The notes: generated from the letters alone by a model not told the origin. Counted from the stretch's first letter, positions 1-64,000 are shown. The stretch: 64,000 nucleotides of DNA from Dethiobacter alkaliphilus (GCA_016841605.1 JAENYV010000014.1:1-64000); one strand, 5' to 3'. Program-made: numbers and translations.

Positions 1-60
1 CCAAGCCCATAGCGGACTTTCACCGCCAAGCTATCGCCCATGCCGGGCGCACTTGCAAAA

Positions 61-93
61 AGAAGGAGAGCCGTTAGGCTCTCCTTCTTTTTG
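61..93 (-). terminator. Rho-independent terminator of the Ig-like/stalk gene
   Basis: A perfect 12-bp stem (61-72 with 77-88) with a GTTA loop is flanked by an A run on one side and a T run on the other, so it can work in both directions. It lies 17 bases past the stop codon of the minus-strand gene ending at 110. Confidence 0.9.
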
Positions 94-109
94 TTACTTT
101 GTGTTGTTA

Positions 110-2446
110 CTACTGCAGGAAGGTTACCCACTCGGTGGGACCATCTTTGGGACCCCAGTCAACTTCGGCGCCAAATGCTTCGGCGATGAAGCGGAAGGGG
201 AGGAAAGTACGGTCGCTCTTGATCATAGCGGCTACGTCCATCGTAATGGTGGTTACTTCGCCTTCTTCACTGTTTTCTTTTACTTCAAGCGTATATTCAC
301 CAATCTTGATGGTGATGATTTTATCTTCGCGGGTCAGGGTAACTACTTCGGTAGCGGCATCCTTGGGTTCCCAGTCGGCTTCGGCGCCAAGGGCTTCGGC
401 GATAAAGCGGACCGGCACGAAGGTGCGGCTATCTTCGATAAAGGGAGCAACATCCATGGCTCCGCCGGCACCATCAGCAACAAAGCTGTCTGAACCGATG
501 AACATGGTCATGGAAGCAGCACCGTACTCAGGGGCAGTTCCGGGCTCGCCAGCGGCTTCGCCAATGGCGACGTCGAAAGTCTTGGATAATCCGTTATCGG
601 AGACAACAGTCAGTGTATAGGTTCCTGCTTCCTCAGCGGTAGCTCTAAATTCACCAAAGCCTTCACCCTTGCTGAAGTCTTCACGATGGCTGACGCTGAC
701 TCCGGAAGGAGCTATCACGCTAAAAGCGGTATCCGTTGCATCTTCAGCCCAGGTTTTGTTGCCGTCTACGTCCACAAACTGCATGGTTACGTTAGCTACA
801 TTACCTGTAACTGATACATCCGTTTCAATTGCATTGGGCTCGCCAACTATGGGAAGCTCAACAGATGCAGAATGTCCGGTATCAATATGAGTTGCGGTGA
901 TGGTTACCACACCGCGCTTATCCTCATCGGAGGAAGCAACAACGTGACATATATCCGTTCCATAGGGATTAATTTTGGCCAACCCGGGGTTGGAAGTGGC
1001 AAGCCTTATTTCACCCTCTACGTCAGTACTTTTTACACCGTTCTCATCATAAAGTTCAACTTTCATTTTCATCCAGCTGCCTTCAGGAACTGCTCCTTTA
1101 GTATTATCTGTAGAATCGATTGTTAAAGCTCCTGACGTTCCAACTGTTACGGTATCCCAATCAGACTTAACAGAAATACGATCTTTTGCCAGCTTAACCA
1201 CTACACTTTCAACGGTACCGAATTCAACGGCGGTGAATGTTACTTCCTCGGTCAGACCTGTTTCACCGCTATTGGAGGCAACACCGTCAAGAACAGTGGC
1301 CTTAATTGTATACTCACCGGTTCTGTTGGGAGTATACTTAAACTCGACCTCGCCGTCTTTCCAATCAGTATTCGTTGTAGAACCGGGAAGTATTGTTTCC
1401 GTCTTACTGCTTGCTCCTGCCGGCTTGCTGTCAACTTCAAATTTTACGGCCTGAGCATTAACACCATTTCCAAAAGCATCTGTTACATTAAATGTAATTT
1501 TTACTTCTTCATCTACGGCAATTTTCTCCGCAATACTGCCTTCAATTTCGGTGGCCTTGGTGCCGGCCCAATCAACTTTACGAATTTGAGGATAATTGGG
1601 GTCTCCCACCTTTGTACTTCCCAAGGTTGTGGTGCCGACTCTGGCCCTGTACTCCCATTTTCCGGCTTCGCTTTCGGTTGTATTAATATCGGCTACACCG
1701 AGAGCGTTGGTTTCCTCTGTTTCGATCGTCTTCCATGCTCCGCCTTCGAAACGCTTCTGGAAGGTAACCTCTTCATCTTTTACCAGTTTGCCCGCGCTGT
1801 CTCTTACTGTTGCCGTCAGTGTTAAATTGTCGAATAATGAAAGGGCTGTAGCTGAAGCTGTAAATGTACTGTTAACATCTTTAACCTTGGCGGCAGAGTA
1901 GGTAAGGGTTTCTCTGGCGAATTCTATTCCATCACCACTGTCGCCAGTAATTAAAGAATTATTATCATAAAAATAAAGTGTGGCTGAACCGGAGAAACTG
2001 GAATATACCAGGAATTTAAGCTGCCCTTGTTCTAAATCGCTAACCGTAATTCGAGATCCGCCTTCAGAAGAAGTGAGTGTAGCTCCATCTCCTATGGCAA
2101 CATTATCTACCTGTAAAATAGTCCCCTTTTGATCTTCCCACGTTTTCCAAGAACTATTATCATAGACTTTCTGCGTAATTGTTTCCGCACCCCGGCTGGA
2201 CCTTAAAAAAAAGTCAAAGGTTTCACCGGCAGCAAGATTGTAAGGATTACCTTGATTATTATAGAAAGTAAGTGTAACCTCAACTCCATCTCCTGCTTCA
2301 ACCTCGTTTGAATCAACAGAAACCGAGGTTACACCATATGCGGGAGGTACAGCCGCTGTAGCTGCAAAAGCATTCAACGGCAACAGCGACAGCACCATCA
2401 AGGTGACAACCAGTATCGCAAATATCTTACGCGATTTAATCTTCAA
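110..2446 (-). CDS. Secreted Ig-like repeat protein with C-terminal stalk (copper amine oxidase N) domain
   Basis: The protein is 778 residues. It starts with a clear signal peptide (basic MKIKSRK, hydrophobic core, cleavage near the AFAATA stretch). The middle, roughly residues 35-640, reads as several beta-rich Ig-like/invasin-like modules, with recurring phrases such as DAFGNGVNAQAVKFEV and YTIKATVLDG. The last ~130 residues hold two stalk-domain units marked by FVPVRFIAEALGAE and FLPFRFIAEAFGAE. Such domains are common on exported proteins of Clostridia. Inference: a cell-surface or S-layer-like structural protein; no catalytic motif is visible. The start is TTG with AAGGAGG 8 bases upstream; no better ATG is in frame. 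A strong terminator follows, so it is probably transcribed alone. Confidence 0.85.
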   Translation of the reverse strand: MKIKSRKIFAILVVTLMVLSLLPLNAFAATAAVPPAYGVTSVSVDSNEVEAGDGVEVTLTFYNNQGNPYNLAAGETFDFFLRSSRGAETITQKVYDNSSWKTWEDQKGTILQVDNVAIGDGATLTSSEGGSRITVSDLEQGQLKFLVYSSFSGSATLYFYDNNSLITGDSGDGIEFARETLTYSAAKVKDVNSTFTASATALSLFDNLTLTATVRDSAGKLVKDEEVTFQKRFEGGAWKTIETEETNALGVADINTTESEAGKWEYRARVGTTTLGSTKVGDPNYPQIRKVDWAGTKATEIEGSIAEKIAVDEEVKITFNVTDAFGNGVNAQAVKFEVDSKPAGASSKTETILPGSTTNTDWKDGEVEFKYTPNRTGEYTIKATVLDGVASNSGETGLTEEVTFTAVEFGTVESVVVKLAKDRISVKSDWDTVTVGTSGALTIDSTDNTKGAVPEGSWMKMKVELYDENGVKSTDVEGEIRLATSNPGLAKINPYGTDICHVVASSDEDKRGVVTITATHIDTGHSASVELPIVGEPNAIETDVSVTGNVANVTMQFVDVDGNKTWAEDATDTAFSVIAPSGVSVSHREDFSKGEGFGEFRATAEEAGTYTLTVVSDNGLSKTFDVAIGEAAGEPGTAPEYGAASMTMFIGSDSFVADGAGGAMDVAPFIEDSRTFVPVRFIAEALGAEADWEPKDAATEVVTLTREDKIITIKIGEYTLEVKENSEEGEVTTITMDVAAMIKSDRTFLPFRFIAEAFGAEVDWGPKDGPTEWVTFLQ

Positions 2447-2574
2447 AGCTCATTCCTCCTTAAAAATTATGTTGCATTTTAATCTTCTTCCCTACCTCTT
2501 TAACTACAACACCAACCTGACTCGCCTACCTCCAGACATCCCCCCCTTAATGTTCTACGATAAACTTTTATCCA

Positions 2575-2667
2575 TATTTATGGGGCCTTCGGCCGGTAGC
2601 GTCTCTCAAGAACCTGAGCCGCTATGCAGTGGGAACCTTACTCTCCCGCCTTTGCCCCTTACTGCCA
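2575..2667 (-). promoter_or_regulatory. Possible structured 5' leader of the Ig-like/stalk gene
   Basis: About 130-220 bases upstream of the TTG start, the minus strand is GC-rich inside AT-rich flanks and can form several nested helices: GCAGT with ACTGC, TAGCG with CGCTA enclosing CTCA with TGAG, and GGCC-GAA-GGCC. Riboswitches sometimes precede genes of this type, but no conserved core of a class I could recall (c-di-GMP-I/II, c-di-AMP, cobalamin, lysine, guanidine) is present. The rest of 2447-3116 is AT-rich and shows no gene. Confidence 0.3.
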
Positions 2668-2930
2668 AAACATGAACCAAAAAGATCCAGGATACTACAA
2701 TTCTACATTTTTATGTGTTTTCCTGCTGAATTTAATAAAAATGTATTATATTTCATTAATATTTGGTTAATATTACTCTCAAATAATAAAAAAGGCGTTT
2801 TCGATAAAAAATGATAGCTCTTCCATGGCCTTCAATAATTAATAACGAAGGTTTTGTGGAAAAGTTACGCCTCGTTGGAAAAAAATCTAATGGTTTCCGA
2901 AAAAAAATAAAAAAGGTAGTTTTCCTTCGG

Positions 2931-3016
2931 TTTCACTTTGTTGGAGATTGCTCTCTGTGAAGTCCCGCCATTACCGGTGCGAAAGCAGTTTAGAGGCGGA
3001 AGACTTCAAAGTGAAA
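2931..3016. other. 86-base nested inverted-repeat element, possible structured RNA
   Basis: Three helices nest inside one another: a 9-bp outer stem (2931-2939 with 3008-3016), a 6-bp stem GAAGTC/GACTTC (2959-2964 with 3002-3007) and a 5-bp stem CCGCC/GGCGG (2965-2969 with 2995-2999). Inside is a TGC-GAAA-GCA mini-hairpin (2978-2987), which has the GNRA tetraloop form typical of folded RNAs. A 19-base bulge lies on one side only. It sits ~100 bases upstream of a broken HicB-like gene. I do not recognise a known ribozyme, riboswitch or insertion-sequence end. Confidence 0.5.
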
Positions 3017-3128
3017 GGTTAAAATATAATAGTTAATAATTGTAATTGCTTTTTTAAAATGTTATAATGAACCAATTTTTAAAAAATTATTGAGCGTTAT
3101 AATCTAAAGATGAAGGATGTTGATAATA

Positions 3129-3348
3129 GTGGATTACCACATTAATATTTTTTTTAGTGAGGAAGACAGCGGGTATATAGTTGATATTCCTGATCTACCA
3201 GGTTGCTCAGCTTTTGGCGATACCCCGGAAAAGGCATTGCATGAACTGGTAAAAGTGAAAACTGCCTGGTTAGAAACAGCAAGACAAAAAAAAAATACCT
3301 GTTCCTCCACCCAGGTATCGACCTGTTATTTATCAGGTTCTACCTTAA
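3129..3348 (+). pseudogene. HicB-like antitoxin, frameshifted in a poly-A run
   Basis: The first ~55 residues match the HicB/UPF0150 antitoxin fold (YHINIFFSEEDSGYIVDIPDLPGCSAFGDTPEKALHE is split here by the limits of quoting, but reads through in frame). At 3286-3295 there is a run of ten A; removing one A restores the expected tail KIPVPPPRYRPVIY and a stop at 3346-3348. As written the frame ends instead at 3371 with an unrelated tail. The likely start is GTG at 3129 with AAGGA 11 bases upstream; an ATG at 3117 is also in frame. It could be a pseudogene, a sequencing error in the homopolymer, or rescued by slippage. No HicA partner is next to it. Confidence 0.7.
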
Positions 3349-3493
3349 AATATCAACTAAATTTACTATAATAAAAATAGTGCTTAATAGTGCGGTGCCC
3401 CTGCAAGAGTTAAACTTTACCATCCCATCCGGTGTTGCAATTTCTGTTGATAGACGCAAAGAAAAAACCAGCATACTAAAATGCTGGACTAAA

Positions 3494-3763
3494 TTATCTA
3501 AATAAATCCGAATGAGAACCTGTTCTTAAAAAATGTATTTCTGTTTTAGTCACTTCATAAATTAATAACCAATCAGTTTCAATATGGCACTCCCTACAAT
3601 TTTTATAATTTCCTGACAATGAATGATCTTTGTTACTTGACGATAAAGATTTTTCGTTTGTCAGTTCCGACATTACTGCTTTAATTTTACTTATATCTTT
3701 ACCGCGCTTTTGTGATAACTTATAATCTTTCTTAAATTGGGATGTAAAGACAGGGATTTTCAA
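3494..3763 (-). CDS. yafQ: YafQ-type mRNA interferase toxin
   Basis: This 89-residue protein has the YafQ/RelE-superfamily pattern: an N-terminal FTSQFKKDYK helix, then DHSLSGNYKNCRECHIETDW and the C-terminal LRTGSHSDLF. Histidines, aspartate and the final phenylalanine used for catalysis in YafQ-type ribosome-dependent endoribonucleases are present. The TTG start overlaps the TGA stop of the antitoxin gene by four bases (TTGA), so translation is coupled. Length and motifs suggest an intact toxin. Confidence 0.88.
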   Translation of the reverse strand: MKIPVFTSQFKKDYKLSQKRGKDISKIKAVMSELTNEKSLSSSNKDHSLSGNYKNCRECHIETDWLLIYEVTKTEIHFLRTGSHSDLFR

Positions 3764-4023
3764 TCTTTATCCAACTCCTTGAACATCTCTTCAAGGCTGT
3801 CAAATTTATGCAAACCTATTCCCCTCTGCGCATCCTCAATTACTTCTTTAGTTTGCTTGTTTGGTATTTTAATTTCAAAAGGCAAACCTTGGTTAAGTTC
3901 ACATTGTCTTAAAAAAAGAGTTATAGCTTCCGTCATTGTAAGACCTAATTTATTAAAAAGCTCTTCAACATTAGCTTTTAAATTTTCATCGACTCTTGCT
4001 CTTATAAATTCAGTCTTGGGCAT
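3760..4023 (-). CDS. dinJ: DinJ/RelB-family antitoxin
   Basis: The protein has an N-terminal ribbon-helix-helix segment (TEFIRARVDENLKANVEEL ... GLTMTEAITLFLRQ), the hallmark of RelB/DinJ antitoxins, and an acidic C-terminus that should wrap the toxin. ATG at 4023 is preferred because GAGGTG lies 7 bases upstream; a GTG at 4032 would overlap that site. It precedes and overlaps the YafQ gene. Family knowledge: the pair represses its own promoter through the antitoxin. A short GAATTAATTGTATCTCAATTG-like AT-rich stretch just upstream could hold the promoter, but no clean operator is seen. Confidence 0.88.
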   Translation of the reverse strand: MPKTEFIRARVDENLKANVEELFNKLGLTMTEAITLFLRQCELNQGLPFEIKIPNKQTKEVIEDAQRGIGLHKFDSLEEMFKELDKD

Positions 4024-4135
4024 TCCAATCACCTCACTTCGAATTAATTGTATCTCAATTGTATCACGTTTTAAATAAATGTCAATTGGCTTTTTGTTTT
4101 ATTGTCCAAATATTCATCGATAGAGTACGATATTA

Positions 4136-4240
4136 ACGGAATTTGGAGGGCAATATCTGCATACTGATCTATTTGAAATGGCTACAGCTTATGCCTTTCA
4201 CTTCAATCACCCCTTTGTGGACGTAAATAAAAGATCTTAA
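4136..4240 (+). pseudogene. Fragment of a Doc (Fic-fold) toxin
   Basis: One short frame reads EFGGQYLHTDLFEMATAYAF followed by HFNHPFVDVNKRS and a stop. This is the Doc/Fic core: the HPFxDxNKR active-site motif and the preceding FGG-DLFE-A-AYAF helix. Both the N-terminal third and everything after NKR are missing, and a stop lies upstream in frame at 4121. It is a clear remnant of a death-on-curing toxin. Confidence 0.8.
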
Positions 4241-4279
4241 AAGGTAATGAAATAAATTAAATTAAGTCTGGTACAGATA

Positions 4280-4429
4280 ATGGCAATTTCAAAAAACGAA
4301 TTGTGGGCATGGCAGCCGGATGTAATTAAGGGGATGCAGGAATCCAATAAATTGTACAAAGAAGGTAAATTAAAATTTTACACCACTGACAACATTCAAG
4401 AAATGTTTGATGAATGGGATAAAGAATAA
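4280..4429 (+). CDS. 49-residue ORF, possible antitoxin remnant
   Basis: An ATG-started frame of 49 codons encodes a hydrophilic peptide with KNELWAWQPDVIKGMQESNK and an acidic, aromatic end (FYTTDNIQEMFDEWDKE). The composition resembles the toxin-binding tail of a small antitoxin, and it follows the Doc fragment on the same strand. No convincing ribosome binding site is present. It could be the C-terminal part of a broken antitoxin gene, or not expressed at all. I do not recognise a family. Confidence 0.35.
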   Translation: MAISKNELWAWQPDVIKGMQESNKLYKEGKLKFYTTDNIQEMFDEWDKE

Positions 4430-4479
4430 AGCTTATGCCGGAAATTACACTCGAAAAATAGAAAAAACTCGTCACTTCA

Positions 4480-4716
4480 TTATAAAACGATTAATTTGCT
4501 TGGCAAAATCAGTAGCTTCTGTTTTGAAATAACATGATTTCCAATATCAATACAGCATTGTGCTGCTACTTGTAAATTTCTCTCAGTGATATCTTGTAAG
4601 TCATCGTTTTTTACAAACTCTTTTTTTCTGTTATTTTGAGCAATTTTTTTAAGTTTTGCCAGGCTACTCTCCAACCTTTTTAAACAAGACATAATAATAT
4701 CATGGTTAATTTGCAT
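4480..4716 (-). pseudogene. HepT-type (DUF86) toxin with a deleted catalytic region
   Basis: The N-terminal ~60 residues match HepT RNases (CLKRLESSLAKLKKI, DDLQDITERNLQVAAQCCID, IGNHVIS). HepT proteins are usually 130-150 residues and carry an R-x4-6-H-Y motif; here the frame ends ~20 residues after IGNHVIS without it. In another frame, the bases just before the end read ATDFAKQINRFI, like the usual HepT C-terminus, which suggests an internal deletion. The start chosen is ATG at 4716, preceded by GAGGA, overlapping the end of mntA. The toxin is almost certainly inactive. Confidence 0.75.
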
Positions 4717-5161
4717 ACTGATCATCCTCAATTCTTTTTTGTAAAGCTTGATAATGAAAAGCAAGCACTGGTTTGAAATCCAGATATTCAGAAATTGTTT
4801 TTCTAATAATTCTCAAATGGAGTTCTTCATCATAAATATATAAAGGTTTGCCGTCTTTCAGTATGTGATATTTAAGAACGAGCGGGGCTTCGTTTAAAAT
4901 GACTAAATCAATGTCATCTCCGGCAAATATTTTGGTAAATTCTCGCAACAGGTTTAATTTTTTTGCAAAGATGTCTTTTTTAGATGCAGCGGTTAGCAAA
5001 ACAGCGAGGTCAATATCGCTAAGCGGACCGGCATTATTTTGAGCTTGCGAACCAAAAAGATATGCCAAAAGAATATCTGAATCTTTCTCCAAAAATTTGG
5101 TTAATTTATTTAATTTTTCCTGAAAACCGGTATTTACTTTACTCAAAAGAAATACACTCAT
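4706..5161 (-). CDS. mntA: MntA-type nucleotidyltransferase antitoxin
   Basis: This 151-residue protein has the minimal nucleotidyltransferase signature GSQAQNNAGPLSDIDLAVLL (G-S-x10-D-x-D) near residue 37, and a third acidic position in DDIDLVI. MntA antitoxins silence HepT by nucleotidylating its active-site tyrosine. The gene overlaps the start of the HepT gene, as in intact mnt-hepT pairs. The toxin partner is truncated, so this antitoxin appears to have outlived its target. ATG start with GGAAG just upstream. Confidence 0.85.
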   Translation of the reverse strand: MSVFLLSKVNTGFQEKLNKLTKFLEKDSDILLAYLFGSQAQNNAGPLSDIDLAVLLTAASKKDIFAKKLNLLREFTKIFAGDDIDLVILNEAPLVLKYHILKDGKPLYIYDEELHLRIIRKTISEYLDFKPVLAFHYQALQKRIEDDQYAN

Positions 5162-5259
5162 CTTCCATGATATTTTTTATATCATAGTATGAATCTTATT
5201 AATTGTCAAGAATATCCATTTTATTTACGTACCTGAACAAGGAGATATCATTCTTCTAA

Positions 5260-5775
5260 TTACTCCGATATTCTCCAGATGACCCCTCTTTCTCTAAGCT
5301 TCAGCACTGCCGCTGTTAGCTCGTCATCCTCCGTATGGGTATAAACAGCCGTTTTTTCAATATTGCTATGCCCGAGAAGCTGGGCCAGCCTGTTGATGTC
5401 CACCTTTTTCTGATGCAGATGCGTAGCAAAGGTATGCCTGAAGGTGTGGGGAGAAACGCGTTTTTTAATCCCCGCCAGCTTGCCGCATTGTTTCACAATG
5501 CTATAGATCCGTTCTTTACTAAGAGGATCGTCGCCTCTTCCCTGAAAAAGATATGGCGAAGGCGAACACTGGTCGACTTTCTCCTTAAAATAAAGAAGCA
5601 ACACTCTCTGTAAAAAGGGGTGGACCGGTAGCAGCCTAGCCTTATCGCCCTTGCTCCGGCCTTCCTTTTGTAAAAAGTCGGTAAATATATGCAGATCTTT
5701 TTGATAACCGCTGCAGGTATATTGCGAACGGTTTAGTTCTACAAGCAGGTAGGCTAAAAATTCGCCGATAGCCTC
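5260..5775 (-). pseudogene. Tyrosine recombinase (integrase) with central deletion
   Basis: The frame is open from 5775 to the stop at 5260. Its start resembles the core-binding domain (IGEFLAYLLVELNRSQYTCS ... DLHIFTDFLQKEGRSK), then jumps straight to GDKARLLPVHPFL of the catalytic domain. The rest keeps the H-x-x-R box (HTFRHTFATHL) and the GHSNIEKTAVYTH box with the nucleophilic Tyr. Roughly 90 residues, including the first catalytic Arg, are missing, and a TAA precedes the frame with no start codon. It is probably the remnant of a mobile element that brought in the neighbouring toxin-antitoxin genes (inference). Confidence 0.8.
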
Positions 5776-6000
5776 TTACAAAAGCACCCGAATCACCAGC
5801 GCTGAAGAGATATATTTAATATTTTTCTCGAACCCTCGAACATATTTCACAGCCCCTTAATAACGTAAATAACTGCAATATTATTCTATTATCTAAATTT
5901 ATCAAGTCAAGTAGAGATGGCCACTATCTATCCACAAAATCCAAATTCAATAAGCCTATGTCTACCAGTACAGCATCAATTCAATATACCTTATTGAAAG

Positions 6001-6405
6001 TCAAGATAACCAGATAAGTTCTACGGATACATTTGCTGCAACTGCTTTTATTTCAGGGTCTCCTGTAACCAGCATGGCCTTATCTTCCCTTGCTAAAGCA
6101 AGGGCAAAAGCATCGGCATAGGAAATACCGCCTGCAGATTTGATCTTTGCCGCTTTTTTTACCATCGACCATTTTGCATCAACAATTTTGATCTTATCTT
6201 CCATAAAGATATAATCTATAATTTTTTCTGCCTCTGTTTGGCTTCTCTCCCTGGAAAGGATATAGTAAACTTCTCCCAAATTAATTGCACTAATCAGTAT
6301 TTCTATCTGACTATCAGTAAGCAAATCGGCCACAATTTGTGCTCCCGGTTCGTTTTCCAAAAAAGCCATAATGGCATAGGCATCAAAAACAATTCGTTTT
6401 ATCAT
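6001..6405 (-). CDS. vapC: VapC-type PIN-domain toxin
   Basis: This 134-residue protein is a full-length PIN ribonuclease: N-terminal FDAYAIMAFL with the first Asp, NLGEVYY with the conserved Glu, YADAFALALA with the next Asp, and VTGDPEIK with the last. These acidic residues bind the metal ions used to cut RNA. The ATG overlaps the TGA of the upstream antitoxin gene by four bases, giving coupled translation. It appears intact. Confidence 0.9.
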   Translation of the reverse strand: MIKRIVFDAYAIMAFLENEPGAQIVADLLTDSQIEILISAINLGEVYYILSRERSQTEAEKIIDYIFMEDKIKIVDAKWSMVKKAAKIKSAGGISYADAFALALAREDKAMLVTGDPEIKAVAANVSVELIWLS

Positions 6406-6644
6406 GATTCACGCAGCCTATCCTGCCGGCGTTCTTGTAAAAGCAAAGTAGTTAATTTTTCCTGATTTTTGCGTTGACACTTTCCCCTCATCTGCAAAAG
6501 CGGGTGCTCAGGGAGGGGAAGTAAAATTATTTTTCCTTCTTTTTCTTCGATACTCAATTTATCTCCTTCTTTTAATCCGAGATTTTTTCTTAAGATGGCC
6601 GGCAAACAAATTTGTCCTTTTTTTGATAGAGTTACTTTAATCAT
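6402..6644 (-). CDS. vapB: AbrB-type VapB antitoxin
   Basis: The 80-residue protein begins with an AbrB/SpoVT swapped-hairpin DNA-binding domain (VTLSKKGQICLPAILRKNLG, then GDKLSIEE) and ends with a basic tail that should bind the toxin. The start has an ideal AGGAGG 9 bases upstream. It lies directly upstream of the PIN toxin gene. A palindrome overlaps its promoter, consistent with autorepression. Confidence 0.88.
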   Translation of the reverse strand: MIKVTLSKKGQICLPAILRKNLGLKEGDKLSIEEKEGKIILLPLPEHPLLQMRGKCQRKNQEKLTTLLLQERRQDRLRES

Positions 6645-6680
6645 TTTGTAAACCTCCTGACATTTTGCCTTACTATTTTT

Positions 6681-6709
6681 ATTTTACCCATTTACTTATA
6701 AAAAGTAAA
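6681..6709 (-). promoter_or_regulatory. vapBC promoter with overlapping palindromic operator
   Basis: On the minus strand TTTACT (6709-6704) and TAAAAT (6686-6681) are 17 bases apart and resemble a housekeeping promoter. A perfect 7-bp inverted repeat, TTTACTT and AAGTAAA with a 5-base gap (6691-6709), covers the -35 box and spacer. It is 37 bases upstream of the vapB ATG. Inference: this is where the VapBC complex binds. Confidence 0.65.
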
Positions 6710-6734
6710 CTAAAAAACATAAGGTTTATTTTAA

Positions 6735-6763
6735 ATGCCGCCCGGATACACTCCGGGCGGCAT
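6735..6763. terminator. Strong GC hairpin, possible terminator
   Basis: A perfect 12-bp stem (6735-6746 with 6752-6763) encloses a 5-base loop. T-rich sequence follows on either strand but neither has a long uninterrupted T run, so termination is plausible rather than certain. It would separate the SDR epimerase region from vapBC. Confidence 0.55.
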
Positions 6764-6794
6764 TCCATCTTGTTAATGTAAGACTAATTTTTTT

Positions 6795-6992
6795 TTAAGA
6801 TATATACCGTCTTTTTTTTCTGGTCTTGCAGGAGATTATAAACAATGCACAAGCCATCAGAAACATGGCAAAGACGAAAGGATGCATAACCAGAAAGACG
6901 GCAGCGATAACAGGCAGTAGGATGATGCGGGTAAGGGACTTGAGGATACTGCTGCCGGCAATGTATGCTGCCAGAGGGGGAGAAACCTGATA
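6795..6992 (-). pseudogene. Remnant of a small membrane-protein gene
   Basis: A 64-codon open stretch lacks a start codon and is preceded by an in-frame TAG. It reads as two hydrophobic helices (ILLPVIAAVFLVMHPFVFAM and a following FLMACALFIISC) and a basic end KTRKKRRYIS. That pattern is the C-terminus of an integral membrane protein. I cannot assign a family. It lies just past the SDR gene and one repeat copy. Confidence 0.4.
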
Positions 6993-7009
6993 CTATAAGC
7001 GGACAAAAA

Positions 7010-7037
7010 CCTATCCTAATTACTAGTTTTCGCTGTA
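7010..7037 (-). repeat. Dispersed repeat, terminal fragment (copy B)
   Basis: On the minus strand the sequence TACAGCGAAAACTAGTAATT is nearly identical to the end of copies at 39964 and 43472. Only the terminal ~28 bases are recognisable. It lies 15 bases beyond the stop codon of the SDR gene. Confidence 0.6.
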
Positions 7038-7051
7038 GGGCTATAAAAATT

Positions 7052-8029
7052 TCACTTTTGATACGAAGCTATCGCATCTTCAAACGCAATGATAATGGGA
7101 GTATAACTGATGCCCAATTCCCTTTCCGCCTTGCTCCCGTCACATCTGATTCCCTCGATTTGCGTTTGTGTCAGGTCTGTGGACAACTGCCATAAAGGCG
7201 GTTTCTTGGTCAGGTTGGCCAATAATGTCAAAAACGCCGCTCCCACTTTGACCATTAAATTTGGTAAAGGTATTTTGGGTAGAGGCGTACCGGATATTTT
7301 ACTGATAATTTTGTTAAATTCTTTATAAGAATATTGATATTTGCCGACCAGGTATTTTTCACCGATATTATCTTCTTTCTCCAGTGCCTTCAGGATAGCT
7401 TGGACAACATCCTTGACGTGCACAAAGGTAAGAATAGAATTCCGGAAAACAATACATGGCAAACGTTTACTGATTAAGTTGAACATATATTCACCAAACG
7501 CTTTATGATCATCCGACCCTGTGACAACAGCCGGGTAGATTACAACCAGAGGCAATCCTTTTTTCTCATAAAGTTCCCAGGCGATCAGCTCGCCCGCGTA
7601 CTTGGTTCGTGCATATTCACTGAACCGGTGAGGACCAACGGGGCTTTCTTCAGTAAACGGACAATCTGCGGGCTTGCCGAAGATAACTACCGAACTTACG
7701 TGAATTACCTTGGAGATACCTGCTTCTAAAGCACATTCCAAAACATTTTTTGTGCCCTCAACGTTAATTCTGGTGTAAATTCGCTTATCAGGTTCCCAAA
7801 ATGAGTAAACGTTGGCGAGATTAACTACCCAGTCGCAGTCTTTCATGCCTTGAGAAAGGGATGTTTTATCAGCAACATCACCCATAATAAGTTTTGCTCC
7901 CAGTTTTTCCAGTTCACCTGCTTTGCCGGGGTCCCTGATCAGGCAATACATTTGGTGTTCTGTCCTGGCCAGCAATCGAACTAAATTGGTTCCGATGAAA
8001 CCTGTTGCCCCTGTAATAAATATCTTCAT
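7052..8029 (-). CDS. NAD(P)-dependent epimerase/dehydratase (extended/atypical SDR)
   Basis: The protein of 325 residues starts with the Rossmann motif ITGATGFIGTNLVR, has a second NAD contact in GDVAD, and carries the catalytic YARTK (Y-x3-K) near residue 145. The family includes dihydroflavonol-reductase-like and hopanoid-associated (HpnA-like) enzymes, and nucleotide-sugar epimerases; the exact substrate cannot be read from sequence. ATG at 8029 is preferred over the TTG just before it because AAGGGGTG lies 7 bases upstream. The gene is monocistronic, and a TetR-like palindrome lies ~100 bases upstream. Confidence 0.8.
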   Translation of the reverse strand: MKIFITGATGFIGTNLVRLLARTEHQMYCLIRDPGKAGELEKLGAKLIMGDVADKTSLSQGMKDCDWVVNLANVYSFWEPDKRIYTRINVEGTKNVLECALEAGISKVIHVSSVVIFGKPADCPFTEESPVGPHRFSEYARTKYAGELIAWELYEKKGLPLVVIYPAVVTGSDDHKAFGEYMFNLISKRLPCIVFRNSILTFVHVKDVVQAILKALEKEDNIGEKYLVGKYQYSYKEFNKIISKISGTPLPKIPLPNLMVKVGAAFLTLLANLTKKPPLWQLSTDLTQTQIEGIRCDGSKAERELGISYTPIIIAFEDAIASYQK

Positions 8030-8129
8030 CAATTACACCCCTTCTCTAGGCTTTTATCGAAAAAATGAAAATAGTACGGAATACTGTCTAATTTTGTCTA
8101 TAATATTTACCCCCTCTAAAAAGCATGAA

Positions 8130-8149
8130 AACTACTCAAGTGAGTAGTT
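8130..8149. promoter_or_regulatory. Perfect 20-bp palindrome, putative operator of the SDR gene
   Basis: AACTACTCA and TGAGTAGTT form 9-bp perfect arms with a 2-base centre. Size and symmetry fit a TetR-family operator. It lies ~100 bases upstream of the SDR start in a 316-base AT-rich gap that otherwise shows no gene. No regulator gene is next to it. Confidence 0.5.
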
Positions 8150-8345
8150 CATTTTGCATCAGGCAGTAACAAGTATTATTTTATTTTATGAGAAAACAGC
8201 AGATAAGCGTCAAGAAAACCTTATCCACAATTAAAAAATATTCTTTATAATTCCGTAAAATCCTTCTTTATAAAGTATTTAATTAATTGTGAATATCAAA
8301 TTCCACTCAAGCTCCGGATAAATATTTTTCTTACTTTTTTAAGGA

Positions 8346-9917
8346 TTATTCAGTTGAAATTTGTTCCTTTCCGGCTACGCCGCGCAGGAATCCCAGCAAG
8401 ATGCTCATCTCCGGGAGGCGCAGCAGGTGCGCGGTAAGGAAGTATACGGCTGCTCCCAAGATGGAGGCGAAAAGAAGCAGAGTCATTCCTGCGAAGGGAC
8501 GCCCCAGAAAGCATGTCCAGAGGTAGATGAAAATATAGAGCACCATGGTCATAAAAACGGTGGTTAGTAAAGAGCGTAAAAAGGGACCCAAAACTAGACG
8601 TTTAAAAGAAAGGGAGAGTCGCCGGGCAAAGATAAAAAAGAGCCAGCAGGAACCCAGAGTAAAGGAGAGGGAAGTCCCCAGGGCAATGCCGCCGTGGCCC
8701 AAAACGGGCATAAGAAGAAAATTAAGCAGGGCATTGGACCCCACCATAGCCAGATTAACCCAGACCAACACTTTAACATCCTGCATGGCAAAAAAAATAC
8801 GGTTACAAAAATAATGCAGGGTAAGGCCGACCAGTCCCGGCGTGTAAAAGAGCAGGGCATAAGCTGTCATCTCCGTAGCTGAAGCATCAAAGGCCCCCCG
8901 CTGAAAGAAAAATCCTACCAGGGGATGACGCAGGATAATTAGCCCGGCCGTAACAGGCAGGAGGATAAAGAGCAGCAGGGAGACGCCGCGGCTTACTTGG
9001 AGGACAAAAGAGTCCATATCCTTCTCAGCCAGCATCTCTACCAGAACGGGATAGAGAACAATAATAATTCCCGTAGCCAGGATGGCCTGGGGGAGCACGT
9101 AGATACGTTCCGCATAGTTCAGGGCAGCGATGCTGCCGGCAGTCAGAAAAGAGGCGAAAAGCCTATCCAAAAGATGCTTAAACTCCAGCACGGCACTGGA
9201 AAGCAAGATAGCCGGAAGCAGCGCATAAATTCTTTGCAAACCCGGATGACGCAAAGCAAGCCCCGGCCGAAAAGAAAAGGGCACACGGCACACAGCCGGA
9301 ACCTGTATGAAAAGCTGCGAAGCCACAGCCAGCAGACTTCCGGCAGCCAACCCGGCAATCCCATATTGCACCCCCAGGAAAAGAGCGCTCCCGATAATGA
9401 TAAGATTGTGGGGAACATTGACCAGCGCGGGGATAAGAAAGCGCTGGTGACTGTGCAAAAACCCGGTTGCCAGCCCGGAGAGGCCCATAAAAAAGATTCC
9501 GGGAATCAGGATACGCGTCAGTCTGACCGTCAGATCGAAGACCTCTCCTTTAAAACCGGGAGCCAGAAGGAAAACCACCTGGGGTGCGAAACAAATCCCC
9601 AACAAGACAATCAGCAGGAGAGCAGCGGCAGCGTAAAGGATCAGGCTATTAACAAAATATGGCACGCTTTCATCTTTTTTATAGGTAGCAAAAACAGTAA
9701 TAAATGTATTCTTCAGTGCATCACTGAAAGCATAAAAAAGGATCGTCGGCAATAGAATAGCGACAAGATAGGCATCGGTCTCTACCGTCGCGCCGAAGCG
9801 GTAGGCGATGGAGATTTCGCGAAAAAAACCCAATACCCGGCTGAACAGTGTAGCCAGCATAACCAGGCTCATAGATTTATAAAGAAAATTGTTGTCCCTG
9901 CTGCTTCCCCCCGCCAA
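8346..9917 (-). CDS. murJ: Lipid II flippase MurJ (MVF family)
   Basis: This 523-residue polytopic membrane protein has the length and 14-helix look of the MurJ branch of the MOP superfamily. Family-typical stretches include the N-terminal FSRVLGFFREISIAYRFGA and the central RIYVLPQAILATGI. MurJ moves lipid-linked peptidoglycan precursor across the membrane; some members in Clostridia may serve other lipid-linked glycans. The start is TTG with AGGAGG 7 bases upstream; the ATG two bases earlier is out of frame. Its place downstream of a glycopolymer gene run leaves open export of either peptidoglycan or another polymer. Confidence 0.88.
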   Translation of the reverse strand: MAGGSSRDNNFLYKSMSLVMLATLFSRVLGFFREISIAYRFGATVETDAYLVAILLPTILFYAFSDALKNTFITVFATYKKDESVPYFVNSLILYAAAALLLIVLLGICFAPQVVFLLAPGFKGEVFDLTVRLTRILIPGIFFMGLSGLATGFLHSHQRFLIPALVNVPHNLIIIGSALFLGVQYGIAGLAAGSLLAVASQLFIQVPAVCRVPFSFRPGLALRHPGLQRIYALLPAILLSSAVLEFKHLLDRLFASFLTAGSIAALNYAERIYVLPQAILATGIIIVLYPVLVEMLAEKDMDSFVLQVSRGVSLLLFILLPVTAGLIILRHPLVGFFFQRGAFDASATEMTAYALLFYTPGLVGLTLHYFCNRIFFAMQDVKVLVWVNLAMVGSNALLNFLLMPVLGHGGIALGTSLSFTLGSCWLFFIFARRLSLSFKRLVLGPFLRSLLTTVFMTMVLYIFIYLWTCFLGRPFAGMTLLLFASILGAAVYFLTAHLLRLPEMSILLGFLRGVAGKEQISTE

Positions 9918-9956
9918 ACATTTTCCTCCTAAAATTTGTAATCATTCGGAGCACTA

Positions 9957-10048
9957 GTCCGGCGGTTTGCCCAAACGCCTCCGAACGCTCCAAATGACCG
10001 CTCAATTCGTTCCCACAGTACCTACCGCTAATTGCTATTTTTGCTGTA
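9957..10048 (-). repeat. Dispersed repeat (copy C)
   Basis: Read on the minus strand from 10048 it begins TACAGCAAAAATAGCAATTA and ends GGGCAAACCGCCGGAC. This matches the copy at 39964 in the same order with the spacing differing by a few bases. Its outer end lies 16 bases from the stop codon of the beta-propeller gene (10064). Confidence 0.65.
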
Positions 10049-10063
10049 GCGCTAATTATTACT

Positions 10064-11365
10064 TTATTCTGTTGTGCGGATCTCCGCCGTTCGGGCAGTA
10101 TCGTCCCAGCGTACGTTCAGAGCAAAGGCCTCTTGCAGCAGACCGATGGGTATATAGATATCTCCGCCGCTCCGGACTGGGAAGGCCGGAAATGTCCAAC
10201 TTTCATCGTTAAGAAGATATTCCCGGCGTTCATCAAAGAGAGTCAGCGAAACATCACCCCGTGTTGCTGTCCAGCTTCCAGCCTGCTCGTCCCGAATCAG
10301 GGAGATGCCCACAGACTCGGAAATTTCTTTCAGCGGGACCATAAGGCGGCTCTCCGCCATGAAGGGACTGCGTATCAAGGAAATCTCGACTCCGTTTACA
10401 AGTACCAGCGGGGGACAATCATTGAGCTCCATCACCAGGGATTGTTTATTGGTAAAACTCAGGGAGATAAGAGCATGGCGGGAAGGAAGCAGAAATCCCC
10501 GCCACTGGTTTAACACGGAAAGCTCGCTGATAACTGAACGGTAGCTCCTGGCGGCCCGCAGTTCACCTGAGGGAGTATAGTCCCGCACCTGGTAGCTGCC
10601 GAGGTCCAGGATGAGTGTCCCACCGTCGGAAAGACGTAAGGCATCTACCGGTCGTTCCAGGCCGGTAAAACGGGCAACAACCCGGCCGGCAGGAGTAGCT
10701 TCGACAACACTCCCTCCCCCGCGAATCTGCTGTCCTATGACAATTAAATTACCGCTGTCCAGTTGACGAGCGGAAACGAGCTGCATGGTGTTTCCCCACA
10801 ATGAGTCCGTATCTTCCCCGGGAAAAAGTTGTTCCCTGGAGACGGAAAAACCTTCCTCGCCACTCCTCTTAAGCTGAAAGACGCGGTCCCGAACCGTTAC
10901 AAGAATGCTCCCGTCCGTTAGGGGCTCCGCCGAAAGGGGTGCTCTCGAGCGGGTGAAGGAACGATATTCCCAGACGATCTCTCCCGCAGGAGTGATCTCC
11001 ACCAACCTGGGGTAAAATGGATAACCCGGGGCACCGGAATCAGCTACCAGGGTATTGCCCCCCGGTAGTCTTCGGGCACTATTGGCCTGGATACCCTCGA
11101 AGCTCCACACGATCCGGTCATCGGGAGAAACCTCCAAAATACGTGAATAGGTGGAACCGTTAAGAGCCATCAGCAAATTGCCGTTATTATCCAGCCGGAC
11201 CAGGTCTGTCGGGTGTGCCCCGTAAACGTTATCGCGGAACTGACGCTCAACCCGGGCCGAGACCTCGGAGGCAACCGCTTCGGAGGGCAGGACAAAACTA
11301 AGAAACATAATCAGGGACAAAAGAAAGAACGTAACACAAAGGTTCGTTTGTTTTTTGATAGACAT
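10064..11365 (-). CDS. Secreted beta-propeller protein with stalk domain
   Basis: The 433-residue protein has a signal peptide ending near SEAVASE. Residues ~45-330 contain repeating blades with W/Y and GG-N-LV phrases (LDNNGNLLMALNGS, RRLPGGNTLVADSG, ITPAGEIVWEYRSF, LRLSDGGTLILD), like arylsulfotransferase-type/NHL propellers. The last ~100 residues (VNGVEISLIRSPFMAESRLM, then VPLKEISESVGI) are a stalk domain. No catalytic motif is certain, so a binding or scaffold role at the surface is inferred. ATG start with GGAG upstream. Same-strand neighbour of a stalk-domain glycosidase. Confidence 0.75.
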   Translation of the reverse strand: MSIKKQTNLCVTFFLLSLIMFLSFVLPSEAVASEVSARVERQFRDNVYGAHPTDLVRLDNNGNLLMALNGSTYSRILEVSPDDRIVWSFEGIQANSARRLPGGNTLVADSGAPGYPFYPRLVEITPAGEIVWEYRSFTRSRAPLSAEPLTDGSILVTVRDRVFQLKRSGEEGFSVSREQLFPGEDTDSLWGNTMQLVSARQLDSGNLIVIGQQIRGGGSVVEATPAGRVVARFTGLERPVDALRLSDGGTLILDLGSYQVRDYTPSGELRAARSYRSVISELSVLNQWRGFLLPSRHALISLSFTNKQSLVMELNDCPPLVLVNGVEISLIRSPFMAESRLMVPLKEISESVGISLIRDEQAGSWTATRGDVSLTLFDERREYLLNDESWTFPAFPVRSGGDIYIPIGLLQEAFALNVRWDDTARTAEIRTTE

Positions 11366-11426
11366 ATTTTTCTCCTACCAATTAATTATTGCTACCATTA
11401 ATATCCAAAAAGGGTATTATTCCCTG

Positions 11427-13070
11427 TTAAAAAGTAGTCCAAAGATAAACTGCCCGGCGAATATCATCCCAGTGGACGCTTCCCTGAAGATTTTCCGTAA
11501 CAAAACGTAAAGGAACCATGGTGCGTCCCTGACGGATAAGCGGAGCTGCGTCCAGCGAAACGGAAACACTGTCTACCTGCGCTTCCTTGCTGTCGATAAC
11601 CAGATCAATAACCCTATCTCCCCGGCTGATGGAAACGTTTCGGCTCTCGCTCTCCCACTCCACCCCGGCACCTAGGTGCTCCATGACTACACGGATGGGA
11701 ACCATGGTCCTGCCTCCTTCAGCGATATATGGAGGCACATCGGGGAAAATACGCCCCTCGTTCAGGTAGAGCTTCAATCCCGTGAGGACCATCAAGCCGT
11801 TAGCCACGGCCCTGGGAGAGCTTCCGGCGCTATTCAAAATTTGACCGTCGGCATAAAAGGTACTGGAGCCCCCACCATCAAGCCCTACAGCCCGAACCGC
11901 GCCCAGTTCCTTCATCAACAGAGCAGTCTCCTCCAGGGTCAGACCGACACGGCTGCCCGTCTCAGCTCGCTCGGCAACGACCAGAAGGACCTTGTCATCC
12001 TCTGTAACTCCGATGGCTGTCCGGGGATTGGGAAGCAGAACAGTGCCCGTAAATCCCTCCTGAACACCCTGAAAAACAGGCTCTCCTTCTTCGACGAGAA
12101 GAGGACCGGAGGTAAGCAAATGCTCGATTTCTCCCCAATAATTCTGATCATATGTAAAATTTACGGAAACCTGATCGCCCTGACAAAGTTGCGCCCCTTT
12201 TATTCGCCAGGTTTCTCCCTGGAAACGCAGCGCCAGCCCCCCGGAAGGGATAAGGACCCCGTCGCTTTCGATTGCCGACACAATATAGCGGTTTTCACCG
12301 GCAGGGCTCAAAGCAACCAGTAAGGAATTATCAACTGCCTCCAGCCTCTCCCCCCAGCGCGGCGTAAAAAGATGCACCCCAGAGGTTGACGAGCTGCTGT
12401 TCATACTAACTACCCGGGCGCTCTCTCCGGAAAAAATAACTTCCATGTCAGGAGAAAAATAGCCCGCACAAAACTCCAATGCACCAGTGCTTCCAGGGAA
12501 ACGGGATAGTGCTGCCGAAGTCATTGTGGCATCGGAAATACTCCAGGTTTCACTGCTGATAATCAGATTTCCCACGGGAAGGGTTTTCTCCCCGTCGTTG
12601 TAATAAAATCCTCCGTTAACAGCAGCCAGAGCGCAGGTCCGGCCTGCCATCGCGGCTACTGTCTCCCCCCGTCCGGTCAAACCGTCTCCCGCCACGACAG
12701 GAAGAATTTCAACATCCTTTTTATGGAGATCGACCTCCAGGAGGTAAACCCGCAGTGGCTCGCCGATAAGATTTTTACGGTCGCGATAGAGCGTAAAACA
12801 TACCCCCGGCGCTAGTTCCCGCTTCTCGACGGAAGGCTCCGGGTCTGTAAGGGGTGAAGGTAAAACGGTTTCCTGACCGGAAGCCAGAGCCCTTCCTCCA
12901 AGGCTGCCGGGGTAAAAGGGTTCGGAACAGGAAACAGGCACGAAAAACACTGTGCCAAACATAACCGCCGCAAGAAAAAAAACTAAAAGGCGAAAACTAT
13001 TCAGTCCCCTCTTTAATATTTCTTTCTTCCATGGTAAGTAACTGTTCTTTTTCATAGATAAATCAATCAT
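11427..13070 (-). CDS. Exported phosphodiester glycosidase (NAGPA) with stalk domain
   Basis: The 547-residue protein has an N-terminal membrane/signal segment (LLVFFLAAVMFGTVFFVPVS). The middle (~residues 130-430) is an NAGPA/DUF2233 domain, shown by VNGGFYYNDG, NPRTAIGVTEDD and the signature LDGGGSSTFY. Enzymes of this family cleave sugar-phosphodiester linkages. The C-terminus (~440-547) is a stalk domain with two RTMVP(I/L)R units. Its ATG overlaps the TGA of the DUF5693 gene by four bases, so the two are co-translated. Inference: it trims or remodels a phosphodiester-linked envelope glycopolymer made by this cluster. Confidence 0.82.
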   Translation of the reverse strand: MIDLSMKKNSYLPWKKEILKRGLNSFRLLVFFLAAVMFGTVFFVPVSCSEPFYPGSLGGRALASGQETVLPSPLTDPEPSVEKRELAPGVCFTLYRDRKNLIGEPLRVYLLEVDLHKKDVEILPVVAGDGLTGRGETVAAMAGRTCALAAVNGGFYYNDGEKTLPVGNLIISSETWSISDATMTSAALSRFPGSTGALEFCAGYFSPDMEVIFSGESARVVSMNSSSSTSGVHLFTPRWGERLEAVDNSLLVALSPAGENRYIVSAIESDGVLIPSGGLALRFQGETWRIKGAQLCQGDQVSVNFTYDQNYWGEIEHLLTSGPLLVEEGEPVFQGVQEGFTGTVLLPNPRTAIGVTEDDKVLLVVAERAETGSRVGLTLEETALLMKELGAVRAVGLDGGGSSTFYADGQILNSAGSSPRAVANGLMVLTGLKLYLNEGRIFPDVPPYIAEGGRTMVPIRVVMEHLGAGVEWESESRNVSISRGDRVIDLVIDSKEAQVDSVSVSLDAAPLIRQGRTMVPLRFVTENLQGSVHWDDIRRAVYLWTTF

Positions 13071-15106
13071 TCCTTTACCTTATATCTCATACGTACTACT
13101 TTTACTCCCAAAATCAAGACAACCCCCAGGATAATTCCCAAAGCCAGTCCCCAGGAAGTCCTCAGCAATGAAACAGCCAGAGGAGTATGCAAGTGGTAAA
13201 AAGTGTTGATCAGGGAGACCTGGCCTACCATCCCTAAAAGGGTAAGTATAAGGCCGATCCGACTGCGGAAACCCCAATAAAGCGCGGCCAGCATAAAAGG
13301 ATGACCGATGAGAAATTCCTTCGTCCGGGGCCGTACAGTAAGAAGCTGCTCCAGAAAAGAACGGAAGCGCAGCTCCAGTCCCGAAACAAACAGGGACTCA
13401 TTCCCTGAACGGCTCAGAGCAACGACCGCAGCGATTATTAGCAAAGCGGCGAGAATGACGGAACCGGTAAGAAGAGGGCGGTCCCAAAGAATTCGCAATT
13501 TACCGATCATTCCCCGCAGGGATGTCTCATCACCGGCAATTAGCAGCAGCCAGGCCAGAAGCAGGGGCAGAAACAGGGCTGCCTTGATCCCCTGGACCTG
13601 GTCCAGCTTGACTATGTAGGTCATATCCATCAACAAACCGTCGGCCAGCAAAGCACCTGTCAGGGATACAGCCGAAATACCCAGAAGGGCAAGAACAGAC
13701 TTTAAGAGCGACCTTTCACCGAAATGACCCCGGTAGAGCACCAGTCCCAGGAGAGGGAAGATTAAACCGGATAGCAGTGCCATCCCCTTACGTGTAAGAT
13801 CGATACCGCTCATACCCAAATATTCTCCCTTCACAACCGACAGTAATCCGACCATAAGCAGTCCGACAGCACCGATGAGGAGACCTGTTCGGACCATCCC
13901 CATTCTTTTAAGAAGCAGGGCTCCGGCGGCCAGAATACCGGCGCTGATAAGCAAGATCTTCCCCCTGGAAAAGGGAAACTCAGTGCTTGTATAGGGGGTA
14001 ACCGTCTCCACGGGGTATTCGGCTGCTGCCAGCCTTTCTTTCAGATCAACAATAAAAGCAGCATTATTCTCCAGCCATGGCTCGCCCAAAAGATTTTTCC
14101 CCAGGTAGCGAACCAGCAACAGACGATTATTGCGCTCGGAGGCGGCCAGAATGTAGCGATCCAGGCTCCGTTCTTTGGAGAGAATGTTCTGTTCCGTTTG
14201 TGAAATGGCATGCAGCCGGATGACTTCTTTCTTTGAAGAGGCGCGTACCAGGGAAAGAAGGGGCTGACTCTGCTGCTCGAAGAGGTCAATTGTTACAAGA
14301 GGAACATTGAGGCTTTCAAGCTCCGCAGAAAGAAGCGCTGTATTCTCGGGAACACCGGGAAGATCGGAGCTATGGAAAAGGATCCCCTTTACTCCCGGCA
14401 GCTTTTTCAGAGAAGTAAAAACAGCAGTTATACTCTCCGCATCGCTGTGCCAGCCATACAGTTGCAGGTAGATATTCATTCCCATGTTATAAACCTTTTC
14501 TACGGCATCCATGGGGAAACCTACCCCGATTTGGACTAAATTTTCCCCATCCATCGGGAAAGATAAAATTCCCGTCGGGCTGGATACGGACAATTCCCCG
14601 TCTGCCCTACCGGCGAGTGTACCGGGAGAACGAAGAATGACCGTCCCCGGAACCTTGTTTTCCAGATGAAAGGCGACTCGTTCCCAGAGGACCGGATCGG
14701 GGATCTCCAGGTAAAATTGATACGGATTGAAAGGCCCCAGGCCGGCAAACCCTGACAGGGAACCGTTTAGCTCCCTGCTGCGGGAGGCGGCTTGAAGCTG
14801 CGCACCGCTAAAAATTTGCAGTTCACCCTGACTGGCCAGACTATTAAGAGACTGTTCTTTGAAGAGCACCCCGCACGCTCCACTCTCGCGAAAGGCTTCC
14901 AGAGCATCAGTAGTAGTAAAATTTCCCATGCTATGGCGGCATACCTGTTCGAAAAGCTCTCCGTACTCCACGATAATCTCCGTCCGGTGGTTGCCCGCTT
15001 CCACCCTGTGCCGGTTCCATGCTTCACCCAGAGAAAAAATCAGGGCAAGCAGAATAATGGCGGATAAAATAAGTTCCCATGGCTTTTTTTTCAATTCCGG
15101 AATCAA
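13067..15106 (-). CDS. DUF5693-family polytopic membrane protein
   Basis: The 679-residue protein has one N-terminal helix (LILSAIILLALIFSLGEAW), a large extracytoplasmic region (~30-390), and about eight C-terminal helices from ~395 on. The pattern and the DALEAFRESGACGVLFKEQS region match DUF5693, found in Clostridia next to S-layer/polysaccharide genes. Its function is not established. The annotated TTG has GGGAG directly against it; the in-frame TTG at 15094 (KKKPWE...) would have better spacing and may be the true start. It overlaps the NAGPA gene by four bases. Confidence 0.75.
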   Translation of the reverse strand: MIPELKKKPWELILSAIILLALIFSLGEAWNRHRVEAGNHRTEIIVEYGELFEQVCRHSMGNFTTTDALEAFRESGACGVLFKEQSLNSLASQGELQIFSGAQLQAASRSRELNGSLSGFAGLGPFNPYQFYLEIPDPVLWERVAFHLENKVPGTVILRSPGTLAGRADGELSVSSPTGILSFPMDGENLVQIGVGFPMDAVEKVYNMGMNIYLQLYGWHSDAESITAVFTSLKKLPGVKGILFHSSDLPGVPENTALLSAELESLNVPLVTIDLFEQQSQPLLSLVRASSKKEVIRLHAISQTEQNILSKERSLDRYILAASERNNRLLLVRYLGKNLLGEPWLENNAAFIVDLKERLAAAEYPVETVTPYTSTEFPFSRGKILLISAGILAAGALLLKRMGMVRTGLLIGAVGLLMVGLLSVVKGEYLGMSGIDLTRKGMALLSGLIFPLLGLVLYRGHFGERSLLKSVLALLGISAVSLTGALLADGLLMDMTYIVKLDQVQGIKAALFLPLLLAWLLLIAGDETSLRGMIGKLRILWDRPLLTGSVILAALLIIAAVVALSRSGNESLFVSGLELRFRSFLEQLLTVRPRTKEFLIGHPFMLAALYWGFRSRIGLILTLLGMVGQVSLINTFYHLHTPLAVSLLRTSWGLALGIILGVVLILGVKVVRMRYKVKE

Positions 15107-15162
15107 CTCCCATCCGTCTCTTTTTCAAGTATTTAGGGCAAATAGTTAGGATTAAGAAATCG

Positions 15163-16314
15163 TCAATTTATAAAGGGTTCAGGTGGAGCCGGCCGCCTGC
15201 CGAAGTAATAAAGAATGGCCTGACAGATACGCCGGGAAGCCAGTCCGTCGCCGTACGGATTAACTGCACGGGCCATGGCTTCGTAGGCACTGGTTTCCCC
15301 CAGTAGGCGGGAGGCTGCGGCCACAATTTCTTCCCGCCGGGTGCCGGCCAGCAAAGCAGTTCCCGCCTCCAGAGCTTCAGGTCGCTCCGTAACGCGGCGC
15401 AGAACCAGAACCGGCCTACCCAGAGAAGGGGCCTCCTCCTGGATCCCCCCCGAATCAGTTAAAATAAGATGGGCGCGGGCCATAAGATTATGAAAAGAAA
15501 AGGGATCCAGCGGCTCAAGGAGCAATACCCGCGGATGACCGTCGAGAACGCTAAAAACAACCCGGCGCACCTCCGGATTTTTGTGAACGGGGAAAACAAG
15601 GAAAGTATCGGGAAAGGCTTCCAGTAAATCCCGCAGGGCCAGAGCTATGGACTCCATGGGATGACCAAGATTTTCCCGGCGGTGAGCTTCTACCAGTATG
15701 AGGCGGAAATTTGAAAAAGCAAGTTTTTGCAGCTGGGGATCGGAGAAGGTAAAATCGGGCTGGACAGTGGTCTTTAAAGCATCGATAACAGTATTTCCGG
15801 TAACAAAAATTGTCTCAGGATCGATCCCCTCCCGCAAAAGATTATCCCTGGCCGGACCGGTGGGAGCAAAATGAAGCTGTGCGATGACACTGTTCAAGCG
15901 CCGGTTGATCTCCTCGGGAAAGGGCGCATAGCGCTCTCCCGTACGTAACCCGGCCTCCACATGGCCGACAGGGATTTTATGATAGAAGGCTGCCAGTGAA
16001 CCGGCCACAGTAGTGGTGGTATCCCCCTGCACAAGAACGAAGTCCGGTTTCTCAGCCTGCAAAACTTTTTCCAGCCCTTCCAGAGCACGTACCGTAATAT
16101 GGGTAAGGCTCTGGCTTTCCTTCATGATATCCAGGTCATAATCGGGTTCCAGCTTAAAAAGAGAAAGCACCTGGTCAAGCATCTCCCGGTGCTGTGCCGT
16201 CAGGCAGAGGATAGACTTTATTTCGCCGGTTCTCTGCAGAAGTTGGACCAGCGGGGCCATCTTGACGGCCTCGGGTCTCGTGCCGACGATACTCAGGACT
16301 TTTATGGAGGACAT
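15163..16314 (-). CDS. wecB: UDP-N-acetylglucosamine 2-epimerase (non-hydrolysing)
   Basis: This 383-residue protein has the WecB/MnaA signatures: GTRPEAVKMAPL at the N-terminus, VQGDTTTTVAGSLAAF, GHVEAGLRTGERYAPFPEE and TDSGGIQEEAPSLGRPVLVL. It interconverts UDP-GlcNAc and UDP-ManNAc for teichoic-acid-like or other surface polymers. It follows the tagO-like gene on the same strand. The ribosome binding site is weak (AAAGGG 13 bases away), consistent with translation inside an operon. Confidence 0.93.
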   Translation of the reverse strand: MSSIKVLSIVGTRPEAVKMAPLVQLLQRTGEIKSILCLTAQHREMLDQVLSLFKLEPDYDLDIMKESQSLTHITVRALEGLEKVLQAEKPDFVLVQGDTTTTVAGSLAAFYHKIPVGHVEAGLRTGERYAPFPEEINRRLNSVIAQLHFAPTGPARDNLLREGIDPETIFVTGNTVIDALKTTVQPDFTFSDPQLQKLAFSNFRLILVEAHRRENLGHPMESIALALRDLLEAFPDTFLVFPVHKNPEVRRVVFSVLDGHPRVLLLEPLDPFSFHNLMARAHLILTDSGGIQEEAPSLGRPVLVLRRVTERPEALEAGTALLAGTRREEIVAAASRLLGETSAYEAMARAVNPYGDGLASRRICQAILYYFGRRPAPPEPFIN

Positions 16315-16345
16315 AATTTACTAAATCACCCTTTCGTTGCTTCGC

Positions 16346-17413
16346 TCATTTCTTTCGTTGCTCCGGACGGCCGGTGAAAAAGGTAACCCCCCCGGCGGCC
16401 CGTTGAAAGGCATCCAAAGCTTCCAAACGCTTGAGCCCCAACAAAAATAGAAGAAAAATTATGGGTACAAAAGTGAAAGCTGCCGGCCCGATCTGATAGA
16501 AAAAGATGGCTGCTCCCCCAAAATAAAGACTGGTCAAGTATAGAACAATAGTCGTCTGACGGGGAGTAAGCCCGAGTCCCAGAAGCCTGTGATGAATATG
16601 CCCCCGGTCTGCCTGAAAAATCGAGCGACCACTTTTAAAACGACACCACATGACATAAAAAGTATCCGTAATGGGAAGACCCAAAATCAACAGAGGAATG
16701 ATTAAGGTGGTCAAGGTAGCCTGCTTGGTGGCGCCCATAATGGAAAAACCGGCCAGCATAAAGCCCAGAAAAAGACTCCCCGTATCTCCCAGAAAAATAC
16801 GCGCCGGCGGAAAATTAAAAGGGAGAAACCCCAAAGCCGCACCGGCCAGAATCAGGCAGAAAACAGAAAGGAGAGGAAATTCTCCCCAGGTGTAGGCAAA
16901 CATGACCAATGCTGCGATGGAAGAAACCCCTGTAGCGAGCCCGTCAACACCATCAATAAGATTGACGGCATTGGTGACGCCTACAACCCAGATCAGGGTC
17001 AGGGGAACGACAAAGATCCCCAAGAAGACCATATCCTGAAAAGGGAAGGTAATAAATTCGATCTTTATGTTAAAAGCCAGCAGGATGAACGCTGCGGCAA
17101 ACTGCCCGGCAAACTTGATCCGATAGGAAAGCCCCCTGATATCGTCGTAGAGTCCCAATGCCAGGATAAGGCTGCTCCCCAAAAAAAGCCCCCAAAAACG
17201 CCCGCCGACGCCTTCCATGAAAAGGAGGGCGGCTCCGGCAGTGAGCCAGAAGGCCAGGTAAACCGCAATACCTCCCAACAGAGGCATAGCCTGTCCATGT
17301 GTTTTGCGCTGGTCGGGGAGATCCAGGACACCCGACCGAAAAGCCAGGCGTCTCATAAACGGAGTCAGGATAAAAGCCAGAAAAAAAGCCGCTGCCGGTG
17401 GAAGAAACTGCAT
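16346..17413 (-). CDS. tagO: Undecaprenyl-phosphate GlcNAc-1-phosphate transferase (TagO/WecA-like)
   Basis: This 355-residue protein has ~10 membrane helices and the polyprenyl-phosphate glycosyl-1-phosphate transferase motifs: GLYDDIRGL with the Mg-binding Asp pair, NAVNLIDGVDGLATG and DTGSLFLGF, and the HIHHRLLGLG loop. It starts lipid-linked glycan synthesis. The order tagO-like then wecB-like fits a wall glycopolymer pathway. ATG start with GGCAGGA upstream. Confidence 0.9.
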   Translation of the reverse strand: MQFLPPAAAFFLAFILTPFMRRLAFRSGVLDLPDQRKTHGQAMPLLGGIAVYLAFWLTAGAALLFMEGVGGRFWGLFLGSSLILALGLYDDIRGLSYRIKFAGQFAAAFILLAFNIKIEFITFPFQDMVFLGIFVVPLTLIWVVGVTNAVNLIDGVDGLATGVSSIAALVMFAYTWGEFPLLSVFCLILAGAALGFLPFNFPPARIFLGDTGSLFLGFMLAGFSIMGATKQATLTTLIIPLLILGLPITDTFYVMWCRFKSGRSIFQADRGHIHHRLLGLGLTPRQTTIVLYLTSLYFGGAAIFFYQIGPAAFTFVPIIFLLFLLGLKRLEALDAFQRAAGGVTFFTGRPEQRKK

Positions 17414-17508
17414 AATAAATTCCTGCCTTTAAAAAGATATTTGTATTCCAATATATATGACGGACCAAAATAATTTTGGTTACGCCTTTTTCAATATAAT
17501 TTATTTTT

Positions 17509-18597
17509 TTATTCCGTCTCCTGTCTACCGGCTTCCGGCTTCTGCTCTTTCACGTAAATCGGGTTACTGTAAATCCAGGGTATGGGTTTTCCCAGTCTTG
17601 GACGCCAGTATACTTCCACCCGGAAGACACCCTCCTGCAAAACCTTAAAGACGACGATCTTTCGCCGGCTCTCGCAAACAAGCTTCCCATTGCAGATAAT
17701 ACGAACCACTCCCTGTTTAGAGGGAGAGATAATGCGCAGTACCGTATCGGGTAAACGGCGGATTTCTCCACCCATATCGGCCTCTTCATCCCTGTTGACG
17801 GCAGAGAAACGAAACCCCCGGGTTGGCGCATAGTAATCGCTGCCGATAAAAAAACTACCCTCACGCAATGCCTTGAGGACCTGTTCCCGGGCCCTGCTTG
17901 ACTGTCGGCTAAGTTTTTCTTTCAGGAGCAGATGCGTATTAACAGTACGAAAAAGAAAATTGTAAGCAAAAACAGAAAGTTTTAAGGGCCCCAGATGAAC
18001 GGGAAAGGCATGTGCATCGCTCCCACCGAAGGCCGTCACCGGGCGCCGCGCCGCAAGAATGTCCCATTTTTTCAGAGTTTCCGGTTCAGGAAAACGCCCG
18101 CCGCGGTAGCGGTCGGCAAAAAACCAGAAGACAGCAACCGTTTTTTTATGGTAAGCTTCCCGCCAAATTGAACTGAAGTTCCAGATCTCCAGCCCTTTAA
18201 AATTTTTAACATCCCAGCGATCCCAGGGATAGGCTTTGCCCCCCAAAAAAGCGGGGTTGCTCTTTTCTCCCGGATGAGCCAGATAGCCGAATCCTCCCTG
18301 GGCATTGACGGAATCGATGACTTTCTGGGGATCCCTGGTGTCCCCGGGTAGTTTGTCCACCCCGAAGGCGATATAGTGATTTTTCTCCTTACCGAACTCA
18401 ATACCGATAAGAACCAGAATATCGTTCTGCCGGCCCTCGAAGCCTTCCTCCCTGCCCGCCAGGGTATTATGATCAGTAACGCCGATAAAATCCAGCCCCG
18501 CCTCGCGGCCTGCGCGGGCTATCTCCTGAATTGAACCGCTCCCGTCGGAAAAATTGGAATGAATATGCAGGTGTCCTATATACTCGTATCTATCCAT
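17509..18597 (-). CDS. PHP-domain phosphoesterase-like protein
   Basis: The 362-residue protein begins HLHIHSNFSDGS, followed by GVTDHNTLAG and later FGGSDAHAFP, the metal-binding histidines and aspartates of the PHP fold. The last ~100 residues are beta-rich. Its substrate is unknown; PHP proteins hydrolyse phosphoesters, and one in a cell-surface polymer cluster may act on sugar phosphates (inference). The final codons are built from a GAAG-rich repeat motif also seen near 28980 and 48180. It lies between mbl and tagO on the same strand. Confidence 0.8.
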   Translation of the reverse strand: MDRYEYIGHLHIHSNFSDGSGSIQEIARAGREAGLDFIGVTDHNTLAGREEGFEGRQNDILVLIGIEFGKEKNHYIAFGVDKLPGDTRDPQKVIDSVNAQGGFGYLAHPGEKSNPAFLGGKAYPWDRWDVKNFKGLEIWNFSSIWREAYHKKTVAVFWFFADRYRGGRFPEPETLKKWDILAARRPVTAFGGSDAHAFPVHLGPLKLSVFAYNFLFRTVNTHLLLKEKLSRQSSRAREQVLKALREGSFFIGSDYYAPTRGFRFSAVNRDEEADMGGEIRRLPDTVLRIISPSKQGVVRIICNGKLVCESRRKIVVFKVLQEGVFRVEVYWRPRLGKPIPWIYSNPIYVKEQKPEAGRQETE

Positions 18598-18610
18598 TTT
18601 ACTAACCTAT

Positions 18611-19639
18611 TTACAAAGCAGGGGCTAAATTTTTGCCGGTAATAAGAGTTCCCGCGAGGCGGTCCAGGTATTCCAGGGCTAAACCGGTTCCCTTGGCCAC
18701 ACTCCCGATTGGATCATCAGCCAAGTATGCGGGGACACCCGTCTCCCGGGCAATAAGTTTATATAGCCCGTCCAGCATGGACCCACCGCCCGTCAGTATA
18801 ATACCCTTTTCAATAATATCACCGGCCAGCTCCGGAGGAGTTTTTTCTAAAACCTGGCGGACACCCTGCACAATAATCCATAGCGTCTCATTGATAGCAT
18901 CGACTATCTGTTCAGTACAAACCTCCATGGAACGAGGCAGTCCATTAACCAGATCGCGGCCACGAATCTCAACCTTGAGAGAACGGTTCCCGTGAAAAGC
19001 GGAGCCGATTTCAATTTTCAGTCTCTCGGCAGAACGCTCGCCGATCAGGAGATTATGTTCCTTTTTGATGTAGCGGACAATGGCTTCATCGAACTTGTCT
19101 CCGCCGACACGCACACTGCAGGACACTACAGTCTCTCCCATAGATATTACAGCGATATCCGTAGTACCTCCCCCGATATCAACGACCATGCTTCCGCTGG
19201 GCTGAAAGATATCCAGACCTGCTCCCAAAGCTGCCGCACGAGGCTCCTCAATGAGATAGGCTTCTCTGGCACCTGTACGGGTAACAGCTTCTATAACCGC
19301 TTTTTTCTCCACAGCAGTGGTCTCAACGGGAATACAGACCACAATACGGGGTTTAAAAATACGCCGTTTTTTGCAGACTTGATAAATAAAGTGCTTGAGC
19401 ATAACTTCCGTGACATCGAAGTCGGCAATGACCCCTTCACGCAGGGGGCGAATCGCGATAATATTTCCCGGTGTGCGTCCCAGCATCTTCTGGGCAAGCT
19501 CTCCTACGGCCAGAACTTTTCTTTCCCGGTGATCAATAGCTACTACTGAAGGTTCGTTCAGCACAATCCCTTTCCCTTTAAGATAGACAAGTATGGTCGC
19601 GGTACCAAGATCGATCCCCATATCTGCTGACCAGGCCAT
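18611..19639 (-). CDS. mbl: MreB/Mbl actin-like cell-shape protein
   Basis: This 342-residue protein has all actin-fold phosphate and adenosine motifs: DLGTATILVYLKGKG, VVDIGGGTTDIAVIS, EEPRAAALGAGL and ILTGGGSML. It forms membrane-bound filaments that guide lateral wall synthesis. The gene follows spoIIID in the same direction, as mbl does in Bacillus subtilis, so mbl is the preferred name over mreB. Downstream are wall-polymer genes, consistent with a shared envelope role. Confidence 0.92.
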   Translation of the reverse strand: MAWSADMGIDLGTATILVYLKGKGIVLNEPSVVAIDHRERKVLAVGELAQKMLGRTPGNIIAIRPLREGVIADFDVTEVMLKHFIYQVCKKRRIFKPRIVVCIPVETTAVEKKAVIEAVTRTGAREAYLIEEPRAAALGAGLDIFQPSGSMVVDIGGGTTDIAVISMGETVVSCSVRVGGDKFDEAIVRYIKKEHNLLIGERSAERLKIEIGSAFHGNRSLKVEIRGRDLVNGLPRSMEVCTEQIVDAINETLWIIVQGVRQVLEKTPPELAGDIIEKGIILTGGGSMLDGLYKLIARETGVPAYLADDPIGSVAKGTGLALEYLDRLAGTLITGKNLAPAL

Positions 19640-19770
19640 TTCTTTGCACCTCTTCCTTGCGCAATAAATAGTATGACAGAACCTTGAAAGGGCCTGCTGA
19701 AAATGAAATTCGACGTCCCTCCCTTTGTTACCTTTTTTAGCAAAAATTTTTATTTGCTTTTTACTTACTT

Positions 19771-20070
19771 TTATTTGCTTTCGGAAACCAAACCGTCAAT
19801 GACAATGTCGCAATTATCCTCGCGCAAAGAATTGTATTTAAGACGGGTAGCTTCTCCTCCCCGTAAATGACGCTCCGCCTTATTTTTTTCCAGCACGGTA
19901 CGAACATCCTGGGCGAGATTTCCATTAATCTGAGGAAGACGCTCTGTAACATCCTTGTGCACGGTGCTTTTACTGACACCAAATATCTGGGCCGTCTGTC
20001 TGACCGTATAACCGGTATCTAAAATATAATTTGCAACATCTATTACTCTTTGTAAAATGTAATCCTGCAT
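19771..20070 (-). CDS. spoIIID: Sporulation regulator SpoIIID
   Basis: The protein of 99 residues has the helix-turn-helix TVRQTAQIFGVSKSTVHKDV followed by TERLPQIN and the diagnostic RHLRGGEATRLKY. SpoIIID is the mother-cell DNA-binding protein acting with sigma-E. ATG at 20070 is chosen because AAGGGGG lies 8 bases upstream and family members start at this point; an ATG 24 bases earlier is also in frame. It lies between spoIIQ-like and mbl. Confidence 0.95.
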   Translation of the reverse strand: MQDYILQRVIDVANYILDTGYTVRQTAQIFGVSKSTVHKDVTERLPQINGNLAQDVRTVLEKNKAERHLRGGEATRLKYNSLREDNCDIVIDGLVSESK

Positions 20071-20101
20071 GGGGCCGCCCCCTTTAGCTGGCATTAATAA
20101 A

Positions 20102-20130
20102 TTTATATGTGACGCACCCGGTATTAATTC
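20102..20130 (-). promoter_or_regulatory. Possible sigma-E-type promoter of spoIIID
   Basis: The minus strand has GAATTAA (20130-20124), 14 bases, then CATATAAA (20109-20102). The -10 resembles the sigma-E consensus CATACAnT and the spacing is right; the -35 matches only in part. The -35 overlaps the stop codon of the spoIIQ-like gene. SpoIIID is expected to be sigma-E controlled. Confidence 0.4.
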
Positions 20131-21503
20131 CTTTCGTTAATGAATAGAAGGGGATCTATGTACTGGTTATCCCTTCGTAATTCCAGATAGAGAAGAGGAT
20201 TTTCTCCGTCAAAAGCAGAATACATTCCTGCCTTTTCTTCCTTTTCGCCTTTACCGACAGCGCCGGTCCCGGGCTGAGCACCGAATGCCGCCAGTATTTC
20301 CCTATCCGTCTCCGGATTTATTTCTTCCCATTGGTCATCTTCAATGAGAAATTTTCTTACTTCCCCATCTTCAAAACCGCTCATAACCGTTTGAAAAGGC
20401 AGCATCCCGGAGGCGTAGACCGCTTTCCCCGAATCCGGAACGGAATTTAACGGATTACTGTCCGAGGTGTTCACATTTGCAGCATCATTCTTATCACCGG
20501 AAAAGCCTGCGCTTGTCATGTTTCTGGCCGAGGGAGCAGAGGCAAGAAGGCCAATATTTTCCCCCCTGTTGACCTGTTCTCCTTCTTTGACCCAGATTTC
20601 ACGGAGATTCCCATACAAAGTTCTGTACCCGTCCTCATGCTCCAGAATAACAAAGCATCCGAAAGGAAAGTTTTTCTCACCCGCGGTCACTACGGTACCA
20701 TCCCACAAGGCCGAGACAGAAGCTCCGGGAGTCCCGGCAAGGAGTACTCCCCGGGTACGGTGGTGCAACATCCCGCCCGAAGGCAAAACCTCGCTGTTGT
20801 AATCACCATAAGCCACATAAAGATACCAGTCCGGAAGCGGAGAAGCCGGGGGTAAAGCAGGAGAAACCTCTACAGCTGCATCGGTTGTCGAACCATCACC
20901 AGGGTTAAGCGAAAATTCACCTGTTTCCGGAAACAAGTCCAAACTTTCCGGATTATCTTCACCACTGGAAAGTAAGTCCTGAGAAGAAGATTCAAAGCCT
21001 TCCCCGACAGAATCCGGAGAACTGTCACCCGGCAAATTTCCCGCAGAAGTTTCAGACATGCTACCGGTAACCATATTGGTATCGGTATTGGTATCGGTAT
21101 TGCTATTGATATCAATAGCGACAGCAGATGAATCAGAATCTTCAACAGGTAAGAGGGAGCCGGCTTCTTTTCCCATTGTTACGTCCCCGATCTGATCATC
21201 ACTCTGAACGCCGGTCCAATCCTTATCCATACCGGGAATCTCAGGCGCAGGGATCATGCCCATACGCAAAAAAACAACTGCTAAAAGGACAACAACGGTC
21301 AGCAGATAGAGCCCTCCCAAATAATAGAAGCGGCGGGAAAAAGCCTTCTTTCCTGCAGATACAACGGCAGTTTTTTTTACGTGACGCTTTTCGGTGTTAT
21401 GCCTGTCCCTACCGTTCACATCATTTTTTAAAGATTTCTTCCTCAATAGGCCGACCGTCACATTCCGAAAGGCCTTCCCAAACCCGTTTTGCCAAATTGA
21501 CAT
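20124..21503 (-). CDS. spoIIQ: SpoIIQ-like protein with degenerate LytM (M23) domain
   Basis: The 459-residue protein has a basic N-terminus, one membrane helix (~62-85, YYLGGLYLLTVVVLLAVVFL) and a long Ser/Asp/Asn/Thr-rich linker (~100-225) with NTDTNTDTN repeats. A C-terminal LytM fold follows (VSALWDGTVVTAGEK, CFVILEHEDGYRTLYGNL, VKEGEQVNRGENIGLLAS, LLYLELRRDNQYIDPLLF). The Zn-binding GID and HLHFE motifs are replaced (HLHFE position reads LLYLE), so it should be inactive. About 110 extra residues interrupt the fold. SpoIIQ is the forespore half of the SpoIIQ-SpoIIIAH channel. ATG with GGAGGTGA upstream; a sigma-F-like promoter lies 34 bases upstream. Confidence 0.85.
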   Translation of the reverse strand: MSIWQNGFGKAFRNVTVGLLRKKSLKNDVNGRDRHNTEKRHVKKTAVVSAGKKAFSRRFYYLGGLYLLTVVVLLAVVFLRMGMIPAPEIPGMDKDWTGVQSDDQIGDVTMGKEAGSLLPVEDSDSSAVAIDINSNTDTNTDTNMVTGSMSETSAGNLPGDSSPDSVGEGFESSSQDLLSSGEDNPESLDLFPETGEFSLNPGDGSTTDAAVEVSPALPPASPLPDWYLYVAYGDYNSEVLPSGGMLHHRTRGVLLAGTPGASVSALWDGTVVTAGEKNFPFGCFVILEHEDGYRTLYGNLREIWVKEGEQVNRGENIGLLASAPSARNMTSAGFSGDKNDAANVNTSDSNPLNSVPDSGKAVYASGMLPFQTVMSGFEDGEVRKFLIEDDQWEEINPETDREILAAFGAQPGTGAVGKGEKEEKAGMYSAFDGENPLLYLELRRDNQYIDPLLFINERN

Positions 21504-21536
21504 TAAATTTCACCTCCATACATCTAATAATATGGA

Positions 21537-21566
21537 TAGTATGTCCAACAACAGATAATTTTAAAC
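21537..21566 (-). promoter_or_regulatory. Sigma-F-type promoter of spoIIQ-like gene
   Basis: On the minus strand GTTTA (21566-21562), 15 bases and GGACATACTA (21546-21537) fit the sigma-F pattern (-35 GYATA, -10 GGnnAnAnTR), with one -35 mismatch. The -10 box is complete. spoIIQ is a known sigma-F gene, so position and identity agree. Confidence 0.7.
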
Positions 21567-21653
21567 GAAATTTTGTGGAAAGGCTCCGGGGAAGCTCGAA
21601 CCGTCCCCTGGCACCGCAAACTGCTAATTTTCCTGCATGACAGTAACGATTCG

Positions 21654-21682
21654 TTAATATTCCCATGAGGGAGAACATACAA
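21654..21682 (+). promoter_or_regulatory. Sigma-E-type promoter of spoIID
   Basis: TAATATT (21654-21660), 14 bases and CATACAAT (21675-21682) closely match the sigma-E consensus. The start codon of spoIID is 41 bases downstream. spoIID is a classical sigma-E gene. Confidence 0.85.
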
Positions 21683-21723
21683 TAGGGACAAGGCCGGACA
21701 ATTTCGTCGGGAGGGGAACAACG

Positions 21724-22752
21724 TTGTGGAAACTTCTCTTGTTGTATATCTTGGCGGTTTTTCTATCGCTAATCGTTCTACCTGCTTCTCTGGTGGGGGG
21801 ATGGTGGAGATGGGAAAACGGAATTGATCGAAATAATATAACAGGGCCGCAGGCAGAATTTTTTTCGGCTTTAGAAAAAGAGGAACGAATCTTGAAAATC
21901 TACAATGTGGAAGAAGAAAAAATGATGGAGTTACTTCTGGAGGAATATATCGCCGGAGTAGTCGCGGCAGAGATGCCTGCATCCTTTCACGAAGAAGCCC
22001 TCAAAGCGCAGGCGGTAATCGCCCGGACCTATGCCCTGTCCAAAGCAGGCAAGGACGGAGGAGGATGTTCCGAAAACCCCGGTGCCGACCTGTGTACCTG
22101 CAGCACATGCTGCCAGGCCTGGGAGGATATTCACACAGCAACAAAAAAGTGGCCGGCAGAAGAGGCATCCTTTTACCTGGAACGGATCTTAAATGCCGTA
22201 AACTCCACAAGAGGGATGGTCCTGACGTACCAGGGTGACCTGATCCAGGCGGTCTATCACTCCACCTGCGGCGGGGTAACGGAGACAGCTACGGAAGTCT
22301 GGAGCGGAGAGGAAGAAATACCTTACCTGCAGAACGTGGAGTGCACCTTTTGTCGTCACTCCCCCCATTATACCGGTCAGTTGGAAATGAACCTGACAGC
22401 CTATACCGTGGCACTGGAAAAAGAAGCAGATGTGCTTCCTGTTCTGGGAGAGGGTAATATCCCCTTTCTGGAAGTGGTACGCAAAAGCAGCAGTGGCCGG
22501 AACTTACTTTTAAAAATTGACAGCTCGGACCGCCTTTACAGCGGAGAAGAAATCCGCAATCTTTTGGGACTTCCTTCTACGTTTTTCCGCTGGCAGATAA
22601 ACGGAGACAAAATTGTCTTCTCTACCAGGGGCTACGGTCACGGAGTAGGTCTGTGTCAGTACGGCGCAGACGGGATGGCAAAACAAGGTTATAACTTCCG
22701 TCAAATCCTTGAATTCTATTATCGGGGGACAGAAATACAACTCTTAAATTGA
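21724..22752 (+). CDS. spoIID: Stage II sporulation protein D (peptidoglycan lytic transglycosylase)
   Basis: This 342-residue protein has an N-terminal membrane anchor (KLLLLYILAVFLSLIVLPAS) and the SpoIID domain: EYIAGVVAAEMPASFHEEAL with the catalytic Glu, KAQAVIARTYAL, STCGGVTETA and the C-terminal GHGVGLCQYGADGMAKQGY. SpoIID cleaves glycan strands during engulfment in the mother cell. A Cys-rich insertion (CSENPGADLCTCSTCC) follows the catalytic region. The start is TTG with GGGAGGGG ~10 bases upstream. It is the only plus-strand gene in this cluster, and its stop codon directly abuts the murA stop codon. Confidence 0.93.
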   Translation: MWKLLLLYILAVFLSLIVLPASLVGGWWRWENGIDRNNITGPQAEFFSALEKEERILKIYNVEEEKMMELLLEEYIAGVVAAEMPASFHEEALKAQAVIARTYALSKAGKDGGGCSENPGADLCTCSTCCQAWEDIHTATKKWPAEEASFYLERILNAVNSTRGMVLTYQGDLIQAVYHSTCGGVTETATEVWSGEEEIPYLQNVECTFCRHSPHYTGQLEMNLTAYTVALEKEADVLPVLGEGNIPFLEVVRKSSSGRNLLLKIDSSDRLYSGEEIRNLLGLPSTFFRWQINGDKIVFSTRGYGHGVGLCQYGADGMAKQGYNFRQILEFYYRGTEIQLLN

Positions 22753-24030
22753 TTAATCAGGAAAAATAAAAATGCGCCCGCCCGCAGTGCGAAGCCTTCC
22801 TACAAGGCGGCTGTATCCCCGGCGGATGTGACGCACGCCCCTAATTTCTGTGATCCCCCGCGCCGCCAAACCGGCCAGTATCAGACCGGCTCCACCTCGC
22901 AGGTCCGCGGCGCGCACCACCGTCCCCTGTAAAAACTGTCTGCCGGTAATGATAGCACTTCTTCCTTCAATCCGAATTCGGCCGCCCATACGGACCAACT
23001 CTTCCACGTGGGAAAAACGTTTCTCAAAAACAGTTTCCCTAATAACGCTGGTCCCCCGTGCCAATGTAAGCAGAGCCATAAACTGGGGCTGAAGATCTGT
23101 AGGAAACCCGGGGTAAGGAAACGTCTTAAGTTCCACTGCTTTAGGGCGTCCCCGTGCCCGAACCCGAAGCGCCTTCTCACCAACTGTTTCTACTTCGGCA
23201 CCAACTTCTTTCAGCTTAGCATTGACGGCAGTAAGGTGGCTGGGAATGACATTTTCGATAAGAAGATCACCTCCGGTTACAGCCGCTGCGGCCATAAAAG
23301 TTCCAGCTTCAATACGATCGGGGATAACCCGATAGGGTTTCTCCGGACCGGCACCGTGCAGAGAGCTCACCCCTTCAACTATAATTAGAGAGCTCCCTGC
23401 ACCATGAATCTTGGCTCCCAGGCTCGTAAGAAAATTAGCCAAATCGGCCACTTCCGGTTCGGCAGCAGCGTTTTCGATCCGCGTTGTCCCGGAAGCAAGC
23501 ACTGCAGCCATGAGGATATTTTCCGTGGCTCCCACGCTGGGATAGTCCAGGTAGATATCCGCCCCGTTAAGTTTCGGGGCAACAACATCGATATAGCCGT
23601 CACCCATAGTAAAAGAAGCACCCATGGCCACCAGCCCTTTGAGGTGAAGATCGATCGGGCGCACCCCGATAGCACAACCCCCGGGATGGGAAATTCGCGC
23701 CCTGCCCATACGGGCAAGCAGTGGGCCTGTAACCAAAAAAGAAGCCCGCATACGTCGTACCGGACCGTACGGAGCAGTAAAGGTGATCAGACGCCGGGAA
23801 TCAAGCCAAATTTTCTCACTTCTGTGCTCATGGTTAACCTCCGCCCCCAGGATATGTAAGAGACGGGACATGGTCCGGACATCTTCCAGATCGGGAATTT
23901 CCGTGAGAGCGACTTCTCCGTTTGCCAGGAGAGAAGCTGCCATAATGGGCAGACAAGCATTCTTAGCACCTTTAACCCTAACCTTTCCCATTAGGGGAAT
24001 ACCGCCCTCAATATAAATTCTTCTTGACAA
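22753..24030 (-). CDS. murA: UDP-N-acetylglucosamine 1-carboxyvinyltransferase MurA
   Basis: The 425-residue enzyme has KGAKNACLPIMAA at the N-terminus (the Lys-Asn pair that binds UDP-GlcNAc) and HPGGCAIGVRPIDLHL with the PEP-binding Cys. It makes the first committed step of peptidoglycan synthesis. The start is TTG with GGGGTGA 9 bases upstream. It follows ywmB by 20 bases, as in Bacillus subtilis ywmB-murAA. There is no intergenic space and no terminator between its end and that of spoIID. Confidence 0.95.
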   Translation of the reverse strand: MSRRIYIEGGIPLMGKVRVKGAKNACLPIMAASLLANGEVALTEIPDLEDVRTMSRLLHILGAEVNHEHRSEKIWLDSRRLITFTAPYGPVRRMRASFLVTGPLLARMGRARISHPGGCAIGVRPIDLHLKGLVAMGASFTMGDGYIDVVAPKLNGADIYLDYPSVGATENILMAAVLASGTTRIENAAAEPEVADLANFLTSLGAKIHGAGSSLIIVEGVSSLHGAGPEKPYRVIPDRIEAGTFMAAAAVTGGDLLIENVIPSHLTAVNAKLKEVGAEVETVGEKALRVRARGRPKAVELKTFPYPGFPTDLQPQFMALLTLARGTSVIRETVFEKRFSHVEELVRMGGRIRIEGRSAIITGRQFLQGTVVRAADLRGGAGLILAGLAARGITEIRGVRHIRRGYSRLVGRLRTAGGRIFIFPD

Positions 24031-24050
24031 TACAGTTCACCCCGTCTGTA

Positions 24051-24878
24051 TTAGTACCAACCGGAGATGAGGGGAGTTCCTGCCCAGATAAGAATATTGC
24101 CGGTCAAGTCGTTTTCGCGCAAAGCAATATTTAGATTGAGGCGCTCCTTGCCCGCCTGGAAATAGCTGCCCAGTTCGGGACAGTATCCGGTAACACTGAC
24201 CATTTTTCCGTCGCGGATCCCCTGTCCCTCTGTTCCCCCGATCCCCCGAACAAGAGAATGGGCCAGCTCTTCCATCTCATCAGGCTTCATATTTTCGTCT
24301 ATTTCTCCGGCCAGGGAGAAAGATAGAGTGCTGCCGACCATTCCGGAATCCAGCAAAGCCGGTATTCTGGAAGCCAGCTCCGCCAAACTGTGCGGCTCTT
24401 CTCCACTAACAATCAGGAGAATATGAATTACTTCGCGGCCTTCCTGGTCCAGGGGCTGAAGAAGCAGCTTCATTTTCGCTCCATTGCCGAATTGGCCTTC
24501 CCTTTGAACCGGCAGGTTCTCCCCACCAGCGGCAAGCGCCTTCTTACCCTCGGAAATGGTAACAACAGCCGGCCCCTCATCTGCAACTTTTCCAGATTCG
24601 TCCTGAGCTTCAGGAAGAAAACCGGTCAGCTTAGCAACAAGATCATCGGCCAGTTCCTCTAAATCATGCCGGTCAGAAACTTCACTGCTCTCTTTTTGCT
24701 GCAAAGAAGCCCAGTATTGAAGCTCACCGCCTGTGATCACAGCACCGGCCATTTCCATAACTTCAAAAAGTTGTTGGTAACCACTTTCAACCGCGGGAGA
24801 AGACGTTTCCGGAAGCATAAAAAAAATTCCACCCACAATAAAAAAAAGAATAAAAACAAATAATACCTTTCTACTCAT
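24051..24878 (-). CDS. ywmB: YwmB-like exported protein
   Basis: This 275-residue protein has a single N-terminal signal/anchor (VLFVFILFFIVGGIFFMLP) followed by an alpha/beta extracytoplasmic part. The C-terminal half (MVSVTGYCPELGSYF, ERLNLNIALREN, ILIWAGTPLISGWY) resembles YwmB, a TATA-box-binding-like fold of unknown function found next to murA in spore formers. Position directly upstream of murA supports the call. Confidence 0.8.
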   Translation of the reverse strand: MSRKVLFVFILFFIVGGIFFMLPETSSPAVESGYQQLFEVMEMAGAVITGGELQYWASLQQKESSEVSDRHDLEELADDLVAKLTGFLPEAQDESGKVADEGPAVVTISEGKKALAAGGENLPVQREGQFGNGAKMKLLLQPLDQEGREVIHILLIVSGEEPHSLAELASRIPALLDSGMVGSTLSFSLAGEIDENMKPDEMEELAHSLVRGIGGTEGQGIRDGKMVSVTGYCPELGSYFQAGKERLNLNIALRENDLTGNILIWAGTPLISGWY

Positions 24879-25036
24879 GACAATTTATCCCTTTCCCTTT
24901 TATCCTTATTATTATCGGAGGAAGAAAACATTATACCGGGGGGAAACATATAATATTAGGGGGCAGGAATCGAAGTAAGTTGGTAAGTTGGAAAGTTGGT
25001 AATAAGGATAGGAAGGATGGAAAGGATGGGAGGAAG

Positions 25037-25453
25037 ATGGATCTTAGGGGAGAAGCAAGTATCGTTGCCCAAAAGTATGGCATACCCAGAGAAATTTTTT
25101 TTGGTCTGATTGAGGCGGAATCAAGTTGGAATCCCGGGGCAAGAAACAGCATCGGGGCCACCGGTTTGACCCAGGTGATGCCGTCAACTGCCGAAAAGAT
25201 GGGCTTTAATCCGGCGGAGCTAGCGATAAATCCTCTCATACAACTTGAAGCGGGAGCGCGGTACCTTGGTGAGATGTTCGAACTTTTCCGGGACTGGGAA
25301 AAGGCCCTTGCCGCTTATAACGCCGGGCCGCATAATGTGGAAAAGTACGGCGGAATACCTCCTTTTCCAGAGACCCAGAGCTATATAAAAAAAGTGCTCA
25401 ATTATGCAAAAGAGCACGTAGAAAAACAATTTAAGTCCCCATTCCCCGATTAA
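25037..25453 (+). CDS. Lytic transglycosylase (SLT domain)
   Basis: The protein is ~138 residues and almost all SLT domain: LIEAESSWNPGARNS with the catalytic Glu, GATGLTQVMPSTAEKMGF, and LAAYNAGPHNV. It has no visible signal peptide. ATG at 25037 is preferred because the frame upstream, to a TTG at 24980, encodes low-complexity Gly/Lys/Asp sequence from a GGA-rich tract; GGAGG is only 3 bases from this ATG, so the start is uncertain. It is divergent from ywmB. Small SLT proteins of this kind occur near recR/dnaX in Clostridia. Confidence 0.85.
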   Translation: MDLRGEASIVAQKYGIPREIFFGLIEAESSWNPGARNSIGATGLTQVMPSTAEKMGFNPAELAINPLIQLEAGARYLGEMFELFRDWEKALAAYNAGPHNVEKYGGIPPFPETQSYIKKVLNYAKEHVEKQFKSPFPD

Positions 25454-25466
25454 AACTTAAAAAAAG

Positions 25467-26066
25467 CTAGAGAATCTCTCTTCTAGCCTCCAGGGCACGG
25501 GACATGGTCAATTCGTCGGCATATTCCAGATCTCCTCCGACAGGCAAACCAAACCCGATACGCATTACCTTCACCCCGAGGGGCCTTGCAGATTCTGCAA
25601 TGTAAAAGGCGGTTGCATCCCCTTCAACATTGGGATTGGTAGCGATAATCACTTCTTTTATCTTCTCCTGCCGGATCTGCTGCAAAAGGGTAGAAATTTT
25701 CAATTCTTCGGGGCCGATCCCCTCCAGGGGGGAAAGAGCTCCGTGAAGGACAAAATAATAGCCGTTGAACTGCCCTGTTTTCTCGATTACGTAGATGTCC
25801 CGTGCTTCCTGAACAACACAGAGCAGTCCGGCGTCCCGCCGGGGATCACGGCAGATAGAACAAAGTTCCTGCTCTGTCAGGTTGAAGCAGCGGGAACATT
25901 GCCGGACTTTTTTTTTGGCCTCAACAAGAGCGCGGGCAATATCCTCCACTTCCTCTTTTCTCATGGAGAGGATAAAAAAAGCCAGGCGCTGTGCGGTTTT
26001 CGGGCCGATACCGGGCAGACGGCGAAAGGCTTCGATCAGCCTTGTAATGGATGGCGAAAAAATCAT
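25467..26066 (-). CDS. recR: Recombination mediator RecR
   Basis: The 199-residue protein has the helix-hairpin-helix (RLPGIGPKTAQRLAF), the Cys4 zinc finger (CSRCFNLTEQELCSICRD) and the Toprim segment (VVQEARDIYVIEKTG, ATNPNVEGDATAFYIAE). It loads RecA in gap repair with RecO/RecF. ATG at 26066 has AAAGGAGG 8 bases upstream, and gives the standard length; an upstream start would add ten non-conserved residues. Last gene of the dnaX-ybaB-recR operon. Confidence 0.96.
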   Translation of the reverse strand: MIFSPSITRLIEAFRRLPGIGPKTAQRLAFFILSMRKEEVEDIARALVEAKKKVRQCSRCFNLTEQELCSICRDPRRDAGLLCVVQEARDIYVIEKTGQFNGYYFVLHGALSPLEGIGPEELKISTLLQQIRQEKIKEVIIATNPNVEGDATAFYIAESARPLGVKVMRIGFGLPVGGDLEYADELTMSRALEARREIL

Positions 26067-26150
26067 GGGAACTACCTCCTTTGCAGAAAGCAAAATCGGA
26101 ATAAACGGCGGCTCAAAAATTCTCCATTCCGGCTTCCTAATATTTAAGCT

Positions 26151-26474
26151 TTAAAGCATATTAGGAGGCAAGCCCATGCCGCCGGTTATTTTTTCCATCT
26201 CCCTGGCCATCATTTTATCCGCTTCACGGATGGCTTCATTGACCGCGGTAATAACCAGGTCCTGAATCATTTCCACATCCATGTTTTCTTCCTTGAAGAT
26301 CTCTGGATCAATGTGCAGTTCAACCAGTTCCTTGGCCCCGCTGACGACGGCTCTGACTGCCCCCCCCCCGCTGGCGGCTTCCACAGTCCGCCGGCCAAGC
26401 TCTTCCTGAAGTTTCAAAATTTGTGCCTGGGCTTTCTGCACTTGTTTAAGCATCTTTCCCATTTTTCCGTTCAT
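26151..26474 (-). CDS. ybaB: YbaB/EbfC nucleoid-associated protein
   Basis: The 107-residue protein has the YbaB/EbfC fold: coiled N-terminal helix (MLKQVQKAQAQILKLQEELG), central strands (GGGAVRAVVSGAKELVELHI) and C-terminal helix with a Met/Gly tail. It binds DNA as a dimer. It lies between dnaX and recR, as in most bacteria. AAAGGAG precedes the ATG. A run of nine C (plus strand) near 26362 encodes its glycines. Confidence 0.93.
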   Translation of the reverse strand: MNGKMGKMLKQVQKAQAQILKLQEELGRRTVEAASGGGAVRAVVSGAKELVELHIDPEIFKEENMDVEMIQDLVITAVNEAIREADKMMAREMEKITGGMGLPPNML

Positions 26475-26497
26475 TTTTTCCGACTCCTTTCGCGGTT

Positions 26498-28333
26498 TTA
26501 TGTATTAATAAGACGCCCTTTAAAAAGGTCCAGTACCTGCTGTAGAAACGGATCTCTCTCCTGGCGTGCGGAGGATTCCCCGTCGCGTATTTTCCCGCCT
26601 TTTCCTCTCTTGGATAGTCCGTCTTCCATGGAAGAAACTGCCGTTTTGCGGGGATGCGCCGTGCCGGAGGGGTCCGGTGCCGAAGGAGGGGTTATACCCG
26701 GCGATTTTCCCGGGAGCAATGACGATAGCCCACCCGTGGAAAACTCCGGGGGCTCCTCGGGCGGAGGCTCCGGAGGAGGCGGTTCATCAGAGAAAAAGGG
26801 CTGTTCATTATTCTTCTTGTTCAGCAGTCCCTTCCAGGTAAAAGCCGTTTTTTCCTCCTGTTTACTCTCTTTAATGCTCTCTTTTTTGCTCTCCTTTTTA
26901 AAATTTTTACGCTCCGGTTCACGAGAATCCCTGCTCTTCGGCTTTTCTTCCGGCTTTTCTTCCGGCTTTTCTTCCGACTTTTCTTCCGGCGTTGCTTCCT
27001 CGTTATTTTTTTGGTCAGACGGCGGCGGAAGCTCCCAAGGGGGATTATCTTCAGGATCTTTGTGATCTTTGTGATCTTTGGGCGGAACCTTTTCGGCTGC
27101 AGGATAATGCTCTTTTTCATCCGTCTCTTCTACCAGGGTAAGACCCACCGTCCGCAATTTTTCTTCCAACTCCTCAAGGCGGCGGAAAAGATTCTCCGGG
27201 GAAAGGTATTGCCGAAAGCGGTTAGCCCTGACAAGACGCAGGAAAGCCAGTTCCAGGAGAAACTGGGGCTGAGAAGCTCCTTTCATTTGAAAGGTCAACT
27301 GCTGCAGGATTTCCAGCATTTCAAGAATTATCGGATGGTCAAAGGTTCGTCTCTGCTCCAGGAGATACTGTTTAAAGCCGGGGACATCTGCCAAGAAGTG
27401 CTCCCCGTTCTCACTCGACTGAAGCATGAGCAACTTGCGCAAATAGAGAATAAGCTCCCGCAAGAAGCGATGCAGATCACTGCCCCGGTAAACGAGTTCA
27501 TTTAAGACGGCCAGTCCGTCGCCGATATTCTCTGCGGCAACGGAGCAGAGCAGCCGATAGATTATCTCAGGATGGGCAAGTCCCAGGATTTCCAGGGCTT
27601 CCTCGTAAACAACCTGCTCTCCGCCGTAAGCCCGGCACTGCTCCAGCAGTCCCAGAGCGTCCCGCGCCGAGCCTTCCGCCAGGCGGGCCAGCAAAATGCA
27701 GGTCTCTTCATCAATAGAAAAATTCATATCACGAGAAATTTTCGCCAGGTGGTCGGCAAGGGGACCTGCCTCAATCAGATGAAATTCAAAACGCTGGCAT
27801 CGGGAAACTACAGTAAGGGGAAGCTTATGCACCTCGGTAGTGGCCAGGATAAAGACCACCCCGGGAGGCGGTTCCTCCAGAGTCTTGAGGAGAGCATTAA
27901 ATGCTTCGTTGGTAAGCATATGTACTTCATCTATAATATAAACCTTATAGCGGCTCGAGGCCGCAGCATAACGAATTTTTTCACGCAGGTCCCGGATTTC
28001 GTCGATCCCGCGGTTGGAGGCAGCGTCGATCTCAATAACGTCCAGGCTGCGTCCTTCGGTAATCTCCAGGCAAGAGCGGCAATCATTGCAAGGTTCTTCC
28101 GTAACTCCTTCCAGGCAGTTGAGAGCTTTGGCCAACAATTTTGCCATAGTTGTCTTTCCCGTTCCTCTCAGTCCGCAAAAGAGATAGGCATGTGCTATCC
28201 TGGAAGTGGAAAGAGCATTCTGCAGGGTGCGGGTAACGTGGTCCTGACCCACAACCTGGGAAAAAAGCTGGGGACGCCAGCGCCGATAAAGGGCCGTATA
28301 AGGGGCATTGGTTTTCGGTTTTAAGGAAGACAT
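26498..28333 (-). CDS. dnaX: DNA polymerase III subunit gamma/tau
   Basis: The ~611-residue protein has the clamp-loader AAA+ core: Walker A GLRGTGKTT near residue 55, Cys4 zinc site (CLEG...CNDCRSC), DEVHMLTNEAFNALLKTLEE and the SRC arginine finger. After ~390 the sequence turns into a charged, Pro/Glu/Lys-rich linker with EEKPEEKPEEK repeats and a Pro-rich C-terminus. ATG at 28333 is preferred over the TTG before it; GAGGTGA lies upstream. I saw no A-AAA-AAG-type slippery heptamer in the correct frame, so a programmed short form is not supported. First gene of dnaX-ybaB-recR. Confidence 0.96.
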   Translation of the reverse strand: MSSLKPKTNAPYTALYRRWRPQLFSQVVGQDHVTRTLQNALSTSRIAHAYLFCGLRGTGKTTMAKLLAKALNCLEGVTEEPCNDCRSCLEITEGRSLDVIEIDAASNRGIDEIRDLREKIRYAAASSRYKVYIIDEVHMLTNEAFNALLKTLEEPPPGVVFILATTEVHKLPLTVVSRCQRFEFHLIEAGPLADHLAKISRDMNFSIDEETCILLARLAEGSARDALGLLEQCRAYGGEQVVYEEALEILGLAHPEIIYRLLCSVAAENIGDGLAVLNELVYRGSDLHRFLRELILYLRKLLMLQSSENGEHFLADVPGFKQYLLEQRRTFDHPIILEMLEILQQLTFQMKGASQPQFLLELAFLRLVRANRFRQYLSPENLFRRLEELEEKLRTVGLTLVEETDEKEHYPAAEKVPPKDHKDHKDPEDNPPWELPPPSDQKNNEEATPEEKSEEKPEEKPEEKPKSRDSREPERKNFKKESKKESIKESKQEEKTAFTWKGLLNKKNNEQPFFSDEPPPPEPPPEEPPEFSTGGLSSLLPGKSPGITPPSAPDPSGTAHPRKTAVSSMEDGLSKRGKGGKIRDGESSARQERDPFLQQVLDLFKGRLINT

Positions 28334-28447
28334 CAATCCGTCACCTCGTCCGTCCGAAGATTGTTTTTATCCTTATTTTTCCCGACTTTCCGGTATTAAT
28401 TTCGCTACAAAAAAGTAGTTTTCCTGCATATTTTATAAAAGCCGAAA

Positions 28448-28491
28448 ATGAGAAAGGTGGAAGAAGCCGTATAATTGCTTTTCTTCCACCT
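28448..28491 (-). terminator. Terminator of the SRP RNA gene
   Basis: A perfect 11-bp stem (28455-28465 with 28481-28491) is followed on the minus strand by TTTCTCATTTT. It begins 13 bases after the SRP RNA 3' end and lies between it and dnaX. Confidence 0.8.
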
Positions 28492-28503
28492 GATAAAATT
28501 AAA

Positions 28504-28774
28504 GGCCGTGCACCTGTCTTTGACCTTACTCCCCAGGCGAAACCCGGGCAGTTTGCTCGACTCCAGCACCCCCGTGGCACCCGCAAGGATCCACTTACCG
28601 CTGCTTCCTTCCGGACCTGACGGGGTTCATGGGCTCACGCTGCACAGGACCAGAGTTTCTTCACCACTTACCAGGGGCAGACCCTGCAAAGTAAAGGCCG
28701 GGGACAGGAATTAAACCCTGCTTTAGCGGGTTGCAGGTCCAGGGCACCGCTACCTCCCCGTCTAGCACGGCCAA
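28504..28774 (-). ncRNA. ffs: Signal recognition particle RNA, large bacterial type
   Basis: The minus strand carries the SRP domain-IV core (TCAGGTCCGGAAGGAAGCAG near 28600-28625) and, ~150 bases earlier, the Alu-domain motifs GGGGAGGTAGCGGTGCCCTG and AACCCGCTAAAGCAGGG. The ends GGCCGTGC and GTGCACGGCC pair. About 270 bases long, it is the Bacillus-type 6S-like SRP RNA with an Alu domain rather than 4.5S. Position upstream of dnaX matches Bacillus subtilis scr. End positions are accurate to a few bases. Confidence 0.95.
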
Positions 28775-28789
28775 ACTTTTTGACAAAAA

Positions 28790-28885
28790 TGGCGGAGAGA
28801 GAGGGATTCGAACCCTCGAGACGGAGTTTTGCCCCGTCTACTCGCTTTCCAGGCGAGCGCCTTCGTCCAACTCAGCCATCTCTCC
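28790..28885 (-). tRNA. tRNA-Ser (anticodon GGA)
   Basis: The minus strand folds into a class II tRNA: acceptor GGAGAGA with TCTCTCC, D-arm, anticodon loop CTGGAAA between GCTCGC/GCGAGT, a long variable arm (ACGGGG...CTCCGT), T-loop GGTTCGAATCC and an encoded CCA (28790-28792). Anticodon GGA reads UCC/UCU. It is just upstream of the SRP RNA gene. Confidence 0.97.
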
Positions 28886-29025
28886 GCAGAACTACTCAAT
28901 TAAACAATCTTCAATTTATTTTCCATTGCCTCTCTCTTATTATAACACATTTCTTTTTAAATGTCACGTGTTCAAAAACCGGAAGTCGAAAGTCAGAAGA
29001 CGGGAGCGGAATTAATTGAAAAATT

Positions 29026-29631
29026 TTATTCCCTTTTGAGGTATCCTTTCTCCACAGCCTTTTCCAGTATCTCCTGAGTATAGTCCCAGAGTTGAGGAGC
29101 GCCTTCCCACATGGAGCTGTTCCGCTCCAAAACCTGTTCCAGCGTCACCCCGTGCCTTTTCCACGACCGCCCCTCTGTATGGTAGTTGAGCAGCACAGGT
29201 TGGAGGCGGTCCAGTGCTGCTGCGAAAAGAGCTTCGGGAGTGCGTCGCTCTTCAAATTCATCCCAGAGTGAACGAAATTCACCGGCCTGGTCGGAGGGAA
29301 GCAAGCTAAAAAGCCTCTCCGCGGCCTTCTTTTCCCGCTGAAGTTTATCTCTGGCGGCCTCTTTATCGTAACAATAAGTATCGCCGGCATCGATCTCCAC
29401 TAAGTCATGAACCAGGACCATTTTAAGGACGTGCAAAAGGTTGAACTCCGCTTCATTTGTTCGGGCGTATTCGGCAAGGAGAATACTCATAAGAGCGAGA
29501 TGCCAGGAATGCTCTGCATCATTCTCCATCCTCTCCCCACCCATAATAAAACTCTGACGATAAACCTTTTTTAACTTATCTATTTCAAGGATAAACTCAA
29601 TTTGTTGATCCAGCCTATTCGTTTCACTCAT
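29026..29631 (-). CDS. HD-domain 5'-nucleotidase (YfbR-like)
   Basis: The ~201-residue protein has HD-superfamily metal ligands: NDAEHSWHLALMS, LVHDLVEIDAGDTY and later FAAALDRLQPVL. YfbR-type enzymes remove phosphate from deoxynucleoside monophosphates. The frame is open to 29736, but that extension (residues MSARVKRLAYTKAKG...) is encoded by a dispersed repeat, so ATG at 29631, or the ATG at 29649, is a better start. It follows the helicase gene on the same strand. Confidence 0.82.
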   Translation of the reverse strand: MSETNRLDQQIEFILEIDKLKKVYRQSFIMGGERMENDAEHSWHLALMSILLAEYARTNEAEFNLLHVLKMVLVHDLVEIDAGDTYCYDKEAARDKLQREKKAAERLFSLLPSDQAGEFRSLWDEFEERRTPEALFAAALDRLQPVLLNYHTEGRSWKRHGVTLEQVLERNSSMWEGAPQLWDYTQEILEKAVEKGYLKRE

Positions 29632-29684
29632 TACAAATCCACTTCCCATTTCATTGTTCCTAATCGGACTTTCCCCACAACTTA

Positions 29685-29762
29685 GCAAATTTCCCTTAGC
29701 TTTCGTATATGCTAGGCGCTTCACCCGAGCGCTCACTGCTAGTAATGTTTCTTTTTGCTCTG
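29685..29762 (-). repeat. Dispersed repeat (copy E), overlapping the helicase stop codon
   Basis: It contains TTCACCCGAGCGC and TTAGCTTTCGTATATGC, shared with copies at 31686, 39964 and 43472. Its outer end (minus strand GAGCAAAAAGAAACATTACT) resembles the terminal repeat and overlaps the last codons and stop of the helicase. Confidence 0.6.
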
Positions 29763-31178
29763 AGTATGCCTTTTATGAAAAGATCCGGAATTTTTATAAC
29801 TTTGACGTTCGTAGTGCGGGGCCGGCCTTCTGCCCCGTTCCGGCCTAGGCTTTTTCTGCATAAGAGGAGCTTCTTCGGTTAACCTTACCGGATCAGTATT
29901 CGGTTCTTTTGTCAGCAGTTTTAAGGCTGCGGAAAGGAGAGAAACAGAATCGTTTTCCTTAAGCAAGCCCATGGCAATTTCTTTATAGGCACCGGTATCT
30001 TCCACTTCCATAGCCTGTATTAGTTTCTCGATGGTTAATCGTTGTTGACCTTCGATAGCTTCATTAAAAGTCGGGTTTGGTTTACGTTCTATTCTCCTTT
30101 TGGTGGTTCGTTCAATCAGTCTCAGGTGGCCAATTTCACGGGGTGTAATAAAAGTAATGGCCAAACCCGGCTTACCTAACCGCCCCGTGCGGCCAATCCG
30201 GTGAACATAGCTCTCCGGGTCCTGCGGAATATCAAAATTATAGATATGTGTAATGCCGCTGATATCCAATCCCCGGGCCGCAACATCCGTGGCGACCAAT
30301 ATTTCCGTAGCTCCGGACCGGAAATTGCGCATAACACTATCCCGCCTGGACTGCGTAAGGTCGCCGTGTATCCCTTCGGCTGAGTAGCCGCGCTTATTGA
30401 GTGCCTCAAAAAGTTCATCGACGCGTCTCTTTGTTCGGCCAAAAACAATGGCCGAATCGGGGGATTGGATATCAAGAAGCCGGCAAAGCACATCAAATTT
30501 GTGCCTTTCCTGGACTTCATAATAATGTTGTTCAGTATTGGGAACAGTTACTTCTTTAGATTTTATACCGATAAATTCAGGGTTTCTCATAAACCGCCGG
30601 GCAAGGTCCTGAATAGGTTTCGGCATTGTTGCGGAAAAAAGCATGGTCTGCCGATTGCCGGGAATTTCGGCGAGAATTGTTTCAATATCATCCACAAAGC
30701 CCATATTCAGCATTTCGTCCGCTTCGTCAAGAACGACGAAACCAACTTTTTGCAGCCGGATAGTCCTCCTTCTCATATGGTCCATCAGTCGTCCCGGAGT
30801 TCCAACTATAATTTTAGGCCTGTTTTTAAGGGACCTGATCTGCCGATTTATATCCTGTCCGCCGTAAATCGGCAGGGCACGAACTCCTTTAAACTGTCCG
30901 ATTCTATTAAGTTCTTCGGCGACCTGAACGGCCAATTCCCTGGTGGGTGTAATAACCAGCCCCTGAATATTCTCATCATTAATTTCCACTTTTTCTACCA
31001 GGGGGATCCCGAAAGCCGTAGTTTTACCGGTTCCGGTTTGAGCCTGCCCGATAAGATCCCGGCCGGCCAAAGCTACGGGAATAGCCATTTGCTGGATGGG
31101 TGTCATTTCTTCAAAACCCATATTCACAGTAGCTTTAATGACCAGGGGACAAAGCCCTACTTCTTGAAATGTTGCCAT
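29739..31178 (-). CDS. DEAD-box RNA helicase (CshA-like)
   Basis: The 479-residue protein has the full helicase core: Q motif ([14 protein letters not shown]), Walker [36 protein letters not shown], and [13 protein letters not shown]. After ~370 comes a short dimerisation-like region and a basic Arg/Lys/His-rich tail, as in CshA/DeaD proteins that remodel structured RNA and ribosome precursors. It follows a cold-shock protein gene, separated by a terminator, suggesting a cold-response pair. The last residues, QSKKKHY, and the stop lie in a dispersed repeat. Confidence 0.9.
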
Positions 31179-31211
31179 TTACGTAAATTCCTCTCTCATA
31201 TTTGGTTTGGA

Positions 31212-31253
31212 TTTAAAAAATAACAAGGCATTCCCGTAAGCCGGAAATGCCTT
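31212..31253 (-). terminator. Terminator between csp and the helicase gene
   Basis: AAGGCATTCCCG and CCGGAAATGCCTT (31225-31253) pair with one mismatch, and the minus strand continues TTATTTTTT. It follows the csp stop codon by ~25 bases. Confidence 0.8.
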
Positions 31254-31277
31254 TGCTTCATGCTATGTTATCCTGCC

Positions 31278-31475
31278 TTACAGACGAATAACGTTTGCAG
31301 CTTGCAGACCACGGTTACCTTCTACAACTTCAAACTCAACGTTTTGTCCTTCTTCTAATGTCTTGAATCCTTCACCCTGAATAGCAGAAAAATGGACAAA
31401 AACATCTCCGCCTCCGTCACTCTCGATAAAACCGTAACCCTTTTCTGCACTAAACCATTTTACTTTGCCTGTCAA
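31278..31475 (-). CDS. cspC: Cold-shock protein (CspA family)
   Basis: The 65-residue protein has RNP1 (KGYGFIES) and RNP2 (VFVHFSAI), the nucleic-acid-binding motifs of the cold-shock OB fold, and a [10 protein letters not shown] start typical of the family. It acts as an RNA chaperone. The start is TTG with AAGGAGG 9 bases upstream. The leader upstream contains a perfect complement of that binding site. The number or letter within the csp family cannot be fixed from sequence. Confidence 0.95.
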
Positions 31476-31482
31476 CTGTTTT

Positions 31483-31565
31483 AGCCTCCTTGAGGTTTTT
31501 CTTGTGGGGCAAAAAGCGGAATAACATCAAACATCTTTTTAAGCGGATCAGACCAAAAGGAGGCT
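31483..31565 (-). promoter_or_regulatory. csp leader with anti-Shine-Dalgarno sequence
   Basis: The minus strand has AGCCTCCTT at 31565-31557 and its perfect 9-base complement AAGGAGGCT at 31491-31483, which is the ribosome binding site of csp. The ~65 bases between could form a loop or a competing helix. Inference: temperature-dependent opening of this pair controls csp translation. Confidence 0.6.
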
Positions 31566-31610
31566 TAAAGATCGTTTTTAGTTCTTCTCATCTTTTCAAC
31601 ACCATTAATA

Positions 31611-31639
31611 ACATTACCATAACTAAAAGAATAATGCAA
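31611..31639 (-). promoter_or_regulatory. Possible promoter of csp
   Basis: TTGCAT (31639-31634) and TAATGT (31616-31611) are 17 bases apart on the minus strand. The -35 is good and the -10 poor. It would give a leader of ~130 bases, the length usual for cold-shock genes. Confidence 0.45.
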
Positions 31640-31685
31640 GCAATCTGCGGGAAATGCCGGTAACTCGAACCATTCCCTCAGCTTC

Positions 31686-31737
31686 GCAAATTTCCTCTTA
31701 GCTTTCATATAAGCCAGGCGCCCGCTCGAACCCTCCC
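31686..31737 (-). repeat. Dispersed repeat (copy F)
   Basis: The blocks GCAAATTTCCTCTTAGCTTT and CATATAAGCCAGGCGC closely match copy E at 29685, in the same order, and continue into a GCTCG motif as in copy G. The end is 16 bases past the stop codon of the YheC/D gene. Confidence 0.6.
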
Positions 31738-31752
31738 CAATGGCACCGTATT

Positions 31753-33174
31753 TTAAACTTGAAATTGGCCGGTGATATCAGGAAAGCCGATCATTGAACG
31801 ATAAGTCTTTAAATGAAGAAGGTGTCGGCAACAACCCAGTAAATGCAGGGCCAGGTTTTCTTCAATCTTTTTCTTGTCCATACCCGCAGCCAAAAAGTTG
31901 GGTTTTGGGTTAACTTCTATCATCCAGATTTTATTATTTACATCAACAGCAAAATCAAAACCCATTTCCCCAAACTCCCGGTTATGAATATTTTCTATTG
32001 CCCGCGCTATCTTTATGGTTATCTCTTCCATTTCGTCCAAAATTGTTTGTGCTTCAGCACCACTGAACATTTTCCGAAGAAGATCCTCTGTCGCTGCAAA
32101 ATAGCCTCCCCACAGATTTCCTGTCACAACGCCAAAGACAGCTCCCAGTTTTATGGTAATATTGATAACATCCCAGTGCCCCTGCGCATTTTTAAAGATA
32201 TGTACTCTGAAAATGGAAGGTCTTCCTTCGTATTGCCTAATTTTAATAGCTTGCTGAACCAGATATGGTTGCTCTCCCAGCATGGTTTTCAGCATTTCCC
32301 ATAAGCCGTTTTTCTTCAAGTAATGCGTCTTTTTCTCCATCTCAGTCTGATGGTACTGAAGTAAAAAGTCATCTTGATCTATTAAATCAATTTTATAAAC
32401 ACCAAAACCTCGAGAAGAAGCGGTGGGTTTCAAATAAACTGATTTATATTTTTCCAGAAGATAAAAGATATTGCCTGTATTTCTGCAATCCATGGTTTCA
32501 GGAAGATATTTCCTAACAGAAGAATTCCTCTGTAAATTTTCATAATTAATGAGCTTATCATTGAGAAGTAAAAAGGGATTAACTGTTCTCCGCTTGATGG
32601 AATAATTTTTCATCAGCTCCCCGTAGAGAGGCCTTAGTTCAGAATTTAGAATACCGATCTGATTATAAATTATATCCGGCAGAGGAAAGTCCAGCATAGT
32701 CCAATCATGTCTGTAATGACGGCTTTTTCTGTAAATAAAACCGCTGATTATTTTCTTCTCAAAATTAATAAAGTCCGGTGTAAAAAAACAACAGATAATT
32801 CCAGCCTCAGAAGCTTTCTCCCCAATTATTTTAAACAGGGAGGCAATTTTCTCTTCCAGCATTGGTGCGGGCACACTAATTAAAATACCAATAAGGGGAC
32901 CAATCTTTAATTCTTTGGAGACATCATTATAATAAAAGGCCAGGGGCTGCTGAAGACCCGAAAGATTAAACTTGATGCTTAGTTCCTGCTGCAGGAAATA
33001 GCAGTTATCCTTACAGGTATTCTCCACTATTTTTACTCTATCTTTTTTACTGCCGAAAGAGAAGAATACCTCATCATCGCGGTGCAAATTGCATTTTTGA
33101 ATTATATTTGTAGAAAGATGGAGCAAACAACATCCCTTCTTTCTCACACTTATTATGTTTCTCTCCTCCATCAT
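31753..33174 (-). CDS. YheC/YheD-family ATP-grasp protein (spore coat associated)
   Basis: The ~473-residue protein has a beta-rich N-terminal third and a C-terminal ATP-grasp domain: YLKPTASSRGFGVYKI, VQQAIKIRQYEGRPSIFRVH and GEMGFDFAVDVNNKIWMIEV followed by NPKPNF, with the Mg-binding Asp, Glu and Asn. YheC/YheD proteins are linked to endospores in Bacillus; the ligase substrate is not known. ATG at 33174 is chosen; the frame is open to a TTG at 33210 without a convincing ribosome binding site. It stands alone between terminators or repeats. Confidence 0.75.
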   Translation of the reverse strand: MMEERNIISVRKKGCCLLHLSTNIIQKCNLHRDDEVFFSFGSKKDRVKIVENTCKDNCYFLQQELSIKFNLSGLQQPLAFYYNDVSKELKIGPLIGILISVPAPMLEEKIASLFKIIGEKASEAGIICCFFTPDFINFEKKIISGFIYRKSRHYRHDWTMLDFPLPDIIYNQIGILNSELRPLYGELMKNYSIKRRTVNPFLLLNDKLINYENLQRNSSVRKYLPETMDCRNTGNIFYLLEKYKSVYLKPTASSRGFGVYKIDLIDQDDFLLQYHQTEMEKKTHYLKKNGLWEMLKTMLGEQPYLVQQAIKIRQYEGRPSIFRVHIFKNAQGHWDVINITIKLGAVFGVVTGNLWGGYFAATEDLLRKMFSGAEAQTILDEMEEITIKIARAIENIHNREFGEMGFDFAVDVNNKIWMIEVNPKPNFLAAGMDKKKIEENLALHLLGCCRHLLHLKTYRSMIGFPDITGQFQV

Positions 33175-33231
33175 ACGGAACTCTTCTTGATCCGGTTCGT
33201 TACTCTTCAATTAATCCGGCTTCTCACTTCT

Positions 33232-33266
33232 AAAAAAAAGAGTTTCACCTCATACTTGTGAAACCC
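33232..33266 (-). terminator. Terminator of the cyclophilin gene
   Basis: GTTTCAC (33242-33248) and GTGAAAC (33258-33264) form a hairpin, and the minus strand continues with CTC and eight T. It is ~60 bases past the ppiB stop codon. Confidence 0.85.
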
Positions 33267-33321
33267 CTCCAAAAATATAAGTCGGTAATAAAACTGCCGA
33301 CAGGACGGAAAACTACTTCTT

Positions 33322-33771
33322 TTACCGGTTTTTAGGCTCCTGTTCTCCTTCAATATCCAGATTGAGCATCTTATCTCCCTGGCGGATTTGATCTACCACA
33401 TCAATTCCTTCGATCACCCTGCCGAAAACAGTATGTAAGCCATCCAGATGAGGCTGCGGGCTGTGACAGATAAAAAATTGACTGCCCCCCGTATCTTTTC
33501 CCCGATGGGCCATGGAAAGACTCCCCCGCAAGTGTTTATTAGGATTATTCTCTACTTCACATTTGATGGAATAACCTGGACCGCCTGTTCCGGTTCCGTT
33601 GGGACATCCGCCCTGAATGACAAAGTTGGGAATTACCCGGTGAAAAGTCAAACCGTTGTAAAAACCTTCCTTAATAAGTTTTTCAAAGTTGGCCACTGTT
33701 CCGGGAGCGTCTTTTTCAAACAGCTCCACCACCATTGTCCCCTTTTCTGTTTCAACTTTTGCTTTTTTCAA
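33322..33771 (-). CDS. ppiB: Cyclophilin-type peptidyl-prolyl isomerase
   Basis: The 149-residue protein is a single cyclophilin domain without signal peptide: [40 protein letters not shown] and [15 protein letters not shown], with the catalytic Arg and the Gln/Phe of the proline pocket. It speeds prolyl bond isomerisation in the cytoplasm. TTG start; AGGAGG lies 12 bases upstream. Confidence 0.93.
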
Positions 33772-33895
33772 GGATAAGTATAGCCTCCTTCTTTTTCATT
33801 CTTTTCTTATTTTATGCCAATTGAGACTAAATTACCATATAGGAGTAATTCTTTCAGCCCGAAAAATTAGTCGAAAAAAAGGACTTTTTTATAAT

Positions 33896-36301
33896 ATGTT
33901 GAATCTTTTTATTATGCGGACAAAACTCAAGGAAACGATAAAGCACTTAAAAGCAGATGAGTTGACGAATAGGTATCCACTCTACACCCTTACCATGGTA
34001 TTCATGCCCGGGAGGTTTGATTCTTATTCAATCGCAATTATGGCCATTTTTCTCCTTGTTATTTTAAGCATGGACATCATCCGTAGACAACAGCGCAAAC
34101 TAAAAAAAAGCGAAAAAAATTTTAAGCAAGCGGAAAAGATGCTGAAGCTCCAGCTTGAGTCTGAGAAAATATTATCCGACATATCCTCCAAATTTGCCGC
34201 CATTACTGCAAAAGAATTAAATCAAGGTATTAATTTTGCGCTTCGTCTGAGCGGTTCTTTTTTTAATGTTGATCGTAGTTATATTTTTGTCTTCTCCGAT
34301 GACACCGAACAAGCGATGAACAACAGCCACGAGTGGTGCGCTGAAGGCATTACTCCACAAATAGACAACCTGCAGGGTGTTCCCAACGCGATGTTGCCGT
34401 GGTGGATGAACAAATTGAGAAATCTGGAGAATATTAATATTCCCAGCATAGATGATCTGCCTCCTGAAGCTGAAGCAGAAAAAAAATTTTTGCAGCTTCA
34501 ATTCATTCAGTCTCTTGTTGCTGTGCCCATGATTTCCAGGAATAAACTGCTTGGTTTTATCGGCTTTGACTCGGTACGAGAGAAGAAAAAATGGGCAGAT
34601 GAACAGATATCCCTGCTGAAGGTTGTAGCCGAGATTATTTCCAACGCTCTTCTGCAGAACAGGGCATTGAAAGCACTGGAAAAGAGCGAAGAAAAATTTC
34701 GCTACATGGCGGAATTCTCCCCCCATGCTCTTTCTATTTGTAGCAGGCAAGAAAAATTTGAATACCTCAACCCCAAATTTACCGAAACATTCGGCTATAC
34801 TCTTACTGAAATTCCCGATCGAAACAGATGGTTTGAACTTGCCCATCCCGACCCCCTTTACCGCCGGCATGTTCTAGAATTATGGCACAATGATGCAAAA
34901 AATATTGAAAACGGCATTGCCACATCGAGAATTTTCCAAATAAGCTGCAAAGACGGCAGCGAAAAAGAAATACTGATCAGAACAGTTGCCATGGGGAACG
35001 ATAATTTTCTTGCTACCTATGAAGACATCACCAAGCAAAGACGGGCAGTCAAAAAAATCGAAGCGTATGCTCTGGAACTGGAGAAACTGTGCTCGCAGCT
35101 GGATACGGAAATTGATAAAGCCAGAAAGGTTCACGAAAGAACGATGCCGGGAACACTCCCCGCGGTAAAAGGCCTCTCTTTTGCTGCTCACTACCAGCCG
35201 GCACTTAAATTGGGCGGAGATCTTTATGATGTTATCAAAAAAGAGAATAAGCTCATTGCCTATCTTTCCGATGTGACAGGACACAGCATGGACGGGGCTA
35301 TGCTGAGTGTTTTCGTCAACAATACCATAGACAGTTTCATATCTCTTAACGAACCTGAAAACATTACACCGGAAAAGTTATGCAAATTTCTGGCGGAACA
35401 GTATCACAAAGAAAATTATCCGGATGAATACTTTATTTGTATTTTTTTGGTAGTGCTGGATCTTAACACAAAGGAATTAAGCTATACTGGGGCAGGTTTT
35501 CAAGATTCTCCTTTAGTAAGAATGGGAAATGGAGAACAATTAATGCTAATAAGCAAAGGGCTTCCCATATCACTTGCTTTTCCGGCAACAATGCCGGACT
35601 TTCATGCCGGGACAATTGTTCTTACTCCGGGAACTACCATTCTGTTCAACACAGACGGCCTTACTGAGCATGAAGCTAACGGAAAATTTTATGGCGAGCG
35701 GCTTGAAAAAGTTTTTTACGAGAACAGTCATTTACCTCCCGAAATGATTATTGAAGCCGTTAATGAAGACTTTACACAATTCAACAATGGCTCCCGGCAA
35801 GGCTTTGACGATATTACTTTTCTGGTAATGCAGGTTGAAGCAGAAGTAAAGAAAAAATTACATTTTAAGCTGCAGAGCAGCTTTGAAGAACTGATGAAGA
35901 TGCATAAAAAAATCTCGGAAGTTTTGCATCCGGAATATAATGCTGAAATGCTGGTCATGGGCATTGACGAAATGGTTGCCAACGCCATTGAACACGGCAA
36001 TAAATTTAACTTAGACAAAAAAGTGACAGTCGAGATAGTTCTGGCCGGCCGGTATATTCTCGCAACTGTAGAAGATGAAGGAGAAGGCTTTGACTGGAGG
36101 GAGAAGGTAACCGTCCCCATGGAACTTTCCGGCAACAGAGAAAGGGGACGCGGTATACCCCTGGCAGTGCTTTGCTGTGACAGCATTGTCTATAATCAAA
36201 AAGGAAACAAGGTCTATATTATTAAAGAGCAGACCCCTGATTCCCCGCTTGATTCCCTTATTAATGACGTAAAGAGAGGACGTCCTGTTTCGTCACCGTA
36301 A
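33896..36301 (+). CDS. GAF-PAS-SpoIIE phosphatase-HATPase fusion regulator
   Basis: The ~801-residue protein begins with a membrane helix (SIAIMAIFLLVILSMDII), a GAF domain (~60-240, FFNVDRSYIFVF, SLVAVPMISRNKLLGFIGFD), a PAS domain (~255-385), a PP2C-type SpoIIE/RsbU phosphatase (~400-640, GGDLYDVI, SDVTGHSMDGAMLSVF, FNTDGLTEHE, GFDDITFLVM) and an RsbW-like HATPase (~670-790, GIDEMVANAIEHGN, VEDEGEGFDW, RGRGIPLAV). It has both a phosphatase and an anti-sigma-kinase-like fold, so it may switch a STAS-type partner. No such partner is adjacent. ATG at 33896 with AAAGGA upstream; the longer frame runs over the ppiB promoter. Confidence 0.85.
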   Translation: MLNLFIMRTKLKETIKHLKADELTNRYPLYTLTMVFMPGRFDSYSIAIMAIFLLVILSMDIIRRQQRKLKKSEKNFKQAEKMLKLQLESEKILSDISSKFAAITAKELNQGINFALRLSGSFFNVDRSYIFVFSDDTEQAMNNSHEWCAEGITPQIDNLQGVPNAMLPWWMNKLRNLENINIPSIDDLPPEAEAEKKFLQLQFIQSLVAVPMISRNKLLGFIGFDSVREKKKWADEQISLLKVVAEIISNALLQNRALKALEKSEEKFRYMAEFSPHALSICSRQEKFEYLNPKFTETFGYTLTEIPDRNRWFELAHPDPLYRRHVLELWHNDAKNIENGIATSRIFQISCKDGSEKEILIRTVAMGNDNFLATYEDITKQRRAVKKIEAYALELEKLCSQLDTEIDKARKVHERTMPGTLPAVKGLSFAAHYQPALKLGGDLYDVIKKENKLIAYLSDVTGHSMDGAMLSVFVNNTIDSFISLNEPENITPEKLCKFLAEQYHKENYPDEYFICIFLVVLDLNTKELSYTGAGFQDSPLVRMGNGEQLMLISKGLPISLAFPATMPDFHAGTIVLTPGTTILFNTDGLTEHEANGKFYGERLEKVFYENSHLPPEMIIEAVNEDFTQFNNGSRQGFDDITFLVMQVEAEVKKKLHFKLQSSFEELMKMHKKISEVLHPEYNAEMLVMGIDEMVANAIEHGNKFNLDKKVTVEIVLAGRYILATVEDEGEGFDWREKVTVPMELSGNRERGRGIPLAVLCCDSIVYNQKGNKVYIIKEQTPDSPLDSLINDVKRGRPVSSP

Positions 36302-36311
36302 CGTCCTCTCT
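36273..36311. terminator. Hairpin enclosing the stop codon of the phosphatase gene
   Basis: AGAGAGGACGT (36273-36283) and ACGTCCTCTCT (36301-36311) pair over 11 bases with a 17-base loop. The stop codon is in the loop and the first base of the 3' arm. Only short T tracts follow, so terminator function is moderate. It separates convergent genes. Confidence 0.6.
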
Positions 36312-36342
36312 GAAGAAAGCAATTTAATTTTTAATGCAATTC

Positions 36343-38325
36343 TTAATGAGCAGCCAGGTATCGTTTGATCCCCAGGGCGATGGCTTCGGCAGCCCTCCTC
36401 TGGAAGGCTTGATCAGCCAGAAGTTTTTCCTCTTCCGGGTTGGAGATAAAAGCTACCTCCACCAGTACTGCCGGGATAGGACAATTTCGCAGAACAGCAA
36501 AATTTTCTTCACGGATACCCTTATTGTCCCGCTGCAGGCGATTGACCAGTTCAGTCTGAATAAAGGAGGCCAGCGTTTTTCGCTCGCTTACCTGCTTCTC
36601 CTGGGTTCCCGGGGGGGCGTAATAAAAGGTCATGGTACCGGACAGGGAGCGGTCGGTAGAGGCATTATTATGGATGCTGACCAGCAGCTCGGCCCCGGAG
36701 ATGCTTGCTACTGCGGCTCTTTCTTCCAGTGTCAGGCCCGTATCACCTTCACAGGTATAAATAACCGTTAAACCTTCATTGAGAAGGATATTGCCTACCT
36801 GGAGGGATATACTGCGGACAACATCCCGTTCCCTCAGCCCGGTGGGACCGATGGCACCCGGATCGGACCCGCCCCACGTTTGGAGCGCACCGTGCCCCGG
36901 GTCAATAACAATAATCTGCTCGGATAAATTAACAGACTTAATCTGAATGGTAATCGTCCTTCCGTCGGAACTCCGGGTCAGAGCATAGGAAGCCTGGCTC
37001 TGAAGGTCGGCCACAATTCGTACGGTTTGCTCGTCAAACTGCCCCACTCGGAAAGAGGAGACTGGTCCGTGGTCGGCCTGGAGAGTGGGAGACGATTCTT
37101 CTTCCCCCAGGCAAGCAGGAAAATCGAAGACAATGCGGGAGGGATTGTCAAGACGGAACGACGAAGGCATTGCCAGGTAAGATGCCGCACTTACTTTCAG
37201 GAAAACCACACCGTCGGACCCCTCAACTTCTATGCCGGTAAGCGCAGGCAGATCGCCTTCAACAGTTTGTGCTCCACTGCTCCAGCGGCTGATCAATCCT
37301 GCTACCCGGCTACTGTCCGCGGGCGTTTCTTTTTTGTCGGCATCGTACTTTACGGCCGCCAGCCAGCCGGCGATCCAGCCGCTTCGGCCATCCGGAAGCT
37401 TCACCGCAAACCAGTTGTCCTCTTCTCCGATAATGTCCAGTTGCTGGCCCGAGGAAACCTTCGAGATAACGGGAGACTCCACCCCCGGTGCAGAACGCAC
37501 ATTGACTGATTCTTTCATGACCAGAGCGGAACGTGCCGTCTCAGCAGGCATGGCGTAATCTCCATCAAGATTTATATCCTCTGTTGTGGATGCCTGATTC
37601 TGAATCTCGACCAACCACCCGGCAATCCAGCCTTTGTCCCCACCTGGAATTTCTACCTGCAGCCATACCCCGTCTTCGGCCGGTTCTTCCTCCAGTATCG
37701 TCAGCCGGGTACCCATGGCAACCTGAGTTAAGCGGGCATTGTCCGTCCCGGGTCCGGAGCGAATATTTACCAGGTTGCCGGTAACTATACCAATTTGTAG
37801 ATTAGGTAGCTCATCCTCATCACTGCCGGGAGCAGACTGCTTATCCTCATCACTGCCGGGAGCAGACGATTCTTCCCCTGGCAGTGTTGCAGGTGATTTA
37901 ATGGCGACTGTCCGCTGTTCTTCTTTCCAGTTCACGTTCAAGCCGAATGTTTCCGCCAGAAAACGCAAGGGGACCATGGTTCGACCAGCTTTAAGAACAG
38001 CCGTGGTATCCATTTCTTTTTCCACCCCGTTTATATGAGCAGTTTTCTCTCCGATATGAAGATCCACCGCTGATCCTGTATGGGAAATTCTGACCCGTTG
38101 TTCCCCAGCATTCCAGCTTACCACGCAACCCAACGCCTCTGAAACAAAGCGGACAGGAACCATTGTTCTGGCATTTTCGTCAATATATGGAGCCACATCC
38201 ACAGCAATCTCTTTGCCGTCCACGGTAATGTTTACCTGCCCGGAGGCCTGTCCGGTTGAAATACTTGTCCCTAAGACGGAGATAAAAACCAGAGTAATAA
38301 GACATATTATGCGCCAAATTTTCAT
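36343..38325 (-). CDS. N-acetylmuramoyl-L-alanine amidase with stalk, SH3b and AMIN domains
   Basis: The ~660-residue protein has a signal peptide (ICLITLVFISVLGTSISTGQ), two stalk units (RTMVPVRFVSEALGC, RTMVPLRFLAETFGL), a short repeat SAPGSDEDKQSAPGSDEDE, two SH3b domains (VNIRSGPGTDN, VNVRSAPGVES), an AMIN domain (~390-480) and an amidase_3 domain (DPGHGALQTWGGSDPGAIG, GLRERDVV, SIHNNAS, EVAFISNPEE) with Zn ligands and catalytic Glu. It cuts the peptide from glycan strands. ATG at 38325 with AAAGGA 9 bases upstream; two TTG codons precede it. Probably in spore or vegetative wall turnover; the sequence does not say which. Confidence 0.9.
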   Translation of the reverse strand: MKIWRIICLITLVFISVLGTSISTGQASGQVNITVDGKEIAVDVAPYIDENARTMVPVRFVSEALGCVVSWNAGEQRVRISHTGSAVDLHIGEKTAHINGVEKEMDTTAVLKAGRTMVPLRFLAETFGLNVNWKEEQRTVAIKSPATLPGEESSAPGSDEDKQSAPGSDEDELPNLQIGIVTGNLVNIRSGPGTDNARLTQVAMGTRLTILEEEPAEDGVWLQVEIPGGDKGWIAGWLVEIQNQASTTEDINLDGDYAMPAETARSALVMKESVNVRSAPGVESPVISKVSSGQQLDIIGEEDNWFAVKLPDGRSGWIAGWLAAVKYDADKKETPADSSRVAGLISRWSSGAQTVEGDLPALTGIEVEGSDGVVFLKVSAASYLAMPSSFRLDNPSRIVFDFPACLGEEESSPTLQADHGPVSSFRVGQFDEQTVRIVADLQSQASYALTRSSDGRTITIQIKSVNLSEQIIVIDPGHGALQTWGGSDPGAIGPTGLRERDVVRSISLQVGNILLNEGLTVIYTCEGDTGLTLEERAAVASISGAELLVSIHNNASTDRSLSGTMTFYYAPPGTQEKQVSERKTLASFIQTELVNRLQRDNKGIREENFAVLRNCPIPAVLVEVAFISNPEEEKLLADQAFQRRAAEAIALGIKRYLAAH

Positions 38326-38547
38326 CAACAATCATCCTTTTGTAAAAACAGACATGTAAAACCTCTTCTTTCCTTATAACGTAACAATTCCCAAAAAGTT
38401 ACGCTTTTTTTACCCTAAAATTGAATGGTAAATCAACCCATAATTCCCAACTTCGCGAAAAACATTTTGACAAATTTCTCTGTTCGTTTAAGTGGGAAAA
38501 ATGTTATACTGTTACTTAAAATAAAGGACGAAAGGGAGACAGATTGA

Positions 38548-39960
38548 TTGGATAAGACTGTAGATAATACTAACAAAAAGGTTGCGTTAATAGTTGCTAC
38601 ATTGAGTGCTTTTTTAACGCCTTATATGGCTTCCTCGGTAAATATTGCCCTGCCCTCCATCGGAGAAGAGTTCTCCGTTGATGCACTTTTATTAGGTTGG
38701 GTTGCTACCAGCTATCTTTTAAGTTCGGTAATGTTCCTTGTCCCTTTAGGAAAAATCGCGGATATTTACGGAAGAAAAAAAATTTTTACTTACGGCATTT
38801 TGATCTATACTATTTCCTCACTTCTTTGCACATTCTCGGCATCGATCGCTTATCTTCTTTGCTTTCGAGTCTTGCAAGGCATCGGAAGCGCCATGATTTT
38901 TGGAACCTGCATTGCTATCCTCACATCGGTATTTCCCTTGAAAGAGAGAGGTAAGGTTTTGGGAATCAATGTCGCGGCAACATACCTTGGGCTATCTCTC
39001 GGACCGATAGTAGGAGGAGTATTGACGCAGTACTTCGGCTGGAGAAGCATTTTTCTTGTCAATATTCCTTTCTGCTTGCTGATAATAATTCTAGTTTTCT
39101 GGAAATTAGAAGGAGAATGGGCGGAAGCAATAGGAGAAAAATTTGACTTAACCGGTTCTCTAATTTTTAGCGCGGCAATTGTTTCCACGATGTACGGCCT
39201 TTCCCTTATCCCGTCGATGCAGGGAGTATGGCTGTTAATCGCTGGAATATCAGGTATTTTATTATTTATCTGGTGGGAAAAAAGAATGGAAAACCCTGTT
39301 CTAAATATAAATCTTTTTACAAAGAACAGGGTCTTTGCTTTTTCCAACCTGGCCGCGCTAATCAACTATAGTGCAACACATGCCGTAGGATTTCTGCTGA
39401 GCCTTTACTTGCAGTACATTAAAGGACTTGAACCGAAAAGTGCCGGGTTGATTCTGGTAGCTCAGCCCATTGTCATGGCCTTTTTTTCACCTTTAGCAGG
39501 CAGGCTTTCAGATAAAATCGACCCAAAGATACTCGCTTCATCCGGGATGGGTATAATATGTGTCGGGCTTATACCGCTTATTTTCTTGAACACATCAACA
39601 TCATTGTTATTCATTATTTTTAGTTTAGCGGTTCTTGGTTTTGGTTTTGCTCTTTTTTCCTCTCCCAATACAAATGCCATCATGAGTTCCGTTCAGAAGA
39701 ATTTTTACGGTATTGCTTCGGCAACACTGGCTACCATGCGGCTCATAGGTCAGCTCTTCAGTATGGGAATCGTTATGTTGATACTTGCATTAAACATGGG
39801 AAAAACCCAGATTACACCTGAGTACCATCCTCTTTTTCTATTCAGTCTAAAAATCCTTTTTGTCATTTTTCTCCTTCTTTGCTTCTGCGGCATTTTTGCC
39901 TCATTGGCAAGGGGCAAAAAAAACAACAGGGACGCGGGGACAGGTCCCCTGTCCCACTAG
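38548..39960 (+). CDS. MFS drug exporter (DHA2, 14-helix type)
   Basis: The 470-residue protein has ~14 membrane helices and the MFS motifs PLGKIADIYGRKKIF and FRVLQGIGSAMIFG, with LGLSLGPIVGGVLTQYFGWR (motif C of antiporters). This is the EmrB/QacA class of proton-driven drug exporters. TTG start with GGGAG ~7 bases upstream; TATACT at 38505 is a good -10. Its AT content is higher than that of neighbours, so recent acquisition is possible. The gene end carries a GGGGACAGGTCCCC palindrome. No regulator is adjacent. Confidence 0.85.
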   Translation: MDKTVDNTNKKVALIVATLSAFLTPYMASSVNIALPSIGEEFSVDALLLGWVATSYLLSSVMFLVPLGKIADIYGRKKIFTYGILIYTISSLLCTFSASIAYLLCFRVLQGIGSAMIFGTCIAILTSVFPLKERGKVLGINVAATYLGLSLGPIVGGVLTQYFGWRSIFLVNIPFCLLIIILVFWKLEGEWAEAIGEKFDLTGSLIFSAAIVSTMYGLSLIPSMQGVWLLIAGISGILLFIWWEKRMENPVLNINLFTKNRVFAFSNLAALINYSATHAVGFLLSLYLQYIKGLEPKSAGLILVAQPIVMAFFSPLAGRLSDKIDPKILASSGMGIICVGLIPLIFLNTSTSLLFIIFSLAVLGFGFALFSSPNTNAIMSSVQKNFYGIASATLATMRLIGQLFSMGIVMLILALNMGKTQITPEYHPLFLFSLKILFVIFLLLCFCGIFASLARGKKNNRDAGTGPLSH

Positions 39961-39963
39961 CAT

Positions 39964-40071
39964 TACAGCTAAAAACTAGTAATTAGCGGCGCTGTAAAGA
40001 CGGTTTAGCGGCCGCTCGGGCAAAGCGCCGGACCGACTTTCACCCGAGCACCTGGCGTATACGATGCTACA
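39964..40071 (+). repeat. Dispersed repeat (copy G)
   Basis: It begins TACAGCTAAAAACTAGTAAT, has GCCGCTCGGGCAAAGCGCCG and then TTTCACCCGAGCACC, and ends at GCGTATACGATGCTACAC. It is a shorter form of the 295-bp copy at 43472 without the inner ~180 bases. It fills the gap between two convergent genes and ends directly at the stop codon of the TolC-like gene. Confidence 0.7.
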
Positions 40072-41415
40072 CTACCTGATTGACGCGGTATCCGGGTCGA
40101 TGCCCTCCCTGGCGAGACGGTAGGCCAACAGGGCAAGATGGTAATCCTGTTGCGCAGTAAAAAGCTTCGATTCAGCTTCCCGGAAGAAGAGCTCCTGCTG
40201 CTCCAGGTCCAACAAGGCGATCATTCCCAGTTTGTACTGCATTCGGGCCTTCTCCAACTCATCCCCGGCATTTTGCAGGCTAAAAGCCGCGTTACTCAGC
40301 GTCTCGGCCGCCAGAACGATAGCTTCGACTCTGGCCTGATAATTGTCAGTCACGGATTTAAGGGTATTCTCAAGGTCCAGTTCAGCCTCCTCTACAGCCA
40401 GTTCCGCTGAGCGGTAATCATTGCGGTCGCTCTCGGAGGTATCCTCCAGATCTTCCTTTTTTTGCTCCAGGGCTTCTCGGGCACGCAGATATGTAAGGGT
40501 CGAGGTCAAATCGGGCATCTCTTCGTCAAGAACCGTCTTCTCCCCGGAAATATTAAGCGTTACCTCCGCCAAATCGAAGACAAAAGTATCAGGCAAACCC
40601 AGCAAGCTCCTGAATGTTCTCTGCAGGCTCTCGACCTTTTGCTGAAGCGTCAGGGAGGTCTCCCGCCCCTGTCGCAGATTTTCCTCAGCCTCGGACAGAT
40701 CTAAAGGAGTGCTCCGGCCCAATTCCGACAACTTCTCTTCCCTTTGCAGCATTTTCTCCAGGTTTTGCACGACCAGTTCCTGGTGAGCCAGCTCGTCACC
40801 TGCGGCCAGCAGGGAGAGATAGGCCTGCTCCACGTTATAGTCGATAATATGCGGCTGAGTTATCAGGGCGTCCTGAGCCGACTCCAAACTTGTTTCCGCT
40901 GAGCGGAGCTGTGATTTTACCTGATCTTCCCGGGATTTTTGCTCGTAATAGCGCGGTACAATATTCGCATAGGCCGGGCGTATCTCCTCAACCTGCCGTG
41001 TATACTCGGCTATATCCCGGTTGGCCTGGTCGATATTTGTTTGCAGGGCAGATACCGCGGGATCACCCGGCTCCAGTCCGGCTATTTCTTCTTCCCACTC
41101 CGCAACGCTCTCTTCCAGCAGTCTGATGGCATTCTCCCCTTCGTCAATAAGGGCTTCCAACCGGTCCATATCGCTTTTCATGTCGTCGATTGTATAATTG
41201 GCACTCAGACCATTCTGGCTTCTTACCTGCGCCAGGGATATCTCCGCCTGGGAATAAGAAATTTCCACCGTCTTCATCTGGCTGCCCTCTTCCCTGGCCA
41301 TAATTTTTGCTTTTTCCAGAGTGATAACCGGGGCGGCCTGAGCTGCGGCCAGTCCGCCGAGGAAAATGCCGGCTGCAACGATCAAGCTACAAATAAATTT
41401 TCCTTTTGTCAACAT
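40072..41415 (-). CDS. TolC-like outer-membrane-efflux-family protein
   Basis: The ~447-residue protein has a signal peptide (MLTKGKFICSLIVAAGIFLG, cleavage near AQAAP) and two related long-helix halves, as in TolC (LARQYKLGMIALLDLEQQEL-like QYKLGMIALLDLEQQ at the end; LSELGRSTPLDLSEAEENL in the first half). An unusually long coiled coil (~70-170) follows the first helix. TolC forms the outer duct of tripartite pumps in two-membrane bacteria; here it sits with MacA/MacB-type genes. ATG at 41415 has AAGG/GGGGG upstream and is preferred to the one at 41439. What it contacts in a spore-forming Bacillota is an open question. Confidence 0.78.
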   Translation of the reverse strand: MLTKGKFICSLIVAAGIFLGGLAAAQAAPVITLEKAKIMAREEGSQMKTVEISYSQAEISLAQVRSQNGLSANYTIDDMKSDMDRLEALIDEGENAIRLLEESVAEWEEEIAGLEPGDPAVSALQTNIDQANRDIAEYTRQVEEIRPAYANIVPRYYEQKSREDQVKSQLRSAETSLESAQDALITQPHIIDYNVEQAYLSLLAAGDELAHQELVVQNLEKMLQREEKLSELGRSTPLDLSEAEENLRQGRETSLTLQQKVESLQRTFRSLLGLPDTFVFDLAEVTLNISGEKTVLDEEMPDLTSTLTYLRAREALEQKKEDLEDTSESDRNDYRSAELAVEEAELDLENTLKSVTDNYQARVEAIVLAAETLSNAAFSLQNAGDELEKARMQYKLGMIALLDLEQQELFFREAESKLFTAQQDYHLALLAYRLAREGIDPDTASIR

Positions 41416-41431
41416 GCCAACCTTACCCCCT

Positions 41432-42703
41432 TTATTCATATCTTAATGCTTCAATAGGATCGAGCTTAGCCGCTTTATTGGCGGGATAATAGCCAAAAAA
41501 TATGCCGATTAACACGGTCACGGAAACGCTTATGACGATAACTGCCGCCGACGCTGTGGCGGGATATCCCAGAAGATTAGCTCCCAGGGCACCGATAAGC
41601 AGCCCCAGAATAATACCGATAATACCGCCAAAGACACAAATAATCACCGATTCCACAATAAACTGGGCTCTAATATAGGAACTTCTAGCTCCGAGTGCCT
41701 TTCTTGTTCCGATCTCACGTGTCCGCTCCGTCACAGAAACAAGCATGATGTTCATGACGCCGATACCTCCCACCAAAAGTGAAATTGCGGCGATAACTGC
41801 GACAGCGATGGAGACTGTATTTAACATGGAGGTCATGTTGTCGATGGCGCTTTCCATATTCATGACTCCGGCCTCCCAATCCGTATTTCTTTCATAAATC
41901 TTATCAAAATAGGTTTCTAACTCCTCACTAAAAAAAGCCACTTCAACTCCTGTTTTGGTAATTACCGTTAAACTCTGATAGTTTTCCGTCTCCGCGTCTT
42001 GCTTGGCCAAACTTATGGGAATATATAAGCTAGTGGTCGTATCTTTCTCAGAAGCGGAACTGGGTGCAAAGTCAGAGGCCTCATACTCGTAAACTCCTAC
42101 AATTGTATATGTCTCAATAGTTTCGTCGTAATATATTTTCACCTCCTGCCCCAGGGGATCTGTCCCTGCAGTAAACATATTGTCTACGAGCCTGTCGGAT
42201 ACAACAGCCACCTTTTTCAGCGCTTTGACATCTTTTTCGGCAATAAACCGTCCCGAAACAAGCTCCACATTGTTTGCCGTTGCATAGCCGTCGTTGGCTC
42301 CCGTCACATTCACGTTGGCATAAAGCCGTCCATCCTGCGCCTTGGCAGATCCGACGCTGTAAGAAAGACTTATTGTTTCCACCTTATCACTAAAATGCTC
42401 CATAAAAGTTTCCAGATCGTCGTCAGATAAAAGATCGCTTTCCTCAGGCTCTTCCTCAGAGCCGGACATGCCGGGTCCTCCTCTCCGTCCTTCTTCACCC
42501 CGCTCCCTGATGCTGACCATAATCTTATTTGCCCCCATACTTTCCATGGTTTCGGTAATGGAGGTAGTAAGGGAATTTCCGATGGAGACGATGGCGATAA
42601 CAGAGGCAATGCCGATAACAATACCGATCATTGTCAACATAGCCCGCATTTTGTTTGCCTGCAAAGCAGCCAGAGCAAGAACAATATTTTCCATTAAATG
42701 CAT
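41432..42703 (-). CDS. MacB-type ABC transporter permease
   Basis: The 423-residue protein has one N-terminal helix, an extracytoplasmic MacB_PCD domain (~50-290) and three C-terminal helices ending PANKAAKLDPIEALRYE. The GTRKALGARSS segment is typical of MacB/FtsX permeases. MacB-type pumps move substrate from the outer face by mechanotransmission rather than through a pore. A Gly/Arg/Glu-rich insert (RGEEGRRGGPGMSGSEEEPE) lies near residue 70. Its ATG directly follows the stop codon of the ATPase gene. Confidence 0.88.
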   Translation of the reverse strand: MHLMENIVLALAALQANKMRAMLTMIGIVIGIASVIAIVSIGNSLTTSITETMESMGANKIMVSIRERGEEGRRGGPGMSGSEEEPEESDLLSDDDLETFMEHFSDKVETISLSYSVGSAKAQDGRLYANVNVTGANDGYATANNVELVSGRFIAEKDVKALKKVAVVSDRLVDNMFTAGTDPLGQEVKIYYDETIETYTIVGVYEYEASDFAPSSASEKDTTTSLYIPISLAKQDAETENYQSLTVITKTGVEVAFFSEELETYFDKIYERNTDWEAGVMNMESAIDNMTSMLNTVSIAVAVIAAISLLVGGIGVMNIMLVSVTERTREIGTRKALGARSSYIRAQFIVESVIICVFGGIIGIILGLLIGALGANLLGYPATASAAVIVISVSVTVLIGIFFGYYPANKAAKLDPIEALRYE

Positions 42704-43429
42704 TTATTCCACCCCGCTTTTGGCTAAACTACTGTGAGGGTTTTTCTTTTCATCAACTATTCTACCGTCCTTGATCGTCAGTATCCTTTCCGTTTCTTCA
42801 GCCAATTCATAGTTATGAGTTATTAAAACAACTGTCGTTCCCTTTGTTTCATGAACTTTGTGAAAGAGATCCATCACAACCCGTCCTGTCACCGAATCCA
42901 GGGCACCGGTCGGTTCATCGGCCAAAACAATTGCCGGGTCATTAGAAAGGGCGCGTGATATGGCTACACGCTGTTTTTCTCCGCCGGAAAGCTCGTTCGG
43001 CAGATGATACATACGCTCCGACATGCCCACAAGTTCCAACAACTCCTTGGCCCTTTGCATTCTTTGATGCCTGTTTATTCCTGCATAAAGCATGGGCAGC
43101 TCCACATTCTTTAAAGCTGAATTTCGCGGGATCAGGTTAAATGTTTGGAAAACAAAACCTATTTTTTTGTTTCTAATATCGGAGAGATCATTATCGGACT
43201 TTTCTTGCATAGCTTCACCCTCCAGCAGATATTCACCGGAGGTAGGGCGGTCTAAAGCGCCGATAACATTCATCAGGGTGGTTTTTCCCGAACCGGAAGC
43301 GCCGACAATGGAAACAAATTCCCCTTTATGTATGGTCATCGTAATATTTTTTAAAATTTTTAGCTCATTTGGGCTACCGATAAATACTTTCTTGACAAGA
43401 TTACGAATATCGATCATTATTTCACTCAT
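42704..43429 (-). CDS. MacB-type ABC transporter ATPase
   Basis: The 241-residue ATPase has Walker [11 protein letters not shown]-loop [11 protein letters not shown], signature [15 protein letters not shown], Walker [15 protein letters not shown] and the H-loop LITHN. It pairs with the permease encoded next. GGAGG lies 5 bases upstream of the ATG. A 295-bp repeat element separates it from macA, the adaptor gene. Confidence 0.93.
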
Positions 43430-43471
43430 AGCTTCCTCCTACGGCAGTCTGCCTTATGTTTGCCTTATCAT

Positions 43472-43766
43472 TACAGCGAAAAATAGTGCCATAGGGACGT
43501 TTGGCGGTCGCTCGGGCAAAGCGCCGGATCGGTGCTCCGGTTTCCTGCCTGCAAGTCCTGCGGCTCTTCTTAGCCCTTCACCTTACCTACCCGACAAGCT
43601 GCCCTCCATGTCAGCGAGCCGGCTGCAGACATCCTGTTTGCAGGGTAAGCTTTCAGCCTGCGCTTCGCCCGGGACTTTGCACGGCCGGAAAAAGTCGCAC
43701 CTTGCCCGTCACTTCACCCGAGTGCCGGCATATAGGAAAGCTAAGAAGTAGTAATTTTTCGCTGTA
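43472..43766. mobile_element. MITE-like repeat (copy H) inside the efflux operon
   Basis: The 295-bp element has perfect 13-bp terminal inverted repeats, TACAGCGAAAAAT (43472-43484) and ATTTTTCGCTGTA (43754-43766). Inside each end is a related GC-rich block: GGTCGCTCGGGCAAAGCGCC on the left and CACTTCACCCGAGTGCCGGC on the right. It encodes no transposase. It fills most of the gap between macA and the ATPase gene, which otherwise would form one operon. No clear target-site duplication is visible. Confidence 0.75.
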
Positions 43767-43792
43767 CTGTTATGTAAATTAACGTCACTTCT

Positions 43793-45082
43793 TTACGGTC
43801 GCATCATTGGTCCGCGCATCATCCCGCCGCCGCCTGAGCCGCCGTTTGCCGGCCGTCCGGCAGCCATATTCTCCGGATTTACACTTGTCGCGTCATTGAC
43901 GACCTTGACACCATCAAAAAGACCTTCCCCCTGCACCTCTGTATAGAAATCCGTCTCTATACCCGTTTCCACCACAACTTCTTGGATCGTGGATTTTTCA
44001 TGCTCATCGGTGAGAATATAAACGATGCTCTGGCCATCGGCATTACTGCCGACAGCATTATAGGGTACCGCATAAACATCGGCCTTTTCTTCTAAAATAA
44101 TATTAAGACGCGTGTTCATACCGATTTTAAGTCCGCTGTCATGATCCAAAACAGCAATTTGTACTTCAAATTCTACCGTACTGGAGATGATCGTTTCTCC
44201 CGTTGCATCTTTTTCGGATGTCGGTGCAATCTCAATCACCTCGCCGCTGAGGAGAGCATCACCGGTAGCATCAGACTTAATGGTGACCGCTTGCCCTTCA
44301 TGGACCTTGTCGACATCATACTCTTTGACATATGTAGTAATAAGCAAATTTTCCGTATCCTCGACCACAAATAAGAGTCCGTTGCCCGAAGAACCTACCT
44401 TGGCAAAGACCGCTGTTACCGTACCGTCTACCGGGGTTTTGATCAACGAATCGGCAAGATCTTTCTCCAGTTTTTGCAGGGCTATTTGTTGCGTCCTATC
44501 TTCCTGTTTTATTTTTTCCTTTGTAACTTCCAGCGAGGAGATAGCTTTCTCATAGGCATCCGCAGCCAGTGTATAATCTGTCTCTGACTCACTCATCTCC
44601 TGATCGGAGATATATCCGGATTCAAATAAAATTTTGTTCTCTTCAAAGGTCTTCGTTTTGGTTTGCAGGTCGATCTCAGCCGTTTTAAGAGATGATTCCG
44701 CGTTAATCAGTTCGCTGTTCATTCCGTTATTGTTCTGCATCTCGGCCTTCTGCTGAGCAATATCCAGTTCCAGCGAGGCCGTATCCAGCTTGGCCAGAAG
44801 ATCTCCTACTGCGACCCGATCTCCTACAGACACATAAATTTCTTCTACAGGATAACTCAGAGTAGAATAGACATTTTGAGTATCTGCACTCTCAATATTG
44901 CCCGTTACGTCGATACTGCTGACCAGTTCGCTTTTAGAAAGGACCGTGTAAGAAATATTATTTGCATCACCACCGGCTCCTCCTTTTGCTGCAAGGGTTT
45001 TCAAAGTCAGAACAGCCGCAATAAGAAGGACTAAAGAAATAACAATAATAATTGTCTTTTTGCGTTTTATAAAATTGATCAT
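43793..45082 (-). CDS. MacA-like periplasmic-adaptor-type protein
   Basis: The 429-residue protein has an N-terminal membrane helix (TIIIVISLVLLIAAVLTLKT), lipoyl half-motifs (EIYVSVGDRVAVGDLLAKLD and TVTAVFAKVGSSGNG), a coiled-coil hairpin (~115-210) and beta-barrel/membrane-proximal domains, as in MacA/HlyD adaptors. The tail NGGSGGGGMMRGPMMRP is Met/Gly/Arg-rich. It should link the MacB pump to the TolC-like protein. ATG start with GGGAGAG upstream. Confidence 0.88.
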   Translation of the reverse strand: MINFIKRKKTIIIVISLVLLIAAVLTLKTLAAKGGAGGDANNISYTVLSKSELVSSIDVTGNIESADTQNVYSTLSYPVEEIYVSVGDRVAVGDLLAKLDTASLELDIAQQKAEMQNNNGMNSELINAESSLKTAEIDLQTKTKTFEENKILFESGYISDQEMSESETDYTLAADAYEKAISSLEVTKEKIKQEDRTQQIALQKLEKDLADSLIKTPVDGTVTAVFAKVGSSGNGLLFVVEDTENLLITTYVKEYDVDKVHEGQAVTIKSDATGDALLSGEVIEIAPTSEKDATGETIISSTVEFEVQIAVLDHDSGLKIGMNTRLNIILEEKADVYAVPYNAVGSNADGQSIVYILTDEHEKSTIQEVVVETGIETDFYTEVQGEGLFDGVKVVNDATSVNPENMAAGRPANGGSGGGGMMRGPMMRP

Positions 45083-45443
45083 AATTTATTCATCTCTCCC
45101 TATCACTACAGTACAAATTTACGATCTTAATTTGCATTTGCATTTGCTCTGCAGTGCTCTTTATTAAGACGCCTAATTTTATTCCTGTTCCCATAAACCT
45201 TTATCCCGGCCTGTAAATATTTGCACACACTAAACACACTCATGAAGCTTCTACTTCACCATAAGATGGATGAAAATCAAAGTAAGTTATTTTCCAGGAG
45301 CATATTTTCTTGGTACTTGCTTTTCACCCGCCTTTCCATGTAAGATGATAAAGGGGTTGCTCTCTGGTCCAATTATATACTCCTGTAATTATCCCCCAAT
45401 AATTATAACAAAGATAACATCTGTAAAACCAGAAAGTTTTTTC
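45083..45443. other. Intergenic region, cotH end to macA start
   Basis: This 361-base AT-rich gap must hold the macA promoter, but I cannot point to a clear -35/-10 pair. A short tandem of ATTTGC (three copies near 45128-45146) is the only repeat. No terminator hairpin is evident after cotH, so read-through into macA is possible. Confidence 0.4.
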
Positions 45444-47420
45444 CTATATTTTCATATACCTTCTGCGCTTGAAAAACAGAGCCATGATTATTCCTGCAGT
45501 TATGACAGCGCCTGATACCAGAAAATAAGTTAAAGATGTTTTGTCAATAGGGTGGTTTTGTGACGACCTCATTCCCATTCCCATCGGATGATTTCCCCCG
45601 GCTTCTTCCCCTTGCGGAATATTGCCGGGCATCATCCCGCCGCGTCCGCCTTCTCCGCCGGCCGGACCGTTCAGAGCGCCCGCGGCCTGCATTTCAAGCA
45701 TATTCTCAGGAATTCCCAACTCCACGGCTTTTTCCCGCAGTCCGTCGGTAAGACCGCCCGCGGCAAGGACTTCCTGTCTAAACTCTTCCAGCGCGGCCAT
45801 ATCTATTCCTTCCGGGAGCATCATACCTTGTGGCGGTTCGAAGGCACCTTCCGTCTCCTCCGGCTGCGCCACCCCTCCCGGCTGCCGGACGCCTTCGTCC
45901 CGGGCCGGCCTTTCGCCATTACCGTCAGGGCGCTGCCGGGCAGGAAACCTGTCTCCCTCTAAGTTTCGTTCTCCTCCCCGGCCCATGCCGCCTCCCATAC
46001 CGTTGCCGTCGTTTGTGGAGGCCAGCTCACCGCTGAGCTGCTTTTGAATTGATGCGGACATGGCCTCTGCAAGTTCGAGAATGCCGGAAACATTACCTCC
46101 AAAACCTCGAAATCCGCCCATCCGGTAGCCCTGGTGTTCGTTATCATTATTGGTATCTTGATTGGCGTCTTGCGGATAATCCGCGGTTTCTTCTTGATTT
46201 TCCTCCTGATTTTCTTCGCCCATAGCGCCGCCTTCTATGGTGCCGGAGATGCTTTTCTCAAACTGCTCGTAAGTGTAAAAGGCAGTGGGATCGGTCTTCA
46301 CATAGTCGGAGATCAGTGTTTTGCACCGGGCGGTTTCCGCTTCCAGGTATCCTCCGCTCAGATACTTCACGGCAATTTCCTCAAGATAACCGTGATAGGT
46401 CTCCAGATATTCTTCGTTGGACAGAAGTTCTGCTATAAGGGGTCTTGCGTCAAGTAATCCCTGGGTCGGCTCGTCGATATAGATACTTGCAGCATCACCG
46501 CCAAAACTGAAACCGCCGAAGGACATGTTCAAATCCCATGGGAGTATGGTGAAAACACCGTTTTGTTCATAGAGATAATAATTATGTCCCATATTGCCCA
46601 GATAGCTGTCAAAATTGGCCAGCGCCGTACTAACGGCAATATAGCGCAGGGCCCCGTCAACATCAAAATATTTTTCAATTTCACCATCATTATTCAGCGC
46701 ATCAAGCATGCTGGTCAACTTGGACCAATCGGCTTCTTTCAATGTACTCTTTACTTCAAGCCCCGTATAGTCGGACGGGCTTTCACCATTGTATTCAAGA
46801 GTATTACCCACGGATTTATACAGATCTCCTGTTATATCTCCAAAATTCCTTTCCAGATAAGGTTCCAGTATACTCTCAACCGCCAGGTATAAGCCGAAGT
46901 ACTCGCCGTTTACATGCACCGCGGCATAAGAGAAGGCCGGAACGGGTACCCCCATCTCCTCAAAGATCTGATAGGAGAGAAACTCACGCATATAGGAGGG
47001 ATCGGAAAAACAGTTGTTCAGATTGAGCTGGGTAAGCCCCGCCATGGTCTGACCGGAACTTTTCCCTTTACCGCCGAAGTTTAATTTAAAGCTGTAACGG
47101 CCGCTCTCACTACGATAAACGGACGAAAGACTGGAATTACCCTTGGCTCTTATCTCCACTACCTCAAAGGCATCGCCATTGACGGTTACTTTGGCCGGAC
47201 GGAATTCCTCTTCAATGGCGTTTTCCAAAATATCGTTCCAGTCGGCCTCACTTATTTCAATGTTGATATCCATAATTTTATCTCTCTGGAAGTATTTGTT
47301 CACATACTCGTCACCGTAAACTTTGATGTCGCCTGTGCCGTACACGGTGTATACGGCAATAAATAAGGTTGTAAATATCACCATCACCAGGGACAAAAAA
47401 ATAATTCCGGCATTCAACAT
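45444..47420 (-). CDS. CotH-family protein kinase-like membrane protein
   Basis: The ~658-residue protein has an N-terminal helix, a CotH domain (~30-370, with IRAKGNSSL, KLNFGGKGKS, LNLNNCFSDPSYMREFLSYQ and ILPWDLNMSFGGF, which holds catalytic Asp), a long Gly/Met/Arg/Glu-rich region (~400-620, GMGGGMGRGG, GGRGGMMPGN, HPMGMGMRSS) and a C-terminal helix with KRRRYMKI. CotH proteins are atypical kinases of spore coat proteins in Bacillus; membrane-bound versions occur next to VTC and DUF4956 genes. ATG at 47420 is chosen: AAAAGGAG is 9 bases upstream and directly follows the DUF4956 stop; the frame is open to an ATG at 47447. Confidence 0.88.
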   Translation of the reverse strand: MLNAGIIFLSLVMVIFTTLFIAVYTVYGTGDIKVYGDEYVNKYFQRDKIMDINIEISEADWNDILENAIEEEFRPAKVTVNGDAFEVVEIRAKGNSSLSSVYRSESGRYSFKLNFGGKGKSSGQTMAGLTQLNLNNCFSDPSYMREFLSYQIFEEMGVPVPAFSYAAVHVNGEYFGLYLAVESILEPYLERNFGDITGDLYKSVGNTLEYNGESPSDYTGLEVKSTLKEADWSKLTSMLDALNNDGEIEKYFDVDGALRYIAVSTALANFDSYLGNMGHNYYLYEQNGVFTILPWDLNMSFGGFSFGGDAASIYIDEPTQGLLDARPLIAELLSNEEYLETYHGYLEEIAVKYLSGGYLEAETARCKTLISDYVKTDPTAFYTYEQFEKSISGTIEGGAMGEENQEENQEETADYPQDANQDTNNDNEHQGYRMGGFRGFGGNVSGILELAEAMSASIQKQLSGELASTNDGNGMGGGMGRGGERNLEGDRFPARQRPDGNGERPARDEGVRQPGGVAQPEETEGAFEPPQGMMLPEGIDMAALEEFRQEVLAAGGLTDGLREKAVELGIPENMLEMQAAGALNGPAGGEGGRGGMMPGNIPQGEEAGGNHPMGMGMRSSQNHPIDKTSLTYFLVSGAVITAGIIMALFFKRRRYMKI

Positions 47421-47436
47421 AATCGACCTACTCCTT

Positions 47437-48117
47437 TTAGATCGCATATTCGCCGTTAAAGCTCACCAGCGCGGCATTACTAACGCCGGGAATTGCCGAC
47501 AGTTCGTTGACGAACTTTGTCTCCCCGCTCTTCATGCGAATTTCAAAAACAAGTTCTATGCCTTTTGCCGCTGTAACTGTTTTGGACTTAACGCGATATT
47601 TGGCAAAGTACTTTTTCATCAGTCCGGTTGCACCGCCTTCCGCGTTCTCATCCGTACAATTGACCATGACAATGTAGGGTGTTTCCACAACATTTTTACT
47701 GACAAAGACAATAAGAATAAAACCGATCAATACTGAACCCAGCACGGCAAGGGGGATAAGACCCGCTCCAAGGATAATTCCCGTACCAATGGCCCAGAAG
47801 AGAAAAACTAAATCCATGGGATCTTTTATGGCGGTGCGGAAGCGGACGATAGAAAGGGCACCCACCATCCCGAGGGAAAGAATGACGTTTGAAGTTACGG
47901 CGAGGATGACAAAGGTAGTCAGCATGGTCAGCGCCACCAGCGAGATATTGAAGGGTCGTGAATACATCACACCTCCAAAAGTTTTTTTATAAATGAGATA
48001 AATAAACATACCGATGAGAAAGGCAGCTGCCAGGGCTATGGCCGCATCGGTGAAAGAAAATCCGCTTGTTTTTTCGAGAAAGGTTGATTTAAAAATATCG
48101 TTAAAAGTAATTCCCAT
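47437..48117 (-). CDS. DUF4956 membrane protein
   Basis: The 226-residue protein has about four membrane helices in its first 140 residues and a ~80-residue soluble C-terminus. The SLGMVGALSIVRFRTAIKDP segment is the DUF4956 signature, and resembles the conserved pore-side segment of MgtC-like proteins. The C-terminal part has an ACT-like alpha/beta pattern. Function is unknown; the family is repeatedly found with CotH and VTC genes. It lies between those two here. Confidence 0.88.
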   Translation of the reverse strand: MGITFNDIFKSTFLEKTSGFSFTDAAIALAAAFLIGMFIYLIYKKTFGGVMYSRPFNISLVALTMLTTFVILAVTSNVILSLGMVGALSIVRFRTAIKDPMDLVFLFWAIGTGIILGAGLIPLAVLGSVLIGFILIVFVSKNVVETPYIVMVNCTDENAEGGATGLMKKYFAKYRVKSKTVTAAKGIELVFEIRMKSGETKFVNELSAIPGVSNAALVSFNGEYAI

Positions 48118-48210
48118 CTTGATTAACTCCTTTTAATAGTGTAAAGTTACTCCTTTTAATGTACTTTGGCTTTATTTCGGCACCTGACTTCCGACTACTG
48201 ACTTCTGCTC

Positions 48211-48897
48211 TTACATATACACGCGGCAGGCCGCGTATTTTGAAGCTGCTGCTGATGTGCATTTGTTCAGCTGGATAATATCCTGAATAAATTCCGGCAG
48301 AAACCCGTCAAATTTCACCTCCAGGATGCATCGGCCGTTCCCCGCTGCTGCCGCTCCGGGCAGGTTAACATCAAAGATATCTGTGGAAATAATCGACGAC
48401 CTGATATTGCTGTCGATGGTTACCCTGACATTACCCGCGGGGTAAAGGTACGCCTCCCGCAGATAATCCACCACAGTTTTAGGAAGAAGCCTTTCTGTCC
48501 GCAGCTTCACATAAAATTCCCTCAGCAGGGCCTGATCAGCTTCCTTCAGGAAGCTGATATCACCGCTTAAAATGTTTAAAACATTCTCTTTTGTTATCCT
48601 TGCACTAAGCTTAGCTCCATTGTTGTAATGTTTAATTTTTTTCTCCAGGCGGATGAAGTCATGGTTATGGTTATAAAAGCGGATGCGAAATTTCTCCTTG
48701 ATGGGCAAACCGTCCAGCTTCTCATAAAGAGCTTTATCTTCAGGCGTATCAAAATACAAGCTGCGAATATGATATCTGCCGTCCGGGCCGGCATGTTTGT
48801 CGCCAGGCAGTATACAGGAGAGCCTGCTTCTCATTACCAGCGCCTCTGCCGTGGTAACAATTTGCTTTAATTCATGGCGATATTTTAAGTTGTTCAT
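48211..48897 (-). CDS. VTC-domain polyphosphate polymerase
   Basis: The 228-residue protein is a single VTC domain: YRHELKQIV at the start, YHIRSLYFDTPEDKALYEKL, KEKFRIRFYNHN, FIRLEKKIKHYNNGAKLSARI and RCILEVKFDGFLPEF. The basic residues that line the tunnel and the metal-binding Glu are present. In yeast, VTC domains make polyphosphate from ATP; bacterial stand-alone versions are inferred to do the same. Its ATG overlaps the htrA stop by four bases, so the two are co-translated. Confidence 0.88.
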   Translation of the reverse strand: MNNLKYRHELKQIVTTAEALVMRSRLSCILPGDKHAGPDGRYHIRSLYFDTPEDKALYEKLDGLPIKEKFRIRFYNHNHDFIRLEKKIKHYNNGAKLSARITKENVLNILSGDISFLKEADQALLREFYVKLRTERLLPKTVVDYLREAYLYPAGNVRVTIDSNIRSSIISTDIFDVNLPGAAAAGNGRCILEVKFDGFLPEFIQDIIQLNKCTSAAASKYAACRVYM

Positions 48898-50096
48898 ATA
48901 CTATCACCTCTCTCTTTTTCCTTGAGCATAAGTGTTGCGGACAGAGTCTTGCCGTTTCGATAATACTTGACGGTAATTGTATCGCCGACCTTGTGCTGCT
49001 TTAAAATGCTGTTGACGGTGTTGATCGATATGACCGTTTCCCCGTCAAGCTCTAAAATAATATCGTTTTTCTGTATTCCGGCCGCTTCAGCAGCACTTTC
49101 GGCGGCAACGTCGGTAACCAGTAGCCCCTGGGGAACATTATAATAACGTGCAGTCATGGCATTTATTTCCGCACCGCTGATACCCGTAGCCGGCCGGCCC
49201 TTGACATAACCGTACTGGATAATGGACTTAATAATGGGCAGGGCATAATCAGTAGGGATGGCAAACCCAATTCCCTCAATTTCGGTTGAGGCAATTTTAA
49301 TGGTATTAATGCCTATTACCTGACCGTATTCATTGACAAGCGCTCCGCCGCTATTGCCGGGATTGATGGCGGCATCGGTTTGAATCAGGCTTTCAGCCAC
49401 GTTTTCTGCGGCCACTTTACGGTCTATCCCGCTAATCACTCCTACGGTGACCGTGCCGGCCAGATCCATGCCCAGAGGATTGCCGATGGCCATGGCAAAC
49501 TCTCCGGGGAGCAGATCGCTTGAGGAAGCAAACTGAGCAACCGGCAAATTATCAAGTTCAATCTTAATGACGGCGAGGTCGTTCTCTTCTTCACCGCCTA
49601 TGTACTTGGCAGTTGCTGACCTCCCGTCAGCCAGGTAAACCTCCATTTGACCATTCGTACTTTCAATAAAGCTCTCAACCACATGATAATTAGTTATGAT
49701 ATAACCATCCTCCGCGCAGATGATCCCCGATCCTTCACTGGATTGCTCAAACATCTGCGGACCAAACCTTCCCATCTGGGCCTTAATCTGCGCGCTAACT
49801 TTGATCCCTACGACCGATGAGACGGCTTTTTGGGCCATTTCAGACACACTCACACCGGCAGGAGTACTGGCCAGGCTCACCACATTATAGGTTCCGTTGT
49901 TTGCGCTGTCTTGCATCTGCAGAGTTTCCATGGCTTGCACCTGCAAGTTTTCCATGGTCCGCGTCAGAGCGTCAATTTTGGTATCGTAATCGTTCTTTAA
50001 GACTATTATGGCGCAGAAACTCACCAGTATAATCAGTCCTGACACTCCGTACGCAATAAGCTTGCTCTTTAATAAGTTTTCCGTTTTGCCGAACAT
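48894..50096 (-). CDS. htrA: HtrA/DegP-type serine protease
   Basis: The 400-residue protein has an N-terminal membrane helix (LIAYGVSGLIILVSFCAIIV), a trypsin-like domain with catalytic His (IITNYHVVES), Asp (ENDLAVIK) and Ser (INPGNSGGALVN), and a C-terminal PDZ domain (GLLVTDVAAESAAEAAGIQK). It degrades or refolds damaged exported proteins outside the membrane. RBS AAAGGGGG ahead of the ATG. Overlap with the VTC gene and place behind a two-component system suggest an envelope-stress link. Confidence 0.92.
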   Translation of the reverse strand: MFGKTENLLKSKLIAYGVSGLIILVSFCAIIVLKNDYDTKIDALTRTMENLQVQAMETLQMQDSANNGTYNVVSLASTPAGVSVSEMAQKAVSSVVGIKVSAQIKAQMGRFGPQMFEQSSEGSGIICAEDGYIITNYHVVESFIESTNGQMEVYLADGRSATAKYIGGEEENDLAVIKIELDNLPVAQFASSSDLLPGEFAMAIGNPLGMDLAGTVTVGVISGIDRKVAAENVAESLIQTDAAINPGNSGGALVNEYGQVIGINTIKIASTEIEGIGFAIPTDYALPIIKSIIQYGYVKGRPATGISGAEINAMTARYYNVPQGLLVTDVAAESAAEAAGIQKNDIILELDGETVISINTVNSILKQHKVGDTITVKYYRNGKTLSATLMLKEKERGDSI

Positions 50097-50221
50097 AGAT
50101 ATGAACCCCCTTTCATTTCTTTTCTTTTTTCTTCCGGTTTTCTTGAGCCTGATTTGATTCTAATGGAGAACAAAGCTTAAAATCACCGAAAACAGGCAGT
50201 AAAAATAACGCAAAACTGCTG

Positions 50222-50258
50222 CAAAAAAAAGAAAGGAGCAGCGTAAAACTGCTCCTTT
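50222..50258 (-). terminator. Terminator of the two-component operon
   Basis: AAAGGAGCAG and CTGCTCCTTT (50232-50258) form a perfect 10-bp stem with a 7-base loop, and the minus strand continues TTTCTTTTTTTT. It lies 19 bases past the kinase stop codon and divides the regulatory genes from htrA. Confidence 0.9.
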
Positions 50259-50276
50259 TTCACATTACTAGTGGTA

Positions 50277-51665
50277 TTAAAAGGTAATTTTAAATGCTGC
50301 CCCCCCGGCGCTATTCCGGGCTTCTATTTTACCGTTATGCTGTTCAATAACCGACTTAACTATGGAAAGTCCGATGCCGTGTTTGCCTCCGTGGCCTTTG
50401 TAAAAGCGATCAAAGATATGGGGAAGATCTTCCTCTGCTATGCCTTCACCGTCATCAAGCACAAAAATGGTTATTACTCCGTTTTCTCTCCTGCAGGAAA
50501 GGGTGATCGTTCTTTTTGCATATCTGATTGCATTCGATATAAGGTTTGAAAAAGCACGGGAAAGACGCTTTTCATCACAGTTCATGTTTACAGGTTGATC
50601 GTCAAAATCAAAAACAAACTGCAGATCCCTCTTCGCTGCCAGGCTACTCTGGCGTTCGGCAGAGTTTGAAAGCAACTCGCGCAGGTCGCATTCTATAAAT
50701 TGGCTGTCCGGAGTTATGCTGTCGATCCGTGAGAGGTAAAGCAAATCTTCGACCAATTCGCTGAGCCGGTCACTTTCGCTGATAATGACACGGCTCGATT
50801 GGTTCTGATCCAGAATCCCGTGCTCAATCCCTTCGGCATTGCACCTGATGGATTGCAGAGGGGTTCTGAGCTCATGGGATACATTTTGGAAAAAAGTCTT
50901 TTGCTCCTTGTCATAAGCATCAAGCTGAGCAGCCGCTTTATTCATACTCTCAGCAAGCTCGGCAAGTTCAATGTCCCCGTATTTTAAAGCGCTTCTTGAA
51001 AAATCGCCTTCACCGATACGCACGGCAAACCGGGTCAGTTCCCGGACAGGTTCGGCAATTTTCCCTGATAAAAAAACGACGAGAACAACAGCCAGAATCC
51101 CTGCTATGCCCATAACTGCCAGAAGCACAACGTTTATACGCTCTGCAAAGGAGGTAATAGCCGTCATATCAATGAAGTAAATTAAAAACAAATTACCGGG
51201 CAGCAAATATTCCGGTATCTGCACGGAAACAAAAAAATACTCTCTTCCGGAAGCCTTGAGGCGCATAATTTCCGTGCTTTGCAGTTCCACCTGTTCGGTT
51301 TTTAGCTGTTTGACCAGTTCAAATATCTCGTCATAATGTTGAATAATGATCATGTTTAGATCAGGGAAGACAAGTTCGTAATTCTCTGAAACGATTATTG
51401 TTTCGGCTTTGCCCACCGGGCCCCTGGGCAGCCTTCTCATATCGGGGATAAACACACGCCTCTGGGTGGTTTGCGAACCTTTTTCATTGTAACGCACTAT
51501 TTGCATGACGTCTTTAAGCTGTTCATTAATACTGCCTTTAATGTACTCTCTTACAAGCAGGTTGAAAACCGTAAAGATTACCAGAAAAATAACAGCAATA
51601 AGCGACAGCACCATAACAAGTATTCTTGTGCGGATGCTGATCTTTCGTCTGCTAATCTTACTCAC
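50277..51665 (-). CDS. Membrane sensor histidine kinase
   Basis: The 462-residue kinase has two membrane helices (~12-38 and ~178-203) around a ~140-residue sensor, a HAMP domain, HisKA with SHELRTPLQSIR, and HATPase motifs (RAFSNLISNAIRYA, DDGEGIAEEDLPHIF, GGKHGIGLSIVKSV). The gene overlaps the response-regulator gene by eight bases. The stimulus is unknown; the downstream genes suggest an envelope signal. Confidence 0.93.
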   Translation of the reverse strand: MSKISRRKISIRTRILVMVLSLIAVIFLVIFTVFNLLVREYIKGSINEQLKDVMQIVRYNEKGSQTTQRRVFIPDMRRLPRGPVGKAETIIVSENYELVFPDLNMIIIQHYDEIFELVKQLKTEQVELQSTEIMRLKASGREYFFVSVQIPEYLLPGNLFLIYFIDMTAITSFAERINVVLLAVMGIAGILAVVLVVFLSGKIAEPVRELTRFAVRIGEGDFSRSALKYGDIELAELAESMNKAAAQLDAYDKEQKTFFQNVSHELRTPLQSIRCNAEGIEHGILDQNQSSRVIISESDRLSELVEDLLYLSRIDSITPDSQFIECDLRELLSNSAERQSSLAAKRDLQFVFDFDDQPVNMNCDEKRLSRAFSNLISNAIRYAKRTITLSCRRENGVITIFVLDDGEGIAEEDLPHIFDRFYKGHGGKHGIGLSIVKSVIEQHNGKIEARNSAGGAAFKITF

Positions 51666-52359
51666 CTGTTTTGCGCTCCTTTAGACGAAAGCCGAAACCC
51701 CAGACCGTATCAATAACCGTCCGGCTGCCCGAAAGTTTTTTGCGCAGCCTTCTGACAGTATCATCGGAGGCTCTTGTCTCCACTTCACTGTTGTATCCCC
51801 ACACCTTGTTTAGCAACTCCTCTCGCGATACGGCCCTATCTTTGTTTTCGATGAGATAGCACAAGAGATTGTATTCATTTGGCGTAAGCTCTAAAGGAGC
51901 ATTGTCCAGCAGTAATGTTTTTTTGTTCAGATTTATTTGAATATCAGCATAAATAAGCATGCGCTGAGCGGGATTTTCTTGTGCTGTCTTATCAAATTCT
52001 ATCCTGCGGAAAATTGCTTTGACCCGCATAACCAGAGAAATCGCGGAAAATGGTTTGGTAAAATAGTCATCGCTGCCGAGGTTTATTCCTGTGGCGTAAT
52101 CTATGTCGCTGTCGCGTGCCGTAAGCATAATAATAGGCACTGTGCTTAGCTTGCGCAGTTCCGAACACACTGTAAAACCGCTTGATCCGGGCATCATCAC
52201 ATCGAGGATGACTAAATCGCATGGTTTTTCTTGAAAAGCGGCCAGGAGCTTGTCACCATCTTCAAAAGCAGTGACAGAGTATCCTTCGCTTTCCAAAAAT
52301 GTTTTAACCACATCACGTATATTCTGCTCGTCATCGGCAATATATATAGACTCACGCAT
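51658..52359 (-). CDS. OmpR-family response regulator
   Basis: The 233-residue protein has a receiver domain (ADDEQNI, phospho-acceptor in VILDVMMPGSSGF, MLTARDS, FTKPFS) and a winged-helix output domain (LTPNEYNLLCYLIENKDRAV, DDTVRRLRKKL, VWGFGFRL). ATG at 52359 has AGGAGG 10 bases upstream; a longer frame to 52386 lacks this. It is the first gene of the minus-strand block that includes htrA, VTC, DUF4956, cotH and the Mac-type pump. Confidence 0.93.
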   Translation of the reverse strand: MRESIYIADDEQNIRDVVKTFLESEGYSVTAFEDGDKLLAAFQEKPCDLVILDVMMPGSSGFTVCSELRKLSTVPIIMLTARDSDIDYATGINLGSDDYFTKPFSAISLVMRVKAIFRRIEFDKTAQENPAQRMLIYADIQINLNKKTLLLDNAPLELTPNEYNLLCYLIENKDRAVSREELLNKVWGYNSEVETRASDDTVRRLRKKLSGSRTVIDTVWGFGFRLKERKTGE

Positions 52360-52505
52360 ACTTTGCCTACCTCCTGCGTTACTCACTTCATTCGATCATT
52401 TTAAGGGAAACGGCGGAAGAAATCTCCGCACCTTTGCCGAAAATTTGCCGCAAAACTGACGAAATCTCTATCTGACTGCCGGCAAACCAAATAAACGAAG
52501 AATAG

Positions 52506-52547
52506 GATACCCTTTCATTAATTTTTAAGTATTAAAGAAAGGGTATC
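52506..52547. terminator. Hairpin enclosing the stop codon of the helicase gene
   Basis: GATACCCTTTC (52506-52516) and GAAAGGGTATC (52537-52547) pair over 11 bases with the stop codon in the loop. No T run follows on either strand. It may stabilise the transcript end rather than terminate. Confidence 0.45.
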
Positions 52548-54503
52548 AAAAGTCTCCGTCACTTCGGCTCCGGCGGGTATAGCATCCATAACAATATGCT
52601 CCCAGGGCGTTCCCAACACCGGCTCCAGAATGGCTATCACACCCCTGTCATCCCGCTTGCGAATTAGTCTTCCGCATCCCTGTTTTAATTTCAGGCCCAT
52701 TTCGGGATAATCCACTTCCGTTAGAGGATTTAACCCTTGTTTTTTCACCTCGCGCCGTCGCGCTTCGATCAGCGGATCCTGCGCGGGAAAAGGCAGTCGC
52801 CAGATCACCAGAAGTGAGAGCGCAAAACCCGGCACGTCGATTCCTTCCCAGAATCCCGCACCCACCAGCACTGAAGAGACTTCCTCGCGAAATCTCTCGA
52901 CAAGGTAGCCCCGTTCGGCGCGATCCTCCCAGAGTATTTCAAAGGGAAACCGGCAGTTTTTAAGTCCCCTTCGGATTCTTCGAACATCGGACGGAGAGTT
53001 GACAAGCACCAGTCCCCGGCCGTTAGCAAGACGCAAAAGTGCAACCAGACGCTCCAAAGCAGGGTCAAACCAGTCTTCCCGGACGCTGGCCGAAAAATGC
53101 CGGGGCAGATAAATGAAGACTTGCTTTGCAAAATCAAAGGAGCTGTCCACAGACGAACTCGAAGGCTTCTGCAAGCCCAGTGTGCGTGTAAAATAACTAA
53201 AGTCGCCTCCAATGCTGAGGGTTGCAGAGGAAAATACTACGGGAAGTTTCTTGGTAAAAAGGAACTTCCCGAGAAGGTCACTAATGTTTCTGGGCACAAC
53301 CCATAAACTCTTCTCTTTTCGGTCGACCCAGACAATAGCATCTCTATCTCCATCCCGACAGAACCGGTCTAAAACAGCTGTCGCCCTTTCTATTTTAGCC
53401 TCAAAAGACTGCAAGCGGGTTGTGGAAAGGGACCCGGTATACAGTTCTTGTTCATTCTGCAGCTCATGGTGCAAGCCACTGAGGGTGCGAAGCAGGGTAT
53501 CTGCCGCTCTGAGAAGGTCATTGCTTACACGGACGGCAAGCCGTTCTGTTCGCTCATCTTCAAGCACCGAATTATAAAGAGTCTTGAAAAATCCGGAGGT
53601 GGCCGTTCTCAAAGAAATGGCGGCAGCAAGCAGAGATATTCTGGCTCCCTGGAGCCGCTCGAGCAAAGAAAGCATACTGTTCAGGTCATCCTCAGCAATT
53701 TGCCGGCCTGCCCTCATCGCAGCGGGGAGTATAATTTTATGCCCTTCGTCGATGATAACAGCCGCATAATCGGGCAGGAGGGTCAATTTTCCGTCAGCGA
53801 TCCGCTCCTCCCGCTCCCAGAGATCGTTAAAGAAAAGTCCGTGGTCACACACGATCAGATCCCGGGCTGACCGATAATAATTCCTTGCCCTGACAAGCTT
53901 ACAGAACCCTCGTGAAGAACAAATCGTGCAGGGCATAGTCTCATCCCAGGCGACCTGTGACCAGACACGATCGGGGATGTGCGGCACCTCCGAACGCTCT
54001 CCCCGGTCAGTCTCATCTGCCCAGTGCACAACTTCGTCCAGCAATCTGCTTGACTCTCCGGTAAAGGGATTATTAACCCTGTTAGCTTTTAAATCGCAGA
54101 TAAACTGACGGGGATCTTTGGCCATGCGGACATCAAGGTCAAGATCTAAAAGGCGCGCCAAGGTATTGATATCCCCTTTTGGCCCGGTTAGCTGCTCCTG
54201 GAGCGCTGTGGAGGCACATGCTATTATGACGGGTTTTCCGGAAAACCTGGCATAAGGGATCGCACTGAGCAAGTAAGCAAAAGTTTTTCCGGTACCGAGG
54301 CCTGCCTCGGCAAAGTGCACCTTTCCTTTGCACACGGCATTGGCAATTTGAAAAGCTGTAAAAATTTGGTCCTCACGAATTTCATATCCTTCCCCCGGAA
54401 GAATATCATAAAAAACATGCCCGATCCAATGGGCAAGCATTGCGGGAAAATCATCTTTGCTGCAGTATTCAAAAGGTACTTTCGACCTGACAAGAGCGCA
54501 CAT
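52518..54503 (-). CDS. DinG/XPD-type ATP-dependent DNA helicase
   Basis: The 661-residue protein has Walker A AGLGTGKTFAYLLSA, four cysteines spaced like an Fe-S cluster (CTICSSRGFC plus flanking Cys at ICDL and IVCDH), the DEGH box (AAVIIDEGHKI), FSSATLSIGGDF and C-terminal motifs VGAGFWEGIDVPG and QGCGRLIRK. It unwinds 5'-tailed DNA or R-loops. The N-terminus lacks the exonuclease domain found in Gram-positive DinG. ATG start with AAGGG upstream. It is separate from the two-component operon. Confidence 0.88.
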   Translation of the reverse strand: MCALVRSKVPFEYCSKDDFPAMLAHWIGHVFYDILPGEGYEIREDQIFTAFQIANAVCKGKVHFAEAGLGTGKTFAYLLSAIPYARFSGKPVIIACASTALQEQLTGPKGDINTLARLLDLDLDVRMAKDPRQFICDLKANRVNNPFTGESSRLLDEVVHWADETDRGERSEVPHIPDRVWSQVAWDETMPCTICSSRGFCKLVRARNYYRSARDLIVCDHGLFFNDLWEREERIADGKLTLLPDYAAVIIDEGHKIILPAAMRAGRQIAEDDLNSMLSLLERLQGARISLLAAAISLRTATSGFFKTLYNSVLEDERTERLAVRVSNDLLRAADTLLRTLSGLHHELQNEQELYTGSLSTTRLQSFEAKIERATAVLDRFCRDGDRDAIVWVDRKEKSLWVVPRNISDLLGKFLFTKKLPVVFSSATLSIGGDFSYFTRTLGLQKPSSSSVDSSFDFAKQVFIYLPRHFSASVREDWFDPALERLVALLRLANGRGLVLVNSPSDVRRIRRGLKNCRFPFEILWEDRAERGYLVERFREEVSSVLVGAGFWEGIDVPGFALSLLVIWRLPFPAQDPLIEARRREVKKQGLNPLTEVDYPEMGLKLKQGCGRLIRKRDDRGVIAILEPVLGTPWEHIVMDAIPAGAEVTETFDTLSLILKN

Positions 54504-54599
54504 ACTGATTTCCCTTCTTCAAGATGTTTGTATTATTTCGCCCTCAAAGCCATTTATTCCTTGCAACGGGCAAAAATTGTGCACTCCATATTATTGAGT

Positions 54600-55529
54600 T
54601 TACGCTCCCATGTGTGTTTTGATAAAAGCACAAATCTCCTCCATCGCTTGCCTGGCCTCCGGAAAGAGAGAGGCACAAACAGGATAACAATGAAATAACC
54701 CCTCCCCAATTCTCAATGTAACATTTACACCCGCTTTCTCGGCTTTTTCCGCAAATTGAACGGCATCATCCAGCAGAGTTTCATCTCCTCCGACATAAAT
54801 GAGCATGGGCGGCAGTCCCTTGAGATCTCCGAAGAGGGGAGAAATATACGGCAGGCGGAGATCATTCGTTCCCCCATAATGTTTAGCAAAAGCTGGGCCT
54901 GTTCCCTCGGGCGCCAGACATCTCTTGGCGTTTGTTCGATAGGATTCCCCTGTACATGTGTAATCGGTTACAGGTGAAAAAACCGTCGCTGCTGCAGGAA
55001 GAGGAATGCCAAGGTCGCGGAGAGCCAGTAGCGTGGCCAGACATAAGCCTCCACCGGCAGAATCCCCGATAAATATAATACGGGAAGAACAAATACCCTG
55101 GGCCAACAACCAGCGATATACTGTCAGTGAATCATCCAGCGCAGCGGGGAAAGGATGTTCGGGAGCTAAACGGTACTCAAATAGAAGTGCACCTATCTTA
55201 CTATTTTTAACAAACTTGACGACATGCATGCGGTGAGATTGGCATGTTCCCGACACATACCCGCCTCCATGAAAATACATCATCACTTTGTCCTTTTCCG
55301 CTCGGGAAGGAAGAATCCATTCAACCGGGATCTCGTCAATAGTGACAGGCGATACTTCTATTCCCTCGGGCAGCCTGCGTGAAAACCTTGCTCCCCCTTC
55401 CACATTCCGGCGAAAACGCAGAACAGCTTCATACGTATTCCAGTCCATGGTTTCCCTTTTTAATTGCAAGCGCAATAAATGGCGGTTCCTCAGCAGAAAA
55501 CAAAATAAACGTGCTCTCAAACTTAGCAT
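54600..55529 (-). CDS. Alpha/beta hydrolase, HSL-type esterase
   Basis: The ~309-residue protein has the hormone-sensitive-lipase oxyanion motif HGGGYVSGT, the nucleophile GDSAGGGL, the acid in VGGDETLLDD and the His in GLFHCYP. It hydrolyses small esters or acyl glycerides. ATG at 55529 has GGAGG 9 bases upstream and is preferred over 55553. It is divergent from a TetR-type gene, with a palindrome in the shared gap, so it is probably that regulator's target. Confidence 0.88.
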   Translation of the reverse strand: MLSLRARLFCFLLRNRHLLRLQLKRETMDWNTYEAVLRFRRNVEGGARFSRRLPEGIEVSPVTIDEIPVEWILPSRAEKDKVMMYFHGGGYVSGTCQSHRMHVVKFVKNSKIGALLFEYRLAPEHPFPAALDDSLTVYRWLLAQGICSSRIIFIGDSAGGGLCLATLLALRDLGIPLPAAATVFSPVTDYTCTGESYRTNAKRCLAPEGTGPAFAKHYGGTNDLRLPYISPLFGDLKGLPPMLIYVGGDETLLDDAVQFAEKAEKAGVNVTLRIGEGLFHCYPVCASLFPEARQAMEEICAFIKTHMGA

Positions 55530-55583
55530 TTTTTCTTTTCCTCCAATTCTCATTTTTCTTATCGTTAACCGTACAATACCCCT

Positions 55584-55609
55584 ATGACTAATATTGTATT
55601 TTTAGTCAT
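55584..55609. promoter_or_regulatory. Putative TetR operator in the esterase/tetR gap
   Basis: ATGACTAA (55584-55591) and TTAGTCAT (55602-55609) form a 26-base palindrome with a 10-base centre. It lies ~55 bases upstream of the esterase start, within its likely promoter. Confidence 0.6.
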
Positions 55610-55694
55610 GAAATGAGTAAAGAAAGTGCTGCTCATATGCAGCATAAAGTTTACTTTTCTTAATTTTGTTGATATAATCATTATAAATACTTGA

Positions 55695-55707
55695 TGACTA
55701 AAAGTCA
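55695..55707. promoter_or_regulatory. Second TGACT/AGTCA half-site pair upstream of tetR
   Basis: TGACT-AAA-AGTCA repeats the half-site sequence of the larger palindrome at 55584 with a shorter centre. It lies ~48 bases upstream of the TetR start and may give autorepression. Confidence 0.4.
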
Positions 55708-55754
55708 ACAGGTATTCACCAAAATTATAACAAAATATGAAAAGGGGTTCATTG

Positions 55755-56354
55755 ATGGCCAGGTTTACTGAAAGCGAGAAAGAACAAATACGACAATGCC
55801 TCTTAACCAGAGGCAAGGAGCTGTTTATTCAATATGGTCTTGCCAAAACCAGTATTGATGACCTTGTTCAGGCCTGCGGAATTGCCAAGGGGTCCTTTTA
55901 TAAATTTTTCTCTTCAAAAGAAGAGCTTTTTTATGTCATTCTGAATAACCAGGAAGAGGTTACAAACCGATTGATCGAGGGACATTTGCGCGAAAATCTC
56001 CCCCCCAAGGAATTGATCTCTTCCTTCCTGCATATGGCTTTTCAACTGGCCGAGGAAAATCCTCTTTTACAGCAATGGCTTCGTGATGGGGAACATGAAC
56101 GCATCACCCGCAAATTACCGAAGCATCTCAAAGAAAACTTTTCGCAAGATCACACCAAAAAGGGAATTATATTCGTGCAAAGTTTAGTTGAACGCTGTGT
56201 GCTAAGGGAACAAGATCCGGAAGTAATTAACGGGGTCCTGCATGCCGTTATGCTGCTTCGCCTGCATAAAGAAGAGTTGGGCAAAGATATCTTTCCCAAA
56301 ATTATGGACACAATTATTAATTATATAGCAGAAGGTTTAACGAAACCTGATTAA
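55755..56354 (+). CDS. TetR-family transcriptional regulator
   Basis: The 199-residue protein has the TetR DNA-binding domain (ELFIQYGLAKTSIDDLVQAC, GIAKGSFYKFFSSKEELFY) and a helical ligand domain. ATG at 55755 has AGGGG 7 bases upstream; an ATG at 55737 also is in frame. Divergence from the esterase gene and the TGACTAA palindromes between them suggest it represses both. Confidence 0.92.
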   Translation: MARFTESEKEQIRQCLLTRGKELFIQYGLAKTSIDDLVQACGIAKGSFYKFFSSKEELFYVILNNQEEVTNRLIEGHLRENLPPKELISSFLHMAFQLAEENPLLQQWLRDGEHERITRKLPKHLKENFSQDHTKKGIIFVQSLVERCVLREQDPEVINGVLHAVMLLRLHKEELGKDIFPKIMDTIINYIAEGLTKPD

Positions 56355-56363
56355 TAAAGACAA

Positions 56364-59300
56364 CTAGGCCCGGCCGGCGGGCTTGCCATAGCCGCCTCCA
56401 CCGGGGGTTTCAATAATAAGTATATCTCCGGGGTCGGCACTGAACATCGCGGCCCAGGGAAGTTCTTCTTTCCGGCTGCTGCCCCGGCGGCAAAGAATAT
56501 TTTTCCCTTTTTTACCGGGCTCACCGCCCGCCAGGCCGTATGGAGCATACTTTCTCCTTCCCGTAAGCAGTGAAACCTGCAAAGGCTCCAGGAATTCCAT
56601 TTCCCTGATGATGCCGTCACCACCACGGTACCTGCCTTTCCCTCCGGACCCTTTCCTCACGGCAAAACGGTTTATCCGGACGGGGTAGCGCGCTTCCACC
56701 ACTTCGGGGTCCGTAATACGGGTATTGGTCATATGCGTATGAACGGCAGATGCTCCGTGAAATCCTTCTCCCGCGCCGGCACCTCCGGCGATGGTCTCAT
56801 AATAGGCTAGAACAGGCTCTCCGCCCTCACCCCTTCGCCCGAAGGATACATTATTCATGGTGCCCTGGCCGGCTGCCATTATCTTTAGGGCACCGAAGAC
56901 AACATCCACTACCCTCTGGGAAGTTTCCACGTTGCCGCCGGCTACAGCCGCACATTTTTCCGCATCATCGCTGGCAGGAGGGTTGAGAAGGCAGTTTGCA
57001 GGGAGAATGATGGAGATGGGTTTTAAAACACCCGCGTTGAGGGGTATCTCTTTGTTGATAAGGCAGCGGAAACAGTAGAGAACAGCACTGGTAACAATAG
57101 CTCTATTGGCGTTGAGGCTGCTTTCCACCACTTTTCCTGTCCCGTGAAAATCGACGACCGCCTCTCCCCCGTAATTGCCGTCTTTGTAAAGATGGCGGAT
57201 AATAATCTTGACGGATAGAGGTGAACCATTGTCCAGATAGTCTTCGAAAAAATATTCTCCCGGAGAAATTTTCAACAAGGCCTGCCGCATCATCTTTTCC
57301 GCGGCATCCTGTATATGACCCATATAAGCCCGGACCACCTCCAGGCCGTAGCGTCCGACCAGTTCAAGAAGGCGGAAAGCACCGGTTTGATTGGCTGCCA
57401 CCTGGGCATTAATATCCGCGAGATTATCCCTGAGGGCCCGCGTCGGATATTTCGACTCTTCAAGGAGACTGATCAGCCTTTCTTCACCGGCCCGGTCGTT
57501 ACTGACGAAAGGGAATGCTTTGAGCAACACGCCTTCTTCCGCCAGATTCTTGGCAAAAGGAGGCATGGAACCCGGCGTAATACCTCCGATCTCCGCGTGA
57601 TGAGCCCGGTTTGCTGTGAAAAAAAGCAATTCTTTTCCTTCTTCGTCAAAAACCGGGGTAACTACCGTCACATCGGGCAGGTGGCTTCCTCCATGGAAAG
57701 GATCGTTGGTAATATAAATCTCTCCGGGACGCATCTGCGGAAATGTCTCCCTGATAAACTTAACGGAGGCCGGCATAGCTCCCAGGTGCACCGGAATATG
57801 CGGGGCATTGGCTACGAGTTCGCCCTCCGCGGTAAAGATGGCGCAGCTAAAATCGAGGCGTTCTTTCACATTGGTGGAAAGGGCTGTTTTTTGCAGGGTC
57901 GCGCCCATCTGCTCGGCAATCGAAGAAAAAGTATTGTTAAATAACTCCAGGGTAACCAGGTCCACTTCTTCACTCTTTTCGCGCGGCGCGAGTTTTTCAT
58001 TCGGAAGATCTTTACATTCGCCGGCATTTTTACATTCACCCGCGATAGTGTCCTGCAGCAGTATGTTGTTCAATCCGGTAACTTGCGCCTCCCACTGTGG
58101 TTCAACGACAATGGTGGTTCCCTCTTCAATTATTATCGCCGGCCCATCAATGACGTCTCCCGGGGAGAGGCTCTCTCTCTTGAAGGCTCCCGCTTCATAC
58201 CAGCCGCCGGTAGCATACAGGCGGGTCTTCCCCCCGGGGGACGGCCTTCTCATGTGTATTTTAGCGGGAACAGGTTCGTTTTTTTCTGTTTCTCCGACCA
58301 TTTCCACCCTGGCAACACAGATCTCAATTTCCCGACCGGGGCAAGTAAAACCGTAATAGAGCCGGTGTTGCTCCTCAAAGGCTTTTTGATAATCACCATC
58401 CGGGGGCCGGGACACGGTAATTGTCGATTCCTGTCCCTGATAACGAAGATCCAGCATGCGGCGAGGGGGAAGAATTCGTTCTTTGTGAACTCCTTCATCC
58501 AGGATGTCCATGTGCAGTGACGTTTCCATACTCCTGAAAAGGCTCTCCAGTTCTTCCAGGGCCTCCGGACCGTAAAGACGACCGACGGCATGCTCGCCAA
58601 ATTTTTCAACATCAGCCATACCGATACCATAGGCACTGAGCACACTTCCATAGGGGTGTATCAGGATCTTTTCAATACCCAGTTCCCGGGCAACAGAGCA
58701 GGCATGCTGCGGACCCGCACCGCCAAATGCTGCTAGAATATAGTCGCGCACATCATAGCCCCTTGCAACGGAAATTTTTTTTATAGCTGCCGCGATGGCG
58801 CTGTCGGCAATGCGGGAAAAACCCTCCGCCAGTTCTTCACGGGTATAATGCTGTCCCTTTTGCGCCATTGCGGATCTTATTTCATCCAGATGCCGAATTA
58901 CTGCCTTCAAATTCAGGGGGAAAGCAAAAAAATTGGGAAGAAGTCTGCCCAAATAAAGATTAATATCTGTTATTGTTAAGGGGCCGCCTCTCCCGTAGCA
59001 GGCAGGGCCGGGATCGGCCCCGGCGCTAAGGGGTCCTACCCGGGGAAACTGGCCGTCAAACCAGCAGACGGAGCCTCCCCCGGCAGCCACTGTTTCGATC
59101 CGGAGCATGGGAGAGATAAGGTGCACTCCACCGTGGGACTCAGGGTCATTGATCTCCATCTCGAAACGAAACTCGAAGTCCCCATGGAAGCGGCTTATGT
59201 CGGTGCTTGTCCCTCCCATGTCAAAACCGATGGCCAGGGGAAAACCTGCCTGGCGGGCAACCTTGGCGTACCCGACCACCCCTCCGGCCGGTCCGGAAAG

Positions 59301-60362
59301 GATACTGTCCTTACCGGCATATACTTTGGCATCGACCAGGCCTCCGGTATTGGTCATGAGCTTTAAAGGAGACCCGGGAAGGCCGGTTCTGATCTCTTGA
59401 AGATAACCCTTTATTACAGGGGTGAGATAGGCATCAATCACTGTCGTCTCCCCGCGGGCTACTATTTTCTGCAGGGGAACCAGGTCTGAGGAGCAAGATA
59501 TGTGGCTAAAACCCAACCTTTGTGCTATATGGGCCACCATACGTTCATGACGATTATTACGGTAGGAATTCATCAGGCAGACGGCCAGAGAGTCAATACC
59601 TTTCTCCAGTAATGGTGCCAATTTTTTCGCGGCCTCTTTTTCCTGCAGCGGAGTTATTATCACACCTTCGTTATCAATACGTTCATCCAGTTCCACCACA
59701 TCCTGGTACAGCTCGAGCGGTTTTTCTACTTTCAAGGCAAACAAACGGGGACGGTTTTGGTAGCCGATTCGCAGAATATCTCCAAAACCCCGGGTGGTAA
59801 CAAAAGCAACATTCGCCCCCTGTTTTTCCAGGAGGGCGTTGGTCCCGCGGGTTGTGCCCAGCCGGACGGAAACGCTGCCCACCTTTTCATCCAGGCGCAG
59901 CCCTTTCAGCCACCTGATACCTGTCAGGGGGGCTTCCTCACCGGAGAAGAGCTCATAAAGCATTCCTTTTTCCGGCACGGCTGAGAGCTGCTTCGCCAGT
60001 GTCAAGCTGCCTGTATCCCTATCAAAAGCCGATACTTTTACGCTCTCCAGCATCTCTACCGGCGAGTGACAGGAACCCTCACCTTCCTCGCTGCTTTTCT
60101 CCCTGTAAAGGACAAGAGTATAGCCTTCAAAAAAACGGGGGGGATCTTTTTTCCTTTCGGAGTCACGGATACATATTCCGGAGGAACCTTCTCCTACCCG
60201 TCCCTTAATAATTCCCGAACTCAGGAGCTTATAAGAAAGAACCGAGCCGTCCGGACATTTTGCCAGACAGTCGGTAAAAGTGCCGCCCACATCTATCCAA
60301 AACTCCCATGGCCTGCAATAATCCTCCCCTTGTATAAATGCTTTGCTTCTCGGCTTTAACAT
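56364..60362 (-). CDS. Fused HyuA-HyuB 5-oxoprolinase/hydantoinase
   Basis: The 1332-residue protein joins two usually separate subunits. The N-terminal ~740 residues are HyuA-like ([53 protein letters not shown]), with an actin-fold ATPase. The C-terminal ~530 are HyuB-like ([51 protein letters not shown]). The linker (~755-790) has a [11 protein letters not shown] duplication. This is the layout of ATP-dependent 5-oxoprolinases, which open pyroglutamate to glutamate, but hydantoinases and acetophenone carboxylases are related. AGAGGT precedes the ATG. Ends 9 bases after the tetR stop, convergent. Confidence 0.9.
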
Positions 60363-60417
60363 CTATTTGCTACCTCTTAAAAATTTATCTTAAATTATAT
60401 AAACTTTCCATAAAAAA

Positions 60418-62622
60418 CTACAGGCTGTTTATGGCTTTATAGATTACTCTGGAAAAATTATTAATTGTATAAGGTTTTCTTATTACTCCTTTAAAACCGT
60501 ATTCCTCATAATCGGCCATTACCGGATCGTTGGAATAACCGCTAGATACAATAGCTCTCAATTCAGGATCTTCCTGCAGCATTCTTTTTATGGTTTCCTT
60601 GCCTCCCATACCCCCGGGAATGGTCAAGTCCATGACGACGAGATCAAAGGGTGGGCCCTCTTTTTTTGCTTCCCGAAATATTTGAAGCGCTTCTTCACCA
60701 CTTTTCGCAAAATGCGTTTCATACCCAAGGAACGAAAGCATCTCGCCCATAACTTCTCGGATTTCTTCTTCATCATCCATAACGAGTATTCTGCCTGTAC
60801 CAGGGATAATTTCGTCCTTTTCCGTGTCAAGTTGTACTGTTTGAAGGGAAGCGGGTAAATAAAAAGTAAAAACAGCACCTTTTCCTCTTTCAGACTCCGC
60901 CTGTATATACCCGTCATGTTTTTTGATTATAGAATACGCACTAGCCAGGCCGAGGCCGCTTCCTTCCGGTTTCGTGGAAAAAAAGGGGTCAAATATCTTT
61001 AATAGATTTTTTTCCGGAATACCTGGTCCCTCATCTGCTATGGATATTTTAACATATTCCCCTTCCGGCAGAGGAATATGGTGTCCATTTCTTTCTGTTT
61101 TTATGGTAACATTTTCCGCTTTTACTCCTATACTTCCGCCTTCCGGCATAGCCTGGACAGCGTTAATAATAATATTGTATAAAACCTGGCTGATTTGCCC
61201 TTCGTCAATCTCTGCGGGATGAAGTTCTTCGGGCAAAAAAAGCCGGCAGTCGACATTGGAACCGCTTAACGCAAACTTTGTGCTCTCGGAGATTAACTTA
61301 CCGATGGAGGCGATTTTTTTAACCGGAGCCCCCCCTTTGGCAAATGTAAATAATTGCGAGGTTAATTCTTTGACGCGAAGGGTAGCTATTTCCATATTTT
61401 CCAAGTAATTATAAAGTTTATCTTGTTTATCCGTATATGACCTCGCCAGGGAGATATTGCCCAGCATAGTAGCCAGGTAGTTATTAAAATCATGGGCAAT
61501 CCCACCGGCAAGTATACTGATCGATTCAAGCTTTGCGGCTTTAATTGCTTTGTCTTCGCCTTTTTTGCGCTCAGTAATATTATAGGCGGTAATATGTACA
61601 CCCGATTTTTCCTGATAAGTAAAAGGGGTCAATAACAGTTCCACATCAACTAATGTACCTGCTGTTGAGACAAGCATTGTAGTCAACAATTTTTGTTGGG
61701 CCCTTCCAGCCAGAATTTCCCTGAAATGTCGGGTAAAAATCTCCTGGTCATCTGCAGGTAAAAACTCTCTCATGGTTTTTCCGAAAAGAGCCCGGGGAGT
61801 TGTTACCTCCATAAGTTTGGCCGCGGCAGTATTGGCAAAAACAATACCTTCTTCCATTTGGCCGCAGATAGCAATCGGCATTATTTCGACAATCTTGCGA
61901 AAATATTTTTCGCTTTTTCGCCGGGCAAGTGCTGCCTTGTTACGCTCCGCGACCTGGATCTGTAACTGTTCATTGGCTTTTTCCAGTTCCAGGGTTCGCT
62001 CTTTGACTTTTTGTTCCAGGGCGAGATGGGCGTTTTTCAGCATCTCCTCCGCCTGTTTGCGGTCTGTTATATCCATGATCACAGCCCGGCACACCGGCAC
62101 CTTTTTTTCACCCTCACTTAAAACCGTCATTTCCAGCAAAGCCCAGAAACGGAAGCCGTTTTTCTTAATCATCCTCATCTCGCAAGCCTTTTGCCCGGGC
62201 TTTTCCAAAAGCTCTTTGCGAAAAAAATAGTAGGATTCCTGGTCTTCCCTGACAATGAAGCGGGTGAGCGGCTCCCTGAGCAATTCACTCTTTTCCATGT
62301 CCAGGAGCCGGGCGGCAGTAAGGTTGGCTTTCCGGATCAGTCCCCATTCATCAAGGGTTATATACCCCACGGGAGCCATTTCATACAGATCAAAATATTG
62401 GGCACGGGAGCTTTCCAGCTCCAACTGTGCCCGGCGCAGTTCTTCATTTTGCATTTCCAGCTCGATTTGATGAACTTTCAGTTCATGAAGCAGCTGCTGT
62501 TCTTCACCGGGAAGTTGACCGCCCCGGTTCCCGGGAAGAGGCAAAGCCTTTTCACGTAATGCATCCTCAGCCAGCTTGCGCAGATTCTTGATCTTACCGG
62601 AGCCGGATTCTTTTTCTTCCAT
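60418..62622 (-). CDS. Hybrid PAS-sensor histidine kinase with receiver domain
   Basis: The 734-residue protein has no membrane helix. It has a coiled N-terminus, two PAS domains (~75-200 and ~235-355), a HisKA of the NtrB type (ILAGGIAHDFNNYLA), a HATPase (YNIIINAVQAMPEGG, DEGPGIPEKNLLKIFDPF, GSGLGLASAYSI) and a C-terminal receiver (MDDEEEIREVM, phospho-acceptor in VVMDLTIPGGMGG). It is probably a cytoplasmic sensor working in a phosphorelay. AGGAGG precedes the ATG. It starts 34 bases after the CheBR-type gene, so they likely form an operon. Confidence 0.92.
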   Translation of the reverse strand: MEEKESGSGKIKNLRKLAEDALREKALPLPGNRGGQLPGEEQQLLHELKVHQIELEMQNEELRRAQLELESSRAQYFDLYEMAPVGYITLDEWGLIRKANLTAARLLDMEKSELLREPLTRFIVREDQESYYFFRKELLEKPGQKACEMRMIKKNGFRFWALLEMTVLSEGEKKVPVCRAVIMDITDRKQAEEMLKNAHLALEQKVKERTLELEKANEQLQIQVAERNKAALARRKSEKYFRKIVEIMPIAICGQMEEGIVFANTAAAKLMEVTTPRALFGKTMREFLPADDQEIFTRHFREILAGRAQQKLLTTMLVSTAGTLVDVELLLTPFTYQEKSGVHITAYNITERKKGEDKAIKAAKLESISILAGGIAHDFNNYLATMLGNISLARSYTDKQDKLYNYLENMEIATLRVKELTSQLFTFAKGGAPVKKIASIGKLISESTKFALSGSNVDCRLFLPEELHPAEIDEGQISQVLYNIIINAVQAMPEGGSIGVKAENVTIKTERNGHHIPLPEGEYVKISIADEGPGIPEKNLLKIFDPFFSTKPEGSGLGLASAYSIIKKHDGYIQAESERGKGAVFTFYLPASLQTVQLDTEKDEIIPGTGRILVMDDEEEIREVMGEMLSFLGYETHFAKSGEEALQIFREAKKEGPPFDLVVMDLTIPGGMGGKETIKRMLQEDPELRAIVSSGYSNDPVMADYEEYGFKGVIRKPYTINNFSRVIYKAINSL

Positions 62623-62656
62623 TTTCTCCTCCTTATTCTTGAAGAAACTGCGATCT

Positions 62657-64000
62657 TCAGCATATTAGCCGCTCGGTGGTGGCAACAGCATACTGTTTTC
62701 CTTCCTTATCAACCAACATTGTGGCTGTTATCCACACTTCGACCTTCTCTCCGTTTTTAGTAAGGCGTTGCGTTTGAAACGGCTCCAGCTTCTTACTTTG
62801 GGCCAGCCTTTTCACCATTTCCAAAGCTTCCCCGCTCCTCTCTTCCGGAACGATCTCGCTTATATTCATTCCTAACGCCTCACTCTCTCTCCAACCATAC
62901 AGTTTTTCCGCTCCAGGATTCCAGGCTAAAATTTTTCCTTCAAGGTCCTGCATGGTTACCGCATCGTTGGAGTCACGGACCACAACAGCCAAGTGGCTCA
63001 TTTCCTGCATGTGTTTTAGCTCGGTGATATCGATAAAGTTGATTACTGCTCCTTCAATGACGTTATCTATTGTGCGGTAAGGCAGGATACGCACCAGGTA
63101 CCAACCATCATTCTTTGTTCTGACTTCGACCTCTTTCGGCATAAGAGTATTCAGGACAGTCTGCACATCCTGCTCCAAAAGGTCATAGTTCAACAGATTG
63201 GAGACAATGTGGTTGACAGGACGGCCTAAATCGCTTTGAATCAGGTTGATTGCCCGGGTAGCCGGGGGAGTAAAGCGTTGAATAAGCAGCTGGTGATCCA
63301 CAAAGATCGTGCCCATGCCTGTCCCGAGCAACATGTTATTAATATCGTTATTGATTCTGTACAACTCTTCGATCTTTTTTTGCAGCTCCGTATTCACCGT
63401 TATCAGTTCCTCATTGAGCGATTGCAGTTCCTCCTTGGATGTCTCCAGTTCTTCATTGGCGGATTGAAATTCCTCATTGGTGGACTGCAGTTCTTCGTTG
63501 GAAGTTTCCAGCTCCTCAATGACGGTTTGCAGGTATTCTTCTTTATGCCGCAGTTCCCGTTCAAGATCAATAATACGTTCGTCTCTAGCAGAAGTTTCAT
63601 CCGCGTCTGCTGCTTCTGCAACGGAAGCCGCAACTTCTTTTCTTTGATCATTCTCTTCCGGAAAGATGACTTCTTCAAATATTACCATAAACAGATCCGA
63701 AAAAGGGGATGATTCTGCCGGAAACGGGCTGACCGTCAAATTTACAGTGGTAATTGCGCCGTTTCCCTTGACCCTCAGTCCCCGGAAAGTTACCGCTTTT
63801 TTTTCGGCTACTGCTTTGCGGATAGCAGTGGTTAGCTCCAACTTTAACCCCTCCCGCGCCATGTGAGTGATATTCAGACTAATTTCCCCGGGCGCGGGTT
63901 CCAGGTATTTACCGGTGCGTCTGTGAATGTAAAGGATTTCTCCTCGTTTGTTGATAGCTGCGCAGGCCGGAGTATAATGTTGTAAAAGCATTTTTTCCAC
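62657..64000 (-). CDS. CheB-CheR-PAS-type fusion, C-terminal part
   Basis: The 447 visible residues run to the window edge, so the N-terminus is missing. A PAS-like region (~10-110) is followed by the distinctive coiled coil ELETSNEELQSTNEEFQSAN with further EELETSKEELQSLNEEL heptads (~160-205), then two PAS domains (~215-330 and ~335-445). This coiled coil is the hallmark of CheB/CheR/PAS fusion proteins, which pair methylesterase and methyltransferase with sensor domains. The CheB and CheR parts should lie upstream, beyond 64000. No kinase domain is present in this part; the downstream hybrid kinase may supply it. Confidence 0.82.
   Translation of the reverse strand: MEKMLLQHYTPACAAINKRGEILYIHRRTGKYLEPAPGEISLNITHMAREGLKLELTTAIRKAVAEKKAVTFRGLRVKGNGAITTVNLTVSPFPAESSPFSDLFMVIFEEVIFPEENDQRKEVAASVAEAADADETSARDERIIDLERELRHKEEYLQTVIEELETSNEELQSTNEEFQSANEELETSKEELQSLNEELITVNTELQKKIEELYRINNDINNMLLGTGMGTIFVDHQLLIQRFTPPATRAINLIQSDLGRPVNHIVSNLLNYDLLEQDVQTVLNTLMPKEVEVRTKNDGWYLVRILPYRTIDNVIEGAVINFIDITELKHMQEMSHLAVVVRDSNDAVTMQDLEGKILAWNPGAEKLYGWRESEALGMNISEIVPEERSGEALEMVKRLAQSKKLEPFQTQRLTKNGEKVEVWITATMLVDKEGKQYAVATTERLIC

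Follow-up and report, generated by a model that had tools for sequence, protein, structure and literature searches.

In the window, the whole 64,000-nt stretch of Dethiobacter alkaliphilus DNA that we analysed, the C-terminal tail of a CotH-family protein could well be, though we stop short of calling it probable, a membrane-anchored docking or regulatory unit made of a tether, a mini-domain, a second tether and a transmembrane (TM) helix. The mini-domain occurs both fused to CotH and as a standalone protein (X) in MacA-MacB-(X)-response regulator-sensor kinase operons. Its presence in MacAB operons hints that the kinase docks with the pump, more than that the tails bind copper, and a partnership of the CotH tail unit with MacAB is plausible but unproven. 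All readings given here are based on sequence comparison and one predicted monomer. The features are collected in Table 1.

Table 1. Features of the CotH and MacAB operons, in coordinates of the window
Feature	Coordinates	Strand	Evidence
TolC/OEP-family protein, last MacAB operon gene	40072..41439	-	Pfam OEP 6.7e-12; order as in G008, G014
MacB-type permease	41432..42703	-	MacB_PCD + FtsX; PDB MacB 5lil, 5gko, 5xu1
Gly/Arg-rich loop of MacB permease, RERGEEGRRGGPGMSGSEEEPEESD	42434..42508	-	variable loop, also in orthologues without adjoining CotH
MacB-type ATPase	42704..43429	-	lies between MacA and permease genes
MacA-like adaptor, 429 aa	43793..45082	-	HlyD_D23/HlyD_3; 72/68/64% identical MacA in three same-family genomes
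MacA C-terminal tail, AAGRPANGGSGGGGMMRGPMMRP	43796..43864	-	12/12 G/M/R/P 12-mer; similar tails in orthologues
CotH-family protein, 667 aa	45444..47447	-	Pfam CotH 4.1e-68; PDB 5jd9 by sequence and fold
C-terminal TM helix, CotH aa 636-662, then basic end	45462..45542	-	predicted helix; kept in close homologues
Disordered Gly/Met linker 2, CotH aa 591-637	45537..45677	-	pLDDT <50; holds GGRGGMMPGN, HPMGMGMRSS
Conserved mini-domain, CotH aa 548-586	45690..45806	-	profile match E 8.5e-17; 17/40 CotH tails; AlphaFold
Disordered Gly/Met/Arg/Pro linker 1, CotH aa 481-546	45810..46007	-	pLDDT <50; composition; holds most of GMGGGMGRGG
DUF4956 membrane protein, CotH operon	47437..48117	-	adjoins CotH in 26/31 loci
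VTC (polyphosphate polymerase-like) domain protein	48211..48897	-	adjoins CotH in 26/31 loci
HtrA-type serine protease with PDZ domain	48894..50096	-	rarely detected close to other CotH genes
Sensor kinase and response regulator, head of CotH operon	50277..52386	-	RR and HK within 6 kb of CotH in 17/31 loci

Gly/Met/Arg/Pro-rich segments of CotH, MacA and MacB

An earlier note on this DNA had quoted Met/Gly/Arg-rich strings from three proteins, and all are present: GMGGGMGRGG, GGRGGMMPGN and HPMGMGMRSS in CotH, GGGGMMRGPMMRP at the end of MacA, and GGPGMSG in the MacB permease, where the insert lies outside the 43793-47420 range originally assigned to the observation. To gauge chance, we used a 446-kb sample of the organism's own genome (376 ORFs, chosen greedily). 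Among 12-residue segments of Gly, Met, Arg and Pro with at least two Met, the tail of MacA scored highest at 12/12, followed by that of CotH at 11/12. Next, at 9/12, comes an exported protein of locus L110 that matches the MacB permease profile, and the remaining ORFs scored at most 8. The tails of MacA and CotH, the strongest such stretches in the 376 ORFs sampled, exceed chance. The shared-tail observation is confirmed as real and unusual for this genome. The other RND_mfp-type adaptors read in this genome all lack such a tail. The MacB-like permease of L110 (17735-19147) carries the insert SRRQGRMMREGP.

The view that these families usually lack such tails held for most adaptors and failed for VTC-linked CotH and for MacB. 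Long Gly/Pro/Met-containing tails are the rule in CotH of VTC-DUF4956 operons (40 loci), and, judged from these homologues, the tail type is not specific to the window. We rejected the MacB insert as a shared tail: it is a normal variable loop of MacB, and the same loop contains Gly and Arg in crystallised MacBs (FNGNGFGDRRSR, FQGRGFGDN).

The CotH tail holds a conserved mini-domain

The window CotH has an N-terminal TM segment, a CotH kinase domain (aa 99-400) and a long C-terminal tail with a second TM segment. PF08757 scored 230.7 bits, over its gathering score of 23.8, and the kinase part resembles the B. cereus CotH fold (Foldseek 5jd9, E 1.3e-15, TMt 0.72). Its NFD and PWD motifs match up with 5jd9 in the alignment, and kinase activity is putative. 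Within the tail, a disordered linker is followed by a three-helix mini-domain of ~42 residues, a second disordered linker, a TM helix and a basic end. AlphaFold monomer prediction, run on ten sequences, placed the mini-domain helices at 550-563, 568-576 and 581-591 with pLDDT ~75-80.

We gathered close CotH homologues (54-72% identical) plus more distant ones. By alignment the mini-domain (IDMAALEEFRQEVLAAGGLTDGLREKAVELGIPENMLEMQ in the window, ~42 residues) was present in 17 of 40 CotH tails and undetectable in 23. Because this conserved block is found by alignment, the CotH tail is not merely low-complexity. RPMGM of linker 2 is also kept in several close homologues. No other ORF of the loci examined matched the mini-domain at a comparable score, and the mini-domain had no significant match in Pfam or PDB. 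At one locus (L142, 8811-10240; G156:C21) the CotH frame is interrupted and the mini-domain lies in a separate downstream ORF of 94 aa, a split or decaying copy.

A standalone mini-domain protein in MacAB operons

A scan of the phylum with the mini-domain profile covered 398 genomes and gave matches in 14. Apart from that of genome G356, the strong matches are at or in CotH genes; the two weakest are to a short, unrelated protein in G137 and to carbamoyl-phosphate synthase in G254. In G356 the mini-domain is part of a 137-aa protein with a TM segment at each end, encoded directly after the MacB permease and before the response-regulator (RR) and sensor-kinase (HK) genes, in an operon that reads MacA-ATPase-permease-X-RR-HK. 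A family-level scan found the same arrangement in G566, with a small two-TM protein X of 145 aa and different genes outside the operon. X and the window CotH tail are 50% identical over 48 residues (LPEGIDMAALEEF...MLEMQ versus LPENIDMFEIQQF...MLEMM). The two X genes, which are 64% identical, look like real genes because their dN/dS is 0.14 and each has a GGAGG-like site. The standalone mini-domain protein in the MacAB operons of these two sister species may represent another way of joining the CotH tail module and MacAB. Searches of Pfam, NCBIfam and PDB with the mini-domain and the 137/145-aa protein all stayed below cut-off, and a search for X in plasmids gave no match. A weak similarity of the mini-domain and the small protein to CPSase_L_D3/SAM-like domains was set aside as helix-pair noise.

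MacA ends in GGFMPPRPEGM and then Gly-rich sequence in both G356 and G566, and a Met/Gly/Pro/Arg tail is present on MacA in each of the three lineages that have the mini-domain next to MacAB. We compared 14 distinct MacB-linked adaptors, six of which have a tail scoring at least 10/12; a mini-domain lies within 4 kb of four of these six and of none of the other eight. A hand calculation gave a hypergeometric probability of 15/1001 = 0.015, a value that is not clean, since G356 and G566 are sisters, the CotH proteins of the window and G394 are related, and the cases were found via the mini-domain or CotH. The association amounts to three lineages with biased ascertainment. Three tailed MacA orthologues (in G008, G014 and G006) have no adjoining mini-domain. 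Only 1 of 61 adaptors not linked to MacB scored 8 or more; it seems to be the orthologue of G006, where the contig breaks off within MacB. None of 40 other adaptor-profile matches had such a tail.

A proposed docking model

In the docking reading, the flexible Gly/Met/Pro/Arg tether, the three-helix mini-domain, the second tether and the TM helix would anchor the unit in the membrane, and the mini-domain would bind a partner on the outer side of the membrane. Where a MacAB-type pump is encoded alongside, it would be the most likely partner, contacted via MacA and its disordered tail. Docking is proposed by analogy with YknW, an accessory protein that modulates the assembly of Bacillus YknXYZ (PMC4887032). 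In genomes without adjoining MacAB, the partner would be something else, or the pump would be encoded elsewhere. Met would act as a flexible, weakly hydrophobic linker residue and not as a metal ligand, as the Gly-Met tail of GroEL may illustrate. The partner may be MacA, the sensor kinase or another protein; where MacAB genes adjoin the unit, we favour MacAB.

In a further-reaching form of this model, which we consider rather unlikely, MacAB-type pumps would be coupled to an extracellular CotH kinase by a mini-domain that is anchored in the membrane and has not been described before. Some Bacillota would have it fused to the kinase and others as a separate pump subunit, and its docking partner would be the MacA tail. 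CotH phosphorylation would then be part of, or controlled by, the MacAB export machine. A conserved tail module that also exists as a standalone pump-operon gene allows a specific, inexpensive test of binding and supplies an initial candidate for the partner. This is relevant to CotH kinases outside spores and to the VTC-DUF4956-CotH set, so far without an assigned mechanism.

Gene order does not join CotH and MacAB

MacA and MacB lie together near CotH in 2 of 40 loci, the window and G394, a lower bound because some of the 40 loci are near contig ends. In G394, MacAB is convergent with CotH and its MacA is a distant paralogue, yet it ends PGPMMGPPAGAPPGR. In G297, CotH and MacAB share one contig at a distance of 2.5 Mb. 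The MacB permease loop of G297 (L120, 5773-7107) is very Met/Gly-rich (RTMPGGMMMMTGGGGGAPPGSGGKGMRGSG), although the tail of its MacA contains no Met.

The nearest MacA relatives, 72, 68 and 64% identical, come from the same bacterial family (G008, G014 and G006) and stand in MacA-MacB ATPase-MacB permease operons. TolC is also present in those of G008 and G014; the G006 contig stops inside MacB. A response-regulator gene lies upstream in all three, and sensor-kinase sequence also in G014 and G006. The C-termini of these MacA orthologues read RGLMPGMRPPR, RPLMPGMMTRRP and RGGMMIQRRQSR; the MacB loops of the three operons are rich in Gly and Pro. In G008 CotH is on another contig than MacAB, and no CotH match was found in G014 and G006 (96% complete). 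G432 and G485 have the MacAB operon with a MacA tail that is weak in the former and absent from the latter. Since the operons of G008, G014 and G006 carry the MacA tail and the MacB loop with no CotH alongside, neither feature depends on CotH.

The proposal that both gene groups form one system therefore finds no backing in gene order, because 38 of 40 CotH loci lack MacAB and tailed MacA operons occur without CotH. Comparison of homologues was divided: CotH tails occur without MacAB and MacA tails without CotH, but every MacA that adjoins a mini-domain is tailed. A common docking surface, also suggested earlier, gains from the mini-domain protein inside MacAB operons with a tailed MacA adjoining, and loses from the unconserved CotH-MacAB order. 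The 38 loci without a MacA and MacB pair, the 23 tails without a mini-domain and the three tailed MacA orthologues that no mini-domain adjoins count against docking.

It is possible, although we lean against it, that the tails are unrelated low-complexity linkers, flexible spacers of exported Bacillota proteins, and that the two gene groups came to lie side by side by chance. Gly/Pro-rich CotH tails occur family-wide with no MacAB nearby, the MacA tails and MacB loops of G008, G014 and G006 persist without an adjoining CotH, and the MacB loop does not track CotH. Against this reading stand the conserved folded mini-domain in the CotH tail, with its homologue encoded in MacAB operons, and the rarity of such tails in other adaptors (0/40 profile matches; 1/61 not MacB-linked).

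The CotH operon and its two-component genes

VTC, DUF4956 and CotH genes are contiguous in the window (45444-48897). Response-regulator and sensor-kinase genes lie within 6 kb of CotH in 17 of 31 loci and of none of 62 background ORFs. These 17 are 10 of the 13 CotH loci that have the mini-domain and 7 of the 18 that lack it. This distribution, and the small protein directly preceding RR-HK in G356 and G566, would fit a sensory accessory unit, exposed at the surface, that regulates the adjacent sensor kinase in CotH and MacAB operons alike. We regard this as unlikely: 3 of the 13 mini-domain loci have no close two-component genes, and CotH without the mini-domain has such neighbours too.

The same genome contains a second CotH-VTC-DUF4956 cluster without a Met/Gly tail (L061, 8665-11791; G000:C30, ~395-398 kb) and, within a frame of 1200 aa at C30:423435, a third CotH. 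Outside Pel loci, the three-gene CotH/polyP/DUF synteny is reportedly absent (PMC12345266). VTC and DUF4956 adjoin CotH in 26 of our 31 loci (for example L121, L132 and L133), a count that covers these genes only. An Rfam search of 36-54 kb gave no match, and promoter or terminator sites in the CotH-MacA spacer were no more numerous than in shuffles.

Metal-binding motifs are not conserved

The earlier note had suggested that the Met-rich stretches, a kind that often binds Cu(I)/Ag(I), could indicate a metal substrate. On this reading, which we judge very improbable, the tails would bind Cu(I)/Ag(I) and pass it on to an exporter of the MacAB type. The Met clusters, MMRGPMM and HPMGMGM among them, point that way, and the sensor kinase matches metal-sensor models, but below cut-offs and ranked under WalK/MtrB. 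The window CotH tail has no Cys. Met content of the 40 CotH tails ranges from 0.6 to 9.6% (median 4.0%), and MxxM, MxM, HxM and MxH are all absent from 14 of them. MacA orthologue tails have 1-4 Met, a number that is not conserved, and no metal-specific family scored above cut-off among the operon proteins. We rejected the metal reading, as the ligand motifs are not conserved across CotH tails. A literature search found no paper linking CotH kinase with methionine-rich segments. Met/Gly-rich composition is by itself a poor guide to metal binding, and the Gly-Met tail of GroEL is not known to have a metal role. That conserved C-terminal tail is a precedent for such composition (PMC11978752).

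Comparison with known systems

The kinase domain is like that of the spore-coat kinase CotH (PF08757; PDB 5jd9/5jda) by sequence and fold. Unlike spore-coat CotH, the window protein adds an N-terminal TM segment, a long linker, the mini-domain and a C-terminal TM segment, and its gene stands in a VTC-DUF4956 operon rather than a coat gene cluster. Gram-positive Pel loci have the same VTC, DUF4956 and CotH families side by side (PMC7112168, PMC12345266), and deletion of the S. intermedius CotH homologue lowers Pel and aggregation (PMC12345266). The window set differs in being headed by RR-HK-HtrA, with no pel genes among its annotated neighbours, and its CotH ends in the mini-domain and a TM segment where the Pel-locus CotH has an FN3 domain.

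With MacAB-TolC and Bacillus YknWXYZ (PMC4887032), the window shares MacA, a MacB split into ATPase and permease, and a TolC-type protein. That such a pump can have an accessory membrane protein is shown by YknW (PMC4887032), which belongs to the Yip1 family, whereas the small protein of G356 and G566 has two predicted TM segments and the CotH-tail mini-domain. GroEL is alike in its conserved Gly-Met-rich C-terminal tail (PMC11978752) and differs in being a chaperonin without a helical mini-domain or TM segment.

The MacAB-TolC operon of the window

MacA, MacB ATPase, MacB permease and OEP genes follow in order (40072-45082), an order repeated in G008 and G014. Curated equivalogs fell below their full scores (PRK11578, 61 of 342 bits; PRK10535, 213 of 966 bits), and by these profile scores the pump is MacAB-like and not an E. 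coli equivalog. The TolC/OEP-family protein closes the operon in a genome with named relatives among the Bacillota; a search by sequence gave it no PDB match. A 366-nt stretch that spans the spacer between MacA and MacB ATPase (43430-43795) is strongly foldable (-136 kcal/mol), whereas orthologous operons have only 11-52 nt at this place. Partial copies occur elsewhere in the genome: in L114 (101 nt at 82%), in L099 (60 nt at 87%) and in the window at 40003-40035 (33 nt at 91%). The stretch is probably a small mobile or repeat element inserted into the operon.
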